Assembly: GCF_026798195.1 (NCBI RefSeq)
Contig: NZ_JAPQEZ010000001.1
Coordinates: 1 to 64,000, forward strand
DNA from: Lentilactobacillus senioris
Lineage (GTDB): Bacteria; Bacillota; Bacilli; Lactobacillales; Lactobacillaceae
Reading direction: 5' to 3'
Length of the DNA stretch: 64,000 nucleotides
Shown: in pieces, positions 1-64,000 of the stretch
Numbering within the stretch: the stretch's first letter is position 1
Layout: each line of letters begins with the position of its first letter
Position numbers and translations under genes: made by a program
The notes under the pieces: model-generated
What the model was told of the DNA's origin: nothing
What the model saw: the letters and a program-made list of their open reading frames with translations, nothing else
The model's database searches: none

Positions 1-69
1 ATTTGTTTTCATCGAATATTTTGTTCAGTTTTCAAAGGTCTACCTTGTTGATCACGTCTTCGTGACAAC
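1..69 (-). other. Leader of an rRNA operon running leftward out of the window
   Basis: Read on the minus strand, this begins with a hairpin (arms around 47-69) and then the box TTTGAAAACTGAACAAAA (19-36), which in lactobacilli is typical of the region upstream of 16S rRNA and of the 16S-23S spacer. Together with the two strong tandem promoters just upstream, this marks the 5' leader of an rRNA operon. The rRNA genes lie beyond the window edge, so this rests on the leader signature alone. Confidence 0.75.
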
Positions 70-75
70 TATTTA

Positions 76-104
76 ACTATAACTCCAAGCGATTAATTTG
101 TCAA
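76..104 (-). promoter_or_regulatory. rRNA operon promoter P2
   Basis: Minus strand TTGACA (99-104), 17-bp spacer, TATAGT (76-81). The -35 is perfect and spacing ideal. Predicted start is near 69, at the foot of the leader hairpin. Confidence 0.82.
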
Positions 105-159
105 CTACTTTTTTTAATTTCTTTTTTCGTTGATGTCTCTTTCGTTTGGCGCATGTATA

Positions 160-188
160 AATATACCAACTTTACAGAAAAGTGTCAA
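160..188 (-). promoter_or_regulatory. rRNA operon promoter P1
   Basis: Minus strand TTGACA (183-188), 17-bp spacer, TATATT (160-165). It lies 84 bp upstream of P2 with identical geometry. Tandem near-consensus promoters are the usual arrangement for Firmicutes rRNA operons. Confidence 0.82.
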
Positions 189-377
189 CACTTATTTGAA
201 ATTAATTAAAACGATTTTCCCAACCTCCTTTTATAAGGCTCTAAACGTAGTGGTATAGGTCATGAAAACCGCAGAACTGTTAAACTTCCATTTAAGATTA
301 AGCTTCTATTTAGCTAAACTAACTATTAATGTGTATACTGGAAGCTTAAATATGACACGAAGGAGTTTACACACCTT
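189..377 (+). promoter_or_regulatory. Divergent intergenic region and thiolase promoter area
   Basis: This separates the leftward rRNA operon from the rightward thiolase gene. A -10-like TATACT is at 334-339, without a clear -35. It is bracketed by an inverted repeat AAGCTTC (300-306) / GAAGCTT (341-347), which could be an operator or chance. The Shine-Dalgarno sequence AAGGAG (360-365) is 12 nt from the ATG, slightly long. Nothing else is recognised. Confidence 0.4.
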
Positions 378-1544
378 ATGGAAGAAGTCGTTATTGTCGG
401 AGCCAAAAGAACTCCAATCGGCAAAATAAACAAAAGCCTTGCTTCTTACTCAGCGGTTGAGCTGGGAACTATCGCAGTCCAAGCAGCCTTGAAGCAAGCC
501 AATATTGATTCACAATTAGTAGAACAAGTCATTTTTGGTAATGCAATTCAAGCCGGTAACGGTCAAAACATCGCCCGACAGATTGAAATCAACGCTGGAT
601 TAAGTTCGAAAAGCACAGCCTTTACGGTTAACCAAGTTTGTGGATCTGGATTAAAAGCCATTCAAAGCGCCATGAACGAGTTAATGTTAGGTAATGCCGA
701 AATCATTGTGGCCGGTGGAACTGAAAGTATGTCAAACGTTCCTTTCCTAAATAGAAATCAACGAACAGGAACTAAATTTGGGTCTATCACCTTAGAAGAT
801 GCTTTAGAAACCGATGGCCTTACTGATGCTTTTTCTGAAATGCCAATGGGCATTACCGGTGAAAACGTAGCTGATCAATTCAATGTCAGTAGAGAAGCAC
901 AAGATCAATTTGCCTTAGAATCCCATCAAAAAGCCCTAGCTGCTTATCAACGAGACGCATTTGCAGATGAAATCATCCCGATTCTCTTACCATCCGGTGA
1001 TGTTATGACCGTTGATGAATCGATTCGTGCAGACACTAGTCTAGAAAAACTAGCTAAATTAAAACCCGCGTTCATCCCTAATGGAACCATTACGGCCGGG
1101 AACGCTCCTACCTTAAACGATGGTGCTGCAGCATTGGTTCTTACTACCGCTAAATACGCTAAGAAGCATCATCTTACCGTCCTAGCCAAGCTAAACGGTT
1201 ACGCTGAACACGGAATTGACCCAAGTATTATGGGTTACGCCCCCTATTACGCTGTTAACCGATTATTAGAACGCCAAAACCGTTCTATAGAAGAAATTGA
1301 TTTATTTGAAATCAACGAAGCCTTCGCTTCCCAGTCAGTAGCCGTAACACGTGACCTTCATATCCCCGCTGATAAAATTAATATTAACGGTGGAGCTATC
1401 GCGTTGGGACATCCCCTAGGCGACTCAGGCGCTCGTATCGTCACCACCTTGCTTTATAACCTCCGCCACACCAATAAGCATTCCGGAATTGCTACTCTTT
1501 GTATGGGTGGTGGAATTGGAGCCGCATTATCAGTTAAAATCTAG
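378..1544 (+). CDS. Acetyl-CoA C-acetyltransferase (thiolase II)
   Basis: Condenses two acetyl-CoA to acetoacetyl-CoA; in lactobacilli the usual role is the first step of the mevalonate pathway to isoprenoids. The 388 aa match the full family length. The nucleophilic Cys88 lies in NQVCGSGLK, His345 in ALGHPLGDSGAR, and the second catalytic Cys375 in CMGGGIGAAL, so all three catalytic positions are present. The gene is monocistronic: it starts after the divergent rRNA promoter region and ends in a bidirectional terminator. No other mevalonate gene is nearby. Family assignment is secure; pathway role is inferred. Confidence 0.95.
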   Translation: MEEVVIVGAKRTPIGKINKSLASYSAVELGTIAVQAALKQANIDSQLVEQVIFGNAIQAGNGQNIARQIEINAGLSSKSTAFTVNQVCGSGLKAIQSAMNELMLGNAEIIVAGGTESMSNVPFLNRNQRTGTKFGSITLEDALETDGLTDAFSEMPMGITGENVADQFNVSREAQDQFALESHQKALAAYQRDAFADEIIPILLPSGDVMTVDESIRADTSLEKLAKLKPAFIPNGTITAGNAPTLNDGAAALVLTTAKYAKKHHLTVLAKLNGYAEHGIDPSIMGYAPYYAVNRLLERQNRSIEEIDLFEINEAFASQSVAVTRDLHIPADKININGGAIALGHPLGDSGARIVTTLLYNLRHTNKHSGIATLCMGGGIGAALSVKI

Positions 1545-1554
1545 TACTTAACAC

Positions 1555-1593
1555 AAAAAGGAACTACCACCCGCGGGTGATAATTCCTTTTTT
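1555..1593. terminator. Bidirectional rho-independent terminator
   Basis: AAAAAGGAA pairs with TTCCTTTTTT around a CCACC/GGGTG inner stem. It serves the thiolase gene and the convergent unknown gene. Confidence 0.85.
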
Positions 1594-4291
1594 ATTTGGC
1601 TAATTCGGTTAGTTGAACTCGTTGCGCTGCTAATGATTGGGATAAATTATCAACTTGAGCTCTTAAATTAAGCACTTCATCAGCTGACCGCATTGCTGTA
1701 TCTCGTTGCTTATTATCAACAGCTAAACGAGCTTCAGAGTGAGCCTGAGTTGCGGTCGTCAATAACTGATCAACTTCCGCTTTTTGTCCCGTTAACCGTG
1801 TAATCATTTGATTAATTGCCTGATAAGTTTCAATTTTACCATCTTGATTTTCTCGTCTAAGCCGTTCACTATCGCGGATAGTGGTATCCACTTTGCCCTT
1901 TAACTGCTTGATTTCATTAATCATCTGACTAGATTGTTCCAACATCACTGCTAGCTTGTCTGGCTGAGCAACATGTTGCTTCGCACCAGTTTTTTGAACT
2001 GGCTTAGGTTCAATCCCGGCAGCTCGCATTTGGCTTCGATAAAAGGCCTGATTAACAATATTTAAGGAAGCCATTGCATTTTGGCGGAGTTTATCAGTTA
2101 CCAAATTAATTCGCAACAAATCATCTTGATTAATTCCAGTTTCTAATGGTTGAATTCCCACCGATAATTCATGTGCTTGTTCTGCAGTATGGTTAGAAAT
2201 AGCCACTTGTTTTCTAACTTCAGTCAAATCCGTAGAACCACTACCGTTGATTTGTTCCATCATTTTAACTACGTCACTCACACTTTTAGCGGTTTGTTCC
2301 ACAAATTTGGTGGTGGTAGTTACCTGATCTCTCATTAATTTGATAATGATATTGTCTTCAAAACGAATCTCATCTTCCCAATCCGTTGGTGCTGGTCGGT
2401 GAGTTACGCGAACATTTTGCAATAGATTAGTAACCATATGCGGATCAGTACCCAAGAATGCATTAGGATGATTATCGATGTCTGAGCGTTCACCAGGTTT
2501 TAAGTGTTCTGCAAATGGACTTTGATAAATCCAGAAATAAACGTGACGCGTTTGCTTAAGCAATAGCCGGTAACGACTACCACCATAACGCCGAACACTA
2601 GGATCTAATCTGATCATCCGATTAAATTCCTTCAGGGTTTTGGAATACATCCCCTTTTCGTAATCAAATTGGCCTTTACCCACTAACCCCAGCAACTGAT
2701 CAATTGTATAGCGAGCTACTTGTTCAGCCACATCTTCAGCATTCAAGTTAGGATCGGTTAAATCAACGTTAACTACATCCCGGCTCTTAGTATATTCACC
2801 ATTATCTATTTGTTTTAATAAATCATTACGAACTTGAGTGTAACTAACCAATACCGGCATCATTAAAACTTTACGAAGTTGTTGATAGAGATTTTCAAGC
2901 ACTCCATAGCGTACCTTTAATGCTTGTCCCGTCACTTCATTGTAAATTTGATTACCACGACTATCTAAAACGTAACTATATTTAGCTTGGTAGTTAGCCC
3001 GTTGATTATTAGCTGGCGCTTTACTATCACTAGTTTTTAATCCAGCTAAATTCAAGATTCCTAGCTTGGATACCGACGTGGCAATGTTTTTAGATAACCG
3101 CAATCGATTAATCATGTCTTGATAATAGTTATTAATAATTGAAGCTAGATCTTCCCTATCGGTACTCATTGTCACGGGCACCCCAACCGTATCCCTACCG
3201 TTAGTAGCCATCTTATACAGCGTATCATAAAATTCCATAGGCGCCGCGATGGACAGTAATTCTTTTAATGGCTGGTTAATAAACCGTTGAATGGCGTTAG
3301 TCAGACTAGTTCGATCTTGAAACTCTAATTTTTTCTTGAGCTTTTCATCCAAAGTTTTAGTAAAGTCAGGGCCTTGATAGTTATATTCCGTTAATAATTG
3401 TTCGCCATCTTCAAATCGATAATCCATAACAAAGCTATGGGTCATTTCCCGATTAATAAAGGTACCAATTCTGCGATTATTTTCATCAATTTCCGCTTTT
3501 TTAGGATTTTTATCGCTAGCTTTCTTGAGTTTACGCTCTGGATTTCTTCCCTTTAAGTTACTATTAAAGTGCTGGAACCACTGATTAGCCAAATCAGTTT
3601 GTTGTTGAGTAGTCAACCGGCTTAACCGCCGACTAAGTGCTGGAATTACCGCTTGAGAGTTGTCATCTCTGTCGTCTCCCACAATTGCCATCACAAATTG
3701 ACCCGCTGCGGTTTGGTATCCCCGTTCAAACCACTTGGGATCCATCACTTGTTCCCGGTAGGTGGCATAGTTTGCCCCGGTTGACCGGTTAATCACATCT
3801 TGGCTACCATTACCGCTCACCCATAAAACTAAATAGTAGAATCGCTCTACTGGCATCTTCATTAAGTCAATGATGGCAGCCCCATAACCTAAGCGTGCCT
3901 CTGGTTGCAACTTCAAATCATTTTCAGTTACTAACTGGGCAGTTTTATTAGTCACGATAGGTTGTTGCTCCACTTGAATATCTTCTGCTCCAAGTTGACT
4001 AGAAGCATATTCTCGCGCACCTAATACAGCCGCAGTGGTATCGCTAATCCATTCCGACACGTTAATTTTTGGTCGTGGTTTTCGTGGCTTAGATTCTTTT
4101 TTCTTTTTATTTGGTTTGTTTTTTGGTTTTTTATCTTTATCAGTTGCTTTAGTTTTTACTACTTTGCTGGCGTTATCGCCATCCCCACCATTACTTTTCT
4201 TATCTTTTTTTCGTTTTTTGCGCAGTTCAGACCGCGTTATTTCTGGTTGATTCACATCTAAAGAACCTATCAGCGGCTGGTTTTTTGCCAT
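1592..4291 (-). CDS. Large lysine-rich protein with coiled-coil C-terminus, family not recognised
   Basis: I do not recognise this protein. ATG at 4291 (899 aa) is preferred over an in-frame GTG at 4300, because AGGGG ends 8 nt before the ATG. Residues about 20-75 are a low-complexity basic tract (KKRKK, KKKKESKPRKPRPK), followed by a mixed globular region to about residue 640 and a Q/E/R-rich heptad-like C-terminal part consistent with coiled coil. No signal peptide, membrane segment, Walker motif or catalytic signature is visible. It stands alone between terminators. A nucleic-acid-binding or scaffold role fits the charge pattern but is only a guess. Confidence 0.8.
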   Translation of the reverse strand: MAKNQPLIGSLDVNQPEITRSELRKKRKKDKKSNGGDGDNASKVVKTKATDKDKKPKNKPNKKKKESKPRKPRPKINVSEWISDTTAAVLGAREYASSQLGAEDIQVEQQPIVTNKTAQLVTENDLKLQPEARLGYGAAIIDLMKMPVERFYYLVLWVSGNGSQDVINRSTGANYATYREQVMDPKWFERGYQTAAGQFVMAIVGDDRDDNSQAVIPALSRRLSRLTTQQQTDLANQWFQHFNSNLKGRNPERKLKKASDKNPKKAEIDENNRRIGTFINREMTHSFVMDYRFEDGEQLLTEYNYQGPDFTKTLDEKLKKKLEFQDRTSLTNAIQRFINQPLKELLSIAAPMEFYDTLYKMATNGRDTVGVPVTMSTDREDLASIINNYYQDMINRLRLSKNIATSVSKLGILNLAGLKTSDSKAPANNQRANYQAKYSYVLDSRGNQIYNEVTGQALKVRYGVLENLYQQLRKVLMMPVLVSYTQVRNDLLKQIDNGEYTKSRDVVNVDLTDPNLNAEDVAEQVARYTIDQLLGLVGKGQFDYEKGMYSKTLKEFNRMIRLDPSVRRYGGSRYRLLLKQTRHVYFWIYQSPFAEHLKPGERSDIDNHPNAFLGTDPHMVTNLLQNVRVTHRPAPTDWEDEIRFEDNIIIKLMRDQVTTTTKFVEQTAKSVSDVVKMMEQINGSGSTDLTEVRKQVAISNHTAEQAHELSVGIQPLETGINQDDLLRINLVTDKLRQNAMASLNIVNQAFYRSQMRAAGIEPKPVQKTGAKQHVAQPDKLAVMLEQSSQMINEIKQLKGKVDTTIRDSERLRRENQDGKIETYQAINQMITRLTGQKAEVDQLLTTATQAHSEARLAVDNKQRDTAMRSADEVLNLRAQVDNLSQSLAAQRVQLTELAK

Positions 4292-4482
4292 GTATTTCAC
4301 CCCTAAGTCAACATTGATCTATGTAAATTAGTTCGTTAACCTTTACTTTGATAATAACCATTCTCTTGATTAAACTGGTCATTATAGACCGAACTTACCT
4401 TAATCTTAATGTATAATTGAAACGCATTCAAATATCTTTTTGCTCTTTACTAAAATATTTTGCCGTTTGGTGTTAAAATTGG

Positions 4483-4511
4483 TTGCGGAGTAAATGTTTT
4501 TGAATTATAAT
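4483..4511 (+). promoter_or_regulatory. Promoter of the GNAT acetyltransferase gene
   Basis: TTGCGG (4483-4488), 17-bp spacer, TATAAT (4506-4511), about 65 bp upstream of the start codon. The -10 is perfect. Confidence 0.6.
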
Positions 4512-4576
4512 TTCTTCCTATGTTATGAGTGCGTGAGCCCGTAACCAATCTATAAAAACAGAAGGATGTGACACGA

Positions 4577-5110
4577 ATGGCTGCAAGTTACTTACGGCAA
4601 GCAACAAACGAGGATCTCCCAGAAATCAAAAATATCATTCATGAGGCGATTGCCTTCTTACACGAACAAGGCATCGATCAATGGCAAAAGGGCTACCCGA
4701 ATGATGGGGATCTGGAAACAGACGTTAAAAATGGGATTGCCTACGTTTTAGTTGTGGACAAACAAATTGCCGGTTTTGCTGCATTGCACCAAGGGCTAGA
4801 TATCAATTATCTTAGCATCCACGACGGCGAATGGATTAACGGAGTTGAAGGTCGTTATACCGCCATCCACCGGATCGCCGTGTCATCAAAATTCCGAGGT
4901 CAACACCTATCACAACGGTTAATGAGCGGTCTAATTACCGTTTCCTCCGTTTTGGGTTATCACGATATCCGAATTGATACACATCCTGATAACAAGGGAA
5001 TGCAACACGTTATTACTAGCAATGGCTTTGAAAAACGAGGCATTATTTACATGAAAGAAAATGAACACGAAGAAACCCCTCGTTTCGCTTACCAATTGAT
5101 CATTGATTAA
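4577..5110 (+). CDS. GNAT family N-acetyltransferase
   Basis: A predicted acyl-CoA-dependent N-acetyltransferase with unknown acceptor. The fold is visible as an N-terminal acceptor region with IDQWQKGYPND, a central strand VLVVDKQIAGFAALHQ, and the acetyl-CoA-binding segment IAVSSKFRGQHLSQRL (R/Q-x-x-G-x-A-like loop). The C-terminal NGFEKRGIIYM strand is typical. ATG 4577 is chosen because AGAAGGA sits 10 nt upstream, whereas the in-frame GTG at 4568 would touch the ribosome-binding site. A small membrane-protein gene follows after 42 bp. Substrate cannot be told from sequence. Confidence 0.88.
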   Translation: MAASYLRQATNEDLPEIKNIIHEAIAFLHEQGIDQWQKGYPNDGDLETDVKNGIAYVLVVDKQIAGFAALHQGLDINYLSIHDGEWINGVEGRYTAIHRIAVSSKFRGQHLSQRLMSGLITVSSVLGYHDIRIDTHPDNKGMQHVITSNGFEKRGIIYMKENEHEETPRFAYQLIID

Positions 5111-5152
5111 CAATTAACGCCTGTTGTAGAATAGAACCAATGGGGTGAGATA

Positions 5153-5344
5153 ATGTCACAAGCAGATAGTAGGGTTCAACTTGCACTGATTATTATGTAC
5201 TTAATTGGTATCATTTGTTTAATTGTTACCTTCTTCTTTTTACGAAAAGTAAATGGTCGCAGCTGGACAAAATTTTCCATCGGGTTAATGGTCGTGATTA
5301 TGATCATGGCAGTAATATTAAATACAGTATTTAATCTAGGTTAA
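5153..5344 (+). CDS. Small two-helix membrane protein
   Basis: 63 aa with two hydrophobic segments (about residues 8-29 and 39-60) separated by the basic turn RKVNGRSWTK. The Shine-Dalgarno GGGGTGAG precedes the ATG at good spacing. It probably shares the transcript of the acetyltransferase gene upstream and ends at a strong terminator. Function unknown. Confidence 0.72.
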   Translation: MSQADSRVQLALIIMYLIGIICLIVTFFFLRKVNGRSWTKFSIGLMVVIMIMAVILNTVFNLG

Positions 5345-5351
5345 ATACATA

Positions 5352-5387
5352 AAAAAAGGAATTGACTTAACCGTCAACTCCTTTTTA
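5352..5387. terminator. Bidirectional terminator
   Basis: AAAAGGAATTGAC pairs with GTCAACTCCTTTTT. It lies between the small membrane-protein gene and the convergent protease gene. Confidence 0.85.
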
Positions 5388-5404
5388 TTTGTACTAATTA
5401 ATAA

Positions 5405-7285
5405 TTAGTTTTTAAATTGTTGGTTTAGTTTACCAAAATCAATAGTTCCTAAACCAGTTGCTTGGTTATAAAGTTTGCCTGGTTGGCCAGTGTAATACAA
5501 GTTGGTGTTGTTTTCAGCACTGTCCAGCGGGGTAAATGGTGAATCACTACTTTGAGCAAATTTGTAGATAGTTGGATTCCAAAAACCAACCCGCGCACCA
5601 TTACTTTGACTCATTAAAACGCTAGCTGCGGCCATTTGAGGAGATACAATACTAGTACCACCCATTGGCTTCATTTGACCGCCACCACCATTATTAGCTT
5701 TAGACATGTAAACATTGTAACCGGTAGTTTCATCAGCATTGGCAGAGACATCTGGCAAATTCCGTCCTTGCTTAGTACCAGTAACTACTTTAACAGGATT
5801 TACCATACTGAATTTACCCTTAGAATAATTCCAGCGTTGTTCTGCCCGGAAAGTTTGAGTACCACTAACGCCCTTTTGATAAGCGGGCATATTCTTATAA
5901 ATGGTACTAAAACCACCACCACCAGCAGTAAAGTAAGCTTGTCTCTTTAATGCGCCTGGAATTTTCTTGTTACTATGAATTTCAGGATATAGGTATTCAT
6001 CAGCCCAAGCCCGTTCCTTTTTCACTTGGTATGGTTGAGATTGTCCCTTAATTTTGTAAGTGGCTGGTAAACTAGTCCCCCCAGTAGAAGTTACGTATGG
6101 GGAAGTGGCCGGTTCACTAACTGCTAACCCAGTGGTTAACTCACTATCAGTAGCTCCTTCGTAAGCTCCGTTATCACCAGCAGCTACAAATGAACTAATT
6201 CCTTGAACAGCGGCTTGCTTAAATAGCAGGTTTAAAATATTGAAGTATTGTTTAGGCACAATTCCTAGCTTTTGTTCTTGAGCAACAATCTTTTCATTTT
6301 TACCCCAACTAGTGGATAGTGAATCGACCTTATTTTCGCCAATTGCCATCGCCAAGTTGTTAATCATAGAAATAGGACCATTTTGATTACTGGTGTACAC
6401 CCGAATATTAGCTTGTGGTGCTACAGCCCCTGCTTGTTCGACGTCTAAAGTAGTTTCATCCATATTATCCCAGGTACCTTTATTACCATCAGTATGAACT
6501 TGACTAATTCGGTTAGCCTTTACCGGAATTCCTTCCATCGCCCAGAACTTAGTAGCATCCGATGGATTAAAGTTGGCAAAAGAAATAATTCCCACGGTCT
6601 TACCTTGACCTAGGTTTTGACCAGAGTTATACAATGCTGAAACATTGTAGCGGTTAATGAATTTTTGGGGCGTTAGATTTTTTGTGTTGTCCGTTGATGT
6701 GTTATTGGTTGTTTGATCCAATGCAGCTGGTTGCTTTACTAAATTAGATTTATAAGCCAACTTTTTCTTGTTAGTAGTATCTAAAACGTTAGCATATCCC
6801 GTAATGGACATTACGTTTTTGTACAAGGACTTTGGCAAATTAATCTTATCAGCTTTATTTTGGATCATTTCCCCGCCAGACACGGCTTTATTAACCAATT
6901 TAACGTGGAAGGCTTTTTGGATATCCTTAGTTTTTCCCTTAACTACTAACACAGAGTTACCACCAAAAACCGTCACTTTTAGATGATACTTCTTAAAGTA
7001 GTTTTGAAATTGCTTAACCGTAGCATTACTTTGACCAAACTTTTGGGCATATTGTGCTGGTGTTAAATACTTGCGGTAATTAGCACTGTTCTTATTAGTT
7101 ACAGCATATGTATAACTAGTTAGTTGACTGGCATTACGACTTTTCAAAACAACATCAAAAGTTTGCTGTTTATTGCCGTTAACTGGTGTGGATTTCGCCT
7201 TAGCACTAGCAGAGATTCCCCCAAATCCTAACGCCAACGAAAGACTTAATGCCCCTAGTAGATAGTATTTTTTACTATGTTTCAT
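5405..7285 (-). CDS. Secreted S53 family peptidase (sedolisin/kumamolisin-like) preproprotein
   Basis: A serine-carboxyl endopeptidase, active at acid pH in characterised family members. The 626 aa comprise a signal peptide (residues 1-28, cut likely after ASA), a pro-kumamolisin activation domain (about 40-165), a linker rich in N/T, and the catalytic domain (about 205-625). The expected Ser-Glu-Asp set is present: Glu277 and Asp281 in DETTLDVEQ, Asp371 in FVAAGDNGA, and Ser545 in GGTSIVSP. The C-terminal TGLGTIDFG segment resembles the Ca-binding end of the fold. No cell-wall anchor is visible, so release from the cell is expected. It is flanked by terminators. Confidence 0.93.
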   Translation of the reverse strand: MKHSKKYYLLGALSLSLALGFGGISASAKAKSTPVNGNKQQTFDVVLKSRNASQLTSYTYAVTNKNSANYRKYLTPAQYAQKFGQSNATVKQFQNYFKKYHLKVTVFGGNSVLVVKGKTKDIQKAFHVKLVNKAVSGGEMIQNKADKINLPKSLYKNVMSITGYANVLDTTNKKKLAYKSNLVKQPAALDQTTNNTSTDNTKNLTPQKFINRYNVSALYNSGQNLGQGKTVGIISFANFNPSDATKFWAMEGIPVKANRISQVHTDGNKGTWDNMDETTLDVEQAGAVAPQANIRVYTSNQNGPISMINNLAMAIGENKVDSLSTSWGKNEKIVAQEQKLGIVPKQYFNILNLLFKQAAVQGISSFVAAGDNGAYEGATDSELTTGLAVSEPATSPYVTSTGGTSLPATYKIKGQSQPYQVKKERAWADEYLYPEIHSNKKIPGALKRQAYFTAGGGGFSTIYKNMPAYQKGVSGTQTFRAEQRWNYSKGKFSMVNPVKVVTGTKQGRNLPDVSANADETTGYNVYMSKANNGGGGQMKPMGGTSIVSPQMAAASVLMSQSNGARVGFWNPTIYKFAQSSDSPFTPLDSAENNTNLYYTGQPGKLYNQATGLGTIDFGKLNQQFKN

Positions 7286-7397
7286 TATTTCCCCCCTATA
7301 TAGTCAATACAGTTTCTTATTTCTAGGTTCATCTTAGCATCTTTCTAAAAAGATGAGGTCGTATTAGCTCAGTGAACTCTATTATTATCGTAACTAT

Positions 7398-7433
7398 AAA
7401 AAAAGCCCCCCATTTTAAAAATGAGGGGTTTTT
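7398..7433. terminator. Terminator after the amino-acid ABC operon
   Basis: AAAAAGCCCC pairs with GGGGTTTTT across an AT-rich loop. T-runs occur on both strands. Confidence 0.82.
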
Positions 7434-7436
7434 AGG

Positions 7437-8177
7437 TTATTCAGCCAGAGATAAACCGGCCAAAAAAGTTTGAATTCGAGCATTATCTGAGTTAAAGAAC
7501 TCTTCTGTCGGACCGGTAAATAAAATTTTGCCGTCTTCGACGAAAATGAGCTTTTGGGCTACTAACCGTGCAAATTCCATGTTGTGTGTTACTACGATCA
7601 TTGCTTGGCCGCGCTTAGCCAAATCCTCTAAAATACGTAAAACCTGCATTTCTAATTCAGGATCTAACGCTGAAGTTGGTTCGTCTAATAACAAGAACTC
7701 TGGTTGCATCGCTAACGCTCTGCAAATTGAGATTCGTTGTTGTTGCCCACCAGATAGTTGACTAGGATATTGGTTAGCATACTCATCTAGTCCCACCATC
7801 TGCAAGAGTTCGTGAGCTCGTTGTTCACTTTGTTCCTTAGATTGTTTCAGCACTGTTCGAGGCGCTTCCGTAATGTTTTTCATCACGGTCAGATGCGGAA
7901 ATAAGTTCCAATTTTGAAACACCATGCCCGACTTACGCCGAATAGCAAAGGTGGCTTTTTGAGAAATGGGTTTACTAAAATCAACGGTTAAATCATCAAT
8001 TGTTAACGTCCCACTATCTGGTCTGGCTAACAAATCAATGGATCTCAACAGTGTTGATTTACCAGATCCTGATGGCCCCACGATGACGGTACTCTCGCCA
8101 TCGGCAAAAGTAACATTGATGTCGTTTAACGCTAGTTTTTCTTTATATTGTTTAACTACGTTTTTTAATTCAATCAT
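7437..8177 (-). CDS. Polar amino acid ABC transporter, ATP-binding subunit
   Basis: Energises the importer formed with the next two upstream genes. Walker A GPSGSGKS is at residues 34-41, the Q-loop is in VFQNWNLFPHLTV, the ABC signature is LSGGQQQR, and Walker B with D-loop is [11 protein letters not shown]; the switch His is in VTHNME. At 246 aa it has the usual length of GlnQ-type ATPases. Its ATG overlaps the permease stop codon (TAATG), indicating translational coupling. Confidence 0.95.
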   Translation of the reverse strand: MIELKNVVKQYKEKLALNDINVTFADGESTVIVGPSGSGKSTLLRSIDLLARPDSGTLTIDDLTVDFSKPISQKATFAIRRKSGMVFQNWNLFPHLTVMKNITEAPRTVLKQSKEQSEQRAHELLQMVGLDEYANQYPSQLSGGQQQRISICRALAMQPEFLLLDEPTSALDPELEMQVLRILEDLAKRGQAMIVVTHNMEFARLVAQKLIFVEDGKILFTGPTEEFFNSDNARIQTFLAGLSLAE

Positions 8178-8872
8178 TAGCTTTCACCCCGTTTAATGTA
8201 ACGGTTGGCATGCTTTTCCAAATAGTGTTGCAAAATACTCAAGAGGGAGCAGACCACCGCGTATAGTGCCGCTACCAAGCAATACATCAAGAGTGGTTGG
8301 TAGTTTTTCGCCGTAATTTCTTGACTAACGGTAAACATTTCTAAAATGGTAATGGAACTAGCCAAAGACGTATCCTTCACCAAGCCAATGAACTCGTTAG
8401 ATAGTGTTGGTAAAGCAATCCGAATGGCTTGGGGGAAAATGATTTTAAATAACGTTTGCCGGGTGTTAAAACCTAAAGTAGCCGCCGCTTCCCATTGATC
8501 ATCTGGAATGGATAATAACGCCGCCCGAATATTTTCCGAAGCGTACGCCCCGGTGTTCAACGAAAAAGTCACCACCGCTGCGGTAAAGGCCGGGATTTGC
8601 ACTCCAATATTGGGTAGCCCAAAGAAAATGATGAACAACTGGACTAATAACGGCGTTGACCGAAACAGCCAGACGTAAAAGTACGCAATAGCGTCTAGCA
8701 CACCCCAAATCGCCTTAACCAGCACGTTGCCTTTGGGTCGAGCCAACTTAATCAAAGCAGTAATCACCGCTAAAATCAAGCCAAAGATAAACGAAATAAT
8801 TGCTAGCGGAATGGTAAATTTAATTCCCGCCGCAATTAATTGTGGCAGTGAGTCACTGATTGTTTGCCACAT
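8177..8872 (-). CDS. Polar amino acid ABC transporter, permease subunit
   Basis: Inner-membrane channel subunit of the HisM/GlnP family: 231 aa, about five hydrophobic segments. The EAA loop that contacts the ATPase is EAAATLGFNTRQTLFKIIFP. It is encoded between its binding protein (15 bp upstream) and its ATPase (1-nt overlap). Only one permease gene is present, so it likely works as a homodimer. Confidence 0.93.
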   Translation of the reverse strand: MWQTISDSLPQLIAAGIKFTIPLAIISFIFGLILAVITALIKLARPKGNVLVKAIWGVLDAIAYFYVWLFRSTPLLVQLFIIFFGLPNIGVQIPAFTAAVVTFSLNTGAYASENIRAALLSIPDDQWEAAATLGFNTRQTLFKIIFPQAIRIALPTLSNEFIGLVKDTSLASSITILEMFTVSQEITAKNYQPLLMYCLVAALYAVVCSLLSILQHYLEKHANRYIKRGES

Positions 8873-8887
8873 AACTTCAACTCCTAA

Positions 8888-9685
8888 CTATTTTTGAGTA
8901 ATATCAGCGGTAAAGTACTTCTTAGAAAGACGAGCCAAGGTGCCATCTGCTCGTAATTCTTTCAAAGCTTTATTAGCTTTAGTCCGTAATTTAGGTGAGT
9001 TTTTGTTAAACATTGCGGCAATTTCAGAAGCAGCAATTTTATCGGTAGAAATGTTCATCGTTTTTAAGTTGTTTTTAGGATTATCCTTAGCCCAACTTAA
9101 GAAGGCTTCCCGAGAATTGATAGTTCCTTGAGCTCGACCTTGAGAAATCAAAGCTACCGTATTTTGGAAAGTTTCAGATGGAATCACATTAGCCCCAAAT
9201 TTCTTAGCTTGAATTGAGTTTTCAGTCCCAGTTCCTTCGGGGAAGGTCTTACCTTTAATTTGGTCCACAGAAGTGATCTTACTGTTCTTAGGCAAAATCA
9301 AAGCTGACTTAGAGTAAATGTATGGAGTGGAGAAAATAAATTGTTTTTTCCGTTCCGGTGTAACGGTGATGTTGTTGAGCACTACGTCAAACTTTTTAGC
9401 ACCCAAACCAGCAATCAAAGAATCCCATTTAGTGGGGATGAATTTAGCTTTAAGTCCCATCTTCTTGGCCATTTGTTGACCTAGTTCAACTTCAAATCCT
9501 TGTAACTTACCATTTTGGCGGTAAGCATAAGGAGCATAAGTCCCTTCCAAACCAACGGTTAACGTCTTAGGAGTTACTAGTTCTGAATCAGCAGATTGTT
9601 TTTTACCACAGCCAGCTAATACCAGCACAATGGCAAGAGTTGCGGTAATCAGGGCAGTTAACTTCTTGAGATTTGACTTCTTCAT
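8888..9685 (-). CDS. Polar amino acid ABC transporter, substrate-binding lipoprotein
   Basis: Extracellular solute receptor anchored by a lipid on Cys26 (lipobox LAGC) after a 25-residue signal peptide. The body (about 40-260) is a family 3 periplasmic-binding fold with the characteristic LTVGLEGTYAPYAY start and DVVLNNITVTPERKKQF segment. First gene of the three-gene operon. Substrate not determinable; cystine, glutamine or a related polar amino acid are possible. Confidence 0.93.
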   Translation of the reverse strand: MKKSNLKKLTALITATLAIVLVLAGCGKKQSADSELVTPKTLTVGLEGTYAPYAYRQNGKLQGFEVELGQQMAKKMGLKAKFIPTKWDSLIAGLGAKKFDVVLNNITVTPERKKQFIFSTPYIYSKSALILPKNSKITSVDQIKGKTFPEGTGTENSIQAKKFGANVIPSETFQNTVALISQGRAQGTINSREAFLSWAKDNPKNNLKTMNISTDKIAASEIAAMFNKNSPKLRTKANKALKELRADGTLARLSKKYFTADITQK

Positions 9686-9733
9686 GATAATTCCTCCAAT
9701 AAATTTAAAATGATATAACCCTCATTTAAGCAG

Positions 9734-9770
9734 AAAACGACGGGGTGCAGACACTGTCCCCGTCGTTTTT
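9734..9770. terminator. Terminator between the L,D-transpeptidase gene and the ABC operon
   Basis: AAAACGACGGGG pairs with CCCCGTCGTTTTT, a 12-bp GC-rich stem. The T-run is best on the plus strand, but the site lies directly downstream of the minus-strand lipoprotein gene. Confidence 0.7.
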
Positions 9771-9804
9771 AAATCCTAACTTCACTTAAGTAATTGCTGT
9801 TTAA

Positions 9805-10395
9805 TTAACGAATAACCACTTTAGTACCCACTGGGACCGTTTGGTTAATCCACTTAGCATCCGGTACAGACAAACGCACACAACCGTGTGAGTTCGCACT
9901 CTTCCCTAACTGTTTGGCTTCTGACTTAATGTATTGGCCTTTAGAGTTAGTGGGTACCGTATGGAAAAGATAGATTCCGTGATCCTTAAAGGAAGTCCAA
10001 TACTTAGCTCCTTCTTTAGACTCTTGGTTAAAGAAGAAATCGCCGCGTTCGCTTTGAATCTTGAAGTTTCCCTTAGGAGTTGAATCGTCTTTACCGGTGG
10101 AAGCGTACATAGTGTAAAGTACTTTGTTTTTCGCACTCATTACGTACACCCGTTGTTTTTTAATTGAGACACGCAAATACCGCCCGTTTTGGTTAGTAAT
10201 CGTCGGGTAAGCTTTGTTTTCAGATGACTTGCGCCAGTTAATAACTGGGGCTGCCTTTTTGGCTGGACTTTTTTTGGCAGAGCTACTGCTAGCCGTATTA
10301 GATTCGGTTTTCGAGTTAGCCTGTTTGCCGTTGGAACATCCGGCCATAATAAGCACTAAGGCCAAGGCCATACAGACACGAATAACTTTTTTCAT
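9805..10395 (-). CDS. L,D-transpeptidase (YkuD domain) lipoprotein
   Basis: Predicted to make or edit 3-3 peptidoglycan cross-links or to attach proteins to the wall. The 196 aa carry a lipobox MAGC with Cys20, a Ser/Lys/Ala-rich linker (21-50), and a YkuD catalytic domain from about 70 onward. The motif HGIYLFHTVP supplies the conserved upstream His and SANSHGCVRL the catalytic Cys172. It has its own terminator and is not in an operon with the ABC genes. Confidence 0.93.
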   Translation of the reverse strand: MKKVIRVCMALALVLIMAGCSNGKQANSKTESNTASSSSAKKSPAKKAAPVINWRKSSENKAYPTITNQNGRYLRVSIKKQRVYVMSAKNKVLYTMYASTGKDDSTPKGNFKIQSERGDFFFNQESKEGAKYWTSFKDHGIYLFHTVPTNSKGQYIKSEAKQLGKSANSHGCVRLSVPDAKWINQTVPVGTKVVIR

Positions 10396-10485
10396 AAGTC
10401 CTCCTAATAATTAAACCACTTATTTTAATAAAGTAACATCAATAGCTTACCCGTATTTGCTAAAAATTTCAAGTTCCACTCTAAT

Positions 10486-13400
10486 TTATTTAATTTCCAC
10501 CGTTTCTCCACTATCTAACAGGAACAGATACTTATGGGTGACCGGCCGGTCTAACACGTGGGCCAAAGCAATGCCATAAAGTTCTAACTGCCCTTTGTAG
10601 CGTTCCACAATTTGTTCAATTGAATCCGCACCAGTCACATGATCGGTTTTGTAATCAAACAGAATCAACTCATCATCATTAATCGTGTAACCATCAATAA
10701 TTCCGTGAATTAGGACGGACTGTGCTGGATCAGTTTCAAAGCCGGTAAAAATCTGTTGCGCCGGCATCAATAACGAAAACGGTACTTCCCGTTTAGTTTG
10801 TTTTTCATTGGCGACCACCAACTGGCCCAATTCACTTTGATAGAATTGGTGAATATGGTTGCCATTAATTTGGTGGGCCACCGTGGCGTCTAACACGTTA
10901 GCGGTAACCAAGCGTTCAATAACTGCTTGAATCGTTTCGTCGGTTGGTGCCGCGGTTAACGGCAATTGTTGAAGTACCAAGTGGGTCGCTGTCCCGATTT
11001 CAGTGGCTTTAGGAGCCTGTTGTTCTTGGAGAAATTGAGGCCGGTTCAACGGAGTAGTAAATGCCGCTTGTTTAGCCCCCACTTGATCAACGTCTAATAA
11101 TTGATAGTTCCCCAATTCAACGTTGTCCGGATCATCAAATAACCGTTTAACTTCGGAAACGGCTTGGTAAGCTGTCGTTTTGGTAGCTGCTTGATAAGGG
11201 TAATTAAAATCAAGAATCGCATCGATTTGCGTTCGACTAGTTCTTTTTCCCGCTCCGTTTGGCTCGTCTATTAAATTGGGTTGCGGAGTCATCTTATTCA
11301 TCCACTCTTTAGCCTGCTGACTCCCAGTTAATTGGGCGGGTTGAGCTTCAGCCAACTGCTGATCAGTAATTAAGTGAATTTGAATTTTGGTAGGATCATC
11401 CGCTAAAACGGAACTACCCAAACTATCCCCATAGGTAGCGACTACATCCGGTTGCCGCGAAACGGCTGGCTCAATCCAGTCCAGATAACTATTAGCATTT
11501 TCGCGCAATGCTTCTGGCAATAATAATTGATCGGCACTTGTTTTTGCTTGCCAGTCAGTTACTAGTTCCGACACCGATTCAGGTGCTTTTTTCAAATTAG
11601 CTACCAGGTATAATTTTTGTTCCGCTCGGGTCAAAGCCACGTAGAGCTTCCGCATTTCTTCGGAAACGGCGGCCCGCTTCGAACGATTTTTAATCACCTG
11701 TTTTTGTAGGGTATCGCTGACCTCTCTGGTTTGGGGGTTAAAGTAAGAAATTCCGACCCCTAGATGATCGTTTAAGACGTACCGTTGGCGTAAATCCTGT
11801 TGGTTAAATTGCTTTCCCAGATCATTAACGAATACTACCGGGAATTCCAACCCCTTACTACCATGAATCGTGGTAACCGTCACGGCATCATCGCCGGTTT
11901 GGATGCTAGCTTGACCAAGGTCATCATCGCGCTGTTGCATCCGTTCAATAAACTGAACAAACGCAAACAATCCTTTAAAGCTAGTTTGTTCGTACTGAGA
12001 TGCTCGTTGATATAGCGCATGCAAATTAGACTGGCGTTGGTAACCAGCGGGCATCCCACCTACGTAGTCTAAGAATCCAGTTTGGTCATAAATCGCCCAG
12101 ATTAGGGCCACTAAATCATTTTGTTGGGCCAGATCCTTGAAAGTAGTCAACTGACTTAAGAAACGGTCCACCATTTCATAAACCCGGCGACCAAACTCGG
12201 TTGCCTCACTTTCCCGAAACTGCTCGTGAAAATCCAACACCGCTTGATAATAATTGCCGGTTTTATGGTTAATCCGAATGTATGCCAGTTGGTTTTCATC
12301 TAAGCCTACGATCGGCGACCGCAACACTGCCACTAATGGAATATCTTGATAAGGATTATCGATAATCGTTAACAGGGCCATCATGATTTGAATTTCGGTG
12401 GTTTTAAAATAACTCCGAGCTTGCCCGATCATTGCCGGAATTTGGTATTTACTAAACACATCGGAAATAGTGAGGTCGTTATTATGGGTGGAAGCTAAAA
12501 TCGCAATGTCTTGATATTTAATCGGTCGCATTTGTTGGCTCTGGCGGTCAAAAATTTCTACCTGGTCGTCGACTAATTGGCGAATGCGTTGCGCAATAAT
12601 TTCCGCCTGGCCGCTAGCCCCGTCTTCTGGCACAAAACTAGCGTTAACTGCTAATTCCGGTTTAGCAGTGGCATCAGTAGAATATAGTAACATTTCCGCC
12701 GGTAATTGCACGTTTTCCGGATAATACGTAGCACCAAACTTCAGATAAGCAGCCCCCGTATAATCCACTTCTCCTACTTTGCGATCCATCACCTGTTGAA
12801 AGATCAAGTTGGTGAAGTGATCCACATTGGCCATTGAACGGAAATTCTCGGCCAAGTTAATCAGTTCATCAGAAGTATCTGCTTGTTGATAAGCGGTTTG
12901 CTTCTCGATAAACATCGTTGGATCAGATAGACGGAACCGATAGATTGACTGCTTAACGTCCCCCACCATAAACCGGTTGCCTCGTTGGGGATTAGCTAGC
13001 TGACTTAAGATTGCTTCTTGTAACTGGTTGTTATCTTGATATTCATCTACCATAATTTCCACGTACTGGCTCTGTAACTTGGCCCGTACCTGGTGGCCCG
13101 GTTCAGTATCCAACGTCAAAATATCGTAGGCCGCATGTTCTACATCAATAAACTCCATGGCGTGCCGTTGGCGTTTGGCCAAGTCATAGGCCTCAGAGAA
13201 CTGCGTTACCACTTCACTTAACAATTGCACCCGCTGAGCAGCTGCTTTAATCAAGGCTACGGTGTGTTCTTCATCCAATTCGAAATAATCCGTCCGGAGG
13301 CTATCCAGACTACTTTTAATTTCCTTTTTTAAGTCTAAATTTTGTTTATGCACCGCTTTTTGTTCCGGTTCCGCATTTCGCAAAGTACTGATAGGTAGTT

Positions 13401-14244
13401 TAATTTGACCTAAAGTAGCTCTTAGTTGGTTCCAATCGGCGGCTGCCACCTGAGCGTTTAAATCAGTCAAAAGTGTTTTTAATTTTTGGCCCAGTTCTTC
13501 ATCCTTAAGTAACTCTGCCTTTTGAGAGTTACGAATAATTTGGTCAGTTACCAACAGTTCTTTTTCTAAGGTGATTTTTAATTCTGGTAGGATATCGTCT
13601 ATGAACAGCTGACTTTGGGTTAATTGTTCGGTGTCTAATTCGTAAAACGACGCCGCTGCCGTTAACCAACCAGTAGGGTCTTCGTTAACGTTAGCAAAAC
13701 GGTACATTTCCATCACCAAGTTGGTTAACCCATCATCACTGCGATCATTAGAAAAATTATCGGTTAACGCCGCAAACTCTCCGGTTTCATCATCAGCATA
13801 TAATTGTTCGCGCACGTCAGCCCAAATTTGTTCTTGTAACAAGCTCACTTCGGTACTATCAGTTAATAAACGAAAATTGGGATCTAAGCCCAACAAATAG
13901 TAATAGCGCCCGACTAATTTTTGGCAGTAGGCATCAATGGTGGTGATGTCTGCCACCGGCACTTTTTGAATTTGTCGTAGCAAATGCCGTTTTAGTTGAG
14001 GATCATTGGCATCTTGATAGTCTTTTCGTAACGCGCTTTGAAGTCGTTCCTTCATTTCCTTAGCGGCTGCATTAGTGAACGTCACCACTAATAGTTGGTC
14101 AATATTAATTCCATCTTCCACTACCATTTTGATAATCCGATCGACTAGAACCCGCGTTTTCCCGGAACCAGCTGATGCGGATACCAAAATGTTACCAGCG
14201 GGATGATCATTAATGGCCTGTTTTTGGCCCGCAGTATATTCCAT
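10486..14244 (-). CDS. rexA: ATP-dependent helicase/nuclease subunit A (RexA/AddA)
   Basis: Helicase-nuclease subunit of the RecBCD-like enzyme that resects double-strand breaks up to Chi for recombination. At 1252 aa it is full length. UvrD-type helicase motifs are in order: Walker A SASAGSGKT (residues 22-30), motif II DEYQDNN, motif III VGDVKQSIYRFR, motif V TIHGSKGLEFPVVF and motif VI near VALTRAEQ. A RecB-type nuclease motif LILFDYKTDHV is at the C-terminus, followed by QLELYG. The start codon follows the rexB stop by 1 nt, so the pair is co-translated. Confidence 0.97.
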   Translation of the reverse strand: MEYTAGQKQAINDHPAGNILVSASAGSGKTRVLVDRIIKMVVEDGINIDQLLVVTFTNAAAKEMKERLQSALRKDYQDANDPQLKRHLLRQIQKVPVADITTIDAYCQKLVGRYYYLLGLDPNFRLLTDSTEVSLLQEQIWADVREQLYADDETGEFAALTDNFSNDRSDDGLTNLVMEMYRFANVNEDPTGWLTAAASFYELDTEQLTQSQLFIDDILPELKITLEKELLVTDQIIRNSQKAELLKDEELGQKLKTLLTDLNAQVAAADWNQLRATLGQIKLPISTLRNAEPEQKAVHKQNLDLKKEIKSSLDSLRTDYFELDEEHTVALIKAAAQRVQLLSEVVTQFSEAYDLAKRQRHAMEFIDVEHAAYDILTLDTEPGHQVRAKLQSQYVEIMVDEYQDNNQLQEAILSQLANPQRGNRFMVGDVKQSIYRFRLSDPTMFIEKQTAYQQADTSDELINLAENFRSMANVDHFTNLIFQQVMDRKVGEVDYTGAAYLKFGATYYPENVQLPAEMLLYSTDATAKPELAVNASFVPEDGASGQAEIIAQRIRQLVDDQVEIFDRQSQQMRPIKYQDIAILASTHNNDLTISDVFSKYQIPAMIGQARSYFKTTEIQIMMALLTIIDNPYQDIPLVAVLRSPIVGLDENQLAYIRINHKTGNYYQAVLDFHEQFRESEATEFGRRVYEMVDRFLSQLTTFKDLAQQNDLVALIWAIYDQTGFLDYVGGMPAGYQRQSNLHALYQRASQYEQTSFKGLFAFVQFIERMQQRDDDLGQASIQTGDDAVTVTTIHGSKGLEFPVVFVNDLGKQFNQQDLRQRYVLNDHLGVGISYFNPQTREVSDTLQKQVIKNRSKRAAVSEEMRKLYVALTRAEQKLYLVANLKKAPESVSELVTDWQAKTSADQLLLPEALRENANSYLDWIEPAVSRQPDVVATYGDSLGSSVLADDPTKIQIHLITDQQLAEAQPAQLTGSQQAKEWMNKMTPQPNLIDEPNGAGKRTSRTQIDAILDFNYPYQAATKTTAYQAVSEVKRLFDDPDNVELGNYQLLDVDQVGAKQAAFTTPLNRPQFLQEQQAPKATEIGTATHLVLQQLPLTAAPTDETIQAVIERLVTANVLDATVAHQINGNHIHQFYQSELGQLVVANEKQTKREVPFSLLMPAQQIFTGFETDPAQSVLIHGIIDGYTINDDELILFDYKTDHVTGADSIEQIVERYKGQLELYGIALAHVLDRPVTHKYLFLLDSGETVEIK

Positions 14245-14245
14245 C

Positions 14246-17200
14246 CTATTGTTGCCCCCTTAGTGAATCTAGTACTTCTTTAACCGTTAACTTGGTTGGC
14301 ATTCGGTAGTTGTTTTGTGGTAGTAGTGGATCAAAATTCATAATTGCTTTATACGGCGTAAACTGCATCGCCGTATCATTAGGACCGTATTTCACTGGCA
14401 TTAAACTATTATCTCCAGCAAAAATACGCTGAGCAGCTGATTTAATCAGATCCTCATTATGCAGCAAAAAGGCATTGAGGTCGCTAGGATTAATCAAGGT
14501 GTTCTTTTTGGCGATCGTTCCCTTTGCTAAACGATTTAATGGATAAACCAAGGACTTTTGCCCCGGTTCAACTTCCTTGGTCATTTCATCCACTAATGGT
14601 GCATCATCCACGATTAAGCCTTTATAGGTGTGGGCCTCCAGTAAGGCCTTTTCCAAATCATAATCCGCTTTACGCAACTTCTCCGTGGTAAACCGCGGAT
14701 TATAAACGTGCAAATACAAAGCTCCGGCCAGTAAGGCTTCTTCGTCATCGGTAATTAGATCTAAGTTTTTCCGTAAGACATCTAAATAAGTCAATAACTG
14801 CATAGAAGTCCCATCATAGGCTTGTGCGTAATCAAAAGTCTTGTCACCAGACTTGTAGTCCACTACTCCGTAATAACTTTGGTTATCGACCTTGATACTA
14901 TCAATTCGGTCAATACGCCCGCGCACGTGTACTTCACGTTTTTCTGGCAACGCAAAATCTAACCCCTTCAGGGTATTAGGCCCCGCTTGGCCAAAAATCA
15001 ATTCCGTTTGCTTAGGTCGCATTGGGGTCAGTTGTCCCTGCTTGCGCATTGTTTGCACCATCTGAATCACAGTCTGTGTTAGTTGGTTAGTCAAATATTG
15101 CATTCGCGCTGAACTAGTCAAGATGACGTACTGTAACTGACTAGGATCATGAATAATTTCGTTAACCACTTGCTTAACCAGGTTAGCGATTTCGATATCA
15201 CTTAATTCCGTTAATTCTTGTTGATTATCATTCGTGATTTTCACTACTCGGTCTAGCGCTTCATGGAAGAACTGGCCGGTACTTTGGGTCGATAAATCGA
15301 AAACTTCGCGTTCTTGTAATCGCAAACCATATCGCAAATAGTATTCGTACGGATTGCGGTAGAACAGTTCTAATTGTGAAATCGAAGTATCAATGGCTTG
15401 CCCGTATAACCCGGTCACGATGTCTGGATTTAACTGGGCCGGCACGTTTTGGTAGTCGATACTGCGCAATAATTTCGTGGTCAGATCAGCAGTTTGAGGT
15501 TGGTACCGCAGTTTTTGGTACACTAACTGCCAAGCTAGAGGTAACGGTTGATCTTTCGCATAAGCGGCTTGGATCACCTGAATTAAATGGTGCAGCGTGG
15601 CTCTAGCAGTTCCCAAGTACGGCAAAATATCTTCACTAGCCGTTGGAATTGCGGGTGCGTGCTGCGTCGGAATTTCAAAAAACTTCTGAATTCGACTGAC
15701 GTATGGTGAAATGGCCGCACTCCCCTCATCATCGTCTTGAGGACAATAGCTAAAGATGAGTTGCTGACTACTACTAGTAAACGCCAAATAATTTAAATAG
15801 GGTTCCCCAGCCATTTGCAAACCACTATCGTCACCTAAATACTGACCTTCAGCAAGCTGTTCTTGAAGTTGAACTAAATCATCGTCCCCAAATAGTTGGT
15901 CATTGGTAAGTTGGGCCGGCATATTATTGTCTGTAGAACCGATCATAACCGTAATTTTACGGTTGCTAGTCTGCACAATTCCGCTTTCAGAAATTCGAAC
16001 TTGATCTAAGGTTGACGGAATAGCAGAATATTGAGCATTTTGAAATCCAGTTAATAACAGCTGCCAAAAATCAGCAAAGACAAATGGTTGGTCACCTAAG
16101 ATCATAACCTCTTCATCTAATAAACTGTTTAAGTTATTAACGACCTGCTCAATTTCGTTAGCTTGGGTAATATTACCGTCGTCCACAGCAGTTTGCCGCC
16201 AACCTTCGAGTTGTGATAACACCCCGTTAGCTTCTAAGAAATTATACAAAATGGCAGCAGCATCCCGGTTAGTTTTAGCCTTAAATAATTTACGATAAAA
16301 CGGTGGTAGAATTGCTTGAATAAAGTGCCGAATCTGATTGACTTGCTCACTTAAAGCTTGGTCTTTACTAGTTACCATGAGGTCGTCAGCATCCACCTTA
16401 GCCGTGCCATAAGGCCAATCTTCTTTTTGCAGCCAGGCATATCCTTCATAACCGTTTTTTAAGATTAAGTTTTCGGTTAACGCCACGGAACGTCTAAACT
16501 GGCTCAAAGGCATAGCTTGACCGTCAACCATTGGAATCAACAATTCACTTTTTAGTAACCGCATCATATCAGAATACCGATAGCTCCGCCGCTTTTTATC
16601 GGGAGTTTGCACCGCAAATAACGCTGAGATTAATTCTACTAATGGGTGGTCGGCCATCGTTTTTTGTTGATCTTCAAAAAACGGAATTGAGTTTAACTCC
16701 ATGACGGGGGCTAAAAACTGCTGATACTGGTCCAAATGGCGCGTCAAAATCAAAACGTCGCTGTAACGATATTCACCACTGGATACTGCTTGGCGAATTC
16801 TGGTGGCTACTTGCATTAATTCAGAATACCGATTATCAGCTTGAAACACCTGAACTGCATCGCCTAATTGCTGTGGAGCGGGCAACTGGGCATTTAAGGT
16901 ATTCGAAGCAATCCAGTATTGTTCTAATGCCATTAAGGGTGGACAAATTCTTGGTGTAGTTGTGGTAATCGGTGCTAAATATGGAACTTGGTTATCACTT
17001 GCAAAATGGTATAACTGCCAAAACGTCTTAGCCGATTGATAAAACAAACTGGTTGTATCGGGTAACTCTACCGGATAAGGATGATCTAAAACCAATGACA
17101 CCACTACTTTATGGGCACACTGAATTAAGGTTTGTACTAATTGTAATTCCACAGCCGTAAACCGAGAAAAACCATCAATATAAAAATCAGTTTCACTCAA

Positions 17201-17779
17201 ATCAACGGTTTGCAGATATTCCGTCAGTAAGCGCAAGATATTAGCCCCATCGTAAAATCGTTCGGTGATCCGGGTTAGATACTCTTCATATACAATGACA
17301 AAATCATGGAGTTTATCACTGAGATCATTAGATAATTGTTGGCCTGCCAACAGTTGCTGCAAGTCCGCAGGTAAAACATTACCGTTTTGCATCTCAGTAA
17401 TTTGCTTGGCAATTTGTTCAGTGAAACCCACTTGGTGCACTTCCTGATCAAATAAATATAGATCCGCTTGCCGGTCAATAATAATTTGGTAGATTGCCAT
17501 ATTAGTTCCGGTGGCACTAATCCGTTGCTTTTGGTAAACCGGATGATTGCGCAAGAAATACCAAGCTAACCGTGAAAAAGACAACACTTGTAATTGGCTA
17601 GTAGCTACCGTTGCCTGCTCACTATCTTGAAGGTGTTTCAACGCCTGCACTTCACTTTCGAATTTAATATGGTTAGGCACCAGGTAAAATGCGGTTTGAG
17701 TTGGTTGCTTCTTAATCTGTTCAATAATTGCTTGTTGGTGATCCATACCAGCAGTGCCCAAAATAAATTGAAGCGCCAT
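14246..17779 (-). CDS. rexB: ATP-dependent helicase/nuclease subunit B (RexB/AddB type 2)
   Basis: Partner of RexA. The start is set at ATG 17779 (1177 aa, MALQFILGTAG), 8 nt after AAAGGGGG; an upstream in-frame start at 17866 lacks support. The N-terminal site that is a Walker A loop in Bacillus AddB reads LGTAGMDHQQA here, without GKT. The C-terminal nuclease motif GVVDYKSGDK is followed by QLLTYL. No cysteines occur in the last 300 residues, so the Fe-S cluster of Bacillus AddB is absent, as expected for the type 2 proteins of Lactobacillales. It is first in the rexB-rexA operon. Confidence 0.96.
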   Translation of the reverse strand: MALQFILGTAGMDHQQAIIEQIKKQPTQTAFYLVPNHIKFESEVQALKHLQDSEQATVATSQLQVLSFSRLAWYFLRNHPVYQKQRISATGTNMAIYQIIIDRQADLYLFDQEVHQVGFTEQIAKQITEMQNGNVLPADLQQLLAGQQLSNDLSDKLHDFVIVYEEYLTRITERFYDGANILRLLTEYLQTVDLSETDFYIDGFSRFTAVELQLVQTLIQCAHKVVVSLVLDHPYPVELPDTTSLFYQSAKTFWQLYHFASDNQVPYLAPITTTTPRICPPLMALEQYWIASNTLNAQLPAPQQLGDAVQVFQADNRYSELMQVATRIRQAVSSGEYRYSDVLILTRHLDQYQQFLAPVMELNSIPFFEDQQKTMADHPLVELISALFAVQTPDKKRRSYRYSDMMRLLKSELLIPMVDGQAMPLSQFRRSVALTENLILKNGYEGYAWLQKEDWPYGTAKVDADDLMVTSKDQALSEQVNQIRHFIQAILPPFYRKLFKAKTNRDAAAILYNFLEANGVLSQLEGWRQTAVDDGNITQANEIEQVVNNLNSLLDEEVMILGDQPFVFADFWQLLLTGFQNAQYSAIPSTLDQVRISESGIVQTSNRKITVMIGSTDNNMPAQLTNDQLFGDDDLVQLQEQLAEGQYLGDDSGLQMAGEPYLNYLAFTSSSQQLIFSYCPQDDDEGSAAISPYVSRIQKFFEIPTQHAPAIPTASEDILPYLGTARATLHHLIQVIQAAYAKDQPLPLAWQLVYQKLRYQPQTADLTTKLLRSIDYQNVPAQLNPDIVTGLYGQAIDTSISQLELFYRNPYEYYLRYGLRLQEREVFDLSTQSTGQFFHEALDRVVKITNDNQQELTELSDIEIANLVKQVVNEIIHDPSQLQYVILTSSARMQYLTNQLTQTVIQMVQTMRKQGQLTPMRPKQTELIFGQAGPNTLKGLDFALPEKREVHVRGRIDRIDSIKVDNQSYYGVVDYKSGDKTFDYAQAYDGTSMQLLTYLDVLRKNLDLITDDEEALLAGALYLHVYNPRFTTEKLRKADYDLEKALLEAHTYKGLIVDDAPLVDEMTKEVEPGQKSLVYPLNRLAKGTIAKKNTLINPSDLNAFLLHNEDLIKSAAQRIFAGDNSLMPVKYGPNDTAMQFTPYKAIMNFDPLLPQNNYRMPTKLTVKEVLDSLRGQQ

Positions 17780-17798
17780 AATCGTTAACCCCCTTTGG

Positions 17799-18044
17799 TT
17801 AATTCTGAACGTTTGTGAAAAAAGCGATCCTTTTTGGTTGAATTTTGCGGTTAAAATGACTATCATTAGATACGACTTGGTGAATCATTTTGATTGTTTC
17901 ACCATAAGAAGCTGGTACTGATTGAAAATCAAAATTCTTCCTAAGAATCTCAGAACGTAATCGACAAGCAGCATATAATATTTCTTCAAACGATAATATT
18001 ACAAACCCGCCAACTTCTTTCGTCAAACTACCACAGAGACTCAC
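17799..18044 (-). pseudogene. Probable C-terminal remnant of a ComK-like competence regulator
   Basis: An 81-codon open frame starting at GTG 18044 (a stop lies three codons further upstream), ending 19 bp before rexB. Residues 19-34, SFEEILYAACRLRSEI, recall the C-terminal helix of Bacillus ComK as I remember it (SFENQVYRTAWLRTKF): S-F-E, Y and L-R are shared. A KMI motif follows at a similar distance. A full ComK is about 190 aa, so about two thirds would be missing. In Listeria comK lies close to addBA, which fits the position. The alternative is an unrelated small leader gene. No good ribosome-binding site is visible. Confidence 0.4.
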
Positions 18045-18063
18045 CCGGTCTCTTCACAAACGT

Positions 18064-18107
18064 AAGTGAAGGATAACGCCTAACGGCATTACCCTTCACT
18101 TTTTTTG
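18064..18107. terminator. Hairpin with plus-strand T-run upstream of rexBA
   Basis: AAGTGAAGG...GCC pairs with GGC...CCTTCACTTTTTTT. It lies just downstream of the minus-strand 115-aa gene. The T-run is on the plus strand, where no gene is evident. It could still separate the upstream unit from the rexB transcript. Confidence 0.5.
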
Positions 18108-18118
18108 CGTATTAAAGC

Positions 18119-18466
18119 TTAATTAGTTAATTTATTTTCCGCTAAGACTAACTCTGTGTACTTGTCTAAATCAGCCAAAATAGATTGATTTTCGTTTTCA
18201 GGGTGTTCAGCTAGGTTGTCAGATGCATATGCCCAGTACGCTAAATTTTCAGTAATCGGCACGATATCTCTAACAATTTTAAATTCAAATAATTGGCGAT
18301 TTTGATCAGCCATAATGCGGTAACTTTCGTAATCGGTGATGATATGCATTTTTTCTTGAGTTTCTTTGGAATGTAGCAGCACAATCACAAAATGAGATTC
18401 TGCGTTGCGCTGGGCTAATCGTTCCTTAATGGTTTGCAACTCCGCGGTTTGTAGATTAATTGTCAT
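18119..18466 (-). CDS. Uncharacterised 115-aa protein
   Basis: Not recognised. A soluble, mildly acidic protein with alternating strands and helices (FVIVLLHSKETQEKMHIITD, RQLFEFKIVRDIVPI). Its start overlaps the end of the NAD-binding-like gene by 4 nt, so the two are translationally coupled and probably act together. No signal peptide or membrane segment. Confidence 0.75.
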   Translation of the reverse strand: MTINLQTAELQTIKERLAQRNAESHFVIVLLHSKETQEKMHIITDYESYRIMADQNRQLFEFKIVRDIVPITENLAYWAYASDNLAEHPENENQSILADLDKYTELVLAENKLTN

Positions 18467-19035
18467 TTCGCTTCCTCCGTAGTCAAACGATCGATTAGAC
18501 CAATAGATTGGTTAACAAATTTTTCAGTGAATAAAGCTTCCAAACTAATTTTGGCAACGTTGGTAACACTCACTGTTCCCTGCGGCATTGGTGTTCCTTC
18601 CTGGTAGATAGTTAATTTATCTGATCCTGGATTGGTTAGTGGACTCTGCCTAATGACCGTATAGTTGATTTCTTCTTCATCGATAATTTTAATTGCGTAC
18701 TGCTGTTGCCACCGAATTTCTCGTTGCTCAGCAGTTAATTGCGCTTGATCGTTTAACTCACCATTCACACCCACTTCGGTAAGCAAAATAAACCGGTCTA
18801 GCACTTGCTGCTGGGATCGCAATACTTCAAACACCGTCAAAATGTTTTGATCAATATCCTCAGCCGGTAAATTACAGTAAATTACGTTGACGTCCTTCAA
18901 CGCCATTTGCAGTTCGTTGGGTGTTACCACGTCACTGTTATAAAATACGTAATCAATATCCGCATTCATTTCTAGATCTTCAATTACTAATTCAGAAACC
19001 GGCGATGCGGCTCCCAACACCATTATTTTTAGCAC
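18463..19035 (-). CDS. Degenerate NAD(P)-binding (atypical SDR-like) protein
   Basis: A Rossmann-like N-terminus LKIMVLGAASPVSELVIEDL takes the place of the GxxGxxG nucleotide loop, followed by DVNVIYCNLPAED and DRFILLTEVGV strands and the late NYTVIRQSPLTN segment typical of NmrA/SDR-a5 proteins. The glycines expected of a dinucleotide-binding loop are largely missing and no Tyr-x-x-x-Lys motif is seen, so a sensor or scaffold role is possible. GTG start at 19035 is supported by AAAGGA 7 nt upstream. A related gene is at 62957-63451. Confidence 0.75.
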   Translation of the reverse strand: MLKIMVLGAASPVSELVIEDLEMNADIDYVFYNSDVVTPNELQMALKDVNVIYCNLPAEDIDQNILTVFEVLRSQQQVLDRFILLTEVGVNGELNDQAQLTAEQREIRWQQQYAIKIIDEEEINYTVIRQSPLTNPGSDKLTIYQEGTPMPQGTVSVTNVAKISLEALFTEKFVNQSIGLIDRLTTEEAK

Positions 19036-19163
19036 TAGCTTATCCTTTACTAATAATATTTACTATTGCTTCATTATAGTTGAATTGCTCGTTAAAGAAA
19101 ACTAATCGTCAACCGAATTTTAAGGGCTTAATCAGAACTTTATGAAAATAAATTGTTTTTTAA

Positions 19164-19201
19164 GTTCGGAGATTGCCATATTTATTGAATAATGTTATTA
19201 T
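19164..19201 (+). promoter_or_regulatory. Purine permease promoter with PurR-like box pair
   Basis: Promoter TTGCCA (19173-19178), 17-bp spacer, TATTAT (19196-19201). GTTCGG (19164-19169), an inverted PurBox core, is followed by a weaker TTGAAT (19185-19190). The two inner CGAA/TGAA cores are 17 nt apart, the spacing known for Bacillus PurR operators. A further CGAACATT box is at 19227-19234. PurR control is inferred; it fits the purine permease downstream. Confidence 0.45.
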
Positions 19202-19255
19202 TATTTTGTTGTTTTTATGATAAACACGAACATTTATTCAAAGGAGATTGCTATT

Positions 19256-20566
19256 ATGTTAAATTCGATTTCGAAATATTTTGATTTTGAAAACCGAAAC
19301 ACCAATTTTAAGAAGGAAACGATCGCCGGGATCACTACCTTCGTCTCCATGGTTTATATTTTATTCGTTAATCCCAACGTCTTAGGCGTTACCGGTATGG
19401 ATAAGGGTGCCATCTTCACAGCTACCGCCTTTGCTTCTGCCTTTGGGTGCTTCTTAATGGGATTTTTAGCCAATTATCCCATCGCTATTTCAGCTAGTTT
19501 GGGAATCAACGCCTTCTTCGCTTATTCCGTTTGCTTAGGAATGCACGTCGAATGGCAAACCGCGCTCTCTGGCGTTTTCGTTGCTTCTATTATTTTCATC
19601 ATCCTAACCGCTTTAAAGCTCCGGGAAAAAATCATCGATGCCATCCCCGCTGATTTAAAAGCCGCTATCGGTGGTGGGATTGGTTTATTCATCGCCTTTC
19701 TAGGTTTGCAAGACGGTGGGTTAGTAATGGGCAACAAAGAAACGCTGGTTAGCCTAGGTAGTTTACATACTGGCACCACGTGGATCACTATCTTTGGATT
19801 AGTGATTACCTTAGTAATGATGAGCATGAAAATTCCGGGAGCTATTTTTATCGGAATGGTTTTAAATACTATCTTGGGTATGGCCGTGGGCTTAATTCCG
19901 CTTCCTACTCACTTAGTTTCTAGCATTCCAAGTATTGCTCCTACATTTGGTCAAGCGATCACCCATATTGGTAACATCGATTCAGTCCAAATGGTCGTCG
20001 TGGTCCTGACCTTCTTATTAGTAACGTTCTTTGATACCGCTGGAACGTTAGTGGGCTTAGCTCAACAAGCTGGTTTAATTAAGGACAATAAGATTCCTAA
20101 CGTTGGAAAAGCCTTAATCGCTGACTCTTCTACTATGATGGTTGGTTCTGTTTTAGGAACCTCTCCAATGGGCGCCTTCGTTGAATCTTCAGCCGGAATC
20201 GCTGTCGGTGGTCGGACTGGTTTTACTACCATCGTGGTTGGGATTTTGTTCATCTTAGGCACTTTCTTCTCCCCACTACTTTCAGTAATTACTACTCAAG
20301 TAACCGCTCCTGCCCTTATTATTGTTGGAATCTTAATGGCTCAATCCCTCAAACAAGTTCATTGGGAAGAATTTGAAATTGCAGCACCATCCTTCTTAAT
20401 CATGGTAGGGATGCCATTTACTTACAGTATCGCTGACGGAATTGCGTTAGGCTTCATCGTTTACCCAATCACCATGATCGCAGCTAAACGCGGCAAAGAA
20501 GTGTCTGCAATGATGTACGCCTTAGCAGTCGTCTTCGTAATCTTCTTATGGATTTTAAACAGCTAA
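19256..20566 (+). CDS. NCS2 family purine permease (AzgA/PbuG-like)
   Basis: A proton-coupled importer, most likely for guanine/hypoxanthine or adenine. The 436 aa form about 12-14 membrane segments. The early ETIAGITTFVSMVYILFVNP motif and DTAGTLVGLAQQAG segment are hallmarks of the AzgA branch. ATG 19256 is preferred (AAGGAG 9 nt upstream) over an upstream in-frame ATG at 19217, which overlaps the leader. PurR-like boxes upstream support purine regulation. queT follows after about 80 bp on the same strand. Confidence 0.93.
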   Translation: MLNSISKYFDFENRNTNFKKETIAGITTFVSMVYILFVNPNVLGVTGMDKGAIFTATAFASAFGCFLMGFLANYPIAISASLGINAFFAYSVCLGMHVEWQTALSGVFVASIIFIILTALKLREKIIDAIPADLKAAIGGGIGLFIAFLGLQDGGLVMGNKETLVSLGSLHTGTTWITIFGLVITLVMMSMKIPGAIFIGMVLNTILGMAVGLIPLPTHLVSSIPSIAPTFGQAITHIGNIDSVQMVVVVLTFLLVTFFDTAGTLVGLAQQAGLIKDNKIPNVGKALIADSSTMMVGSVLGTSPMGAFVESSAGIAVGGRTGFTTIVVGILFILGTFFSPLLSVITTQVTAPALIIVGILMAQSLKQVHWEEFEIAAPSFLIMVGMPFTYSIADGIALGFIVYPITMIAAKRGKEVSAMMYALAVVFVIFLWILNS

Positions 20567-20649
20567 ACTAATTTTGACCCGGGTAGCAAAAAGCGGTAAA
20601 GTTGAGACGGTTGATTTCAACTAAAATTAAATAAAGGAAGGAATTTGTG

Positions 20650-21168
20650 ATGAATTCTAAGACTGGTTTATTCGGCATCGACAGCCTCCTAGATTTAACC
20701 AAAGCTGCCGTTGTTGCTGCCCTCTACATTGTGATTACAATGGTCTTTGCAGCCTTTAGTTTTGGCCCGATTCAGTTACGCTTTTCTGAAGGGCTCAACA
20801 ATTTAGCCGCGTTTAATAAGCGCTATGTGCTAGCTGTGACTCTAGGTTGTTTTGTTTCTAACATGATGTCTTCATTAGGTCCCATCGACTTAGTAGTGGG
20901 GACGGCTGAGACATTAATCGCCTTAGTAACCATTAACTTGGTAACTAGAAACATGAAATCAGTGCCAGCTCGCTTAGCAGCTTCCGTTTTAATCGCTACC
21001 TTTTACATGTTCATCATCGCGTTTGAAATTGCCTACGTGGGTAATACCGCCTTTTGGCCTACGTTCTGGGGCGCGTACCTCACTACCGCCATTGGTGAAT
21101 TTCTTGCTATGACTTTGGGCGCGGTAGTCTTGTATTTCGTTAATTTACGCTTTGATTTAAGTAAATAA
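20650..21168 (+). CDS. queT: QueT family ECF transporter S component (queuosine precursor uptake)
   Basis: Membrane substrate-binding component predicted to take up a queuosine precursor such as preQ1 together with a shared ECF energising module encoded elsewhere. The 172 aa have about five to six hydrophobic segments. The FGPIQLRFSEGLNNLAAF segment and GPIDLVVGTAETLIA are conserved in QueT proteins. ATG 20650 is chosen over the adjoining GTG 20647 on spacing from AAAGGAAGG. The 80-bp leader does not show a recognisable preQ1 riboswitch. Confidence 0.85.
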   Translation: MNSKTGLFGIDSLLDLTKAAVVAALYIVITMVFAAFSFGPIQLRFSEGLNNLAAFNKRYVLAVTLGCFVSNMMSSLGPIDLVVGTAETLIALVTINLVTRNMKSVPARLAASVLIATFYMFIIAFEIAYVGNTAFWPTFWGAYLTTAIGEFLAMTLGAVVLYFVNLRFDLSK

Positions 21169-21210
21169 AAAACTGGAACTTTGACCTTTTCGTCGAAGTT
21201 CCAGTTTTTA
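21168..21210. terminator. Bidirectional terminator between queT and araR
   Basis: AAAAACTGGAACTT pairs with AAGTTCCAGTTTTT, a 14-bp stem with T-runs on both strands. Confidence 0.88.
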
Positions 21211-21211
21211 T

Positions 21212-22309
21212 TTACTCTTTATTCTTATGCGGACCAGTAGAACCGCGGACTACTAAGCTCGGATCGTACTCGATCGATTTGCCGTCCGTTTTGCCGTCAA
21301 TTAGTTGTAATAACAAATCAGCAGCATCATGACCCATCTTTTCTTTTTCATGCATCATGGTGGTTAGACTAGGATCGATATACGCCCCAATTTGGTAGTT
21401 ATCAAACCCGGCCACTGAAATGTCAGTGGGCACAGTTAAATCTAGTGACCGTACCAAGTCAATTACCTGAATGGCCAATTGATCATTGTAACAAACAATC
21501 GCCGATGGCCGGTCAGGACCTTTTAAGTAACCTTCAATCCGCTCAAACACGTTCACCAACTTATCAGATGATTGGTACATCAAAATTTGGGCGTCCAAGA
21601 AAATATCTGGATGTTCCCGGTAGGCTGCCGTAAAGCCCTCCATCCGGCGGACCCCTTGAATATCATCCACTTGGAAAATCCCTAGAATACGTTTATGCCC
21701 TTGTTCAATCAAATAGTTAGTTAGCTTGCGTTCTCCACCGTAGTCATTAGTAGTAACGTAAGGAAAATCAGCTTCCATTTCCGGATAAATCGCGTTAATA
21801 AATACCGTCGGAATGCCAAGTTCTCGAATTCGATCGTACAAATCAGCGTTAGTAGTTGGTAATGCTGATTGAGTTGGTTCAATGATGAGTCCCGCTACGT
21901 TTTTATCCAGCATTTCCATTAAAGATTCCCGCTCGCGTTCCTGATCGTTATGGGTGTTACTGATCACTAGCATATAACCATGATCAGAAATCATTCGATC
22001 GACCCCGTTGATAATATTAGGGAAAATGTAATCCGCAATGTGCGTTGACAGTAACCCAATAAACTTATTTTCCTTCTTGGAATGGGTGTCCTTTTGTCGC
22101 CAATCATCGACGTACATCCCCCCACCCTGGATTTTGTAGATGAAGTGATCATTTTCTAAATCGCTAATAGCTCGTCGAACCGTGTAACGACTAACCTTAT
22201 ACTTAGCCATTAATACGGATTCTGTCGGCAATTTTTGGTTAATTGCATATTCTCCGGAGGTTATTTTTTGTTTTAAGTCTTGTTTGACGTTTTCGTATTT
22301 AGTTGCCAT
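21212..22309 (-). CDS. araR: Arabinose operon transcriptional repressor (GntR-LacI type)
   Basis: Arabinose-responsive repressor. Residues about 1-68 form a GntR winged helix (KYENVKQDLKQKI, KYKVSRYTVRRAISDLE), and residues about 80-365 a LacI-type sugar-binding domain (FIGLLSTHIADYIFPNIING, VAGFDNYQIG). This architecture is specific to AraR. ATG 22309 (365 aa) matches the family start; GTG at 22330 lacks a ribosome-binding site. It lies downstream of araA, and palindromes ATTTGT-N4-ACAAAT upstream of four transcription units in this island are its probable targets. Confidence 0.93.
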   Translation of the reverse strand: MATKYENVKQDLKQKITSGEYAINQKLPTESVLMAKYKVSRYTVRRAISDLENDHFIYKIQGGGMYVDDWRQKDTHSKKENKFIGLLSTHIADYIFPNIINGVDRMISDHGYMLVISNTHNDQERERESLMEMLDKNVAGLIIEPTQSALPTTNADLYDRIRELGIPTVFINAIYPEMEADFPYVTTNDYGGERKLTNYLIEQGHKRILGIFQVDDIQGVRRMEGFTAAYREHPDIFLDAQILMYQSSDKLVNVFERIEGYLKGPDRPSAIVCYNDQLAIQVIDLVRSLDLTVPTDISVAGFDNYQIGAYIDPSLTTMMHEKEKMGHDAADLLLQLIDGKTDGKSIEYDPSLVVRGSTGPHKNKE

Positions 22310-22409
22310 GAACTTCCCTAGTTTCTCCACTCAAATTAATTATTACCATTATTATGACAGTTTTTCGCTAATCCGACCAGCTATCAATGCTACTTTGTGA
22401 AATTTACTA

Positions 22410-22446
22410 AAAAACAAGCGAGGCAAATTTGGCCTCGCTTGTTTTT
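22410..22446. terminator. Terminator-like hairpin between araA and araR
   Basis: AAAACAAGCGAGGC pairs with GCCTCGCTTGTTTTT. It would stop readthrough from araA into araR. Confidence 0.8.
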
Positions 22447-22454
22447 ATTCAATG

Positions 22455-22732
22455 ATTAAGCGACTTTTTTAGCACTCTAGCACCAACGTGTTCGTAAAGC
22501 AGCCAGTTCCGTCTAGTTTATTTAATTTAATAGCGATCACAATCCGATCGAACTATTAAAATTAAATTTCACTATACTCACTGACTAACCGCTTTACTCA
22601 CACTTACTTCTCGTGCTCCTTGTACCAAAAAGAGTCGCTTAATTCAAAATTGTTAATAGCGATCTAAAGATCGAACTATTTCCAATTTTTAAATTAATTC
22701 TCCCCTTTTTACCGGTACTCGTCACACTTATT
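22455..22732 (-). repeat. Two palindromic repeat modules downstream of araA
   Basis: Two nested-palindrome modules in minus orientation. Apical cores are 22529-22557 and 22655-22680 (minus strand AATAGTTCGATC ... GATCGCTATT). In the first, the outer arms include GTAAAGC / GCTTTAC, AGCAC / GTGCT and the long-range pair AAGCGACT / AGTCGCTT. In the second, arms AATTAATT and AAATTG find partners across the core. Same family as at 38571-39087 and 54585-55309. No open frame of note lies here. Confidence 0.8.
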
Positions 22733-22733
22733 A

Positions 22734-24158
22734 CTAGTCAATCACCGTTGTGTTCATGTCAAACATCTTAGCTAAATCAGCCAATTGTTCTTCAGTAATT
22801 GCCAATGAGAAGACAGTGTGGTGACCACCACCAGCGTAGATCCAAGCGGTTGAGCCGGCCTTCAAACCAACCTTTGGAGTCCAAAGTTGTTTAGCAACTG
22901 GCAAATGTGGAGTTTCCTTTTCAGGCTTGTTAGCGTTAACTGCATAGCTAATCATGTTGAAACCATCACGGAAGTCAGAGATAGTTACGTCAATTCCTTC
23001 GCCTTCAGAACCAGTAAATACCAATCGAGCTGGATCTTCTTTGCCACCAATATCCAATGGGTGAACTTCAATTCTTGGTTTGTCAGATGCTAAGGTTGGG
23101 TCAACTTCAAGCATATGTGATCCCAATACGGCTTCGTGACCTTTCCGAAGATCCAAAGTGTAATCTTCCATGAAGGCAGTTTGCTTGTTGTGGCTCAATA
23201 CCTTCAACAAACGATCAAAGGCAGCGGTCTTCCAGTCACCTTCACCGGCAAAACCATAACCTTCAGCCATCAATAATTGAGTAGCCAAGCCAGGTAATTG
23301 TTCCATGCCGTAAAGATCTTCGAAGTTATCTGAGAAGGCAGTGTAACCACGATCATCCATGAAACGTTTCAAACCAAAGTATTCGCGAATTTGGTACTTA
23401 ACGTTGTGTTCAAATTTTTCGGCTGAGTTGTCACCTTGTACCATAGTGTAGGTTTCGCCTAATTCTTTGTACTTCTTGTCGATATCTTCGTCAGAAACCT
23501 TGTCCATTTCAGCAACTAGGTCACCAACTGCATAGTAATCAACAGTCCAACCCATTTGAATTTGGGCTTCTACCTTGTCACCGTCGGTAACGGCAACGTT
23601 TCTCATCTTGTCACCAAACAAAGCAACTTTGATCTTGAAACTTTCGTTGTAAGCTACGGCAACGTCTTCCCAAGAAGCGATTTCTGCTTGGACGTCTTCG
23701 TCACCCCAGTAGCCGTAAACGACTTTGTTGTTCTTGTTCAAACGAGTGTTGATGTAACCATATTCACGGTCACCATGAGCACTTTGGTTTAAGTTCATGT
23801 AGTCAAAATCGATTGTGTCATAAGGAATGTTGTTGAGGTATTGGGTTGCTAAGTGAAGCAAAGGTTTTTGCAATAACTTAGTTCCGCGGATCCAGTTTTT
23901 AGCTGGTGAGAAGGTGTGCATCCAAGTCATTACCCCGGCAACTTCATCGTGGTAGTTGGCTTCTTTCATGAAGTCAGTGATGCCATCAGCAGTGGTCATT
24001 ACGCCCTTGTAAACAATTTCGTATGGTAATTTGCCGCTAGCGTTTAATTTGTTAACGATGTCTTCTGCATCAGAACCAACTTGCTTAAGTTGATCTTCAC
24101 CGTATAAGAATTGACTCCCAGTAACGAACCAGAACTTGTAATCTTGTGTGTTTTTCAT
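22734..24158 (-). CDS. araA: L-arabinose isomerase
   Basis: Converts L-arabinose to L-ribulose, first step of catabolism, with Mn2+. The 474 aa are full length. The metal and catalytic residues known for the family can be placed: Glu in [12 protein letters not shown], Glu in FMEDYTLDL, His in [10 protein letters not shown] and His in GGGHHTVF. The final gene of the araB-araD-araA operon, 21 bp after araD. Codon choice is notably uniform, as in a highly expressed gene. Confidence 0.97.
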
Positions 24159-24179
24159 GATTAAAATCTCCTTTTATTG

Positions 24180-24908
24180 TTAGATGTGAGCTGCATGATC
24201 TTTTGATTTGGCACTATTTTGACCGTAGTAGGCGTTAGCACCGTGTTTCCGGTAGTAATGCTTATCAAGCAAGTATTGTGGAACGTGAATTTCGTCGCGG
24301 GTCATTTGTAAACCGTGATAAGTAATTTCGGCTGCGACTTCCAATACCTTGGCGTTGTACACTGCCTTGGCTGGTGTAGGACCCCATGAGAATGGTCCGT
24401 GTTGACTAACCAAAACGGCTGGGACTGCATCAGGATCTACTCCCCGTTTTTCAAATTCGTCTACGATCACCTTACCGGTGTTTAATTCGTAGGCTTCTTT
24501 GATTTGAGCCTCGGTCAAGGCTGGGGCACAAGGAATATCGCCGAAGAAAGTATCGGCATGGGTGGTGCTAACAGCTGGGATGTCCATCTTAGCTGCCGCA
24601 AAGGATACTGCCCATGGAGAGTGGGTATGGGTAATCCCCCCAATAGTTGGAAAATGATTGTAAAGGTAAGTGTGTGTAGGAGTGTCACTAGAAGGATTCA
24701 TTTCTCCTTCGACTACTTCCCCGTTTAAATCAACGACTACCATGTCGCTAGGTTTCAAATCTTCGTAGTCAACTCCAGAAGGCTTGATTACGAATAACCC
24801 TTTTTCTCGGTCAATTCCGGAAACGTTACCCCAAGTAAAGGTAACTAATCCCAATTCTGGTAGTTGCATGTTGGCATCATAGACTTCTTGTTTTAGTTTT
24901 TCTAACAT
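24180..24908 (-). CDS. araD: L-ribulose-5-phosphate 4-epimerase
   Basis: Interconverts L-ribulose 5-phosphate and D-xylulose 5-phosphate, feeding the phosphoketolase pathway. Class II aldolase/AraD fold, 242 aa. Zinc ligands are visible in ITHTHSPWAV and later in VLEVAAEITYHG, with the substrate loop TTHADTFFGDIP. Sits between araB (7-bp gap) and araA. Confidence 0.96.
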   Translation of the reverse strand: MLEKLKQEVYDANMQLPELGLVTFTWGNVSGIDREKGLFVIKPSGVDYEDLKPSDMVVVDLNGEVVEGEMNPSSDTPTHTYLYNHFPTIGGITHTHSPWAVSFAAAKMDIPAVSTTHADTFFGDIPCAPALTEAQIKEAYELNTGKVIVDEFEKRGVDPDAVPAVLVSQHGPFSWGPTPAKAVYNAKVLEVAAEITYHGLQMTRDEIHVPQYLLDKHYYRKHGANAYYGQNSAKSKDHAAHI

Positions 24909-24915
24909 CGTTTAC

Positions 24916-26532
24916 TTATTTACCTCCGTTTTGATCAGGAATCGTTTTAATAGCTTCGCCTTCAACTGGTAATGCGGCTACATAATTCTTCAAGAATTCT
25001 TGGTAACCAGTCACACCAGCAGGTTCTGGGCTTAACGTCATCGTTTCTGGATGGCTAAAGACGTTGCTGTCTAGGTAATCAGCTAAGTCTTGGCCGTCAC
25101 CATTTTCAGCAAATTCAGCTAACACGGCCATGCCCCAAGGGCCACCCTCACCAGCGTTTTCCATAATGGTAATTGGAATATTCAAGGCATTTGCGAGAAC
25201 TTGTTGACCAATCACCGGAGTCTTGAAGAGACCCCCTTGAGCGATCATGACGTCAGTTTGGATGCCTTCTTCTTCGGTTAAGATTTCCATTCCGATTTCT
25301 AAAGGTGCAAACGCAGCGTACAACTGGGTCAACATAAAGTTAGGTAAATTGAAGTTACTGTTAGGGGTTCTAACAAACAAGGGACGTCCTGCATCCATCT
25401 TGGTAATATTTTCCCCGGATAAGTAACTGTAGTTGATGAGGCCACCGGCGTTAGGATCAGCACGCGTAGCTTCCAAGAATAACGTGCCGTAGAGTTTGTC
25501 GGCCGGAATATCAACACCTAACCGTTGAGCAAAAGTACCAAATAGTGAAGTCCAAGCGTTAATATCTGAAGAACAATTATTGACGTGGACCATGGCAACT
25601 GGTGAGCCATCCGGCGTCATTACCATATCAATATCTCGGTGCACTTGTTTTAGACTTTGGTCTAAGACCACCATTGAAAAGGCAGAAGTTCCTACCGAAA
25701 TATTTCCAGTTCGTTGCCGAACACTATTAGTACCAACCATTCCAGTTCCAGCATCCCCTTCAGGTGGTGCCATCAAGCTACCACCTTGGAGGTTTCCGGT
25801 TGGGTCCAATAACTTCGCTCCCGTCTCAGTTAATTGTCCCGCTGCTTGACCAGCTGGTTTAACGGCTGGCAAGACTTTTTCAATGCTCCAAGGGTATTTC
25901 TTAACGTTTGCTTGAGCGCTAAACTGATCAAGCATTTTTTGGTCATAGTAACCAGTAGCTGGATCAATTGGGAAGACCCCAGAAGCATCCCCCGTACCCA
26001 ATACTTTTTCTCCTGACAGTTGCCAGTGAACGTAACCCGCTAAGGTAGTTACAAAATCTAATTCATTAACGTGGGCTTCGTCATTTAAGATTGCTTGGTA
26101 TAAATGAGCGATGGTCCAACGTTGTGGGATATTAAAGTTAAATAGTTTAGTTAATTCATCAGCTGCTTGACCAGTAATGTTGTTTCGCCAAGTTCTGAAT
26201 GGTACCAACAAATTATCAGCTTGATCAAAGGCTAAGTAGCCATGCATCATGGCACTGATTCCAATTGATTTGATGTTGGTAATTGGTTGATGGTATTTGC
26301 TTTGTACTTCTGCAGCTAGTTGTTTGTAACTAGTTTGAATCCCAGTCCAAACAGCTTCTAGTGAGTAAGTCCAAACGTTATTTTCTAGTTTGTTTTCCCA
26401 GTTATAGCTCCCAGCAGCCACCGTGTGGTAATCGGCAGTGATCAAAACGGCCTTGATTCGGGTAGATCCCAATTCAATACCAAGAGAAACGTTGCCGGCT
26501 TGGATGGCTTGAGAAGTTTCTAATAGATTCAT
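24916..26532 (-). CDS. araB: Ribulokinase (FGGY family)
   Basis: ATP-dependent phosphorylation of L-ribulose. The 538 aa follow the FGGY two-domain plan: N-terminal LGIELGSTRIKAVLI phosphate loop, catalytic-base region ending TGDASGVFPID, and ATP-site segments EGDAGTGMVGTNSV and ENAGEGGPWGMAVLA. First gene of araBDA. Its promoter (26671-26699) is overlapped by an AraR-type palindrome, and a cre-like site follows the start of transcription. Confidence 0.94.
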   Translation of the reverse strand: MNLLETSQAIQAGNVSLGIELGSTRIKAVLITADYHTVAAGSYNWENKLENNVWTYSLEAVWTGIQTSYKQLAAEVQSKYHQPITNIKSIGISAMMHGYLAFDQADNLLVPFRTWRNNITGQAADELTKLFNFNIPQRWTIAHLYQAILNDEAHVNELDFVTTLAGYVHWQLSGEKVLGTGDASGVFPIDPATGYYDQKMLDQFSAQANVKKYPWSIEKVLPAVKPAGQAAGQLTETGAKLLDPTGNLQGGSLMAPPEGDAGTGMVGTNSVRQRTGNISVGTSAFSMVVLDQSLKQVHRDIDMVMTPDGSPVAMVHVNNCSSDINAWTSLFGTFAQRLGVDIPADKLYGTLFLEATRADPNAGGLINYSYLSGENITKMDAGRPLFVRTPNSNFNLPNFMLTQLYAAFAPLEIGMEILTEEEGIQTDVMIAQGGLFKTPVIGQQVLANALNIPITIMENAGEGGPWGMAVLAEFAENGDGQDLADYLDSNVFSHPETMTLSPEPAGVTGYQEFLKNYVAALPVEGEAIKTIPDQNGGK

Positions 26533-26615
26533 GGTGAAACCTCCAATTAATTTGTAAATTATTAGTTCAATTGCTCCATTGATTTAAGGGCTCGTTAAGT
26601 CTCCGCCCTTTAAAT

Positions 26616-26629
26616 AGATACGGATCAAT
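26616..26629 (-). promoter_or_regulatory. Possible additional AraR-type half-site in the araB leader
   Basis: Minus strand ATTGATCCGTATCT resembles the other boxes (ATTTGTCCGTAT) with two differences. It lies downstream of the predicted araB transcription start. Confidence 0.4.
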
Positions 26630-26639
26630 CCCAACTCAT

Positions 26640-26653
26640 TTGAAGCGGTTTCA
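26640..26653. promoter_or_regulatory. cre-like catabolite repression site (araBDA)
   Basis: TTGAAGCGGTTTCA, an imperfect palindrome close to the CcpA cre consensus (11 of 14), located just after the predicted araB transcription start, where CcpA would block elongation. Confidence 0.55.
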
Positions 26654-26670
26654 AACTATTGATACAAAGT

Positions 26671-26699
26671 ATTTTAAACTATTTGTCCATACAAATCAA
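26671..26699 (-). promoter_or_regulatory. araBDA promoter
   Basis: Minus strand TTGATT (26694-26699), 17-bp spacer, TAAAAT (26671-26676). The AraR-type palindrome at 26681-26696 fills the spacer. Confidence 0.7.
26681..26696. promoter_or_regulatory. AraR operator, araB side
   Basis: ATTTGTCCATACAAAT, a near-perfect palindrome of the type bound by GntR-type AraR. It sits between the -35 and -10 of the araBDA promoter. Confidence 0.82.
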
Positions 26700-26711
26700 T
26701 ACAATTTATTT

Positions 26712-26727
26712 ATTTGTACGTATAAAA
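26712..26727. promoter_or_regulatory. AraR operator, central
   Basis: ATTTGTACGTATAAAA, second palindrome 31 bp from the first (about three helical turns), which would allow co-operative binding or looping on one DNA face. Confidence 0.75.
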
Positions 26728-26871
26728 TATCAATTTACTTCATTTGTTTTAAAATTAGTAATTTTACTAACATAATTGGTTTTCTTGAATCCATTTTCAC
26801 CATTTGCTCAATTTCCCTTGTCATATTTATGGTGCCAGCACCAATAAATAGCCATAATTTCGATTAACTAA

Positions 26872-26900
26872 TTGACTTATCCGGATCAATATTTTACGAT
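26872..26900 (+). promoter_or_regulatory. galM promoter with AraR-type box in the spacer
   Basis: TTGACT (26872-26877), 17-bp spacer, TACGAT (26895-26900). The spacer holds CTTATCCGGATCAATA (26876-26891), whose complement matches the ATTTGTCCGGATAAAT box found upstream of the acetyltransferase gene. This makes galM a likely AraR target. Confidence 0.6.
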
Positions 26901-26904
26901 TAAG

Positions 26905-26918
26905 TGAAAACGTTTACT
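26905..26918. promoter_or_regulatory. cre site (galM)
   Basis: TGAAAACGTTTACT matches the CcpA cre consensus TGWAARCGYTWNCW at every position. It lies 4 bp downstream of the galM -10. Confidence 0.82.
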
Positions 26919-26937
26919 ATTATTTAGGAGGATCATT

Positions 26938-27987
26938 ATGACTATCAGCACTTCCGAAACTCTTTTTGACCACTACGACGGTCAGCCCATCACTAAATTT
27001 TCGCTAACTAACGAAAACGGTGTAACAGTATCTGCAATTAGTTTGGGAGCTACTTTGTATGAAATTAAAGTCCCTACTAGCGATGGTTCAGATGCTAACT
27101 TAGTACTAAATTACCCTCACGCAGCTGATTATCTAGCTAATCCTTTTTATGTTTCTATGGCTATTGGGCGCACAGCCGGCCGAATTAAAGACAGCCAATT
27201 AAAGTTAGGTTCAGAAACTTTTGAGTTACAACCTAATGAAGGACCTACTAATTTGCACGGCGGCCCCCATGGTTTTAATTCTCAAGTTTGGGACGGTGAA
27301 ATCACCACAGAAAATAACGTTCCCGTCATCAAGTTCCATCACGTTCAAAAAGAAGTCGACGACGCCTTTCCTGGTGATTTAGATACCACCATTACTTATC
27401 AACTAACCGAAGATAATACGGTTAAATTATCATTTACGGCTACCGCAAACGGTCATGATACGGTGTTTAATCCTACCTACCACACCTACTTCAACTTAGG
27501 TAACGAATCAGACATCTTAAACCACAATCTAATGATCAATTCCGATAGTCATCTAGAGTTTGACGAAATCAAAGTCCCTACTGGAAACCTATTAGACAAT
27601 AAAAATACGCCATTTGATTTTAAAGAAAACACCAAATTAGGCGATGCTATTAAACAAATGAGCAACACGACTGAAAAAGGATTTGACGATATTTTCAAGG
27701 TTAATCCCGCTGATAACAATGAAATCGCAGTGCTTAGCGACCCAGCAACTAAGCGTTCGGTCAGCATCCGGTCAAGTAGAAACGGATTAGTAGTATTTAC
27801 TGCCAATTCATTTACCGAAGAAAACATGAATTTCATCAAGACAAACGGGGTTGGTAAACCTTATGAAGGTGTAGCTCTTGAAGCTCAGACCCTCCCAGAT
27901 TCAACTCGCCTACCTCAATTTGGTGATGTAATTCTAAAAGATGGTCAAACTAAAACTGAAGAAATTGATTATCATATTTCCTTTTAG
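26938..27987 (+). CDS. galM: Aldose 1-epimerase (mutarotase)
   Basis: Interconverts alpha and beta anomers of aldoses; here it probably serves arabinose released by the arabinofuranosidases. The 349 aa show the family signposts: N-terminal SLGATLYEIKVP, ANLVLNYP, the substrate-binding NLHGGPHGF, catalytic His in FNPTYHTYFNLG, and the catalytic Glu in GVALEAQTLPDS. AGGAGG is 6 nt before the ATG. Divergent from araBDA across a shared regulatory region. Confidence 0.95.
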   Translation: MTISTSETLFDHYDGQPITKFSLTNENGVTVSAISLGATLYEIKVPTSDGSDANLVLNYPHAADYLANPFYVSMAIGRTAGRIKDSQLKLGSETFELQPNEGPTNLHGGPHGFNSQVWDGEITTENNVPVIKFHHVQKEVDDAFPGDLDTTITYQLTEDNTVKLSFTATANGHDTVFNPTYHTYFNLGNESDILNHNLMINSDSHLEFDEIKVPTGNLLDNKNTPFDFKENTKLGDAIKQMSNTTEKGFDDIFKVNPADNNEIAVLSDPATKRSVSIRSSRNGLVVFTANSFTEENMNFIKTNGVGKPYEGVALEAQTLPDSTRLPQFGDVILKDGQTKTEEIDYHISF

Positions 27988-27988
27988 A

Positions 27989-28037
27989 TAACTAATAAAA
28001 AACACATTCCTTCTGGAATGCGTTTTTTATTAGTTAT
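27989..28037. terminator. Bidirectional terminator between galM and abfA
   Basis: AACTAATAAAAAACACATTCC pairs with GGAATGCGTTTTTTATTAGTT; the stem overlaps the end of the convergent GH51 gene. Confidence 0.88.
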
Positions 28038-29526
28038 TTACTTTCACCCTAATCATATTCCAAGACAAGGGTTGTAACTCTGCTTGCACTTTATCAGTAA
28101 CTACTTTTACATCATTTAATGTTTCTAATTGCATCACTTGGTCTTCATTAGTTTGCTTAATATCATATCCAGCAAATTGAGTTGCCTCTTTAATTGTTCC
28201 CAATTCAAATCCATTTAAATTAACGGCTAATTGCATATTATCTTGCGACTTATTTTCAGCAAAAATAACAATTTCATTTTGTTCCGGATTATAAACAGAC
28301 ACCGTGTCTAAATAGGGAACCTCGTTACTACCACTAGAATATGAATCTACTAATACTTGAGAATTAAGAGAAATTCCTTGGCCGTATTTTGCTACTTGTT
28401 GATATGGATAAAAAATTGATTGATACCAAATACTTGGGGTTCCCTCGGCATTTGTCATAATCGGTGCAATGACGTTAACTAACTGGGCTAAACAACCTAT
28501 CTTAACCCGATCAGAATGCTTCATCAAAGTAATAGCCAGCCCACCAACTACCAAAGCATCCTCAAAATTATAATGATCCTCTAATAAATGAGGAGCATGT
28601 TGCCAAGGTTTTTGAGCATCGTCTGCAGCATGTGAATGATACCAAACATTCCACTCATCCATTGAAAGGTTAATGGTTTTAGAGCTATGCTTTCTAGCTT
28701 TTACTGCATCGCAAATCGCCACTACGTCGTTAATAAAGCCATCAAAGTCCACTGAAGAAGATAAAAATTTAGGTAAATCATTGTCTTCATTACCATAGTA
28801 CTGATGCAACGATAAGTATTCAACATCATCATAAACGTGGTCTAGTAACGTTTCTTCCCATTCACCAAAAGTAGTCATGGTTCGTAAGGAACTACCACTA
28901 GCAATCAATTCAATGGACGGATCAACTAGTTTCATTGCCTTAGCAGTTTCATGAGCTAAGCGACCATATTCTTCGGCTGTCTTATGCCCAATCTGCCAGT
29001 CACCATCCATTTCGTTTCCTAATGACCAAACTTTAATATTAAATGGTTCTTCAGCCCCGTTTTGACGTCTGAGATCACTCCAAAAAGTGCCTTTAGGAAA
29101 GTTAGCGTATTCTACCAAGTTGCGAGCGGCATCAATTCCTCTTGAGCCTAAATTAACAGCCATATCTGGTTCTGCCCCTACCTTTTGACACCATTTCATA
29201 AATTCATGTAGTCCAAATTGGTTACTTTCAATGCTACGCCAAGCTAAATCCAATCGGGTCGGTCGTTGATCACGAGGGCCAATTCCATCTTCCCAGTTAT
29301 AACCAGAAACAAAGTTACCACCAGGATAACGAACCAAAGGAACATTCAAAGATTTAACGGCTTCAATCACATCAGTTCTAAATCCATCTTCATCAGCTAA
29401 TGGATGATCTGGTTGATAAATTCCTTCGTAAATAGATCTCCCCAACTGTTCTGTAAACGATCCCCACAATCTAGGATCGATTTTGCCTATCTGATCCCGT
29501 TTATTTAAATAAACATTTGCTTTCAT
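28030..29526 (-). CDS. abfA: Alpha-L-arabinofuranosidase, GH51
   Basis: Intracellular retaining glycosidase that frees L-arabinose from arabino-oligosaccharides. 498 aa without signal peptide. The acid/base Glu172 lies in SLGNEMDGDW and the nucleophile Glu291 in LSMDEWNVWYH. A C-terminal beta domain follows (about 385-498). Third gene of the GH43-transporter-GH51 unit. The C-terminus has a decayed paralogue at 33081-33458. Confidence 0.95.
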   Translation of the reverse strand: MKANVYLNKRDQIGKIDPRLWGSFTEQLGRSIYEGIYQPDHPLADEDGFRTDVIEAVKSLNVPLVRYPGGNFVSGYNWEDGIGPRDQRPTRLDLAWRSIESNQFGLHEFMKWCQKVGAEPDMAVNLGSRGIDAARNLVEYANFPKGTFWSDLRRQNGAEEPFNIKVWSLGNEMDGDWQIGHKTAEEYGRLAHETAKAMKLVDPSIELIASGSSLRTMTTFGEWEETLLDHVYDDVEYLSLHQYYGNEDNDLPKFLSSSVDFDGFINDVVAICDAVKARKHSSKTINLSMDEWNVWYHSHAADDAQKPWQHAPHLLEDHYNFEDALVVGGLAITLMKHSDRVKIGCLAQLVNVIAPIMTNAEGTPSIWYQSIFYPYQQVAKYGQGISLNSQVLVDSYSSGSNEVPYLDTVSVYNPEQNEIVIFAENKSQDNMQLAVNLNGFELGTIKEATQFAGYDIKQTNEDQVMQLETLNDVKVVTDKVQAELQPLSWNMIRVKVNN

Positions 29527-29555
29527 GATTTATGTCCTCCTTCTAAAAAACTCCG

Positions 29556-29593
29556 ATTTACCAAATTTTTAATTGATCCTAAATTTGATAAAC
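29556..29593. other. Inverted repeat between transporter and abfA genes
   Basis: ATTTACCAAATTT and AAATTTGATAAAC pair over a 12-nt AT-rich loop, with a wobble or mismatch or two. There is no T-run, so an mRNA processing or stability element is more likely than a terminator. Confidence 0.4.
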
Positions 29594-29634
29594 CAGAGAT
29601 TTTCTGACTTTATTTTATTTATGAGGTGGAACGG

Positions 29635-30960
29635 TTAAGCGAGTGGATTCCCATCCTTATCCCTTTCGCCAGCTTGGATAGGATCTTCTTTCTTCAAGAA
29701 TATTGCTGCAAAAATAGTAATTACAACAACAAAGATTCCCATCCAAATGTAAGTGTGTTGGTAACCAATAGTATCGTATAAATTACCAGCAACACTAGAG
29801 AAGATAAATACAGAAATCTGTTTAGCAAAGTTTGATGCCAAAGCATAAATCGTTGCGTACAAACGAATATCAAATGCACCGGCAATGTACTTCATGATTG
29901 AAGTCAATAGCAGTGGCATTTCTAAACCGGCCAACAAACGGAACCCAACAACCCAGATCCAGTTTGGAGAAAGTGCTGATCCCAAAATACGAAGTGCAGT
30001 GATGAAACCATAAGCAATTAAACCATTTCGAGAACCAATTCGGTTAATGATCCATGGCATTGGGAACATTAATAAGAATTCAATAGCCGTTTGACCAGAA
30101 GTCATGTAACTATATACCAAAGTGCTTTGTGCAGCAGTATGGAAGAAAGTTCTAAAGAAGATGATAAATTGTTGGTCAAAAACATCAAACAAGGCAGAAG
30201 CACCCATGTAAAAAATTGCTAAAACCCAAAGGTTCTTAATTTTGAAAACAGATAAAACAGTTTTCCAATCCAAAGAATCAGAAGTATCACCAGCGGCAGC
30301 AGCGTTATCCATATCGATTTTATCACTGAAAACCAAGAGTAATACTAAGCAAGCAGCAGCAACAGTACATGCCCAAAAAATTGAGTTAGGGCTCCAAAGG
30401 AACAAGCGACCGGCAACAAGTGAAGCAACTACCCCGGCAACTGAACCACCAACCCGAGCATGAGCATATTCAAAGTGGTTAGCTAAACTAGCCCGTTGAA
30501 CGTATTGTTCAATAACGGAAACCCCACCGTTCAATACAAAACTTAGAAACGCACCAGTAACAATGGCAACTAAGAATGAATTAACCTGCATTAATGGTAA
30601 GAATAACCATTGGAAGTAAGGTCCGATTAAAAGACCAGCAGCAGCGATAATCAAAATCAGGTTCTTTTTGAATAATAGCTTATCAGAAATAACACCAAAA
30701 ATTGGTTGATAAATTAAAGAAATTCCGGCCATCATGGAGAACACGGCCCCTGATTCAGCACCATTTAAGTGACCAACTTGTTCCATCCATAAAGTTAAAT
30801 AACCGTTAACAACTGCCCAAATAAAGAAATAGGTAAAATCAGTAAATGGGAAGCCCCAGAAGTTTTTTCTTTCTTTTTTGCCATTAGGTTCTTGATGATC
30901 AAGTTCCGCTTTGGCAGCTTTTTCATTAGTACTTACGTCATTAGTATCCAAAATCTCCAC
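29635..30960 (-). CDS. MFS sugar:proton symporter, LacY-like (arabinose or arabino-oligosaccharide)
   Basis: About 12 membrane segments in 441 aa, after a hydrophilic N-terminal stretch of about 30 residues. The start of TM1 (FWGFPFTDFTYFFIWAVVNG) and the loop EYAHARVGGSVAG resemble oligosaccharide:H+ symporters of the LacY family. It sits between two arabinofuranosidase genes, so the load is probably arabinose or short arabinans. The start is uncertain: GTG 30960 is very close to GAGGAGA, and a TTG at 30951 has better spacing. Confidence 0.88.
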   Translation of the reverse strand: MEILDTNDVSTNEKAAKAELDHQEPNGKKERKNFWGFPFTDFTYFFIWAVVNGYLTLWMEQVGHLNGAESGAVFSMMAGISLIYQPIFGVISDKLLFKKNLILIIAAAGLLIGPYFQWLFLPLMQVNSFLVAIVTGAFLSFVLNGGVSVIEQYVQRASLANHFEYAHARVGGSVAGVVASLVAGRLFLWSPNSIFWACTVAAACLVLLLVFSDKIDMDNAAAAGDTSDSLDWKTVLSVFKIKNLWVLAIFYMGASALFDVFDQQFIIFFRTFFHTAAQSTLVYSYMTSGQTAIEFLLMFPMPWIINRIGSRNGLIAYGFITALRILGSALSPNWIWVVGFRLLAGLEMPLLLTSIMKYIAGAFDIRLYATIYALASNFAKQISVFIFSSVAGNLYDTIGYQHTYIWMGIFVVVITIFAAIFLKKEDPIQAGERDKDGNPLA

Positions 30961-30968
30961 TCTCCTCG

Positions 30969-31946
30969 TTATTTATAGTTATAAGGAACTGGCTTACCAA
31001 AGTTAGGAGTACCATCTTCATTCCAAGTAAACGCTTGAACTTTAGTGTGTCGGTTAGGATCATACAAAGGATCACCTTTAATGTCCGTGTAATTACGACA
31101 GTGGTAAACCAAAATATCAGTTTGGTCATCTTCTGCAACGGTAAATGAATTATGACCAGGACCATATTGATGAGTTGCTAAGTCACTTTGGAAAATTGGT
31201 TTGTCAAATTTAGTCCAGTTAGTAGCATCTAGCAAATCAACATCATCAGGAACACTTAACATTCCCATACAATAGTTTTCGTCGGTAGCGCTTGCAGAAA
31301 AGGTTAAAAAGAAACGACCATTTCGGTGAATTACCGCAGGACCTTCATTTACTGAGAAAATGTGAGTTTCCCAATCATATTCTGGCTTAGATAACATTAC
31401 TGGATCGGACTTAAGGGTCCATGGATTTTCCATTTCGGCAATGTATAAATTAGAGTTACCAGCAATTTCAGGATCTTTTTGAGCCCAAACATAGTAAAGT
31501 TTGTCGTGAGCTTCAAAACAGGTTGCATCTAATGAGAATGAATCCATTGGGGTTTTAACTTGGCCATGTTCAAACCAATCGTCTTCACTTTCCATCGGAT
31601 TATCTTTATCGCATTCAATACAGAACATTCTGTGTTGGAACATTCCGTTTTCATCAAAAGCGGTAGTCTCTGCGGCAGCAAAGTAAATGAACCACTTACC
31701 ATCAATGTAGTGAAGTTCTGGAGCCCAGATCAATTGACTCATTGGTCCAGTTTCGTGTTTTCGCCAGATAGTTCTTGGAGCTGCGTGCGCAAGCCCTTCA
31801 AGAGTTCTAGCACGTCTAATTTCAATTAAATTATAGGCTGGAACGGAAGCGGTAAAGTAATAATACCCATCAGTATGCTTATAAATATATGGATCTGCAC
31901 GTTGAACGATTAGCGGATCTGTATATTGGTTTTCAATATTTGTCAT
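30969..31946 (-). CDS. Glycoside hydrolase family 43, predicted alpha-L-arabinofuranosidase
   Basis: An inverting five-bladed beta-propeller glycosidase. The family triad can be placed: Asp18 (base) in QRADPYIYKH, the pKa-tuning Asp in SLDATCFEAHDKLYYVW, and the general-acid Glu in FSVNEGPAVIHRNG. 325 aa, no signal peptide, so it acts in the cytoplasm on imported arabino-oligosaccharides. First gene of the operon, 8 bp before the transporter. The promoter carries a cre and an AraR-type box. Confidence 0.92.
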   Translation of the reverse strand: MTNIENQYTDPLIVQRADPYIYKHTDGYYYFTASVPAYNLIEIRRARTLEGLAHAAPRTIWRKHETGPMSQLIWAPELHYIDGKWFIYFAAAETTAFDENGMFQHRMFCIECDKDNPMESEDDWFEHGQVKTPMDSFSLDATCFEAHDKLYYVWAQKDPEIAGNSNLYIAEMENPWTLKSDPVMLSKPEYDWETHIFSVNEGPAVIHRNGRFFLTFSASATDENYCMGMLSVPDDVDLLDATNWTKFDKPIFQSDLATHQYGPGHNSFTVAEDDQTDILVYHCRNYTDIKGDPLYDPNRHTKVQAFTWNEDGTPNFGKPVPYNYK

Positions 31947-31966
31947 TATAAATCGCCTTCCTTTTT

Positions 31967-31982
31967 ATTTGTCCGTATAACT
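31967..31982. promoter_or_regulatory. AraR operator of the GH43 operon
   Basis: ATTTGTCCGTATAACT, same class as the boxes at araB. It is just downstream of the predicted transcription start at about 31988 and upstream of the ribosome-binding site. Confidence 0.72.
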
Positions 31983-31994
31983 TTTTACGAGATA

Positions 31995-32023
31995 ATCTTA
32001 ACCAAAGTCGAAAGCGTTTGCAA
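31995..32023 (-). promoter_or_regulatory. Promoter of the GH43-transporter-GH51 operon
   Basis: Minus strand TTGCAA (32018-32023), 17-bp spacer, TAAGAT (31995-32000). The -35 is covered by a cre site. Confidence 0.55.
32009..32022. promoter_or_regulatory. cre site over the GH43 promoter
   Basis: CGAAAGCGTTTGCA matches the CcpA cre consensus at 13 of 14 positions. Confidence 0.72.
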
Positions 32024-32072
32024 TACCTTTTTATGAAATAATATAATTTTTTTCGTTTGGTTTCATATTTAT

Positions 32073-32080
32073 GTTATAAT
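32073..32080 (+). promoter_or_regulatory. Extended -10 promoter of the ArsR-type regulator gene
   Basis: Perfect TATAAT at 32075-32080 with an upstream TG. No good -35 is visible. It lies about 80 bp before the start codon. Confidence 0.45.
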
Positions 32081-32156
32081 AACTTCGTTTTATGAACCGT
32101 TTACATTTTTAAAATTCATGTTTTTATTAATTTTAATTGAAGTCGGAGAATAAATA

Positions 32157-33047
32157 ATGGATTTAGATATTTCTAACACCTCACTACCAGTTTATAAAGC
32201 ATTGGCCAGTCCTATTCGCCTGCAAATTATTCAATTACTATCCGAAAAGCACATGAGCGTTCAAGATCTGGCTAGTGAATTAGACTTAAGCAACTCAATT
32301 GTTTTAATGCACCTCAACAAGTTAGCGGAAGCACAACTAATCACCTTTAAGCGCCAAGGACATCAAAAAGTTTCCTCCCTAAAAGTAGACAACATTAACG
32401 TTCACTTTCCTAATCGAATTTATCCTAGCTTTGAATCCTATACTATCAAAGTACCAGTAGGTCACTATACTACTTACTCGGTGGAACCTTCTTGTGGACT
32501 AGCCGGAATGAAAGATTTTATCGGTAAAGTTGATATCCCCGCCTACTTCATGGATCCGAATAGAATTAACGCCCACATGATTTGGTGGACTAAAGGCTTT
32601 GTAGAATATCATTTCCCAAACTATTTGAAAAAATCTGATAACTTAGAAATGCTAGATATCTCAGCAGAATTAGGATCAGAATTTCCATTTTCTAATAACG
32701 TTTGGCCTAGTGACATTACTATTTTTGTTAATAACATTGAAGTTGGTACTTGGACCAGCCCGGGAGATTTTTCAGATACTAGGGGAAAATTCACCCCTAA
32801 ATGGGTCCCGGATAATGTTAATCAATACGGAATTCTAAAAACCTTTAGGATTACCGACCATGGTAGTTATCTAGATGGCCAACCATTTTCTGAAGTTTCT
32901 TTAACCGATATCGATAACGGTTCCGATATCATTTCAGTAAGGTTCGCCATCAAAGAAGAAGCCGTTAATCAAGGTGGTTGTACCATTTTTGGTTCTCATT
33001 TCGGTAATTATGATCAAGATATTGAAATGAAATTGTTTTATAGTTAA
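32157..33047 (+). CDS. ArsR-family winged-helix regulator with large C-terminal domain
   Basis: Residues about 10-80 form an ArsR-type winged helix (YKALASPIRLQIIQLLSEK, DLSNSIVLMHLNKLAEAQLI). No metal-binding Cys pair is seen in it. The remaining 210 residues are rich in aromatic residues and predicted strands (TYSVEPSCGLAG, AHMIWWTKGFVEYHFP, TIFVNNIEVGTWTSPGDF) and look like a beta-sandwich ligand domain, far larger than normal for ArsR. Divergent from the GH43 operon, so it probably senses a sugar and controls arabinan use next to AraR. Confidence 0.82.
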   Translation: MDLDISNTSLPVYKALASPIRLQIIQLLSEKHMSVQDLASELDLSNSIVLMHLNKLAEAQLITFKRQGHQKVSSLKVDNINVHFPNRIYPSFESYTIKVPVGHYTTYSVEPSCGLAGMKDFIGKVDIPAYFMDPNRINAHMIWWTKGFVEYHFPNYLKKSDNLEMLDISAELGSEFPFSNNVWPSDITIFVNNIEVGTWTSPGDFSDTRGKFTPKWVPDNVNQYGILKTFRITDHGSYLDGQPFSEVSLTDIDNGSDIISVRFAIKEEAVNQGGCTIFGSHFGNYDQDIEMKLFYS

Positions 33048-33083
33048 TAAAAACCACCTTTCTTTCGAAAGGTGGTTTTTTTA
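33048..33083. terminator. Terminator after the ArsR-type regulator gene
   Basis: AAAAACCACCTTTC pairs with GAAAGGTGGTTTTTTT; a strong stem followed by seven T. Confidence 0.88.
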
Positions 33084-33458
33084 ATTGGCAACTGAAATTC
33101 TAATCATGTTCCAAGATAATGGTTCCAATGTGGCGATAAGTTGATCGTCGATTAATTTAACATCTGTGAGATCACGTAATTTCATCTTACCGTCCTTATT
33201 ATCAGCTTTAGGCTCGTAGCCACTAAACTGAGTAGCTTCAAGTACTCCAACCAAATCCAGATCAGCTAATTTAATTTCAAAGTCCATCGCTTCTGTTTGG
33301 TTTTTATTTTCAGCAAAAATAGTAACTGTTTAACTAGTTTCATCATAAGTAGCAATCGAATCCAAATAAGGAACGGCTGCAAATTCCCGTGATTTATAGG
33401 TAGGCACTTCGACATGAGGTACTAATGCCTGGCCCTTACAATAATTAGATACCTGCAT
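33081..33458 (-). pseudogene. Decayed C-terminal fragment of a second GH51 arabinofuranosidase
   Basis: Translation reads MQVSNYCKGQALVP, then VPYLDSIATYDETS, a stop (TAA at 33330-33332), VTIFAENKNQ, then EATQFSGY and finally LEPLSWNMIRISVAN. These match the C-terminus of the intact GH51 enzyme at 28030-29526 (VPYLDTVSVYN, IVIFAENKSQ, EATQFAGY, LQPLSWNMIRVKVNN). Only about the last 125 codons remain, with one in-frame stop, so no catalytic residues are left. The homology ends sharply at 33458, where an unrelated gene starts on the other strand. Confidence 0.88.
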
Positions 33459-33460
33459 GA

Positions 33461-34621
33461 ATGGATTCCCAAGTTGCTAATCGTAAACAATGTATTCAGC
33501 AAGTAGAAACTAGTGCAGTCAAATACGTTATTCCCAAATGGTTTGTAGATGGCGACTTAAAGAAACCAGCCAAGGTTTACGGAGACTTTTATCGGGTAAT
33601 GGATCTAGAATATATCGCTCACCTTTTCTTCTTGCTTTCCCAATGCGATGCATCTGACCTTAAGTTAAATACTCCTCAAACATACCTTAAATGGGCGGCC
33701 CAAATCTTTGATGTTCGGGTTAACCCAGATCTTCATGATAATGAACGCGGAAAAGCTGAGGCCCAAATGATGGGCCAGTACTTCTTATACTTCAATGATT
33801 TACTAACAGCCTTAAAAGCCAATCATCTAGATCAAGAATACAAAGAAATTTCTGCCTCCTGGAAAGCTGCCACAAATAGAATGGCTACCGATGCTCCAAC
33901 TCTAGCCGGAGCAATGACTGAACATTTCTTTGATAATGCCGGATTTGGTCCTGCCGCAGGGGCATTAGCTTTAGCTGGTCACCCTAAAGAAGCAGCCATT
34001 TATGGTGAACTATTAAAGGCTAACATTGGTTTTAGCAATGATTTTCGTTCTCAAAGCCCCGATCGCTGGTGGGAAGCTTTGTCTTATATGATCCATTCAC
34101 TTTGGGAAGGCGTCACTGCTGCTTCAGCCTTAATTACTGGTCGCGAATTGTTCGACCCAGAATTAGTAGAAGCTGCATATCGAGGAACCGTTGCGGTCCT
34201 TTATATGTATGACTCTAACGCCACAGCCACTGATCGAAAATTAACCCCCGGTGAAGCAGCTTCTACTTATAGCATTGCCGGTCCTAATTTAAACCGACCA
34301 GATCTATCGAGAAATCGCTTTGGTCAATCTATTTTTGCTTCGGATGGTGGCATCTTCACTCGTCTTTTCCCAGATGGTTACACCGGAGAAGACGACTGGG
34401 ACATGGGAGAAGAATTAGTTGCTTACCTAAATGGTTTTGGCCAAGAAGTTTATGTATATCAAGATAACGGTCGCTTCAAAGCAATCAATGGTCGCATTAT
34501 TAAACAGGAAAATAACACGGTAATTGTGGAAAGTAACGCTCCTTATCCACAACGGCTTATTGATTTAACTAATCATAAGGTTATAGAAACAAATCAAAGA
34601 GAGATTAAATACCAACTATAA
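33461..34621 (+). CDS. Unrecognised protein, probably lacking its original N-terminus
   Basis: 386 codons, open from ATG 33461, with an in-frame TGA immediately before it and no Shine-Dalgarno. The first residues abut the broken end of the GH51 fragment, suggesting the true 5' part was deleted. The body has helical repeats in the style of an (alpha/alpha) toroid (EYIAHLFFLLSQ, FNDLLTALKANHL, RWWEALSYMIHSLWEGV), then a beta-rich C-terminal part (EVYVYQDNGRFKAINGRIIKQ). This plan recalls polysaccharide lyases or hydrolases, but I cannot name a family. Whether it is expressed is doubtful. Confidence 0.65.
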   Translation: MDSQVANRKQCIQQVETSAVKYVIPKWFVDGDLKKPAKVYGDFYRVMDLEYIAHLFFLLSQCDASDLKLNTPQTYLKWAAQIFDVRVNPDLHDNERGKAEAQMMGQYFLYFNDLLTALKANHLDQEYKEISASWKAATNRMATDAPTLAGAMTEHFFDNAGFGPAAGALALAGHPKEAAIYGELLKANIGFSNDFRSQSPDRWWEALSYMIHSLWEGVTAASALITGRELFDPELVEAAYRGTVAVLYMYDSNATATDRKLTPGEAASTYSIAGPNLNRPDLSRNRFGQSIFASDGGIFTRLFPDGYTGEDDWDMGEELVAYLNGFGQEVYVYQDNGRFKAINGRIIKQENNTVIVESNAPYPQRLIDLTNHKVIETNQREIKYQL

Positions 34622-34626
34622 GCAAA

Positions 34627-34657
34627 TAAAAAACACAGCCCTAGCTGTGTTTTTTAT
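34627..34657. terminator. Bidirectional terminator
   Basis: AAAAAACACAGC pairs with GCTGTGTTTTTT. It lies between the truncated gene and the convergent acetyltransferase gene. Confidence 0.87.
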
Positions 34658-35244
34658 TGTCTAATTTCATTTGGATCCAATTCCCTAATCACTTTTGCCG
34701 GATTACCTGCAATCACCAGATTATCCCCAAAGGATTTAGTGACCACCGAACCAGCTCCTACAATCACGTTATCACCTAACGTAACTCCCGGGGTGATGAT
34801 CGCACCGCCACCAATCCAACAGTTATCCCCAATGTTAATACTTGCGCCAGTCCCAATCCAATGAGTTCGACGTTCAATATCAAACGGATGACTAGCAGAA
34901 TACATTTGCACGCGGGGAGCTAACAAGGCATTTTTGCCAATATTAATGGGACAGGTATCTAGCAAAATACAGTTCCAGTTAGCAAAAAAATTTTCACCTA
35001 CGTGGATGTTATAACCGTAATCACAGCTAAAGTCGGGGCGCACTTCAATCTTTTCTCCAGTGGACCCAAACAAGTCCTTAGCGATTCGGGCATTACGGTC
35101 TAAGTCAGTTAACGTTGTCGTGTTGAGTTCCTTAAATAGTTGTTGAGCCCGAATACGATCGGCCACCAACTCTGGATCTTGTACGTTGTAAGGTTCTTCA
35201 GCAATCATTTTTTCTCGTTCACTTCTAGTGTCTTCAATTGGCAT
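34654..35244 (-). CDS. Sugar O-acetyltransferase (maltose/galactoside acetyltransferase family)
   Basis: Transfers acetyl from acetyl-CoA to a sugar hydroxyl; often viewed as detoxifying non-metabolised sugars. 196 aa: an N-terminal helical Mac domain (SEREKMIAEEPYNVQDPELV) and a left-handed beta-helix with hexapeptide repeats (IGKNALLAPRVQ, IGDNCWIGGGAIITPG, GDNVIVGAGSVV). The catalytic His is in MYSASHPFD. Two AraR-type boxes flank its promoter, which links it to arabinose use. Confidence 0.92.
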   Translation of the reverse strand: MPIEDTRSEREKMIAEEPYNVQDPELVADRIRAQQLFKELNTTTLTDLDRNARIAKDLFGSTGEKIEVRPDFSCDYGYNIHVGENFFANWNCILLDTCPINIGKNALLAPRVQMYSASHPFDIERRTHWIGTGASINIGDNCWIGGGAIITPGVTLGDNVIVGAGSVVTKSFGDNLVIAGNPAKVIRELDPNEIRQ

Positions 35245-35261
35245 ATAATTTACCCCTTAAT

Positions 35262-35277
35262 ATTTGTCCGGATAAAT
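35262..35277. promoter_or_regulatory. AraR operator 1 of the acetyltransferase gene
   Basis: ATTTGTCCGGATAAAT, a clear palindrome of the AraR class, over the predicted transcription start. Confidence 0.75.
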
Positions 35278-35281
35278 ACGA

Positions 35282-35310
35282 TTGTAAATGATAATATTTA
35301 TCCGGGCAAC
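35282..35310 (-). promoter_or_regulatory. Promoter of the acetyltransferase gene
   Basis: Minus strand TTGCCC (35305-35310), 17-bp spacer, TACAAT (35282-35287). It lies between two AraR-type boxes. Confidence 0.65.
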
Positions 35311-35312
35311 TT
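35297..35312. promoter_or_regulatory. AraR operator 2 of the acetyltransferase gene
   Basis: Plus strand ATTTATCCGGGCAACT; its complement AGTTGCCCGGATAAAT matches box 1 over the right half. Overlaps the -35. Centre-to-centre distance from box 1 is 35 bp. Confidence 0.62.
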
Positions 35313-35337
35313 TTTTTATAAATGATATTTAAGACAC

Positions 35338-35591
35338 AAAAAAAGCAGGAGCTTTTACTCCCACCTAATTGGCATGTCGGTCGGGGTGGACCTTATTAAA
35401 GAACCAATTATGAAAGATGAATTACCGAAGACACCTGGTTTCCCTACTAGAAAAGCGAAAATGAGCATTACGTTTTCTCTGCTCATTTACCTAACAAACC
35501 ATCAATGGCGTCCCACTATTTAGCTGTCTAGTTCGCTGACATAGTACCACCGCTTTGGTGTAACCAACCAAATAGCAACTATCATCTTTCA
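35338..35591 (-). ncRNA. Candidate structured non-coding RNA of about 250 nt
   Basis: An independent transcript on the minus strand with a promoter at 35598-35627 and a terminator at 35341-35365. The predicted fold has a 9-bp closing stem (GAAAGATGA with TCATCTTTC), a 5' subdomain closed by CTATTT/AAATAG containing hairpin TTGGT-TAC-ACCAA, and a second arm built from GACGCC/GGTGTC, TGGTTT/AAACCA and AAATGAGCA/TGCTCATTT. No open frame of note lies inside. I could not match it to tmRNA, RNase P, SRP, 6S or a known riboswitch. It begins right after the cardiolipin synthase stop codon. Confidence 0.6.
35341..35365 (-). terminator. Terminator of the candidate ncRNA
   Basis: Minus strand GGGAG-TAAAAG-CTCC, then TGCTTTTTTT. 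Short stem with a seven-T run on the minus strand. Confidence 0.7.
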
Positions 35592-35597
35592 AATTAA

Positions 35598-35627
35598 TTA
35601 TAGAGCGCCTCTCACCATAAGATCAAT
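35598..35627 (-). promoter_or_regulatory. Promoter of the candidate ncRNA
   Basis: Minus strand TTGATC (35622-35627), 18-bp spacer, TATAAT (35598-35603). The -10 is perfect. It begins 14 bp after the cardiolipin synthase gene and no gene on this strand follows for about 350 bp. Confidence 0.65.
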
Positions 35628-35640
35628 TATCTTGCTTGAA

Positions 35641-37101
35641 CTACAAGATCGGCGATAGTAACCGACTAAACGTTTGCTTGAACTTCAGCCAAGTAGACTG
35701 CTGTTCAAACATTTCTGGCGTTTGTAATTCACTAAAACTAATATCATTTTGATAAATATCCGTCAATTCCGCCGCCAACTTCTCATCATACAAGAAAGCA
35801 TTAATTTCAAAATTCAATTTAAAACTACGATAATCCAAGTTAGCTGACCCTACCGAAGCAATTTCGCCATCGATCACCATCGTTTTGGCGTGTAAGAAGC
35901 CATTTTGATAGTAGTAGATTTTTACCCCTTCATCGGCTAATTGATGCGCGTAATACTGCGTCGCCCGATAAACGAAGGCGTGATCCGGCATACACGGCAA
36001 CATAATTCGCACATCTACTCCGGATTTAGCCGCAATTCGCAACGCATCCAAGACACTATCATCTGGGATCAAATATGGGGTTTGAATCCAGCAGTACTGT
36101 TTAGCTTTTAAGATCATTTTAATATACCCCATCTTGATTTGCTGCATCTCAGAGTTGGGGCCGCTGGAAACAATCTGCATGTCCACCAAGCCTTTGGTGG
36201 TAGTAACTGGAAAATACTTCGGATCTACTTGAGCCTCATTGATTTGGTCATGCGGACTAGTAGCATTCCAATCTAAAATAAATCGTGATTGCAATCCAAA
36301 GACTCCAGAACCAATAATTCGTAGATGGGTATCGCGCCAGTTACCGAACTTTTTCTTCCGGCCTAAATACTGATCGCCGATATTGTAACCACCGATATAG
36401 CCAATCATCCCGTCGATCACCACAATTTTTCTGTGATCCCGAAAGTTTAACCGAAAATCCAAGATAGCAGAGTGGGTATTCAAGAATGGATAGGCATAGC
36501 CGCCAGCTTTGCGCAAAGGTTCAAAGAACTTCCGGGTTGTCCCTAAGGAGCCCCAAGAATCATAAATCACCCGTACTTCTAAGCCTTCTTGCGCTTTTTT
36601 AACCAATAAATTTAAAATTTCATTACCAATTTGATCGTTGTAAAACGTGTAAAATTCAATATGAATACTTTTTTTAGCCGCTTCAATATCTTCAATCAAG
36701 CGGTGAAACAAATCAGTTCCCTTAGTAAACACCTTGACTTTATTTTTCCGAGCCAAAAACGCCGCATCGGTTTCTTTAAACATCTGGACCACGGTTTGAT
36801 TTTTTTCCGCCACCAAATCAGCAGGAGTCTGATCCTGGTTGCCCGCTTGTTTTCGTTGTTCAGTTAAGCGATCATTAATTTGCATTTGCACGTGGTTATG
36901 TAATCTAAATAATCGGTTTTGGGGGAGTTGCCGGCCTACAAAAGCATAAGCAACAAACCCCACGATTGGTAGAAAAATTAACACTAAGAGCCAAGCCCAA
37001 ATGGCCGCAATATCCCGTTTTTCTTTAAAAACAGTTATGATAGCTAAGACAGCATTGACCACTACAATTACATTAAAAACCGCTTGCCAGTCAATTGACA
37101 T
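35641..37101 (-). CDS. cls: Cardiolipin synthase
   Basis: Condenses phosphatidylglycerol molecules to cardiolipin at the membrane. 486 aa with two N-terminal membrane helices (about 5-24 and 33-54) and two phospholipase-D HKD motifs: His223/Lys225/Asp230 in FRDHRKIVVID and His404/Lys406/Asp411 in FLHAKTMVID. Both motifs are complete. Standalone gene, with the candidate ncRNA promoter directly after its stop. Confidence 0.96.
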   Translation of the reverse strand: MSIDWQAVFNVIVVVNAVLAIITVFKEKRDIAAIWAWLLVLIFLPIVGFVAYAFVGRQLPQNRLFRLHNHVQMQINDRLTEQRKQAGNQDQTPADLVAEKNQTVVQMFKETDAAFLARKNKVKVFTKGTDLFHRLIEDIEAAKKSIHIEFYTFYNDQIGNEILNLLVKKAQEGLEVRVIYDSWGSLGTTRKFFEPLRKAGGYAYPFLNTHSAILDFRLNFRDHRKIVVIDGMIGYIGGYNIGDQYLGRKKKFGNWRDTHLRIIGSGVFGLQSRFILDWNATSPHDQINEAQVDPKYFPVTTTKGLVDMQIVSSGPNSEMQQIKMGYIKMILKAKQYCWIQTPYLIPDDSVLDALRIAAKSGVDVRIMLPCMPDHAFVYRATQYYAHQLADEGVKIYYYQNGFLHAKTMVIDGEIASVGSANLDYRSFKLNFEINAFLYDEKLAAELTDIYQNDISFSELQTPEMFEQQSTWLKFKQTFSRLLSPIL

Positions 37102-37186
37102 AATCGACTCCTTTCTATATCTTGATCAATAATAGTATTAATATAACTCAAATTACACCTTGATACTAGAAAGAAGCTGGAAAAAA

Positions 37187-37336
37187 ATGTTACCTAAAAT
37201 TGTCTTATTTGCGGGAGTTCACGGAATTCATTCCGTCCATATTCTCCACGAACTTTTTAAAAACCAGCCAATGATTGGCGCTGCCGTCATTGTTGCCTTT
37301 ATTTTGTACTTGATTTATCGCACCCTCAATCGTTAA
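37187..37336 (+). CDS. 49-aa membrane peptide with a regular histidine row
   Basis: A short gene reading MLPKIVLFAGVHGIHSVHIL then HELFKNQPMI and GAAVIVAFILYLIYRTLNR. His12, His15, His18 and His21 are spaced every third residue, and residues about 30-44 form a membrane helix with a basic C-terminus. The ribosome-binding site is weak (GAAAGAAG/CTGG upstream). It lies between the divergent cls gene and the baeRF-type gene, whose ATG is 68 bp downstream on the same strand. Function unknown; metal or membrane-surface binding is speculative. Confidence 0.5.
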   Translation: MLPKIVLFAGVHGIHSVHILHELFKNQPMIGAAVIVAFILYLIYRTLNR

Positions 37337-37404
37337 AACACCATTTTAAAATCATCCGTGATAAGATGAACTTAATCACAAAAGTTAATTTGGAGGGATC
37401 AATT

Positions 37405-38571
37405 ATGGCTATTAATGCAGATATTAAAAACTTACTAACGGTTTCAGCTCACAAAGGACCGATCGTAACGATTGTGCTTCCTTTAAATCCTAAAGCGGAC
37501 AATTCCGTAGAAGACAAAACTCAACTCAATAGTTTGATTGCCCAAGCCAAAAAAGCATACCTATCAAAATACTTAAGCAAATTCTGGCCTGACTATGAAG
37601 CTAAATTAAACCAATTACTCCAAACCGAAACTCTAGGCAACGATGTTTCTCAAGGCCTAGCCATCTACGTTACTGCGGATCAAATCAACATGTTCCGACT
37701 TAACTACCCAGCTAAGCCAGCATTTGCAGTGGGCGACACTATGCAAGTCTTACCATTACTCAAAGACTTCCAATTCCCACTAGCATACAATTTGGTTGTT
37801 TTGCGGAAGAATTCATTTCATCTCTTCCAAATCCAAAACCGGGTAATTGAAGAGCCAGAAGTTACCGCTGATACTCCTTCCACCCTAACAGACGCCTTAG
37901 GAGATTACATCCCTGCTGATGATCAACAATTAAAATCTGCTGGTCACGGCCGTGGCCATGGTGCTACTTTCAAGCGGGGCTACGATCCTAAAGAAGAATC
38001 TGATAGAAGCGATCAACTTCGTTACTTCCAAGCAGTAGATGAATACGTAATCAAGAACTTTACCAACAAGGATCATTTACCAGTTGTTTTAGCAGCTGAA
38101 CCAGCTGTCCAAGGAGAATTCAGAAAAATCACTAAGAACAAGATGCTTTCTGATGTGCGCTTTGAAAAGATTCCTAGTCTCAAAACTTCTCACAAAGAAT
38201 TACTAGACATGGTGCGAAACGTTAACGCCCAATACAACCATCTAACAATCTTAGAATTGGCAGATCGTTTCGATAACGCTACTGGCGCTAAGAAGACCCT
38301 TACCGATATTAACAAAATTGCGGAAGCCGCAATGGCGGGCTCAGTTGCTACCCTCTTCGTTAAAGATGGTGCTTACGTGGCTGAAAAGGACGTTAACCAC
38401 GTTCAATTTGACAGTAAAGATACCGAAGGGCATCCAAGCAACTTGCTAAACGATTTGGCAATTACCACTACTGGTTTCAACGGTGACGTTTATGTCTTGC
38501 CTGAAGAAGAAATGCCAGTACAAGCAGATTACGCCGCTGTCCTGCGTTTCCCAACGACGGAAGTTAAATAA
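37405..38571 (+). CDS. baeRF-family protein (archaeo-eukaryotic release factor 1-like)
   Basis: 388 aa from ATG 37405, chosen for GGAGG 8 nt upstream; an in-frame ATG at 37366 lacks one. The domain order fits bacterial aeRF1-like proteins: N-terminal strands IVTIVLPLNPKADNS, then a middle domain, a Gly-His-rich loop GHGRGHGATFKRG, and FQAVDEYVIKNF followed by VVLAAEPAVQGEF. Members are proposed to act in ribosome rescue or stress translation, mostly by genome context. The assignment rests on motif recognition. It ends at the edge of a repeat-module array. Confidence 0.72.
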   Translation: MAINADIKNLLTVSAHKGPIVTIVLPLNPKADNSVEDKTQLNSLIAQAKKAYLSKYLSKFWPDYEAKLNQLLQTETLGNDVSQGLAIYVTADQINMFRLNYPAKPAFAVGDTMQVLPLLKDFQFPLAYNLVVLRKNSFHLFQIQNRVIEEPEVTADTPSTLTDALGDYIPADDQQLKSAGHGRGHGATFKRGYDPKEESDRSDQLRYFQAVDEYVIKNFTNKDHLPVVLAAEPAVQGEFRKITKNKMLSDVRFEKIPSLKTSHKELLDMVRNVNAQYNHLTILELADRFDNATGAKKTLTDINKIAEAAMAGSVATLFVKDGAYVAEKDVNHVQFDSKDTEGHPSNLLNDLAITTTGFNGDVYVLPEEEMPVQADYAAVLRFPTTEVK

Positions 38572-39087
38572 AGTGCTGAGGGACTCGGTAACTAACGAGT
38601 TTCTAACCTAAAAATAACGGGTAGTTTGGCATTAAGCCGCTGCCCGTTATTTTGTAGTTAGGTGAGTTAGTTGAGTCCTGAAGCCGTTTTTTGACTAAAG
38701 TGCTGACAGAACCGTTAATCATTGAGGATTAATTCTAAAGAGCAGGAATAGTTCGATTCGCAGTTTGAATCGCTATTGAATTAATTGAGCTAGGTGGAAC
38801 TGTTTGCTTTGAGAGGCCGATTTAGGATAAAGTGCTGAACCTCACGGGTGCTTTCGAGTACCAATAGAAAAATGCTGAATAGTTCGATTTGTTTTTTGAA
38901 TCGCTATTTGGCATTTTTTGTTGGACGGAAAAAGCAGTGAGGTGAAGCCGTTTTAGTAGAGTGCTGAGACCAACACGGTTTATTTCTGAGCACTAAGAAA
39001 ATAGCAGTCAATAGTTCGGCCTGAAAGATCGCTATTGACTGCTATTTATTTAAGCGGAGGAAATAAGTTGGTTGAAGCCGTTTTACG
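38571..39087 (+). repeat. Array of four palindromic repeat modules (cluster B)
   Basis: The whole gap between the baeRF gene and the convergent histidine-kinase gene. Modules at about 38571-38690, 38697-38824, 38829-38955 and 38957-39085 each begin AGTGCTGA and end GAAGCCGTTTT or GAGGCCGATTTA. Each folds on itself: e.g. GGACTC/GAGTCC, AACTAAC/GTTAGTT and AAAATAACGGG/CCCGTTATTTT in module 1; ACCTCAC/GTGAGGT and AAAAATGC/GCATTTTT in module 3. Apical cores are at 38621-38642, 38747-38776, 38878-38908 and 39009-39037. Confidence 0.85.
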
Positions 39088-39125
39088 GGGTATTGTAAGG
39101 AACAGTAACCACCACATTGCCAACC

Positions 39126-39174
39126 AAAAAGTAGAATAGGGGTGCCTTAGGCATCCCTATCCTACTTTTTATTT
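39126..39174. terminator. Terminator of the two-component operon
   Basis: AAAAAGTAGAATAGGGGTGCC pairs with GGCATCCCTATCCTACTTTTT, a 20-bp stem with a 3-nt loop, T-runs on both strands. Confidence 0.88.
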
Positions 39175-40453
39175 ACTTAAAATTTCTTGGTAACGTGCAG
39201 ATAAACGCCACGCCCGTTGGCGCCACATCAGTTACGGTAATTTTACCGTGGTGTTGGCCAATAATCCAACTAGCGATGGACAAACCTAAACCGTTACCCC
39301 CGGTATCTTGATTGCGAGATTTATCGACCCGGTAAAAACGTTCAAAAATTCGTTGTTTATCAGCATCAGAAATCGATTCACCCGTATTAGAAACAGTTAA
39401 TTTCCATGAGTTTTTACCGACGGGCTCACTAAAAACATTAATTTGATCACCGGCTTTGGTGTATTTCAAGGCGTTATCTAATAAAATGACTAATACCTGT
39501 TTCAGTAAGTCCACATCAATTTTAACAAACCCATCTACTGTATTGCCAAAGCTTAACTGCTTGTTTTGACTAGCAGCCACCTCAACGTACGGCTCAACCG
39601 TTTCTTGCATAAAATCAGATAGCTTAATCGCTACTGGATCTACCTGCATTCGATTAGAATCAGAACGCGCCACCGTCAACAATTCTGACGTCAGGCGACT
39701 TAACCGCTTGGTTTCATTAAGGGCCTGGTTAATTGGTTCGGTCTCATCAATCACCTGTGACTTGGGTTTAGTAAACAAATATTCCAACTTGTTTTGAATG
39801 ATCGTTAACGGCGTCCGCAGCTCGTGAGCCGCGTTAGAGACAAATTCCTGTTGTTTGTTCCATGATCGCAAAATTGGCCCCATAAAGTAACTCGACAGGG
39901 CGTAACTAATTAAGATCGCCGCCAACCAAAAGATTACCAAAATGATAATCAACAACTTATCAAATTCCTTAATAATGCTGGTTTGAGTATCAATATTTTC
40001 GGCAATTAAAACATAGTTCACCTGTTTGGTGGTTTGATTTTTAACTTTCATCAACACCGTCCGAAAGGAATTGCCATTAACGGTTTGGGTCATCAGTTGT
40101 CCCGTCGCTTTTGGATTGAACTTAAGCTTTTTTAATACCGCATAGCGATTACCCAACGTTGCGGTGTTCAAAATTTTGCCAGAATCACTGTAAATTACAG
40201 TATCTGCTTGAAACCGAGTTGGTCCCCCATCCCCCGGATTGAGCTGGCCGTTATTTTGGGTACTTTCAGTTGGTCGTAGCAAAACCATTTTTTGTTGGTG
40301 GACGATATTTTGGTCAATATTAGAGTAGACCGATGCTTCAAAAAAGTGACTCACCAAAATCCCCAATAATCCAAATAAAAACGCTAGTGCTAAAAATTCA
40401 ACCACAAAAAACCGACGTTGCTGCTTTTGGTTAATCTGTTTTTGTTCCTTCAT
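39173..40453 (-). CDS. Sensor histidine kinase
   Basis: 426 aa: TM1 (about 15-37), extracellular sensor region of about 125 residues, TM2 (about 167-187), then HisKA with phospho-acceptor His210 in FVSNAAHELRTPL, and a HATPase with N box VILLDNALKYTK, G1 and G2 regions RVDKSRNQDTGGNGLGLSIA. The kinase overlaps the response regulator by 23 bp. Resembles the CiaH group in layout, but the stimulus is not known. Confidence 0.95.
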   Translation of the reverse strand: MKEQKQINQKQQRRFFVVEFLALAFLFGLLGILVSHFFEASVYSNIDQNIVHQQKMVLLRPTESTQNNGQLNPGDGGPTRFQADTVIYSDSGKILNTATLGNRYAVLKKLKFNPKATGQLMTQTVNGNSFRTVLMKVKNQTTKQVNYVLIAENIDTQTSIIKEFDKLLIIILVIFWLAAILISYALSSYFMGPILRSWNKQQEFVSNAAHELRTPLTIIQNKLEYLFTKPKSQVIDETEPINQALNETKRLSRLTSELLTVARSDSNRMQVDPVAIKLSDFMQETVEPYVEVAASQNKQLSFGNTVDGFVKIDVDLLKQVLVILLDNALKYTKAGDQINVFSEPVGKNSWKLTVSNTGESISDADKQRIFERFYRVDKSRNQDTGGNGLGLSIASWIIGQHHGKITVTDVAPTGVAFICTLPRNFK

Positions 40454-41132
40454 CGTTCACCTCCACAATGTAGCCCACGTTACGAATTGTCTTAATCATT
40501 CCGTCAGCTGCAAATGGTTTTAACTTTTTTCGGAGATTACTCATATAGACTTCTACGACACTGAGCGACGTTTCCGAATCAAAGCCCCACAAGCGATCAA
40601 AAATCTGTTCCTTAGTGATAATCATTTCCGGATTTTCTAATAGGTATTGAAGTAAATCAAATTCCTTACCTTTCAAGTCCACCGGTTGACCAGCAACATT
40701 TGTCGTATGCTTGGCCAAATCCAAAGTAATCGGACCACCGGAAACCGTAGTTTCTTTATTTAATTTTCCGGCGCGTTTCAGTAATGATTTCACCCGCATC
40801 AACAGCTCTTCTCGATGAAACGGCTTAGTTAAATAGTCATCACTGCCCGCTTGAAATCCCTTTAATTTGTCCACAATGGTATCTTTGGCCGTCAAAATTA
40901 AAACCGGCGTATCATTACCAAATTGGCGAATATTTTTCAGTAATTCCAGCCCGTCTTGTCCCGGTAACATGATATCTAAGACAATCAAATCCACATCAGG
41001 ATCCAGTGCCATTTCTTCACCGGTATAACCATCATAAGCGTTTCTAACGGTAACGGTATCCGTTAAAAAATCCGCAAGCCCACTGGCCAGTTCTTTATTA
41101 TCTTCGACAATTAAAATTGTTGGTTTATTCAT
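40431..41132 (-). CDS. OmpR-family response regulator
   Basis: 233 aa: receiver domain with phospho-acceptor Asp53 in LIVLDIMLPGQDG, acidic pocket VEDN, and the conserved Lys in YLTKPF; C-terminal winged helix (about 130-225) with VEVYMSNLRKKL and IRNVGYIV. First gene of the two-gene system, expected to be activated by the kinase encoded downstream. Confidence 0.96.
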   Translation of the reverse strand: MNKPTILIVEDNKELASGLADFLTDTVTVRNAYDGYTGEEMALDPDVDLIVLDIMLPGQDGLELLKNIRQFGNDTPVLILTAKDTIVDKLKGFQAGSDDYLTKPFHREELLMRVKSLLKRAGKLNKETTVSGGPITLDLAKHTTNVAGQPVDLKGKEFDLLQYLLENPEMIITKEQIFDRLWGFDSETSLSVVEVYMSNLRKKLKPFAADGMIKTIRNVGYIVEVNDEGTKTD

Positions 41133-41317
41133 ATCTTTACCTCGTAATATCTATAGTAAATAGTTTTGCTTCCCAAAAGTCAAATGAGACCCTTTTCTTT
41201 TTTAAGTTTCGTTTATGTTAATCTCCGGTTTCAGTTTATCAAAGAATTATTAATTCAAAGTTAAAAGGCTAGTATTCCCCTAATATTTATGATATTTTAG
41301 CCGGAGAGGTGATATAT

Positions 41318-41866
41318 ATGAAAAAAGCAATTCGAATTTTAACTGCAGTAAGTGCTGCATTCGCACTGGCTCTTATCTTGGTCGGCTGCGGTAATTCTAA
41401 GTCCCAATCTAATGGTAGTAATGACAGTAGTAAAGCAAGTATGCAAAACACCAACCCAAATAACACCGACGCCAAAACGAACTTAACTAAAGGTAACAAA
41501 TTATGGTACATGGCTGGCAGTCTAAACGCCAAAAGTAAATCTGGCTTTGATGCTTATTACTTCAAAGGCAACAAGGTAACTATCTATAGTGTTGATAAAA
41601 TTTATAAGAGTTTTGATGCCGCTAAGAAGGCCAATGCATTAGACAAGCAAGGAACTTTAACTTACACCTTCAAAAACACATCCAAGACCAAACCCGTAAT
41701 CAGTATGAAGGGGCAACTAAGTGGACTTGATATGGATCAAACTATTAGCGTAGGCAATCCAATCAGTGGCACCAATAAAACTACCGGCTTAAAAGTAGCT
41801 GGCTACAAGGTAGTTCGTGATTTAGATTACGATAAAACCAATCAAGTTTTAGTAGCAGTTCAATAA
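41318..41866 (+). CDS. Uncharacterised lipoprotein
   Basis: 182 aa from ATG 41318 (GGAGAGG 8 nt upstream; the in-frame GTG 41309 overlaps that site). Signal peptide and lipobox LVGC put the lipid anchor on Cys24. A Ser/Asn-rich linker follows, then a small beta-rich domain (KLWYMAGSLNAKSKSGFD, YYFKGNKVTIYSVD). The domain is not recognised by name. It is divergent from the two-component system, which could be its regulator. Confidence 0.82.
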   Translation: MKKAIRILTAVSAAFALALILVGCGNSKSQSNGSNDSSKASMQNTNPNNTDAKTNLTKGNKLWYMAGSLNAKSKSGFDAYYFKGNKVTIYSVDKIYKSFDAAKKANALDKQGTLTYTFKNTSKTKPVISMKGQLSGLDMDQTISVGNPISGTNKTTGLKVAGYKVVRDLDYDKTNQVLVAVQ

Positions 41867-41870
41867 CATA

Positions 41871-41900
41871 AAAAAACATGCCAATCGGCATGTTTTTTTA
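41871..41900. terminator. Bidirectional terminator
   Basis: AAAAAAACATGCC pairs with GGCATGTTTTTTT. It separates the lipoprotein gene from pepC. Confidence 0.9.
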
Positions 41901-43226
41901 TTACGCAAGTGAATCCCAAGCAGGTAATTCCACCGGCGCTTTAGTTAATAATTCTCGTTGCGTGTCTGTTAGATGCTTTTTATTCACGACCACTTCGTAT
42001 ACAAAGTCGTTCATCCAATCAGCACTCATCGTAAAGTAGCCGTTTTCACCGTTTTTAGCGCCCCAAGAATTCTCAACTTTCCACTTAGTTACCTTATCTG
42101 CCACCACTTCGGCACCGGTAAGGGTCATGGCGTGAGACACTGCTGCTTCGTGGGTTTCTAGGCGTTGAGCCTTAGTCATCTGTAACTCTACGCCAAACAG
42201 TTCGGAATAGCGGTACAAATTACTGTCTAAATATCCCCGTTTTCGATCCATTTGTTGCATTACATCGTTACCAAACCAAACTGCTTGGCCATCTTGCAAC
42301 TGAGCTAACGCTACCTGTTCCAATACGTCCATTTCCACGTTTAAAAATTGAATTTGGCGACCGCCCACCACGTTTTCTTCACTAGGTAATCGATATAACT
42401 GATTCAACGGTTTATCCGGTGAATTAGTCACCGTCACATACTCACTTAAGTCCATATCAATATAATCTTGATAAAATTGTTGCGGGGTTAAACCAGTTAC
42501 TCGGTGATACTGTTTATCATCATCGCGATACGTTAGGTCAAACTGCATTGGCGGTTCGCCTAAGGCGTAGGCGGTAATTTTATAAATCGCAGCAAGCATG
42601 TTTTCCTTGGCCGCAATAATTTCAGCATCACTTTTTTCTTCTGCAATCAGTTGCCGTAATTGCAGGCCATCTTGTCTTAACTTCCGGTTCAAATTGGCAG
42701 CTAACGCACCTGTATCCTCAGAATTGGCTGTTTCTGGATAGACACTAACCGGCACCACTCCGTATTTTTCAACTAATGCTGCGGCCATATCCCACTGCCC
42801 ACCGTCGTCATCTGGCATTTCAAAGTAAAAACTCACTTCTCGATCAGATAACGGCCGACTAGCTGTGGCAATCACCCGGTCATAAAAAATATTAGCCCGT
42901 TCAATTTTGTCCCAGAAAAATAGATATTTTTCAGAGAGTTCAAAATTTTTCACTTTGTATTGCTTAGCAAATTGGTGCCGCAACATATTAGCAGCTGAAA
43001 ATAGCCAACACCGTCCACTCCGTTTTTGATTAGTGACTTTGCCCGTTTCTAGTTCTAAGGAAAAGACCGGATCTAATCTCACTGCCACTTGTGGATCAAA
43101 CGCCGCTGCGTCGATACCATTGTGGGTAATAGTTCTAGTTAACACTTCTGCATTGGGATCTTTATGCAACGAATTGCTTAATTGGGTTAATTCTGCTGGT
43201 TCTAATGGTTGACCAAACTGTGCCAT
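41901..43226 (-). CDS. pepC: C1 family aminopeptidase (PepC / bleomycin hydrolase type)
   Basis: Cytoplasmic thiol aminopeptidase that trims peptides after oligopeptide import. 441 aa, full length. Catalytic Cys73 lies in RSGRCWLFSAANMLR, His in AAVSHAMTLTGAE and Asn in KVENSWGAKNGENGYF. PepE/PepG paralogues in lactobacilli share this layout, so the exact specificity could be endopeptidase. Monocistronic, with terminators on both sides. Confidence 0.93.
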   Translation of the reverse strand: MAQFGQPLEPAELTQLSNSLHKDPNAEVLTRTITHNGIDAAAFDPQVAVRLDPVFSLELETGKVTNQKRSGRCWLFSAANMLRHQFAKQYKVKNFELSEKYLFFWDKIERANIFYDRVIATASRPLSDREVSFYFEMPDDDGGQWDMAAALVEKYGVVPVSVYPETANSEDTGALAANLNRKLRQDGLQLRQLIAEEKSDAEIIAAKENMLAAIYKITAYALGEPPMQFDLTYRDDDKQYHRVTGLTPQQFYQDYIDMDLSEYVTVTNSPDKPLNQLYRLPSEENVVGGRQIQFLNVEMDVLEQVALAQLQDGQAVWFGNDVMQQMDRKRGYLDSNLYRYSELFGVELQMTKAQRLETHEAAVSHAMTLTGAEVVADKVTKWKVENSWGAKNGENGYFTMSADWMNDFVYEVVVNKKHLTDTQRELLTKAPVELPAWDSLA

Positions 43227-43258
43227 ACTATCATTTCCCTTCTAATCTATTTTGATGT

Positions 43259-43290
43259 TAAAAAAGTCGGCCTTCAGCCGACTTTTTATT
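43259..43290 (-). terminator. Terminator of the DUF536 protein gene
   Basis: AAAAAGTCGGC pairs with GCCGACTTTTT over a CTTCA-type loop. Confidence 0.87.
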
Positions 43291-43858
43291 TCTTTTGGCG
43301 ACCAAATGGCCACCATCTTCTTTTGGTAGTGGTGCTAGTTGCATCTTCACTGCGAGGAGGTAACGGATTAATTTTTTCAGTTTCCGCCTCATCAGCTTGG
43401 CCTTCTAACTTCACTTTACCTGGTTTTGCTTCATTGTCAGCCTGTGGTTGTTCAGCTGTTTCAATTGCTTTAACCTCTGCCTTGCTGGTTTCTAATTGCT
43501 TCATTCGTTGTTGAACATCTAACTGTAACTGTTGAGATTGATCTAACAACTTATGTAATTCAGCAATTTGACGATCCTTTTCCTTTAATTGATCAGACTG
43601 ACTGGTCAATTGCTCGCTCAAGACACCTAGCTCTTGACGTGCCAAATCAACTTGATCGTCATCTTCAGCAGTATCTTGTTCAGTGATTCCGCTGGCCTTA
43701 AATTGTTCCTTTAGTTCCGCAACCCCTTCATCGGTAATTAAAATTTTATTACCTTGTTTTTCAGTTCGCGTTTTTCGGAACTCGTCCGTCATTCGTTTGC
43801 GAATGGCAGTTTTCGATACCCCGATTTCATCGGCAATATCTTTAATAGATTCTGACAT
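43286..43858 (-). CDS. DUF536-type protein with N-terminal HTH and coiled coil
   Basis: 190 aa from ATG 43858, GAGGTG upstream. Residues 1-50 form a helix-turn-helix (IKDIADEIGVSKTAIRKRMT), as seen in replication-associated DUF536 proteins of Lactobacillales plasmids and chromosomes. Residues about 75-135 are a coiled coil, and the C-terminus is basic and tryptophan-containing (TKRRWWPFGRQKK), possibly a membrane- or nucleic-acid-contacting tail. Role unknown; DNA binding with oligomerisation is likely. exoA lies 50 bp upstream on the same strand. Confidence 0.8.
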   Translation of the reverse strand: MSESIKDIADEIGVSKTAIRKRMTDEFRKTRTEKQGNKILITDEGVAELKEQFKASGITEQDTAEDDDQVDLARQELGVLSEQLTSQSDQLKEKDRQIAELHKLLDQSQQLQLDVQQRMKQLETSKAEVKAIETAEQPQADNEAKPGKVKLEGQADEAETEKINPLPPRSEDATSTTTKRRWWPFGRQKK

Positions 43859-43908
43859 ACTGTTCACCTCGCTAAACATTATAGCACATCGCAAACTAGT
43901 TCGCGAAG

Positions 43909-44670
43909 TCAGTTTGCAAAATCAAGTTCTACTGGACAATGATCGGAACCGTAGATGTCAGTTAAGATTTCAGCCGCCGCAATTTGATCCGCCAAAATTT
44001 CGCTAACGACAAAATAATCTATCCGCCACCCCGAATTATTCTCACGGGCATGGAAGCGATAGCTCCACCAAGAATAAATCCCTGCTTCATTCGGATGCAG
44101 CATTCTAAATGAGTCTACATATCCTGCAGCCAACCAGTTGCTAAAATCAGCTCGTTCTTCATCTGAAAAGCCGGGGTTATGGTGATTACTGGTGGGATTT
44201 TTCAAGTCAATAGGTTCATGAGCCACATTTAAATCTCCGCAAACTACTACTGGTTTAACAGCATTCAATTTTTGGAGATAGTCTAAAAAGACAGCATCCC
44301 ATTGTTGGCGAAACGCCAAACGCTTTAACTTCGGTTGCGCATTAGGCGTATAGCAGCACACCACATAATAATTTGCGTATTCAGCAGTAATTACCCGCCC
44401 TTCATGGTCTAATTCTTCATTACCAATATCAGTAGAAACGGATAACGGTTCTTCCTTGGTAAAAATAGCAGTTCCAGAATAACCCTTACGTTCCGCAAAA
44501 TTCCAGTACTGATGATAGCCAGGTAATTCCAATTCAATTTGCCCTTCTTGAACCTTAGTTTCTTGAATACAAAAAACATCAGCATCCAACTGGTTAAAGG
44601 TAGCTATGAAGTCATGCGTGTTAACTGCAGCTCTAATACCATTAACGTTCCAAGAGATTAACTTTGTCAT
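43909..44670 (-). CDS. Exodeoxyribonuclease III / AP endonuclease
   Basis: Mg2+-dependent base-excision repair nuclease, 253 aa. Motifs: N-terminal KLISWNVNGIRA (metal-binding Asn), CIQETKVQEG (catalytic Glu), GDLNVAHEPIDL (Asp/Asn pair) and C-terminal YGSDHCPVELDF (catalytic His). Matches the ExoA/XthA family over its full length. Confidence 0.95.
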   Translation of the reverse strand: MTKLISWNVNGIRAAVNTHDFIATFNQLDADVFCIQETKVQEGQIELELPGYHQYWNFAERKGYSGTAIFTKEEPLSVSTDIGNEELDHEGRVITAEYANYYVVCCYTPNAQPKLKRLAFRQQWDAVFLDYLQKLNAVKPVVVCGDLNVAHEPIDLKNPTSNHHNPGFSDEERADFSNWLAAGYVDSFRMLHPNEAGIYSWWSYRFHARENNSGWRIDYFVVSEILADQIAAAEILTDIYGSDHCPVELDFAN

Positions 44671-44772
44671 TAACTTCCCTCCTCAATTACCCTTAGTTTA
44701 TCATAGCCTGGTTGGTGTGCCTGGCCAGATATGCTAAAATTGAAGCAGTTTAATTTAAGTGAGGCCGTAATT

Positions 44773-45414
44773 ATGAAAACAGTTTATTTAGTTCGTCACG
44801 GACAAACCCTGTTGAATCACTTCAATAAAATGCAGGGCTGGGTTGACTCCCCCTTAACCGAGTTAGGCAAACAACAGGCCGCCACCACCGGTAATAAATT
44901 AGCTGGAGTCACTTTTACTTACGCAGCTAGCTCAGATTTAGGTCGAGCAATGGATACCTTAGATATTATTTTGGCTCAACAAAATCAACCAATGCCAGTT
45001 CCAGAACGCCTTCTTGATTTAAGAGAGGCATACTTTGGCTCCTTTGAAGGATTAGACTCTAAGTTAACCTGGAACATGATTGGTGGTCCTAAGGGATTCC
45101 GACACCAACCAGATCTAGTTGAACAGTATGGCATTCTTAAAATTCGTGACTTCATGAATGCCGCAGACCCCTTTCACGAAGCAGAAACGGGTGATCAATT
45201 AGCTCAACGAATAAACCAGGCACTAATTCATTTGAGCAACAGTTTAGAGGATGGACAAGCGGCTATCGTAGTGAGCCATGGTACCTATATTAGAACCTTA
45301 GCGACTTTATTAACACCCGGCCAACCAGTTATGCCCCAACCTAATAATGGTAGTATCACCAAACTTGACGTTACTGACCCTAGCAACGCACAAATTATTG
45401 AATATAATGGATAA
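44773..45414 (+). CDS. Histidine phosphatase superfamily protein (phosphoglycerate mutase-like)
   Basis: 213 aa from ATG 44773 (an upstream frame to 44731 lacks a ribosome-binding site). Phospho-His motif VYLVRHGQT at the N-terminus, second catalytic His in VVSHGTYIR, acidic Glu in LREAYFGSFEG. The length suits a phosphatase rather than glycolytic mutase. Substrate unknown. Confidence 0.9.
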   Translation: MKTVYLVRHGQTLLNHFNKMQGWVDSPLTELGKQQAATTGNKLAGVTFTYAASSDLGRAMDTLDIILAQQNQPMPVPERLLDLREAYFGSFEGLDSKLTWNMIGGPKGFRHQPDLVEQYGILKIRDFMNAADPFHEAETGDQLAQRINQALIHLSNSLEDGQAAIVVSHGTYIRTLATLLTPGQPVMPQPNNGSITKLDVTDPSNAQIIEYNG

Positions 45415-45415
45415 T

Positions 45416-45449
45416 AAAAAAAGCCGGTACAATTTGTACCAGCTTTTTA
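45416..45449. terminator. Bidirectional terminator
   Basis: AAAAAGCCGGTACA pairs with TGTACCAGCTTTTT, one mismatch. Confidence 0.85.
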
Positions 45450-45454
45450 GCTAA

Positions 45455-46042
45455 TTAATATGCTAACTTATTAACGTTATCGCGTTGAGTTTTATCAGTT
45501 TCCCAAAATGGAACCTTTACCACCCCGATAATGTTCTTCTTAGAGACAAAGCCCCAATAACGACCGTCATTAGAAACACTACGGTGGTCACCCATTACGA
45601 AGTACTGTCCCTTAGGAACCTTGGTAACTCCGTTATACTCACTCCATTGAGATGAGAGGGACTTCAAATCCCAATTACCAGTACCGGAAGTGCGTTCTGA
45701 CTTGCTAATAAAGTTTTGTTTTACTAGCTTACCATTAACGTACAAGTTACCATCCTTACTAGAAACGGTATCGCCTGGGAGGCCAATTACCCGCTTAACG
45801 TAATCTGTTCCCTTAGTTTTAGCACTAGGATCTTCTCCATAGGCATCAAAAACAATTACACTTAAGTGCTTAATTGGCGCTTGTCGCCAAACGATCATCC
45901 GTTCATTATTTACCAAGTTAGGTTCCATTGAAGGCCCATCTACTCGAGCTACGGTCACAACAAATGCCCGTAATAATAGAGCAATGATTAACCCAATCGC
46001 AATTGGGACAACCCAGCTGAGTATTTCTTTAACTGTTTTCAT
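45455..46042 (-). CDS. lepB: Signal peptidase I
   Basis: Membrane-bound serine protease that releases exported proteins. 195 aa from ATG 46042 (AAAGGAG 9 nt upstream). One N-terminal membrane helix (about 11-33). Catalytic Ser38 lies in VDGPSMEPNL and the general-base Lys83 in DYVKRVIGLPGD; the box MGDHRSVSNDGR is also conserved. Standalone gene. Confidence 0.95.
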   Translation of the reverse strand: MKTVKEILSWVVPIAIGLIIALLLRAFVVTVARVDGPSMEPNLVNNERMIVWRQAPIKHLSVIVFDAYGEDPSAKTKGTDYVKRVIGLPGDTVSSKDGNLYVNGKLVKQNFISKSERTSGTGNWDLKSLSSQWSEYNGVTKVPKGQYFVMGDHRSVSNDGRYWGFVSKKNIIGVVKVPFWETDKTQRDNVNKLAY

Positions 46043-46160
46043 CAACTAATACTCCTTTTATTTGCTGTCGTATTCATGGCAGCACTTAATCACAATCGAT
46101 TATACCATAAGTTGACCTATGGCTTAAAACTCCGAACTATCTAATAGAAAGAAGGCAATT

Positions 46161-47351
46161 ATGAACACTAACCCCTCTACTGCTAAACGTATTTGGTTAA
46201 CTATTTTACTGGGAACCATCAGTGCTACTGGTCCGTTATCTATTGACTTATACTTACCAGCATTACCCGAAATGAGCACCTTTTTAAACGTTCCTGCTAG
46301 TTTAATTCAGATGAGCTTAAGCTCTTGTTTACTAGGATTAGCCTTAGGGCAAATTATTGCCGGTCCACTAAGCGATAAATACGGTCGTAAAAATCCCCTT
46401 TTAATTGGTTTTGCTATTTTTGGAATTACTTCACTTTTAATCTCATTTAGCACTTCTGCCTACATGCTAATTGGTTTACGCTTCATTCAAGGACTGGCCG
46501 GCGCTAGTGGCCAAGTGTTATCTAGAGCTATTGCCAGAGACATGTTTTCTGGCGCCCTTCTAACCAAATTCTATGCGATGCTTTCTGCAGTGAACGGTAT
46601 TTTTCCAGTTATTTCTCCGGTCATTGGGGGCTTTTTGGTTAAATATACCGGCTGGAAAGGTATCTTCGTTTTACTAGCCATCATCGGCTTAGCAGTTGTC
46701 ATCGCCATTTTTGTGGGCCTACCCGAAACGTTACCCGAAGCTGATCGGATCACTGGCAGTGCCACTTCTACGATTACCGACACCTTTAAGCTCTTAACTG
46801 ATCGCAGCTTTTTACGGTTAATTATTTTAGCCGGCTTAATCTACGGCGCCCTTTTCAGTTATATTTCCGCGTCTTCATTTGTTTTTCAAACCGAGTTTCA
46901 CGTATCAGTGCAAAGCTTTAGTTTGCTTTATGCTTTAAATGGAATAGGAATTGCTTTAGGATCAGCACTTCCTGGTCGTTTATCCCAAAAATATTCGATT
47001 CTATCGCAAACCTGGTTTGCGTTTACCGGCGCCGGAGTTTTAAGTTTAATCCTCTTGGCCAGTTCGTTCATGTGGCATAATTTGTTCCTAGTGATTTCCT
47101 TAGTGTTCTTTATTGTTATCTTTATTGGAATGCTCCTTACTACGATCACTTCGATCATCATGAACAGTAACAGTAGTAATGCTGGCGGAACCTCTGCTTT
47201 AATGGGAGTTTTCCAAAACGCTGTCAGCAGTTTAATGTCTCCCATTGTGGGCTTAATGGGAACTCATACCTATACCCCAATGGCAGCTGCCCTAGTCTTC
47301 TGTTGTGCTGCCGGATTAAGTTTACTCAAACGGGTTAACTACAAGCGCTAG
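46161..47351 (+). CDS. MFS multidrug efflux transporter, Bcr/CflA family
   Basis: About 12 membrane segments in 396 aa. TM1 region SATGPLSIDLYLPALPEM is diagnostic for Bcr/CflA antiporters, and motif A reads GPLSDKYGRKNP; motif C-like segments follow in TM5. Predicted proton-driven export of drugs such as bicyclomycin-like compounds; actual substrate unknown. Confidence 0.9.
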   Translation: MNTNPSTAKRIWLTILLGTISATGPLSIDLYLPALPEMSTFLNVPASLIQMSLSSCLLGLALGQIIAGPLSDKYGRKNPLLIGFAIFGITSLLISFSTSAYMLIGLRFIQGLAGASGQVLSRAIARDMFSGALLTKFYAMLSAVNGIFPVISPVIGGFLVKYTGWKGIFVLLAIIGLAVVIAIFVGLPETLPEADRITGSATSTITDTFKLLTDRSFLRLIILAGLIYGALFSYISASSFVFQTEFHVSVQSFSLLYALNGIGIALGSALPGRLSQKYSILSQTWFAFTGAGVLSLILLASSFMWHNLFLVISLVFFIVIFIGMLLTTITSIIMNSNSSNAGGTSALMGVFQNAVSSLMSPIVGLMGTHTYTPMAAALVFCCAAGLSLLKRVNYKR

Positions 47352-47357
47352 TTCCCA

Positions 47358-47390
47358 TAAAAAAGCCACCGCATTTGCGGTGGTTTTTTT
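47358..47390 (+). terminator. Terminator of the MFS efflux gene
   Basis: AAAAAAGCCACCGC pairs with GCGGTGGTTTTTTT. Confidence 0.88.
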
Positions 47391-47609
47391 GTAAGGGGGA
47401 TAATTAGTAAGAATAGAGTGGAATAGATTAGAGTTTGGTTTAATCGGGATGCTGAGTCCCGCCTTGGCCTTGTCGATTAGCTGCGGTCACCTCTTTACAA
47501 CCTATTAGATGTTTGAAGAAGTCAATTTGTAATTGACTATGCTGTAATAATAATCACTCCGCCTTAATCCCAACTTAAAAAAAGAATATGAAATAGTTAA
47601 GCTCACTTT
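47391..47609. other. Gap without a recognised element
   Basis: Two minor hairpins are visible (GGGA-TGCTGAG-TCCC near 47453-47467 and GTCAAT-TTGTA-ATTGAC near 47520-47536). Neither shows the core of the repeat-module family, and no gene is seen. Confidence 0.3.
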
Positions 47610-48731
47610 TTAATCGTATTGTCGCAAAAATTCAGATAGCAATTTCAAACCGGTTTGTAATACCTGTGTTGGTGCACAGTATCCTAACCGCACATGACCA
47701 GGCAAATCAAACCGTTCTCCCGGCACCAAGAGTACCCCGGTTTCTTTTAGTAGTCGGAGGCAAAATGGTTCAGTTGCTTCTGGAATCTCTAGGCGAGGAA
47801 ACGAAGTCGATACCATTTGCGGAATTGCTAACGATACACGCGGTTCTTGAGCTACCCAATCGGTTAATATTTTAAGATTACGCCCGACTAGTTCTTGGTT
47901 GCGAGCCAATACTTGGTCGCGATGTTGTAATACATAAGTGGCCACCACATCACCAAATACGCCCCCACAAATCATTGTGTAATCTCTAAACGTCCGAAAA
48001 ATGTCGGCCACTTCTGCATTAGAAGCCGTCCAGCCAATTCGAATTCCCGGAACTGAATAAGTCTTTGACAGTGAATTGGTGGCAATCCCGCGCTCATACA
48101 AATCCACAATTGATTTGTAATCCAAGTCAGCCGTTAATGGTTGATAAACTTCATCGACTAAAACATATGCTCCCACTGTTTTAGCGATGGCTACTACTTG
48201 TTTCATAAATGAACGGTCCAATACGGTGCCAGTCGGATTATTGGCATTATTTAAGCAAATCATTTTCGTATCCGGACGAATCAATTCTTTTAGTTTAGCC
48301 AAACTGGGCTGCCAGTCGCGAGTTTCTTCAATCGGCCAAAAATCTACTTCAGCTCCTAATGATTTAGGAATATCATACAATTGCTGATACGATGGATATT
48401 CAGCTATCACATGGTCGCCAGGATTAAGTAAGGCATACAAGGCCAAATGATTAGCTCCCGTAGCTCCATTGGTTTGCAAAATATTTTCTGCCGGCATGTG
48501 ATCATATAATTGGCTTACTGCTTGCTTAAATGCCGAGGAACCTTCGATATGGCCGTAATTCAACTTGCTTTTTTTAATATCTGTTAATAATTGTGCACCA
48601 GCTGACGGATCCAAAGCCACTAATTCAGCTAACGTTAATGATGCAATCGTACTCTGGGAAATATCATAGTGGGCCGTGGTTTCCCATTCATTTAACCATG
48701 CTTCAACACCAAATCCAGCAATCTCTACCAT
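47610..48731 (-). CDS. PLP-dependent aminotransferase, ArcT-like
   Basis: Class I/II fold, 373 aa from ATG 48731, the third of three consecutive ATGs, best spaced after GGAGG. The PLP Lys is in NSLSKTYSVPGIR, with NANNPTG and VLVDEVYQPL supplying the Asn and Asp contacts. The gene follows a basic amino-acid exchanger by 21 bp. The same pairing occurs as arcT with arcD in arginine-deiminase loci of lactobacilli, but arcABC are not here. Substrate unproven. Confidence 0.82.
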   Translation of the reverse strand: MVEIAGFGVEAWLNEWETTAHYDISQSTIASLTLAELVALDPSAGAQLLTDIKKSKLNYGHIEGSSAFKQAVSQLYDHMPAENILQTNGATGANHLALYALLNPGDHVIAEYPSYQQLYDIPKSLGAEVDFWPIEETRDWQPSLAKLKELIRPDTKMICLNNANNPTGTVLDRSFMKQVVAIAKTVGAYVLVDEVYQPLTADLDYKSIVDLYERGIATNSLSKTYSVPGIRIGWTASNAEVADIFRTFRDYTMICGGVFGDVVATYVLQHRDQVLARNQELVGRNLKILTDWVAQEPRVSLAIPQMVSTSFPRLEIPEATEPFCLRLLKETGVLLVPGERFDLPGHVRLGYCAPTQVLQTGLKLLSEFLRQYD

Positions 48732-48752
48732 CATCATTCCTCCATTTATGCA

Positions 48753-50180
48753 TTAAACCGAAATTTTATTCATCAATAATAACATAATTCCAATTATTGC
48801 GCCGAGGGAAATTAAAGCCGTCAAAATCCATTCATATGGGAATAACACGCGATCATGATGCTTTTCTTTTCTGGCTTTGACAAAAAACCAAATTCCAGGT
48901 ACATATGCAATTAAGCATAATAATACATATTGTAACCCAGCTAAGTATATTCCCACGCATTGAAAGGCTAAGGCCAAAAAGCCGATTAAAACTTGCCCCT
49001 TTTGCTGTTTAAGCCAAGCAAATTTCATTTGGTAAGCCCCAACAAAGATATAACTAATTACCACAGCTGCCGTACAAAGGGAGTAAGCAAAATTATAAGC
49101 ACTATCCATAAACAGCAGTGAAATTAAGAACAGTTGCACTAGACCAGCAGTAACAATTAAGGCAATGTATGGTGCTTTATATTTATTTTCTCGAGCAAAA
49201 AACTTAGGTAAAAGTCCTTCATCAGCCATCAGCCGCATTGTTTCTGCCGGTAACATGGTCCAAGAAATCCAGGAACCAAACAATGAAATAATTAGCCCGA
49301 TACTAATAAACGCTCCACCCCAAGTGCCAACCATATCTTTAAAAATGTAAACCATCGCCGGTTGATCTAAATTCATCAATTCTGTACGGCTCATATAACC
49401 ATACGGCAAAATAGATGCTAAAACGTAAATTAAGATTAAACACAATAGACCTATGATGGTAGCTTTACCGGCATCCGATTTACGTTTAGCCCTTGAAGAT
49501 AAGTTTACGGCTCCTTCGACACCTACGAAAACCCACATCATCACCATCATACAATTCTTAATTTGGTCACCAACGCCTTTTCCACCGTTAAAATTACCAG
49601 ATACATTGTTCCAGAAATGGGCGGTAAAGATTTGACTCTTAAATAAGAAAATGGCGATGACAATAAACGTGAAGAGTGGAATCAGCTTACAAATCGTGAT
49701 AATGGCGTTAAGAAACGCTGCATTTTCCACCCCACGACTAACAAACCAAGTTAAGGTCCACGAAACGATGCTGGCACACACAATAGCAATCACACTCTGC
49801 CCTGATTTAAATGCCGGTACAAAGTAACCAATCGCACTCATCATCACAGTGGCAAAGGCCACATTACCTAACCAGGTTGACAGCCAATATCCCCAGCCAC
49901 TAATAAAACCAGCAAAGTCACCAAAACCTTCCTGAGCATAAGCAAAAATTCCTTCTAATTCTGGACGTTCTAACACTAAATTATTTAAACTAAGGGCTAA
50001 CATTAAAATGCCAAACCCTACAATTCCCCAAGCAATCAAGGCTGGACCAGGCGAAGCCCCCACTGCTAAGTCAGACGTTAACGCAAAGATTCCCGCTCCA
50101 ATAGCAGACGTAATTACCATCGCAATTAAAGACGGCAGACTAATTCCGTTTACATTACCAGTTAGTTCATCTTTATTCAT
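48753..50180 (-). CDS. APC-family basic amino acid antiporter, ArcD-like
   Basis: 475 aa from ATG 50180; about 12-13 membrane segments. The opening SLIAMVITSAIGAGIFALTSD carries the GAGIF motif of APC exchangers, and the sequence resembles arginine/ornithine antiporters. A coupled PLP enzyme gene follows. Without arcABC adjacent, it may exchange another amino acid/amine pair. Confidence 0.85.
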   Translation of the reverse strand: MNKDELTGNVNGISLPSLIAMVITSAIGAGIFALTSDLAVGASPGPALIAWGIVGFGILMLALSLNNLVLERPELEGIFAYAQEGFGDFAGFISGWGYWLSTWLGNVAFATVMMSAIGYFVPAFKSGQSVIAIVCASIVSWTLTWFVSRGVENAAFLNAIITICKLIPLFTFIVIAIFLFKSQIFTAHFWNNVSGNFNGGKGVGDQIKNCMMVMMWVFVGVEGAVNLSSRAKRKSDAGKATIIGLLCLILIYVLASILPYGYMSRTELMNLDQPAMVYIFKDMVGTWGGAFISIGLIISLFGSWISWTMLPAETMRLMADEGLLPKFFARENKYKAPYIALIVTAGLVQLFLISLLFMDSAYNFAYSLCTAAVVISYIFVGAYQMKFAWLKQQKGQVLIGFLALAFQCVGIYLAGLQYVLLCLIAYVPGIWFFVKARKEKHHDRVLFPYEWILTALISLGAIIGIMLLLMNKISV

Positions 50181-50318
50181 CGTCTTCACATCCTAACCTC
50201 TATTATGATTATGTTTATTTTAATGATAATAATACCCTAATGGCAAATCTAATGGTTGGCATTCATTTTTTCTTTACATAAGCACCCCCCTTTTGTTCAT
50301 AATTTAAATTAGGCCAGA

Positions 50319-50365
50319 TAAAAAGATCCTAATCACCACTAATAAAGTAGAAACTAGGATCTCAT
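50319..50365 (-). terminator. Terminator of the alcohol dehydrogenase gene
   Basis: On the minus strand AGATCCTA pairs with TAGGATCT across a long loop, followed by TTTTT. Confidence 0.6.
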
Positions 50366-50374
50366 TATTTAATA

Positions 50375-51565
50375 TTAAAATTCTTCTGGCGTCATTGAAT
50401 CTTGATAGATCTTCTTAACGTCTTCTACACTCAAGTTTACGTAAGGTGCGGTGTCTAAATGACCAACTTTAACGGCACTTTGCGCCATAGCATCAAAGTA
50501 TTGATCATCATTGATGTCAACACCTGGTAAGGTCATTGGAATTTGCATCAGATTCAACCATTCATAAGTCTTCTTAATGGCTAATTCAGCAATTTCACGA
50601 TCACTACCATTATCAATATGCCAAACGTTACGACCGAAGCGAGCAAATAATGCTTCAGTGTCGTCTGATAAGATAAATTTCATCCAGCGGGGAGTTAGGA
50701 TTCCTAATCCCACCCCGTGGGTAATGTCGTAGTAAGCTGATAGTTCGTGTTCCAAGGAGTGCACGGTCCAGCCATCTTGGCCGCCTAACCGAACGATTCC
50801 GTTAAGGGCCATCGTTGCAGACCACATTAAGTTAGCCCGCGCATCGTAATTATCAGGGTGTTCCAAAGCAATTGGGGCCCACTTAATTACTGCCCGCATC
50901 AAACCTTCGATCATCCCTTTGGAAGCATCGTTAGCTGGTTGAGCATCAAAATATTGTTCCGTCAAATGACTGAAAATATCGATAGAACCCGCTGCAGTTT
51001 GCCAAGCTGAAACTGTGTAAGTCAAGGTAGGATCCAAGAAAGACACGGCTGGACTATTAGGACCTTGAGTCCCTAATTTTTGATGGGTAGTAGGATTAGA
51101 AATCACAGAACCAAAGTTCATTTCGGTTCCCGTAGCTGCCAAAGTTAAAATATCAACCACTGGTAATTGGTTTAACTTCATCCGATCAGCACCGTTAGCC
51201 TTAACCACTAAATCCCAAGGATCACCATCGTAGTAGTATGCAGAAGCAATGACTTTGCTGGCATCAATAACAGAACCACCACCAACGGCCAACACAACGT
51301 CCACGTTGTTTTCCTTAGCTAAACGTTGCCCTTCTCTAACTGAATCAATTTTAGGGTTAGGTTCCACTCCGGAAAGTTCCGTAATGTTTAGATCGTGCAA
51401 TAAAGCCTTAACTCGATCATATAATCCTGATTTTTTAATCGATTGCCCACCATAAACGAGCAACACATTGTTACCAAATTGAGTTACCGCATCGTGTAAA
51501 CCGGCATCAATAACGTCAGTTCCGAAGCGAATGTCCGTAGTATTATGAAAGCGAAAATCTTGCAT
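50375..51565 (-). CDS. Iron-containing alcohol dehydrogenase
   Basis: NAD(P)H-dependent alcohol/aldehyde oxidoreductase of the butanol-dehydrogenase type. 396 aa from ATG 51565, 11 nt after GGAGG. NAD-binding segment LAVGGGSVIDASKVIA; metal ligands in DIFSHLTEQYF and SLEHELSAYYDITHGVGLG. It probably helps recycle NADH by making ethanol or another alcohol. Monocistronic. Confidence 0.93.
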   Translation of the reverse strand: MQDFRFHNTTDIRFGTDVIDAGLHDAVTQFGNNVLLVYGGQSIKKSGLYDRVKALLHDLNITELSGVEPNPKIDSVREGQRLAKENNVDVVLAVGGGSVIDASKVIASAYYYDGDPWDLVVKANGADRMKLNQLPVVDILTLAATGTEMNFGSVISNPTTHQKLGTQGPNSPAVSFLDPTLTYTVSAWQTAAGSIDIFSHLTEQYFDAQPANDASKGMIEGLMRAVIKWAPIALEHPDNYDARANLMWSATMALNGIVRLGGQDGWTVHSLEHELSAYYDITHGVGLGILTPRWMKFILSDDTEALFARFGRNVWHIDNGSDREIAELAIKKTYEWLNLMQIPMTLPGVDINDDQYFDAMAQSAVKVGHLDTAPYVNLSVEDVKKIYQDSMTPEEF

Positions 51566-51636
51566 AGTAATTGGGGCCTCCTTATAAGTAGTAAGCCCAT
51601 TATACGACAAGTAAGTAAAGTTGGCACTTAAAGACT

Positions 51637-51679
51637 AAAAAACTTTCGGCTAAAATTAACCGAAAGTTCTTGGTTTTTA
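51637..51679 (-). terminator. Terminator of the PadR-DUF1700-DUF4097 operon
   Basis: AACTTTCGG pairs with CCGAAAGTT, with flanking A- and T-runs on both strands. Confidence 0.82.
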
Positions 51680-52489
51680 ATTAACAACGTTATTGGCATC
51701 ATGATTAATCAACTTAATTAACGGAGTTTGTTCTGCATGTTGAATAATTGGGCTGTCACTGGTTTTACTCTTAAGTCGGTTTTTTCCATCAGTAGTTTGT
51801 AGGTAATAACCCTTAGCTGCAACACCGTTCACCCGGTTAAGCCCATCGTAGTTGTTAACCACTAATTTATTAGTTAGTTTACCACTATCCATTTCGAAAC
51901 TACCATCTCTTAGTTTGGCTTGTCCGTTAGTAACCCTCAGCTGAGTTAGATGCACGTTACCATCATTACTGTTAATCACAAAATTTTTAATCGTTCCCCT
52001 AGTAGCAAATAAATCACCATCACCTTGAGAAGTCTCTAAGCGATTAATATAATTATCAGTCAAGTTAATCTGACCATTCGCATTATTAATTTTCACGTTC
52101 GTTAATACCGCTGATTCTGGCACCATAATGACAATATTGTGGACCGGGGCAGCTTGCCAATCGATCCCCCCGCTAAAGCTGTCACTCCAATCTTGAGTTA
52201 CCGTTAATTTTTGCTGACTCACACGATAAGTAGGCTTTCCCACGTTTCGATCTTCTAAGCGAATGCTATAGTGCTTACCACGCCGAATTGCGATGTTAGC
52301 ATCCGTAACATCTAGATCAATTTCTTTTATCGTAGGTAAAGTTTTGTTCCGAACTTCTTCATGGACAATCTTAGGTTCCAAGTCTTTGCCGATCGACACT
52401 GGTTGAACCCCACCCATTCGCCAACCAATAAAGGTAGCAATTAATCCACCAATAAACAGTACTACCCCGAATTTAATTAGTTTTTTCAT
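51677..52489 (-). CDS. DUF4097 family membrane-anchored beta-repeat protein
   Basis: 270 aa: short N-terminal membrane helix (about 5-24), then repeated strand units in adhesin-like style (NVKINNANGQINLTDN, RLETSQGDGDLFA, NFVINSNDGNVHLTQL). This is typical of DUF4097 and predicts an extracytoplasmic beta-helix. Its start overlaps DUF1700 by 17 bp. Family often found in envelope-stress operons; precise role unknown. Confidence 0.88.
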   Translation of the reverse strand: MKKLIKFGVVLFIGGLIATFIGWRMGGVQPVSIGKDLEPKIVHEEVRNKTLPTIKEIDLDVTDANIAIRRGKHYSIRLEDRNVGKPTYRVSQQKLTVTQDWSDSFSGGIDWQAAPVHNIVIMVPESAVLTNVKINNANGQINLTDNYINRLETSQGDGDLFATRGTIKNFVINSNDGNVHLTQLRVTNGQAKLRDGSFEMDSGKLTNKLVVNNYDGLNRVNGVAAKGYYLQTTDGKNRLKSKTSDSPIIQHAEQTPLIKLINHDANNVVN

Positions 52490-53150
52490 GGTTATCCCCC
52501 TTTACTTTCGGTTGCTTCTTAGTGATCTTACGGTAAAGCCAACTGATCGCAATCGCAATCATAGCAACGGCCCACTTTAACACACTAATTGCAATTGGAA
52601 TGCCAATAAACAGGGCTCCCAGACCGGTGACCCCGACTCCTAAGTAAAAGAGTGCTACGTTAGCGTTCGTTAGTACCATCATAATGCCAATATAAATAGC
52701 AGCAATTGATAACACAAATGCCGTTCCCACCATTACAACGGCCGCAAATAATAAAGCACCTACGGTCAGCACTCCCGCAAATAATACTGCTAACACCGCT
52801 AAAGCTAGCGGAATCGTTAATGGCGTTGACGCAATTCCTAAAATCACCAACCAAATCAACATTACGTTGGACCGGCCGTCCTGTTTTTGAATTTTTTCTT
52901 TAACCGCTTGATCACTAGAACCAGCCTCCGAATGGCTTTCATCCGTGTTAATAGAATAATCTGCTAACACCTTATGGGTCAGCTGCTTGGGGGTCCCCAA
53001 ACGTGCTTCCACTTCTGATTTGGTAACTAGTCCCGCGTCTTGTAAGTATTCGGCGTAAAATTCCACTACATCATCAATTTCTTCAGCGGTTAAATGTCCC
53101 ACCAAGCGATTTCTTAATTCAGCTAAATATTGTTGTACATCCCTTGCCAT
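52473..53150 (-). CDS. DUF1700/HAAS domain membrane protein
   Basis: 225 aa: N-terminal helical HAAS domain (YLAELRNRLVGHLTAEEIDDVVEFYAEYLQDAG) followed by about four membrane segments (about 97-210). Coupled to the PadR gene (TAATG overlap) and to DUF4097. The soluble HAAS region commonly partners PadR-type operons in Firmicutes. Confidence 0.9.
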   Translation of the reverse strand: MARDVQQYLAELRNRLVGHLTAEEIDDVVEFYAEYLQDAGLVTKSEVEARLGTPKQLTHKVLADYSINTDESHSEAGSSDQAVKEKIQKQDGRSNVMLIWLVILGIASTPLTIPLALAVLAVLFAGVLTVGALLFAAVVMVGTAFVLSIAAIYIGIMMVLTNANVALFYLGVGVTGLGALFIGIPIAISVLKWAVAMIAIAISWLYRKITKKQPKVKGDNHEKTN

Positions 53151-53491
53151 TATCCCTGTCCTCCTAAAGCCACTGGCGGAATTTGAGTTTGATCAAAGAT
53201 ACTATCCAAATTCTGCTTATAAACTTTCCAAGCCCCTAATAATTGTTCTAGATGTTCAGTTCCTGTCGTCGTAATTTTGTAGTAGCGCCGATTGCGTCCC
53301 TGAAATGGTTGATCATAAGTAGTCAACCAATCATTTTTTTGCAGTCGTTTTAATACCGGATACATGGTCGAATCAGAAATATTAATTGTCTTTTGAATTT
53401 CTTGAGTAATCGCGTACCCGTAATAATCCTCTTTAGTTAACAGAGAGAGCACTAAACCATCTAACAATTCCGAACTAATTTGAATTTCCAT
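53150..53491 (-). CDS. PadR family transcriptional regulator
   Basis: 113 aa winged helix: LSLLTKEDYYGYAITQEIQ, then ISDSTMYPVLKRLQKNDWL and the wing GRNRRYYKITTTG; C-terminal helix for dimerisation. First gene of its operon and probably an autoregulator. The ligand is unknown. Confidence 0.92.
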   Translation of the reverse strand: MEIQISSELLDGLVLSLLTKEDYYGYAITQEIQKTINISDSTMYPVLKRLQKNDWLTTYDQPFQGRNRRYYKITTTGTEHLEQLLGAWKVYKQNLDSIFDQTQIPPVALGGQG

Positions 53492-53651
53492 AGTTTTTTC
53501 CGTCCTTTATTAATTACAATTTAATATTATACGACATATAGTATAGACGTCAAACCTTTTTTAAGTTGGAGGCAGATCCGTTGAAATTAATTCAAATGCG
53601 TGCTAAAACTGGTAATATGCTATTTAAAGCTCGTAGGAGGATTGAACTAAC

Positions 53652-54587
53652 ATGAAAAAAGAAACCGTTGCTGCCGCGATTGCCCTTCCATTTATTACGG
53701 CAACCGGCTTGCTAGACGCTTCCGAACGTTTATATAAATTTGTTTTTAACCGGGTTAACGAAGTCCCACCCACCTCTGCAGAAAAACAAAAATACGCTGC
53801 TGATTATTATGGTTATGTTGATTGGCTTCACACCCAACCGACTAGAATCTGGCATTTAAATGAAAATACAGATGAAGAACTAAGTGCTATTTTTATTCCA
53901 GCTGAACATTACAGTACAGATACTGTTATCGTAGCCCACGGCTATAAGGGCAATGGCGAAACCATGGCCAATTATGCCAAAATGTTTCATGATTTAGGCT
54001 TTAACGTTTTGCTTCCCGATAGTCGAGCTCACGGTAATTCTGCCGGTAAATATATTACCTTTGGCTGGCTAGACCGCTTAGATTATCTGGATTGGATCGC
54101 CAAAATTATTAACTACGGTGGCGCCAATACCTGCATTGTGCTCTTTGGGGTTTCTATGGGCGGAGCCACAGTAGAAATGCTAAGTGGTGAAAAACTACCG
54201 GAACAAGTCAAATTAATCATTGCCGACTGTGGCTATTCAGATATTAATAGTGAATTGACCTATTTGTTAAAACAGCTCTATCACATGCCCAAATATCCAA
54301 TTGTGCCTGCCGTGAGCTTGATTAACAAACGCCGCCAAGGGTTTAATTTGAAACAAGTTTCCTCTATTAATCAATTGGCTAACAATAAGCTACCAATTTT
54401 CTTCATCCACGGTGAAAAAGATACCTACGTTCCGACTGAGATGGTTAACGAAAACTATGCGGCTACTAAGGGGCCTAAACAAAAGTGGATTGTTCCTAAT
54501 GCTACGCATGCAGAAAGCTTTTGGATTAATCCAGAGGAATACCGCCGAAGAGTTAAGAAATTTTTGGATGAGTATTTGATTGAATAG
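53652..54587 (+). CDS. Alpha/beta hydrolase
   Basis: 311 aa with an N-terminal hydrophobic stretch (about 6-20) that may be a membrane anchor. Oxyanion motif AHGYKGNGE, nucleophile Ser168 in FGVSMGGAT, acid Asp in HGEKDTYVP and His in NATHAESFW complete the triad. Resembles the Firmicutes YqkD/BAAT-type esterases; substrate unknown. Its stop codon abuts the first repeat module downstream. Confidence 0.92.
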   Translation: MKKETVAAAIALPFITATGLLDASERLYKFVFNRVNEVPPTSAEKQKYAADYYGYVDWLHTQPTRIWHLNENTDEELSAIFIPAEHYSTDTVIVAHGYKGNGETMANYAKMFHDLGFNVLLPDSRAHGNSAGKYITFGWLDRLDYLDWIAKIINYGGANTCIVLFGVSMGGATVEMLSGEKLPEQVKLIIADCGYSDINSELTYLLKQLYHMPKYPIVPAVSLINKRRQGFNLKQVSSINQLANNKLPIFFIHGEKDTYVPTEMVNENYAATKGPKQKWIVPNATHAESFWINPEEYRRRVKKFLDEYLIE

Positions 54588-55309
54588 AGTGCTGAGACCA
54601 ACATGGTTTATTTCTGAGCACTAAGCAAATAACAGTCAATAGTTCGGCCCGAATGGTCGCTATTGACTGTTATTTATTTAGGCGGAGGAAATAAGTTGGT
54701 TGAAGCCGATTTAGGATAGAGTGCTGAGGGACTCGGGAACTAACGAGTTTCTAACCTAAAAATAACAGGTAGTTCGGCGCATGCCGCTACCTGTTATTTT
54801 GTAGTTAGGTGAGTTAGTTGAGTGCCGAAGCCGTTTTAGATTACAGTGCTGAACCTCACGGGTACTTTTGAGTACCAATGAAAAAATGCTGAATAGTTCG
54901 ATTTGCTTTTCAAATCGTGATTTAGCATTTTTATGTTGGACGAAAAAGTAGTGAGGTGAAGCCGATTTATAAAGTGCTGGAGAGAGAAACTAAATTTCTG
55001 AAAGGAATTTAGTTGAACCTTCGCAAGGTTGGCTAGAGTTTTGTTTTTTGAAACTCAGCCGACTACTACGCTTCGGGTACTTTTGAGTACCAATGAAAAA
55101 ATGCTGAATAGTTCGATTTGCTTTTCAAATCGTTATTTAGCATTTTTATGTTGGACGGAAAAAGTAGTGAGGTGAAGCCGATTTATAAAGTGCTGGAGAG
55201 AGAAACTAAATTTCTGAAAGGAATTTAGTTGAACCTTCGCAAGGTTGGCTAGAGTTTTGTTTTTTGAAACTCAGCCGACTACTACGCTTCGGGTACTTTT
55301 GAGTACCAA
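54585..55309 (+). repeat. Array of palindromic repeat modules with tandem duplication (cluster C)
   Basis: The gap between the hydrolase gene and the aldo-keto reductase gene. Modules about 54585-54715, 54718-54838 and 54843-54969 correspond to modules 4, 1 and 3 of the array at 38571-39087, in a different order. After them comes a distinct unit (AACTAAATT/AATTTAGTT and AACCTT/AAGGTT hairpins). Cores lie at about 54637-54665, 54768-54791, 54892-54921 and 55107-55136. The segment from 54860 is repeated at 55075 and begins a third time at 55291. No convincing gene lies here. Confidence 0.85.
54860..55290 (+). repeat. Direct tandem duplication of 215 bp
   Basis: Copy 1 is 54860-55074 and copy 2 is 55075-55290; both begin GGGTACTTTTGAGTACCAAT, which recurs at 55291. 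The copies differ at only about two positions (TGA versus TTA near the core, and one inserted G), so the duplication is young. The unit includes one complete apical core. Confidence 0.9.
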
Positions 55310-55310
55310 T

Positions 55311-55350
55311 AAAAAAGAACGCGACTTCAATCGCGTTCTTTTCGTTTATT
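55311..55350. terminator. Terminator of the aldo-keto reductase gene
   Basis: AAAAGAACGCGA pairs with TCGCGTTCTTTT, short loop, A/T runs on both sides. Confidence 0.85.
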
Positions 55351-56293
55351 TAAAAGCAGCAAAGGCTTTAAAAATCGTTTCGTATTCTGCCACGCTTAAT
55401 TCAATTTGCATAGCTGTCGCATTACTTGCGACTTGCTCTGGTCGCTTAGCTCCCGGAATGACAACCGAAACTAACGGATTTTGCATGTACCAGGCTAAGA
55501 CTACCTGGGCAACATCAGCATTATGGTTAGCTGCAATTGGTCGAATTTGATCTACCGCCGCTAAAATCTGTTTGAAGCGCTCGCCAGTAAAGTCTGGCAT
55601 CTGACTTCTAATATCATCATCTGTAAATGTTACTTCATTAGTATATTTTCCGGTTAATAACCCTGAAGCCAATGGGAAGTAAGGTACAAAACTAATTTGA
55701 TGATCCTTTAGGTAAGGCATCATCACCTGTGCATTTTCTTGATGTAATAAGCTATACTCATCTTCTACTACATCAACATATCCATCCACATTAGCTTCTT
55801 TAATTTGAGCTAGTGAGAAGTTAGAAACACCAATTGCCCGAATCTTGCCCTGTTCCTTTAACCGTTGTAAGGCCCCCACTGCTTCGGCTTTTGGGGTATG
55901 GTCATCCGGAAAATGAATATAGTAAATATCTACGTAGTCAGTTTGGAGTCGTTTAAGACTGGCTTCTACTTGAGCAATTAAAAATGCTGGATCGTTATTG
56001 ATTACCTCACTGCCACTACTAAAATCATGAGCCCCTTTAGTAGCTAGTGCAAAGGAATGTCGATCGTAATTTTTAATAGCTTGGCCAACTAATTCTTCAG
56101 AATGGCCTAGCCCATAGACATAGGCAGTATCTAATAATTTAATACCGTTATCTAGTCCTGCCTTAACAATCTCTAACCCCGTTTGATCTTGCAAATTTGG
56201 AAAAAGATTCGTCCCACCAACTGCATTGGTGCCTAATCCTAACGGCGTTGATTCTACATCACTCTTACCAATGGTTACGTTTGCTTGTGTCAT
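55346..56293 (-). CDS. Aldo/keto reductase
   Basis: 315-aa TIM-barrel oxidoreductase using NAD(P)H. Catalytic Tyr lies in LDTAYVYGLGHSE, Lys in ALATKGAHDF and His in DIYYIHFPDD; the late VVIPGAKRPEQVASN segment is the cofactor phosphate site. Substrate unknown. Stands alone after cluster C of the repeats. Confidence 0.93.
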   Translation of the reverse strand: MTQANVTIGKSDVESTPLGLGTNAVGGTNLFPNLQDQTGLEIVKAGLDNGIKLLDTAYVYGLGHSEELVGQAIKNYDRHSFALATKGAHDFSSGSEVINNDPAFLIAQVEASLKRLQTDYVDIYYIHFPDDHTPKAEAVGALQRLKEQGKIRAIGVSNFSLAQIKEANVDGYVDVVEDEYSLLHQENAQVMMPYLKDHQISFVPYFPLASGLLTGKYTNEVTFTDDDIRSQMPDFTGERFKQILAAVDQIRPIAANHNADVAQVVLAWYMQNPLVSVVIPGAKRPEQVASNATAMQIELSVAEYETIFKAFAAFK

Positions 56294-56458
56294 CTCAATT
56301 TCCTCCTTGTAATCGCTATTTTAAGATTCATTATACAGAGATCAATCAAATAACCCAATCCCTTTTCTAAAAATCACTAACGTTCACAAACTAAGACTAG
56401 TCAAATCATTTAATTTCAGCAATAATAATAAAGCAACGTTTTTAAGAGGAGATCAAAC

Positions 56459-57040
56459 ATGTTAATTGGAATTGGAATTGGAATTGTCTTAATCTTGATT
56501 CTGATTGGGTATTTATTTCACCGCAAATGGAAATTTCGCCCAATTATCATCAGTGTCACTTTAATATTAATAGCATTGGTTAGTTACTTAATTGCTACTA
56601 ACCACCAAAACCATTATGGAATGCATATGTTCATTGATTCTAGTGGTAGTATGCTCTATTCTCCCATCAAGGATCACCCTAAAATCTTACTTTACGATGA
56701 TGGCACTCCTAATAATCAAAAACGAGTTTATTATTTCAAACAATATCCCGATCAGCCCACCATTTCTAAAACTGATTCACAAGCGGCCATCACTAAGGTG
56801 ACCCTGATCGAACAACCAGCCACCTTGATTACCAAGACTGGCTATTGGCTCTACAATTCTGCTGACAGTCAATTTTGGTTTGATTTTTCGCACAATAATA
56901 ACCAACTCGACCATAAATCATACTATTTCAACATTAACTCCAGCTGGGTAGAAATGAGTGTCACCGAAGCTAAAAACCAGCATCTACTAGATACCAACAC
57001 GCTACAACAAATCAAACAAGCCAAAATTGCCGCATATTAA
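56459..57040 (+). CDS. Uncharacterised membrane-anchored protein
   Basis: 193 aa with two hydrophobic N-terminal segments (about 2-20 and 28-46), then an extracytoplasmic domain of about 140 residues with strand-like elements (YGMHMFIDSSGSMLYSP, GYWLYNSADSQFWFDF). Good ribosome-binding site (GAGGAG). I do not recognise the family; the DSSGSM stretch resembles a MIDAS start, but the rest is too short for a VWA domain. Confidence 0.75.
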   Translation: MLIGIGIGIVLILILIGYLFHRKWKFRPIIISVTLILIALVSYLIATNHQNHYGMHMFIDSSGSMLYSPIKDHPKILLYDDGTPNNQKRVYYFKQYPDQPTISKTDSQAAITKVTLIEQPATLITKTGYWLYNSADSQFWFDFSHNNNQLDHKSYYFNINSSWVEMSVTEAKNQHLLDTNTLQQIKQAKIAAY

Positions 57041-57077
57041 AACCAGCCATTCACTAATTGTGAGGGCTGGTTTTTGT
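57039..57077. terminator. Bidirectional terminator
   Basis: AAAACCAGCC pairs with GGCTGGTTTTT, with inner TCAC/GTGA. Confidence 0.87.
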
Positions 57078-57505
57078 TAGAACTTAAAAGTTTGTTTATT
57101 TCCTAAAGCAGAGGTCACTACCGCTGATGGCAGTTTAATTTCAAAGGCCACTAATGATTCTCCTAAAGCATCCCAGATTTTTTGATAGCCTGGAATTAAT
57201 TCCAAGTACCTAGGTAATAACTCTGGCATCGTTTGAGCGGCATGCTCAATATTAACGTGGTGGGATCGGACAAATAAACCCTGTAATGTTTCATCACGAG
57301 GGATCGTAACTAACGCCGCATCTGGATGTTGTTCGTAAACAGCAATAGCAGCACTATTTTTGAGTGCAGCAAAATATAACACGCCTGGTCGTTCAGGGTA
57401 CCACACGAAATTAACAATTTTCACATCCGCTAAATTAGCTAGCGACGTGCTTAACGCTAATCTATCAGCCGCTTGTAGCGCTTGGTTCATCATCTCAGTC
57501 TCCAT
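57077..57505 (-). CDS. Pyridoxamine 5'-phosphate oxidase family protein
   Basis: 142 aa from ATG 57505 (GGAG 8 nt upstream). Split-barrel flavin-binding fold as in PNPOx-like proteins: NFVWYPERPGVLYFAALKNSAAIAVYEQHPDAALVTIP. Too short and divergent for true vitamin B6 synthesis, so a flavin reductase or general stress-type role is likely. It is 27 bp after the MDR oxidoreductase gene and probably co-transcribed. Confidence 0.82.
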   Translation of the reverse strand: METEMMNQALQAADRLALSTSLANLADVKIVNFVWYPERPGVLYFAALKNSAAIAVYEQHPDAALVTIPRDETLQGLFVRSHHVNIEHAAQTMPELLPRYLELIPGYQKIWDALGESLVAFEIKLPSAVVTSALGNKQTFKF

Positions 57506-57535
57506 CAATCCTGCTCCCCTCTTAATATTTAACCG

Positions 57536-58636
57536 CTATTCAGCTTCTGTTGGAGTAACCGAAGTTGAAATTTCTGGTGTTTCTGATTCTACAACTGGTT
57601 CTAAATCTTCTTCAATTTCCTTAGGTTTAGGTTGACTAACATTAACTAAAACTTTTCCTAAGGTGGTACCTTTAGCCACTAATTGCAAGGCATCATTAAT
57701 ATGATCCAAATCAAATTCATGCGGATCGATTACTGGGTTAAACCCTTCTTTTTGAATTCGTTTAGTAATTTCGCGAAGTCGTTTGCCGTCTGAGCGAACA
57801 AATAAAAACCGGTAACGCGCATTTTGCTCTTTAGCTAATCGATCATATTTGGCTCCCATCACTGAAAATAATACTCGTTTATCAGGTCGCATTCCGTGTT
57901 CCACCGCAAAATTTTCGTTAGGCTTCATTCGCAGACTAACGATTTGCCCACCAGCTTTGACTACCGCTAGTTCATGGCGAAATTCACTACTTCCTAACGT
58001 ATCAATAATCATGTCAGATTTAGGAGCAACTTCCCAATAGTTTTCTTCTGCCATATCAATAAACTGCGTTACCCCAGCTGCTAGTAGTGGTTCTTTTAAC
58101 CGGCCATCTCCAGCTACGTTAACTTCTACCCCTAACCGTTTAGCTAATGGTAATACTAAGTTAATCAAGCCATCGTTGCCCAATGGCATAAACAGTTTTT
58201 GTCCCGCTTGCGCACTCATTTCTTCCATAACCGCCTGGACTGCGGTCATGGCATCCAATGGTACTGTCGCCGCGTGTTGGAAAGTAACGTTGGCTGGCAT
58301 GGGAGCCAAGTCGCGTTCGTTAATTACTACGTATTCAGCAAAGGATCCCAACCGATTCATGGGGAGTAAGCCGTAAACGTTATCTCCCTTTTTAAAGTCG
58401 GTAACCTGCTGGCCAACTTTTTCTACCACGCCAGAAAACTCATTTCCCAGTTTAAGTGGCATTGGGAATTTTTGAATTAATTTGAATTGGCCCGTCATAT
58501 CCATCACATCTAACGGACTGACACCGGCACAAACTACTTTTACTAGGATTTCATTAGGACGTAAAGCTGGAACATCAACATCAACAATGTTGGCTTTAAT
58601 ACGATGGGTGTAACGTTTAATTTGAGCGGCTTTCAT
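57536..58636 (-). CDS. Zinc-type/quinone oxidoreductase (MDR superfamily)
   Basis: NAD(P)H-dependent medium-chain reductase, 366 aa. GroES-like domain (about 25-120, GNEFSGVVEKVGQQV), Rossmann region (about 140-270). The structural-zinc cysteines are absent, as in quinone oxidoreductases. Odd feature: the last 30 residues form an acidic tail rich in Glu, Pro, Ser and Thr (EIEEDLEPVVESETPEIS) beyond the usual end. In one unit with the PNPOx-like gene. Confidence 0.9.
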   Translation of the reverse strand: MKAAQIKRYTHRIKANIVDVDVPALRPNEILVKVVCAGVSPLDVMDMTGQFKLIQKFPMPLKLGNEFSGVVEKVGQQVTDFKKGDNVYGLLPMNRLGSFAEYVVINERDLAPMPANVTFQHAATVPLDAMTAVQAVMEEMSAQAGQKLFMPLGNDGLINLVLPLAKRLGVEVNVAGDGRLKEPLLAAGVTQFIDMAEENYWEVAPKSDMIIDTLGSSEFRHELAVVKAGGQIVSLRMKPNENFAVEHGMRPDKRVLFSVMGAKYDRLAKEQNARYRFLFVRSDGKRLREITKRIQKEGFNPVIDPHEFDLDHINDALQLVAKGTTLGKVLVNVSQPKPKEIEEDLEPVVESETPEISTSVTPTEAE

Positions 58637-58775
58637 GGCATTTCTCCTGTTTTTAATCTATGAATCATTATACCGTATTTATTGAGTCTGATATTTAAAG
58701 AATTACCAATGTTTGACTTTTATTGCCCTCAGAATATACTTAGCTTTAAAAATAAAACTTACCAAAGGAGCGCTT

Positions 58776-60026
58776 ATGCACGCAGAAATTATTGGAATTG
58801 GCACAGAAATCTTGCTGGGACAAATTGTAGATACTAACTCTGCGTACCTAGCTCGGGGATTAGCTGATTTAGGAATTGAAGTTTACTACCACACCGTTGT
58901 GGGCGATAATGCCAATCGGTTAACTAAAGCCTTGCAACTAGCAGCTACTCGAAGTGACTTGATTGTTATGAGTGGTGGCTTAGGTCCTACTGCCGATGAT
59001 TTAACCAAACAAACCGTCGCTAAATTTTTACATACTGATTTAATTATTGATCCCCTCACGATGGCCAAATTAGATCGATACTACCAACAATCACAGATTG
59101 AACCATTACCTAACAACCAACAAATGGCTATGTACTTAGATCATTCCACTAAATTACTCAATGATGTGGGCTATGCCGTCGGCAGTTTTTACCAGCAAAC
59201 TGATGGACCAGACGTTTTAGTGTTACCAGGACCTCCCAAGGAAATGAGCTGGATGTTTGATCATTACGCCATTCCTGCTTTGAAAGCCGCCTATCACCGT
59301 GATGAATTTTTAATTTCAAGGGTGTTGCGCTTCACCGAAATTGGAGAATCCGAATTAGTTACTAAAATCGATGATTTGATTGCTAACCAAACTAATCCCA
59401 CTGTAGCTCCCTATATTAAACCTAACGAAGTTACTCTCCGATTGACTGCCAAAGCTTCAAACGAAGTAACCGCCAACCAACTGTTAGATGATTTAGAACA
59501 CCAAATTTTACAACGAGTCGGTTCTTATTTTTATGGTTACGGCGATGATAATTCCCTACCTAACGCGGTGGTTCAAGAATTAATCAAGAGAGATCTTTCC
59601 ATTACCGCTGCTGAAAGTTTAACGTCTGGTTTGTTCCAAAGCACCCTGGCTACCATTCCTGGAGTCTCCGCCATTTTTCCAGGAGGCTTTGTCACTTACG
59701 CCAATGAAGCCAAAGAACAGCTATTGACCATTCCAGCTAACGTTATCGAAACTAATGGCGTCGTCAGTGAGCCAACTGCTATCTGGATGGCTGAACAAGC
59801 TCGAAAAAAAATGAACACCGACATCGCCGTTTCGTTCACCGGCGCAGCTGGACCCGATCCACTAGAAGGTCAACCTGCCGGAACGGTCTGGATTGGTTTA
59901 GCCGTTAAAGACAAACCAACTATTGCTAAATTATTTCATGTACCAGGTAACCGAAATACCGTGCGTGAACGTTCCGTTCTGCGGGCCTTTAACCTTATTC
60001 GCCAACAAATTTTAAATAATCAATAA
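58776..60026 (+). CDS. cinA: CinA: nicotinamide-nucleotide amidase / competence-damage protein
   Basis: 416 aa from ATG 58776 (AAAGGAG upstream). N-terminal COG1058 pyrophosphatase-like domain (HAEIIGIGTEILLGQ, VMSGGLGPTADD) and C-terminal amidase domain (AAESLTSGLFQSTLATIPG, SFTGAAGPDPLEGQPAGTVW). CinA recycles NMN and is named from its co-transcription with recA in competent bacteria. Here recA does not follow; a strong terminator does. Confidence 0.96.
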   Translation: MHAEIIGIGTEILLGQIVDTNSAYLARGLADLGIEVYYHTVVGDNANRLTKALQLAATRSDLIVMSGGLGPTADDLTKQTVAKFLHTDLIIDPLTMAKLDRYYQQSQIEPLPNNQQMAMYLDHSTKLLNDVGYAVGSFYQQTDGPDVLVLPGPPKEMSWMFDHYAIPALKAAYHRDEFLISRVLRFTEIGESELVTKIDDLIANQTNPTVAPYIKPNEVTLRLTAKASNEVTANQLLDDLEHQILQRVGSYFYGYGDDNSLPNAVVQELIKRDLSITAAESLTSGLFQSTLATIPGVSAIFPGGFVTYANEAKEQLLTIPANVIETNGVVSEPTAIWMAEQARKKMNTDIAVSFTGAAGPDPLEGQPAGTVWIGLAVKDKPTIAKLFHVPGNRNTVRERSVLRAFNLIRQQILNNQ

Positions 60027-60056
60027 AAAAACACCGCCAATGGCGGTGTTTTTTTA
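60024..60056. terminator. Terminator of cinA
   Basis: AAAAAACACCGCC pairs with GGCGGTGTTTTTTT. Confidence 0.9.
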
Positions 60057-60082
60057 GCTTCCTGCAGGAAGAAACTTATTCA

Positions 60083-60469
60083 TTACCCTTCTTCTCCGCT
60101 AGGACTGTGGAGTCCTAACATTCTTCTTACTCCCATATAAATGTTAATAATATAGAAGGCAGCGATTGCTAGGATGAAAAAGATTGCGGTAGTTGATGGA
60201 GTATCAACCCAAGCAACCCATGACCCAATTGCATAAATCTGAGCCGTATTCATTAGCCACATGAGCCCTATTGTAAGAACCACCGGAATCACGTGGAGCA
60301 ATAGTGCCATTTTAGAATTAGCTACTACTTCCTTATTTTTCCGGCCGACGATCCAGGTAATGATTGGAAAGATAATTGGTAAGAAGAAAATACTTAAATA
60401 GCTCAAACCAGAAACAATATCAGCGTTATTACTTCTGTTCATCTTGGATGGACTTGCGTTAATTGCCAT
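60083..60469 (-). CDS. DUF4870 family membrane protein
   Basis: 128 aa from ATG 60469 (AAAGGAGAG upstream); a longer frame reaching 60559 has no support. Three hydrophobic segments with the DUF4870 layout: LSYLSIFFLPIIFPIITWIV, then a middle helix VVANSKMALLLHVIPVVLTI and a final one ending in YMGVRRML. Function unknown. Confidence 0.82.
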   Translation of the reverse strand: MAINASPSKMNRSNNADIVSGLSYLSIFFLPIIFPIITWIVGRKNKEVVANSKMALLLHVIPVVLTIGLMWLMNTAQIYAIGSWVAWVDTPSTTAIFFILAIAAFYIINIYMGVRRMLGLHSPSGEEG

Positions 60470-60584
60470 TGTTCTCTCTCCTTTCAAATTCCGTTCACAA
60501 CAACCTACAGACAACATGTTTATATAAGTCATTATATGGGACCCCCTAGTAAGGGTCAATTTTAAAGATTAGGCGCTAACATCA

Positions 60585-61328
60585 CTAGACATTTAATAAT
60601 TTGCCTAAGAAATCCTGTGCCCGTTCGGTTTGTGGATTAGCAAAAAAAGCTTCCGGACTACCCGTTTCTTGTACGTAACCATCGGCCATAAACCAAATCT
60701 GGTCGGCCACCGATTTAGCAAAACCCATTTCGTGAGTAACCACCACCATTGTCATGCCATTATTAGCTAAATCCTTCATTACACTTAGTACTTCGCCCAC
60801 CATTTCGGGATCTAATGCGGAAGTGGGTTCGTCAAACAACATTACTTCCGGATTCATCGCTAACGCCCTAGCAATCGCTACCCGTTGTTTTTGGCCCCCG
60901 GATAAACTATCCGGAAACTGGTTCGCGAACTCTAGCATTCCTACCTGGGCCAATTGTGTTTTGGCAATCTCATCAGCTTCTGCATCGCCCAGTCCTTTGA
61001 CTTTCATCAGAGCTAACTTAACGTTTTCTAACGTGTTCATGTTCGCAAATAAATTGAAACTTTGAAATACCATCCCCATTTTTTCACGAAGCTGATCGAG
61101 GTCTTTTTCTGCTAACCCGTTTAGTTGTTGACCTTCAAAACTCACCGTTCCGCTGGTAGGCGTTTCGAGTAAATTCAAACACCGTAAAAAGGTACTTTTA
61201 CCACTACCAGAAGGCCCAATCACCACGATCACCTGGCCCTGATCCACGTGTTTGGTAATTCCCTTAAGGACTTCTTGTTTGCCGTAGTTTTTAGTTAAAT
61301 CATCAACTGCAATCATTGTTTTAGTCAT
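60585..61328 (-). CDS. Glutamine-type amino acid ABC transporter, ATP-binding subunit
   Basis: 247 aa from ATG 61328, which overlaps the end of the upstream gene by 8 bp. Walker A GPSGSGKS, signature LSGGQKQR, Walker B and D-loop [11 protein letters not shown], switch VVTHEMG. Couples ATP to the fused binding-protein/permease encoded just upstream. Distinct from the three-gene importer at 7437-9685. Confidence 0.95.
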
Positions 61329-62790
61329 GTTGCATCCCCTTTTCAAAGTGATTCAAAATCCGTGATGCCGTGAACGTTAAGATGAAGTAAATTACCATGA
61401 TAACAAAGATGGGTGCTACTCCTCGATACGTGTCGGAACGGACAATGTTGGACTGGTAAATTAATTCGGTCACCCCAATGATGGACACGATCGAACTATC
61501 CTTAATCAAGGTAATAAATTCATTTCCTAAAGAAGGCCAAATATTTTTCACTGCTTGCGGTAAAACTACGTAGCGCATCGTTTTAGCGCTAGATAATCCC
61601 AAACTTCTAGCTGCTTCGGTTTGACCTGGATCCACGGAGTTAATGCCGCCCCGGATATATTCAGCAACGTAGGCTCCCGAGTTTAAGGAAATCGCGATGA
61701 TCCCGGACAATAGCGCCGGAATGTTCACTAATACCCCTAACCCGAAGTATACAAACATTACTTGGACCATCATCGGTGTGCCCCGAATAAATTCCACGTA
61801 AGCCGTTGCTAGCCAACGAATAATGTCCTTGAACCAGTTACCATGCAATCTTCTCAGCAGTGCCAAAATTACTCCAATAATGAAGCCAAAGAAGACGGAA
61901 CAAACGGTAATAATTAAGGTATATTCCACCCCGATGGCAAATGCCTTCCAGTAATGCCACATCGAAGTATTTACCGTGTTAGTTTTCATGTACTTACCAG
62001 CCGCTGGCAAGTACTCTTTTTTGATTAAATTAGCTTTTTTAATTTTGGTGATCGACTTATTAGCTGCCGCCACTAAAGTGTTATCCCCTTTGGGAAAAGC
62101 AATGGCTGAGCTGGTAGCTGATGAACTCAAGTCAAAATGACTAGGAACGGCCACCAAAGATTTATTATTGGCCACGTAAGCTTCTGCGGTCGGCTTTTCC
62201 ATCGCCACTCCGTTGACCTTATGACTTTGCAACGCCAAAACCAAATCAGCCGCAGAAGTCATTCCTTTGACTTTGACGTCTTTAATTTGTTTTTGGGATT
62301 CTACGTATTGCGTCGTCCCGGTTTGAGCACCCACGGTTTTGCCTTCAAAGGAATCCTTATCTTTGTACCGCCAACTATCAGTCTTATTAACCAAAATAGA
62401 GTAACCACCTTGGTAATAAACGTCAGAAAAGCTGACGTTTTTTCTTCTGGCCGGGGTGGGATTCATTCCTGAAATTACCATATCAACTTTCCCAGTCTGC
62501 AAACCGGTTAATAGTGAATCAAAGGACATTTTTTTAATCACTAACTTAACCCCTAAATCTTTGGCGATTTGTTTAGCAATTTCGACATCCATTCCGACAA
62601 TTTTAGTTTTGCCGTTTTCAGTGGCTTCAAATTCATACGGGGGATAATCCGGTGACGTTCCCATCACTAGTTCTCCTTTTTGCTTCACCTGCGCTAAAGA
62701 ATCATCCGCATAAACTGACTGGACGTTAAACACCAACCCCACCGTTAAAATTGTTACTAGCACTAACAACCAACCCATCCATTTTTTCAT
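61321..62790 (-). CDS. Glutamine-type ABC transporter, fused substrate-binding protein and permease
   Basis: 489 aa: signal peptide (about 1-28), family 3 solute-binding domain (about 30-260, [33 protein letters not shown]), then a membrane permease domain (about 285-485) with EAA loop [20 protein letters not shown]. This GlnP-like fusion is common in lactic acid bacteria, where the binding domain is tethered outside the cell. Substrate probably Gln/Glu/Asn. Confidence 0.94.
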
Positions 62791-62914
62791 AAGCTTTCCT
62801 CATTTCGTTAACTGATGAATTGAGTATAAAGCTTTATGATTATTTATGCAATATATTTTTATAAAAAGCTATTTTTATGCATAAATAATAAAACATTCTT
62901 GAAAAATATGTATG

Positions 62915-62955
62915 AAAAAAGCTTTGACCGATTTAATCATGTCAAAGCTTTTTCA
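62915..62955 (-). terminator. Terminator of the NAD-binding-like gene
   Basis: AAAAAGCTTTGAC pairs with GTCAAAGCTTTTT. Confidence 0.85.
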
Positions 62956-62956
62956 T

Positions 62957-63451
62957 TTAATTAATTTCCATACTTTCAGTTTGATAATTTTGCGGATCTT
63001 GAACAATCTGGGTCGCAACATGGGCAATCTGATGCTGGATTTCAGTGAAACTAGCTACATCTAAAGGTAACCAATCTGGTCGTAAAATCGTATAATTCAA
63101 ACCAGAATTTTCAACTGCATCATTAATCGTTGCTTCATCGTCACTTTCTTTAGGTAGTACTAAAATTAACCGTTCCACCTCAGCTGATTTCATTTGCGCC
63201 ATAACCGTGGCCACTTGGGTGTTATCGTTAGCCACCATGAAGACCACATCTTGATCTCGCATGGCACTAGCTAATAAAGGCTCATCACTAATCTCACCGG
63301 TGATTACTCGTTCTCGCATTTCGTTAGTAACGTCTTCTACGTTCAAACTATGATCAAACAACGTGATTTCGGCTTCAGATTCAGCTAATACATTGGCTGT
63401 TACTGCTTGCGGTACGGATTTTCTAGCTCCAATAATTAATAGTTTTGTCAT
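62957..63451 (-). CDS. Degenerate NAD(P)-binding-like protein
   Basis: 164 aa with an N-terminal Rossmann-like strand and loop KLLIIGARKSVPQAVTANVL, then DQDVVFMVANDNTQV and a late NYTILRPDWLPL that parallels the NYTVIRQSPL segment of the protein at 18463-19035. The glycine-rich loop is lost. GGGG 7 nt upstream supports the ATG. Shared plan with the other gene suggests a small family of non-enzymatic SDR relatives; function unknown. Confidence 0.75.
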   Translation of the reverse strand: MTKLLIIGARKSVPQAVTANVLAESEAEITLFDHSLNVEDVTNEMRERVITGEISDEPLLASAMRDQDVVFMVANDNTQVATVMAQMKSAEVERLILVLPKESDDEATINDAVENSGLNYTILRPDWLPLDVASFTEIQHQIAHVATQIVQDPQNYQTESMEIN

Positions 63452-63544
63452 CTCTTAACCCCCATTAATTTTAACTATCTTTATTTAAGCCTAATGGTTG
63501 GTTTTAACGCAAGCGATGCGTCTTGAAATCAATATTTTGGCTAA

Positions 63545-63580
63545 TAAAAAGATGAACCCCTAAGTGTTCACCTTTTTATT
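63545..63580 (-). terminator. Terminator of the ECF S-component gene
   Basis: Minus strand AAAAGGTGAAC pairs with GTTCATCTTTTT over an ACTTAGG-type loop. Confidence 0.8.
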
Positions 63581-64000
63581 TAATCGTTAGTCGATCCCTA
63601 AAGATTGGCAATAAGACCAACGCTACTAATACTCCCGCCCCTGCTTGAAAGAGGTTCGGAATAATTCCCGCTAATCCAGCAGCAGGAGAATACAAGAACG
63701 TATCTACCAGCCAGTAACCAACCACCATCAATAGCGCACTAGCAACTATAATTAAAAATCTAACGTATTTATTTTCAAAATGAAGGGCAGAACCAGCTAC
63801 CAGACCTTCGAGGCCGTGGACAATTAATGAAAAAAACATATATTGACCGTAACCAGCAAACAGATCTAGTAAGAAACCACTAAGGCCCCCAACTGCTGCT
63901 CCCCACTTAGCCCCCATGGTAAGGGCGGTCACAATAATTAAGCCATCACTGAGGTTAAGGTAGCCGTTAGTCATGGGCACCGGAATTACGAAAATCCGGC
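63576..64000 (-). CDS. ECF transporter S component (N-terminus beyond the window)
   Basis: At least 140 codons; the frame continues open past the edge with RIFVIPVPMTNGYLNLSD, the conserved early loop of ECF S components. About four further hydrophobic segments follow (VTALTMGAKWGAAVGGLSGF, FLIIVASALLMVVGYWL and a final AGAGVLVALVLLPIF). A vitamin or related micronutrient is the likely load, but the specific ligand cannot be assigned. Confidence 0.82.
   Translation of the reverse strand, partial: RIFVIPVPMTNGYLNLSDGLIIVTALTMGAKWGAAVGGLSGFLLDLFAGYGQYMFFSLIVHGLEGLVAGSALHFENKYVRFLIIVASALLMVVGYWLVDTFLYSPAAGLAGIIPNLFQAGAGVLVALVLLPIFRDRLTIK

Follow-up and report, generated by a model that had tools for sequence, protein, structure and literature searches.

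A cls-linked structured RNA of Lentilactobacillus, very likely a new family without an Rfam relative

Here, we describe a structured, apparently non-coding RNA that lies behind the cardiolipin synthase gene cls in 23 of the 24 Lentilactobacillus genomes searched, in a single copy each, and that, judged from its sequence, is very likely real and new at the family level. In the window, by which we mean the whole 64,000-nt stretch of DNA analysed, it was first predicted as a candidate small RNA of a new structured kind that follows cls, and the conservation and covariation seen in relatives, together with the lack of an Rfam hit, uphold that prediction. The position, promoter, compensated helices, terminator, single copy per genome and want of an Rfam relative are established at the level of sequence. 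We consider it likely that the RNA stands alone and acts in trans, a judgement that leaves the step of protein binding aside. The features of the window locus are as follows.

35641..37101, minus strand: cls, encoding a cardiolipin synthase of the PLD family; this upstream neighbour is conserved
35597..35626, minus strand: promoter of the RNA, TTGATC, 18-nt spacer, TATAAT (promoter scan; the -10 box is kept in homologues)
35336..35592, minus strand: the RNA with its terminator, some 250 nt in all (predicted transcript; start placed from the -10 box)
35582..35590, minus strand: closing stem P1, 5′ strand, GAAAGATGA (predicted fold and covariation; the main-subtype equivalent is GAAAGGU/ACCUUUC)
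35516..35575, minus strand: arm A, an outer helix CTATTTGG/CTAAATAG bearing two hairpins (fold and covariation)
35528..35544, minus strand: hairpin CUAUGUCAGCGAACUAG with loop CANCG, the internal element common to the main subtype
35430..35512, minus strand: arm B, helices GACGCC/GGTGTC, TGGTTT/AAACCA and AAATGAGCA/TGCTCATTT (compensatory changes in G002)
35412..35420, minus strand: closing stem P1, 3′ strand, TCATCTTTC (predicted fold and covariation)
35336..35366, minus strand: rho-independent terminator, stem 35366-35343 plus T run (scan; compensatory changes in the L. senioris stem)
34654..35244, minus strand: maltose acetyltransferase type gene, the next co-directional gene (its place is not conserved in other species)

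Both the promoter and the rho-independent terminator of the original prediction are present, and its claim that the unit holds no notable open frame agrees with a longest frame of 43 aa on the RNA strand of this region. Taken alone, the promoter in the window carries little weight, since promoter-like sites are as frequent in shuffled sequence (5 found in the promoter scan, 5.8 expected by chance). The promoter evidence gains its weight from the homologues, in all 23 of which a TATAAT or TATATT box stands at a fixed spot, 4 nt (once 6 nt) before the first RNA base. A terminator follows P1 by about 40–70 nt in most homologues, and three main-subtype loci lack a good one in the stretch scanned. 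In L. senioris, the terminator stem is preserved by compensatory changes relative to the window. A conserved small open frame starting at the AUG after AGGUGA was considered and rejected as coding, because the frame stops after 2–3 codons in several species. A mobile origin was likewise set aside, as the window RNA has no phage match and a main-subtype RNA no plasmid match.

The predicted fold of the window RNA has an energy of -79.6 kcal/mol (z -3.55), and 0 of 200 shuffles are as stable. It contains the predicted closing stem and all four of the helices named with it, and comparison with L. senioris and a third species, G002, supports helices among these. For example, GACGCC/GGTGTC is replaced by GAAGTC/GACTTC, and TGGTTT/AAACCA by AGGTTT/AAACCT. 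Over the three sequences, 93.5% of pairing is kept across 58 pairs, 10 of which are changed on both sides (0 of 500 shuffles), in a structure derived from the same alignment that was used to score covariation; the consensus energy lies at z -5.9 against column shuffles. Independent support for the window fold comes from the helices that had been named from the window alone and prove to be compensated in G002.

The window comes from a Lentilactobacillus genome whose nearest neighbour is L. senioris, and a DNA search with the window RNA is convincing only in that species, where the RNA is 86% identical. When the region following cls was read in each of the 24 Lentilactobacillus genomes, related elements came to light in many of them, each consisting of a -10 box, GAAAGGUGA, a hairpin CUAGGUCAGCG, ACCUUUC and a terminator. 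A covariance model built from nine sequences (R1) finds one strong copy (E 1e-19 to 1e-29) in each of 20 genomes, which define the main subtype. In the window, L. senioris and G002, an RNA of matching length occupies the syntenic position and forms the diverged subtype; in G020, a genome of 1.2 Mb, no RNA of either subtype was recognised. Copies of the main subtype lie directly behind cls or one gene further, except that in G010 cls and the RNA are on separate contigs. Ten species (L042, L043, L045, L047-L053) have an extra gene between cls and the RNA, by eye a small alarmone synthetase-like or pentapeptide-repeat-like gene, and here the RNA stays about 50–60 nt from whichever gene precedes it. 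When a model of the 20 was run on 398 genomes from 40 genera of the family, 39 of them other than Lentilactobacillus, no further copy came up under strict filters that may lose weak matches. Just behind cls in three loci of another genus, g5 (L171, L173, L174), we observe GGTGGTACCRCGG and then a terminator-like stem, an arrangement resembling a T-box leader.

The main subtype folds into the closing stem P1, helices P2, P3, P4 and P5, the P6 hairpin with its CANCG loop, and the P7 hairpin. An unfitted MAFFT alignment shows pairing in 94% of cells, with 8 pairs changed on both sides, which 0 of 500 shuffles equal; sliding the partners by one column cuts pairing to 40–44%. In the fitted alignment of the 20, which is biased towards the covariance model, 96% of cells pair and 12 of 42 pairs are changed on both sides. 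Sequence conservation is strong within the helices as well. Outside the helices, conservation is confined to short local stretches, namely the CANCG loop and, in the internal loop between P4 and P5, a GA that faces GUA, which may resemble a bulged-G motif. The longest near-contiguous conserved unpaired stretches are two of 5 nt each, CANCG and GNGUA, and no such run of 7 or more is seen. The main subtype can also form an alternative 5′ hairpin, AGGUGA/UCACCU, which is 99% pairable, with covariation that rests on one sequence, and which excludes P1 and P2. In most main-subtype sequences the unfinished chain is predicted to favour this hairpin; at full length it is 7–16 kcal/mol less stable than P1/P2, where the two can be compared. 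It is possible that the 5′ hairpin serves as a folding intermediate or a switch.

Do the two subtypes belong to one family? Compared directly, the window RNA and the main subtype are only marginally similar (31 of 300 shuffles). G002 provides a bridge: its local score is 83 against the window (shuffles 20.3 ± 3.4; 0 of 300) and 51 against the main subtype (shuffles 26.8 ± 3.5; 0 of 300), and its match to the main-subtype model is precisely the P5-P6 hairpin. The window RNA itself scores 6.6 bits with the main-subtype model, through the closing stem only, and we therefore file it as a diverged subtype; helices P2 to P7 of the main subtype (model R2) are not found in it. Since direct similarity is marginal, we assign it to the family on the strength of its place, its promoter, P1, the CANCG hairpin and the G002 bridge. 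The window RNA lies behind cls, with a TATAAT-type box 4 nt before P1 and a terminator behind, and shares the CANCG hairpin and, by way of G002, a traceable homology. The best explanation of these sequence relations is that it represents a diverged copy of the cls-linked Lentilactobacillus family.

A more distant relative may exist in Secundilactobacillus. Secundilactobacillus folii has a longer RNA behind cls (L006 4607-4880, within the locus 4599-4960), with promoter, terminator and a fold z of -3.7. A similar RNA lies behind cls in L165, of a genus (g37) that is probably the same as that of S. folii, and the two resemble each other strongly; L163 and L164 of g37 lack the longer RNA at this place. 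The Secundilactobacillus RNA is like that of Lentilactobacillus in place, promoter, P1 (GAAGGUU/AACCUUC), P2 (GACCAAUU/AAUUGGUC) and the linker between, and differs in its 250–275 nt body and unlike interior. Homology is only suggested, since there is no significant sequence similarity between the two, and we regard the Secundilactobacillus RNA as a possible longer relative.

Rfam offers no counterpart. In the window there is no match at gathering score, and on the RNA strand of this region none up to E 10; at gathering and lax thresholds, nothing relevant appears for the homologues or for the Secundilactobacillus RNA. The signatures reported missing from the outset, those of tmRNA, RNase P, SRP RNA, 6S RNA, T-box and the lysine and cobalamin riboswitches, indeed have no Rfam covariance-model match in the window, and the same holds for all other riboswitches in Rfam. 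A literature search found no described Lentilactobacillus or cls-linked RNA.

It could be argued that the element acts in cis, either as a 3′-terminal part of the cls mRNA or as the leader of the next gene. Wherever both share a contig, the RNA lies 44–121 nt behind a co-directional upstream gene. The original prediction dismissed a leader on the ground that nothing co-directional follows, which is incorrect: the acetyltransferase gene (35244-34654) follows on the minus strand, starting about 90 nt past the RNA terminator. The conclusion nevertheless holds on other grounds: which gene lies downstream, and on which strand, differs between species, and a leader of the acetyltransferase gene is rejected for that reason. 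The RNA also has its own promoter in 23 of 23 homologues, another gene separates it from cls in 10 genomes, and a terminator follows in most; altogether, we judge a cis element very improbable. (At 35262-35310 of the window, where the acetyltransferase gene has its promoter region, lies an operator-like inverted repeat, CCGGATAAATA/TATTTATCCGG, kept in L. senioris.) A chance fold or decaying repeat, devoid of any functional RNA, might likewise present a single promoter-like site, which means little. The compensated helices, the syntenic position shared by 23 of the 24 genomes and the single copy speak against it, and with covariation refuting it as far as sequence can, this explanation is barely credible. 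We favour instead a stand-alone RNA, which would be transcribed from its own promoter, fold as a closed multi-branched body with its 5′ end sealed by P1, and act in trans; in the main subtype, the AGGUGA/UCACCU hairpin would yield to P1/P2 once the 3′ end is made. As to how such an RNA might work, the leading candidate, held tentatively and at somewhat less than even odds, is a protein-binding scaffold with the CANCG hairpin loop as recognition site. Ranked next, and rather unlikely in our estimate, is a small RNA of the antisense type, which would use exposed loops to base-pair with mRNAs and need its fold only to present them. Its size, own promoter and terminator would fit such an RNA, as would the conservation of the CANCG hairpin loop in both subtypes. 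However, the absence of a conserved exposed run of 7 or more favours a structured protein-binding site over a classical seed, and the helices are strongly conserved in sequence too. Indirectly, the evidence favours protein binding over base pairing.

The relation to 6S RNA deserves separate comment. In lactic acid bacteria, 6S lies between rarA and uspA (PMC8414754). The Rfam model RF00013 (SsrS) has no match in the 24 Lentilactobacillus genomes. Since RF00013 is insensitive in this family, we built a Lactobacillaceae model from true 6S hits; it detects 6S in 140 of the 201 genomes of the family, which represent 27 of its 40 genera. In Lentilactobacillus it returns only five weak hits, the best of which (E 0.005, G015) is antisense inside a 598-aa frame and was taken as chance. 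Moreover, in the seven Lentilactobacillus genomes in which this place was read, a small membrane ORF comes immediately after rarA, so that the usual 6S site, which lies past rarA and ahead of the small ORF that precedes uspA, has no space for it. Canonical 6S, said to be near-universal in lactic acid bacteria, thus escaped detection in Lentilactobacillus and in a further 12 genera of the family that were searched. The gene behind rarA starts no more than 13 nt from the rarA stop in L129-L131, L134, L140, L141, L145, L147 and L153, where this was read. A genus without detectable 6S raises the question of what, if anything, does its job there, and the cls-linked RNA might be a moved, unrecognisable 6S, or an unrelated RNA that does its RNA-polymerase job after 6S loss. 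Like the Lactobacillaceae form of 6S, it has a folded body of about 180 nt, a closing stem, one copy, a strong promoter of its own and a terminator. Yet it bears no sequence similarity to 6S above shuffles and no score with the 6S model, its covarying fold is branched, whereas 6S forms a rod that has a large central bubble and ends in an apical hairpin, and it lies behind cls rather than between rarA and uspA. In addition, S. folii has canonical 6S together with the possible relative of the cls-linked RNA, an argument that is supportive and not conclusive because that RNA's sequence is unlike the Lentilactobacillus one. Finally, in four genera without a 6S match (g40, g49, g51, g53), no RNA of this sort follows cls at the places that were readable. 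By sequence and fold, the cls-linked RNA does not appear to be a recognisable 6S RNA, and we consider the 6S reading as a whole improbable. Slightly more doubtful still is the specific scenario in which Lentilactobacillus lost 6S and the unrelated cls-linked RNA took over global control of RNA polymerase; if true, one of the best-conserved regulatory RNAs of bacteria would have been replaced by a non-homologous one.

The RNA behind cls thus very likely represents an undescribed family with strong covariation, missing from Rfam and present in 23 of the 24 genomes of a genus that matters in silage and food fermentation. Its narrow distribution sets a bound on how essential it could be. What stays constant between the subtypes is the place, the promoter, the closing stem and one hairpin; the remainder of the fold is remodelled, which makes it a good case of shape change in a structured RNA. 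Several structured non-coding RNAs with their own promoter, among them raiA, OLE and ROOL, have no known function. The cls-linked RNA differs from these in matching no Rfam family, and is like them in its conserved multi-helix fold, intergenic position, lineage-restricted distribution and independence of any particular downstream gene.
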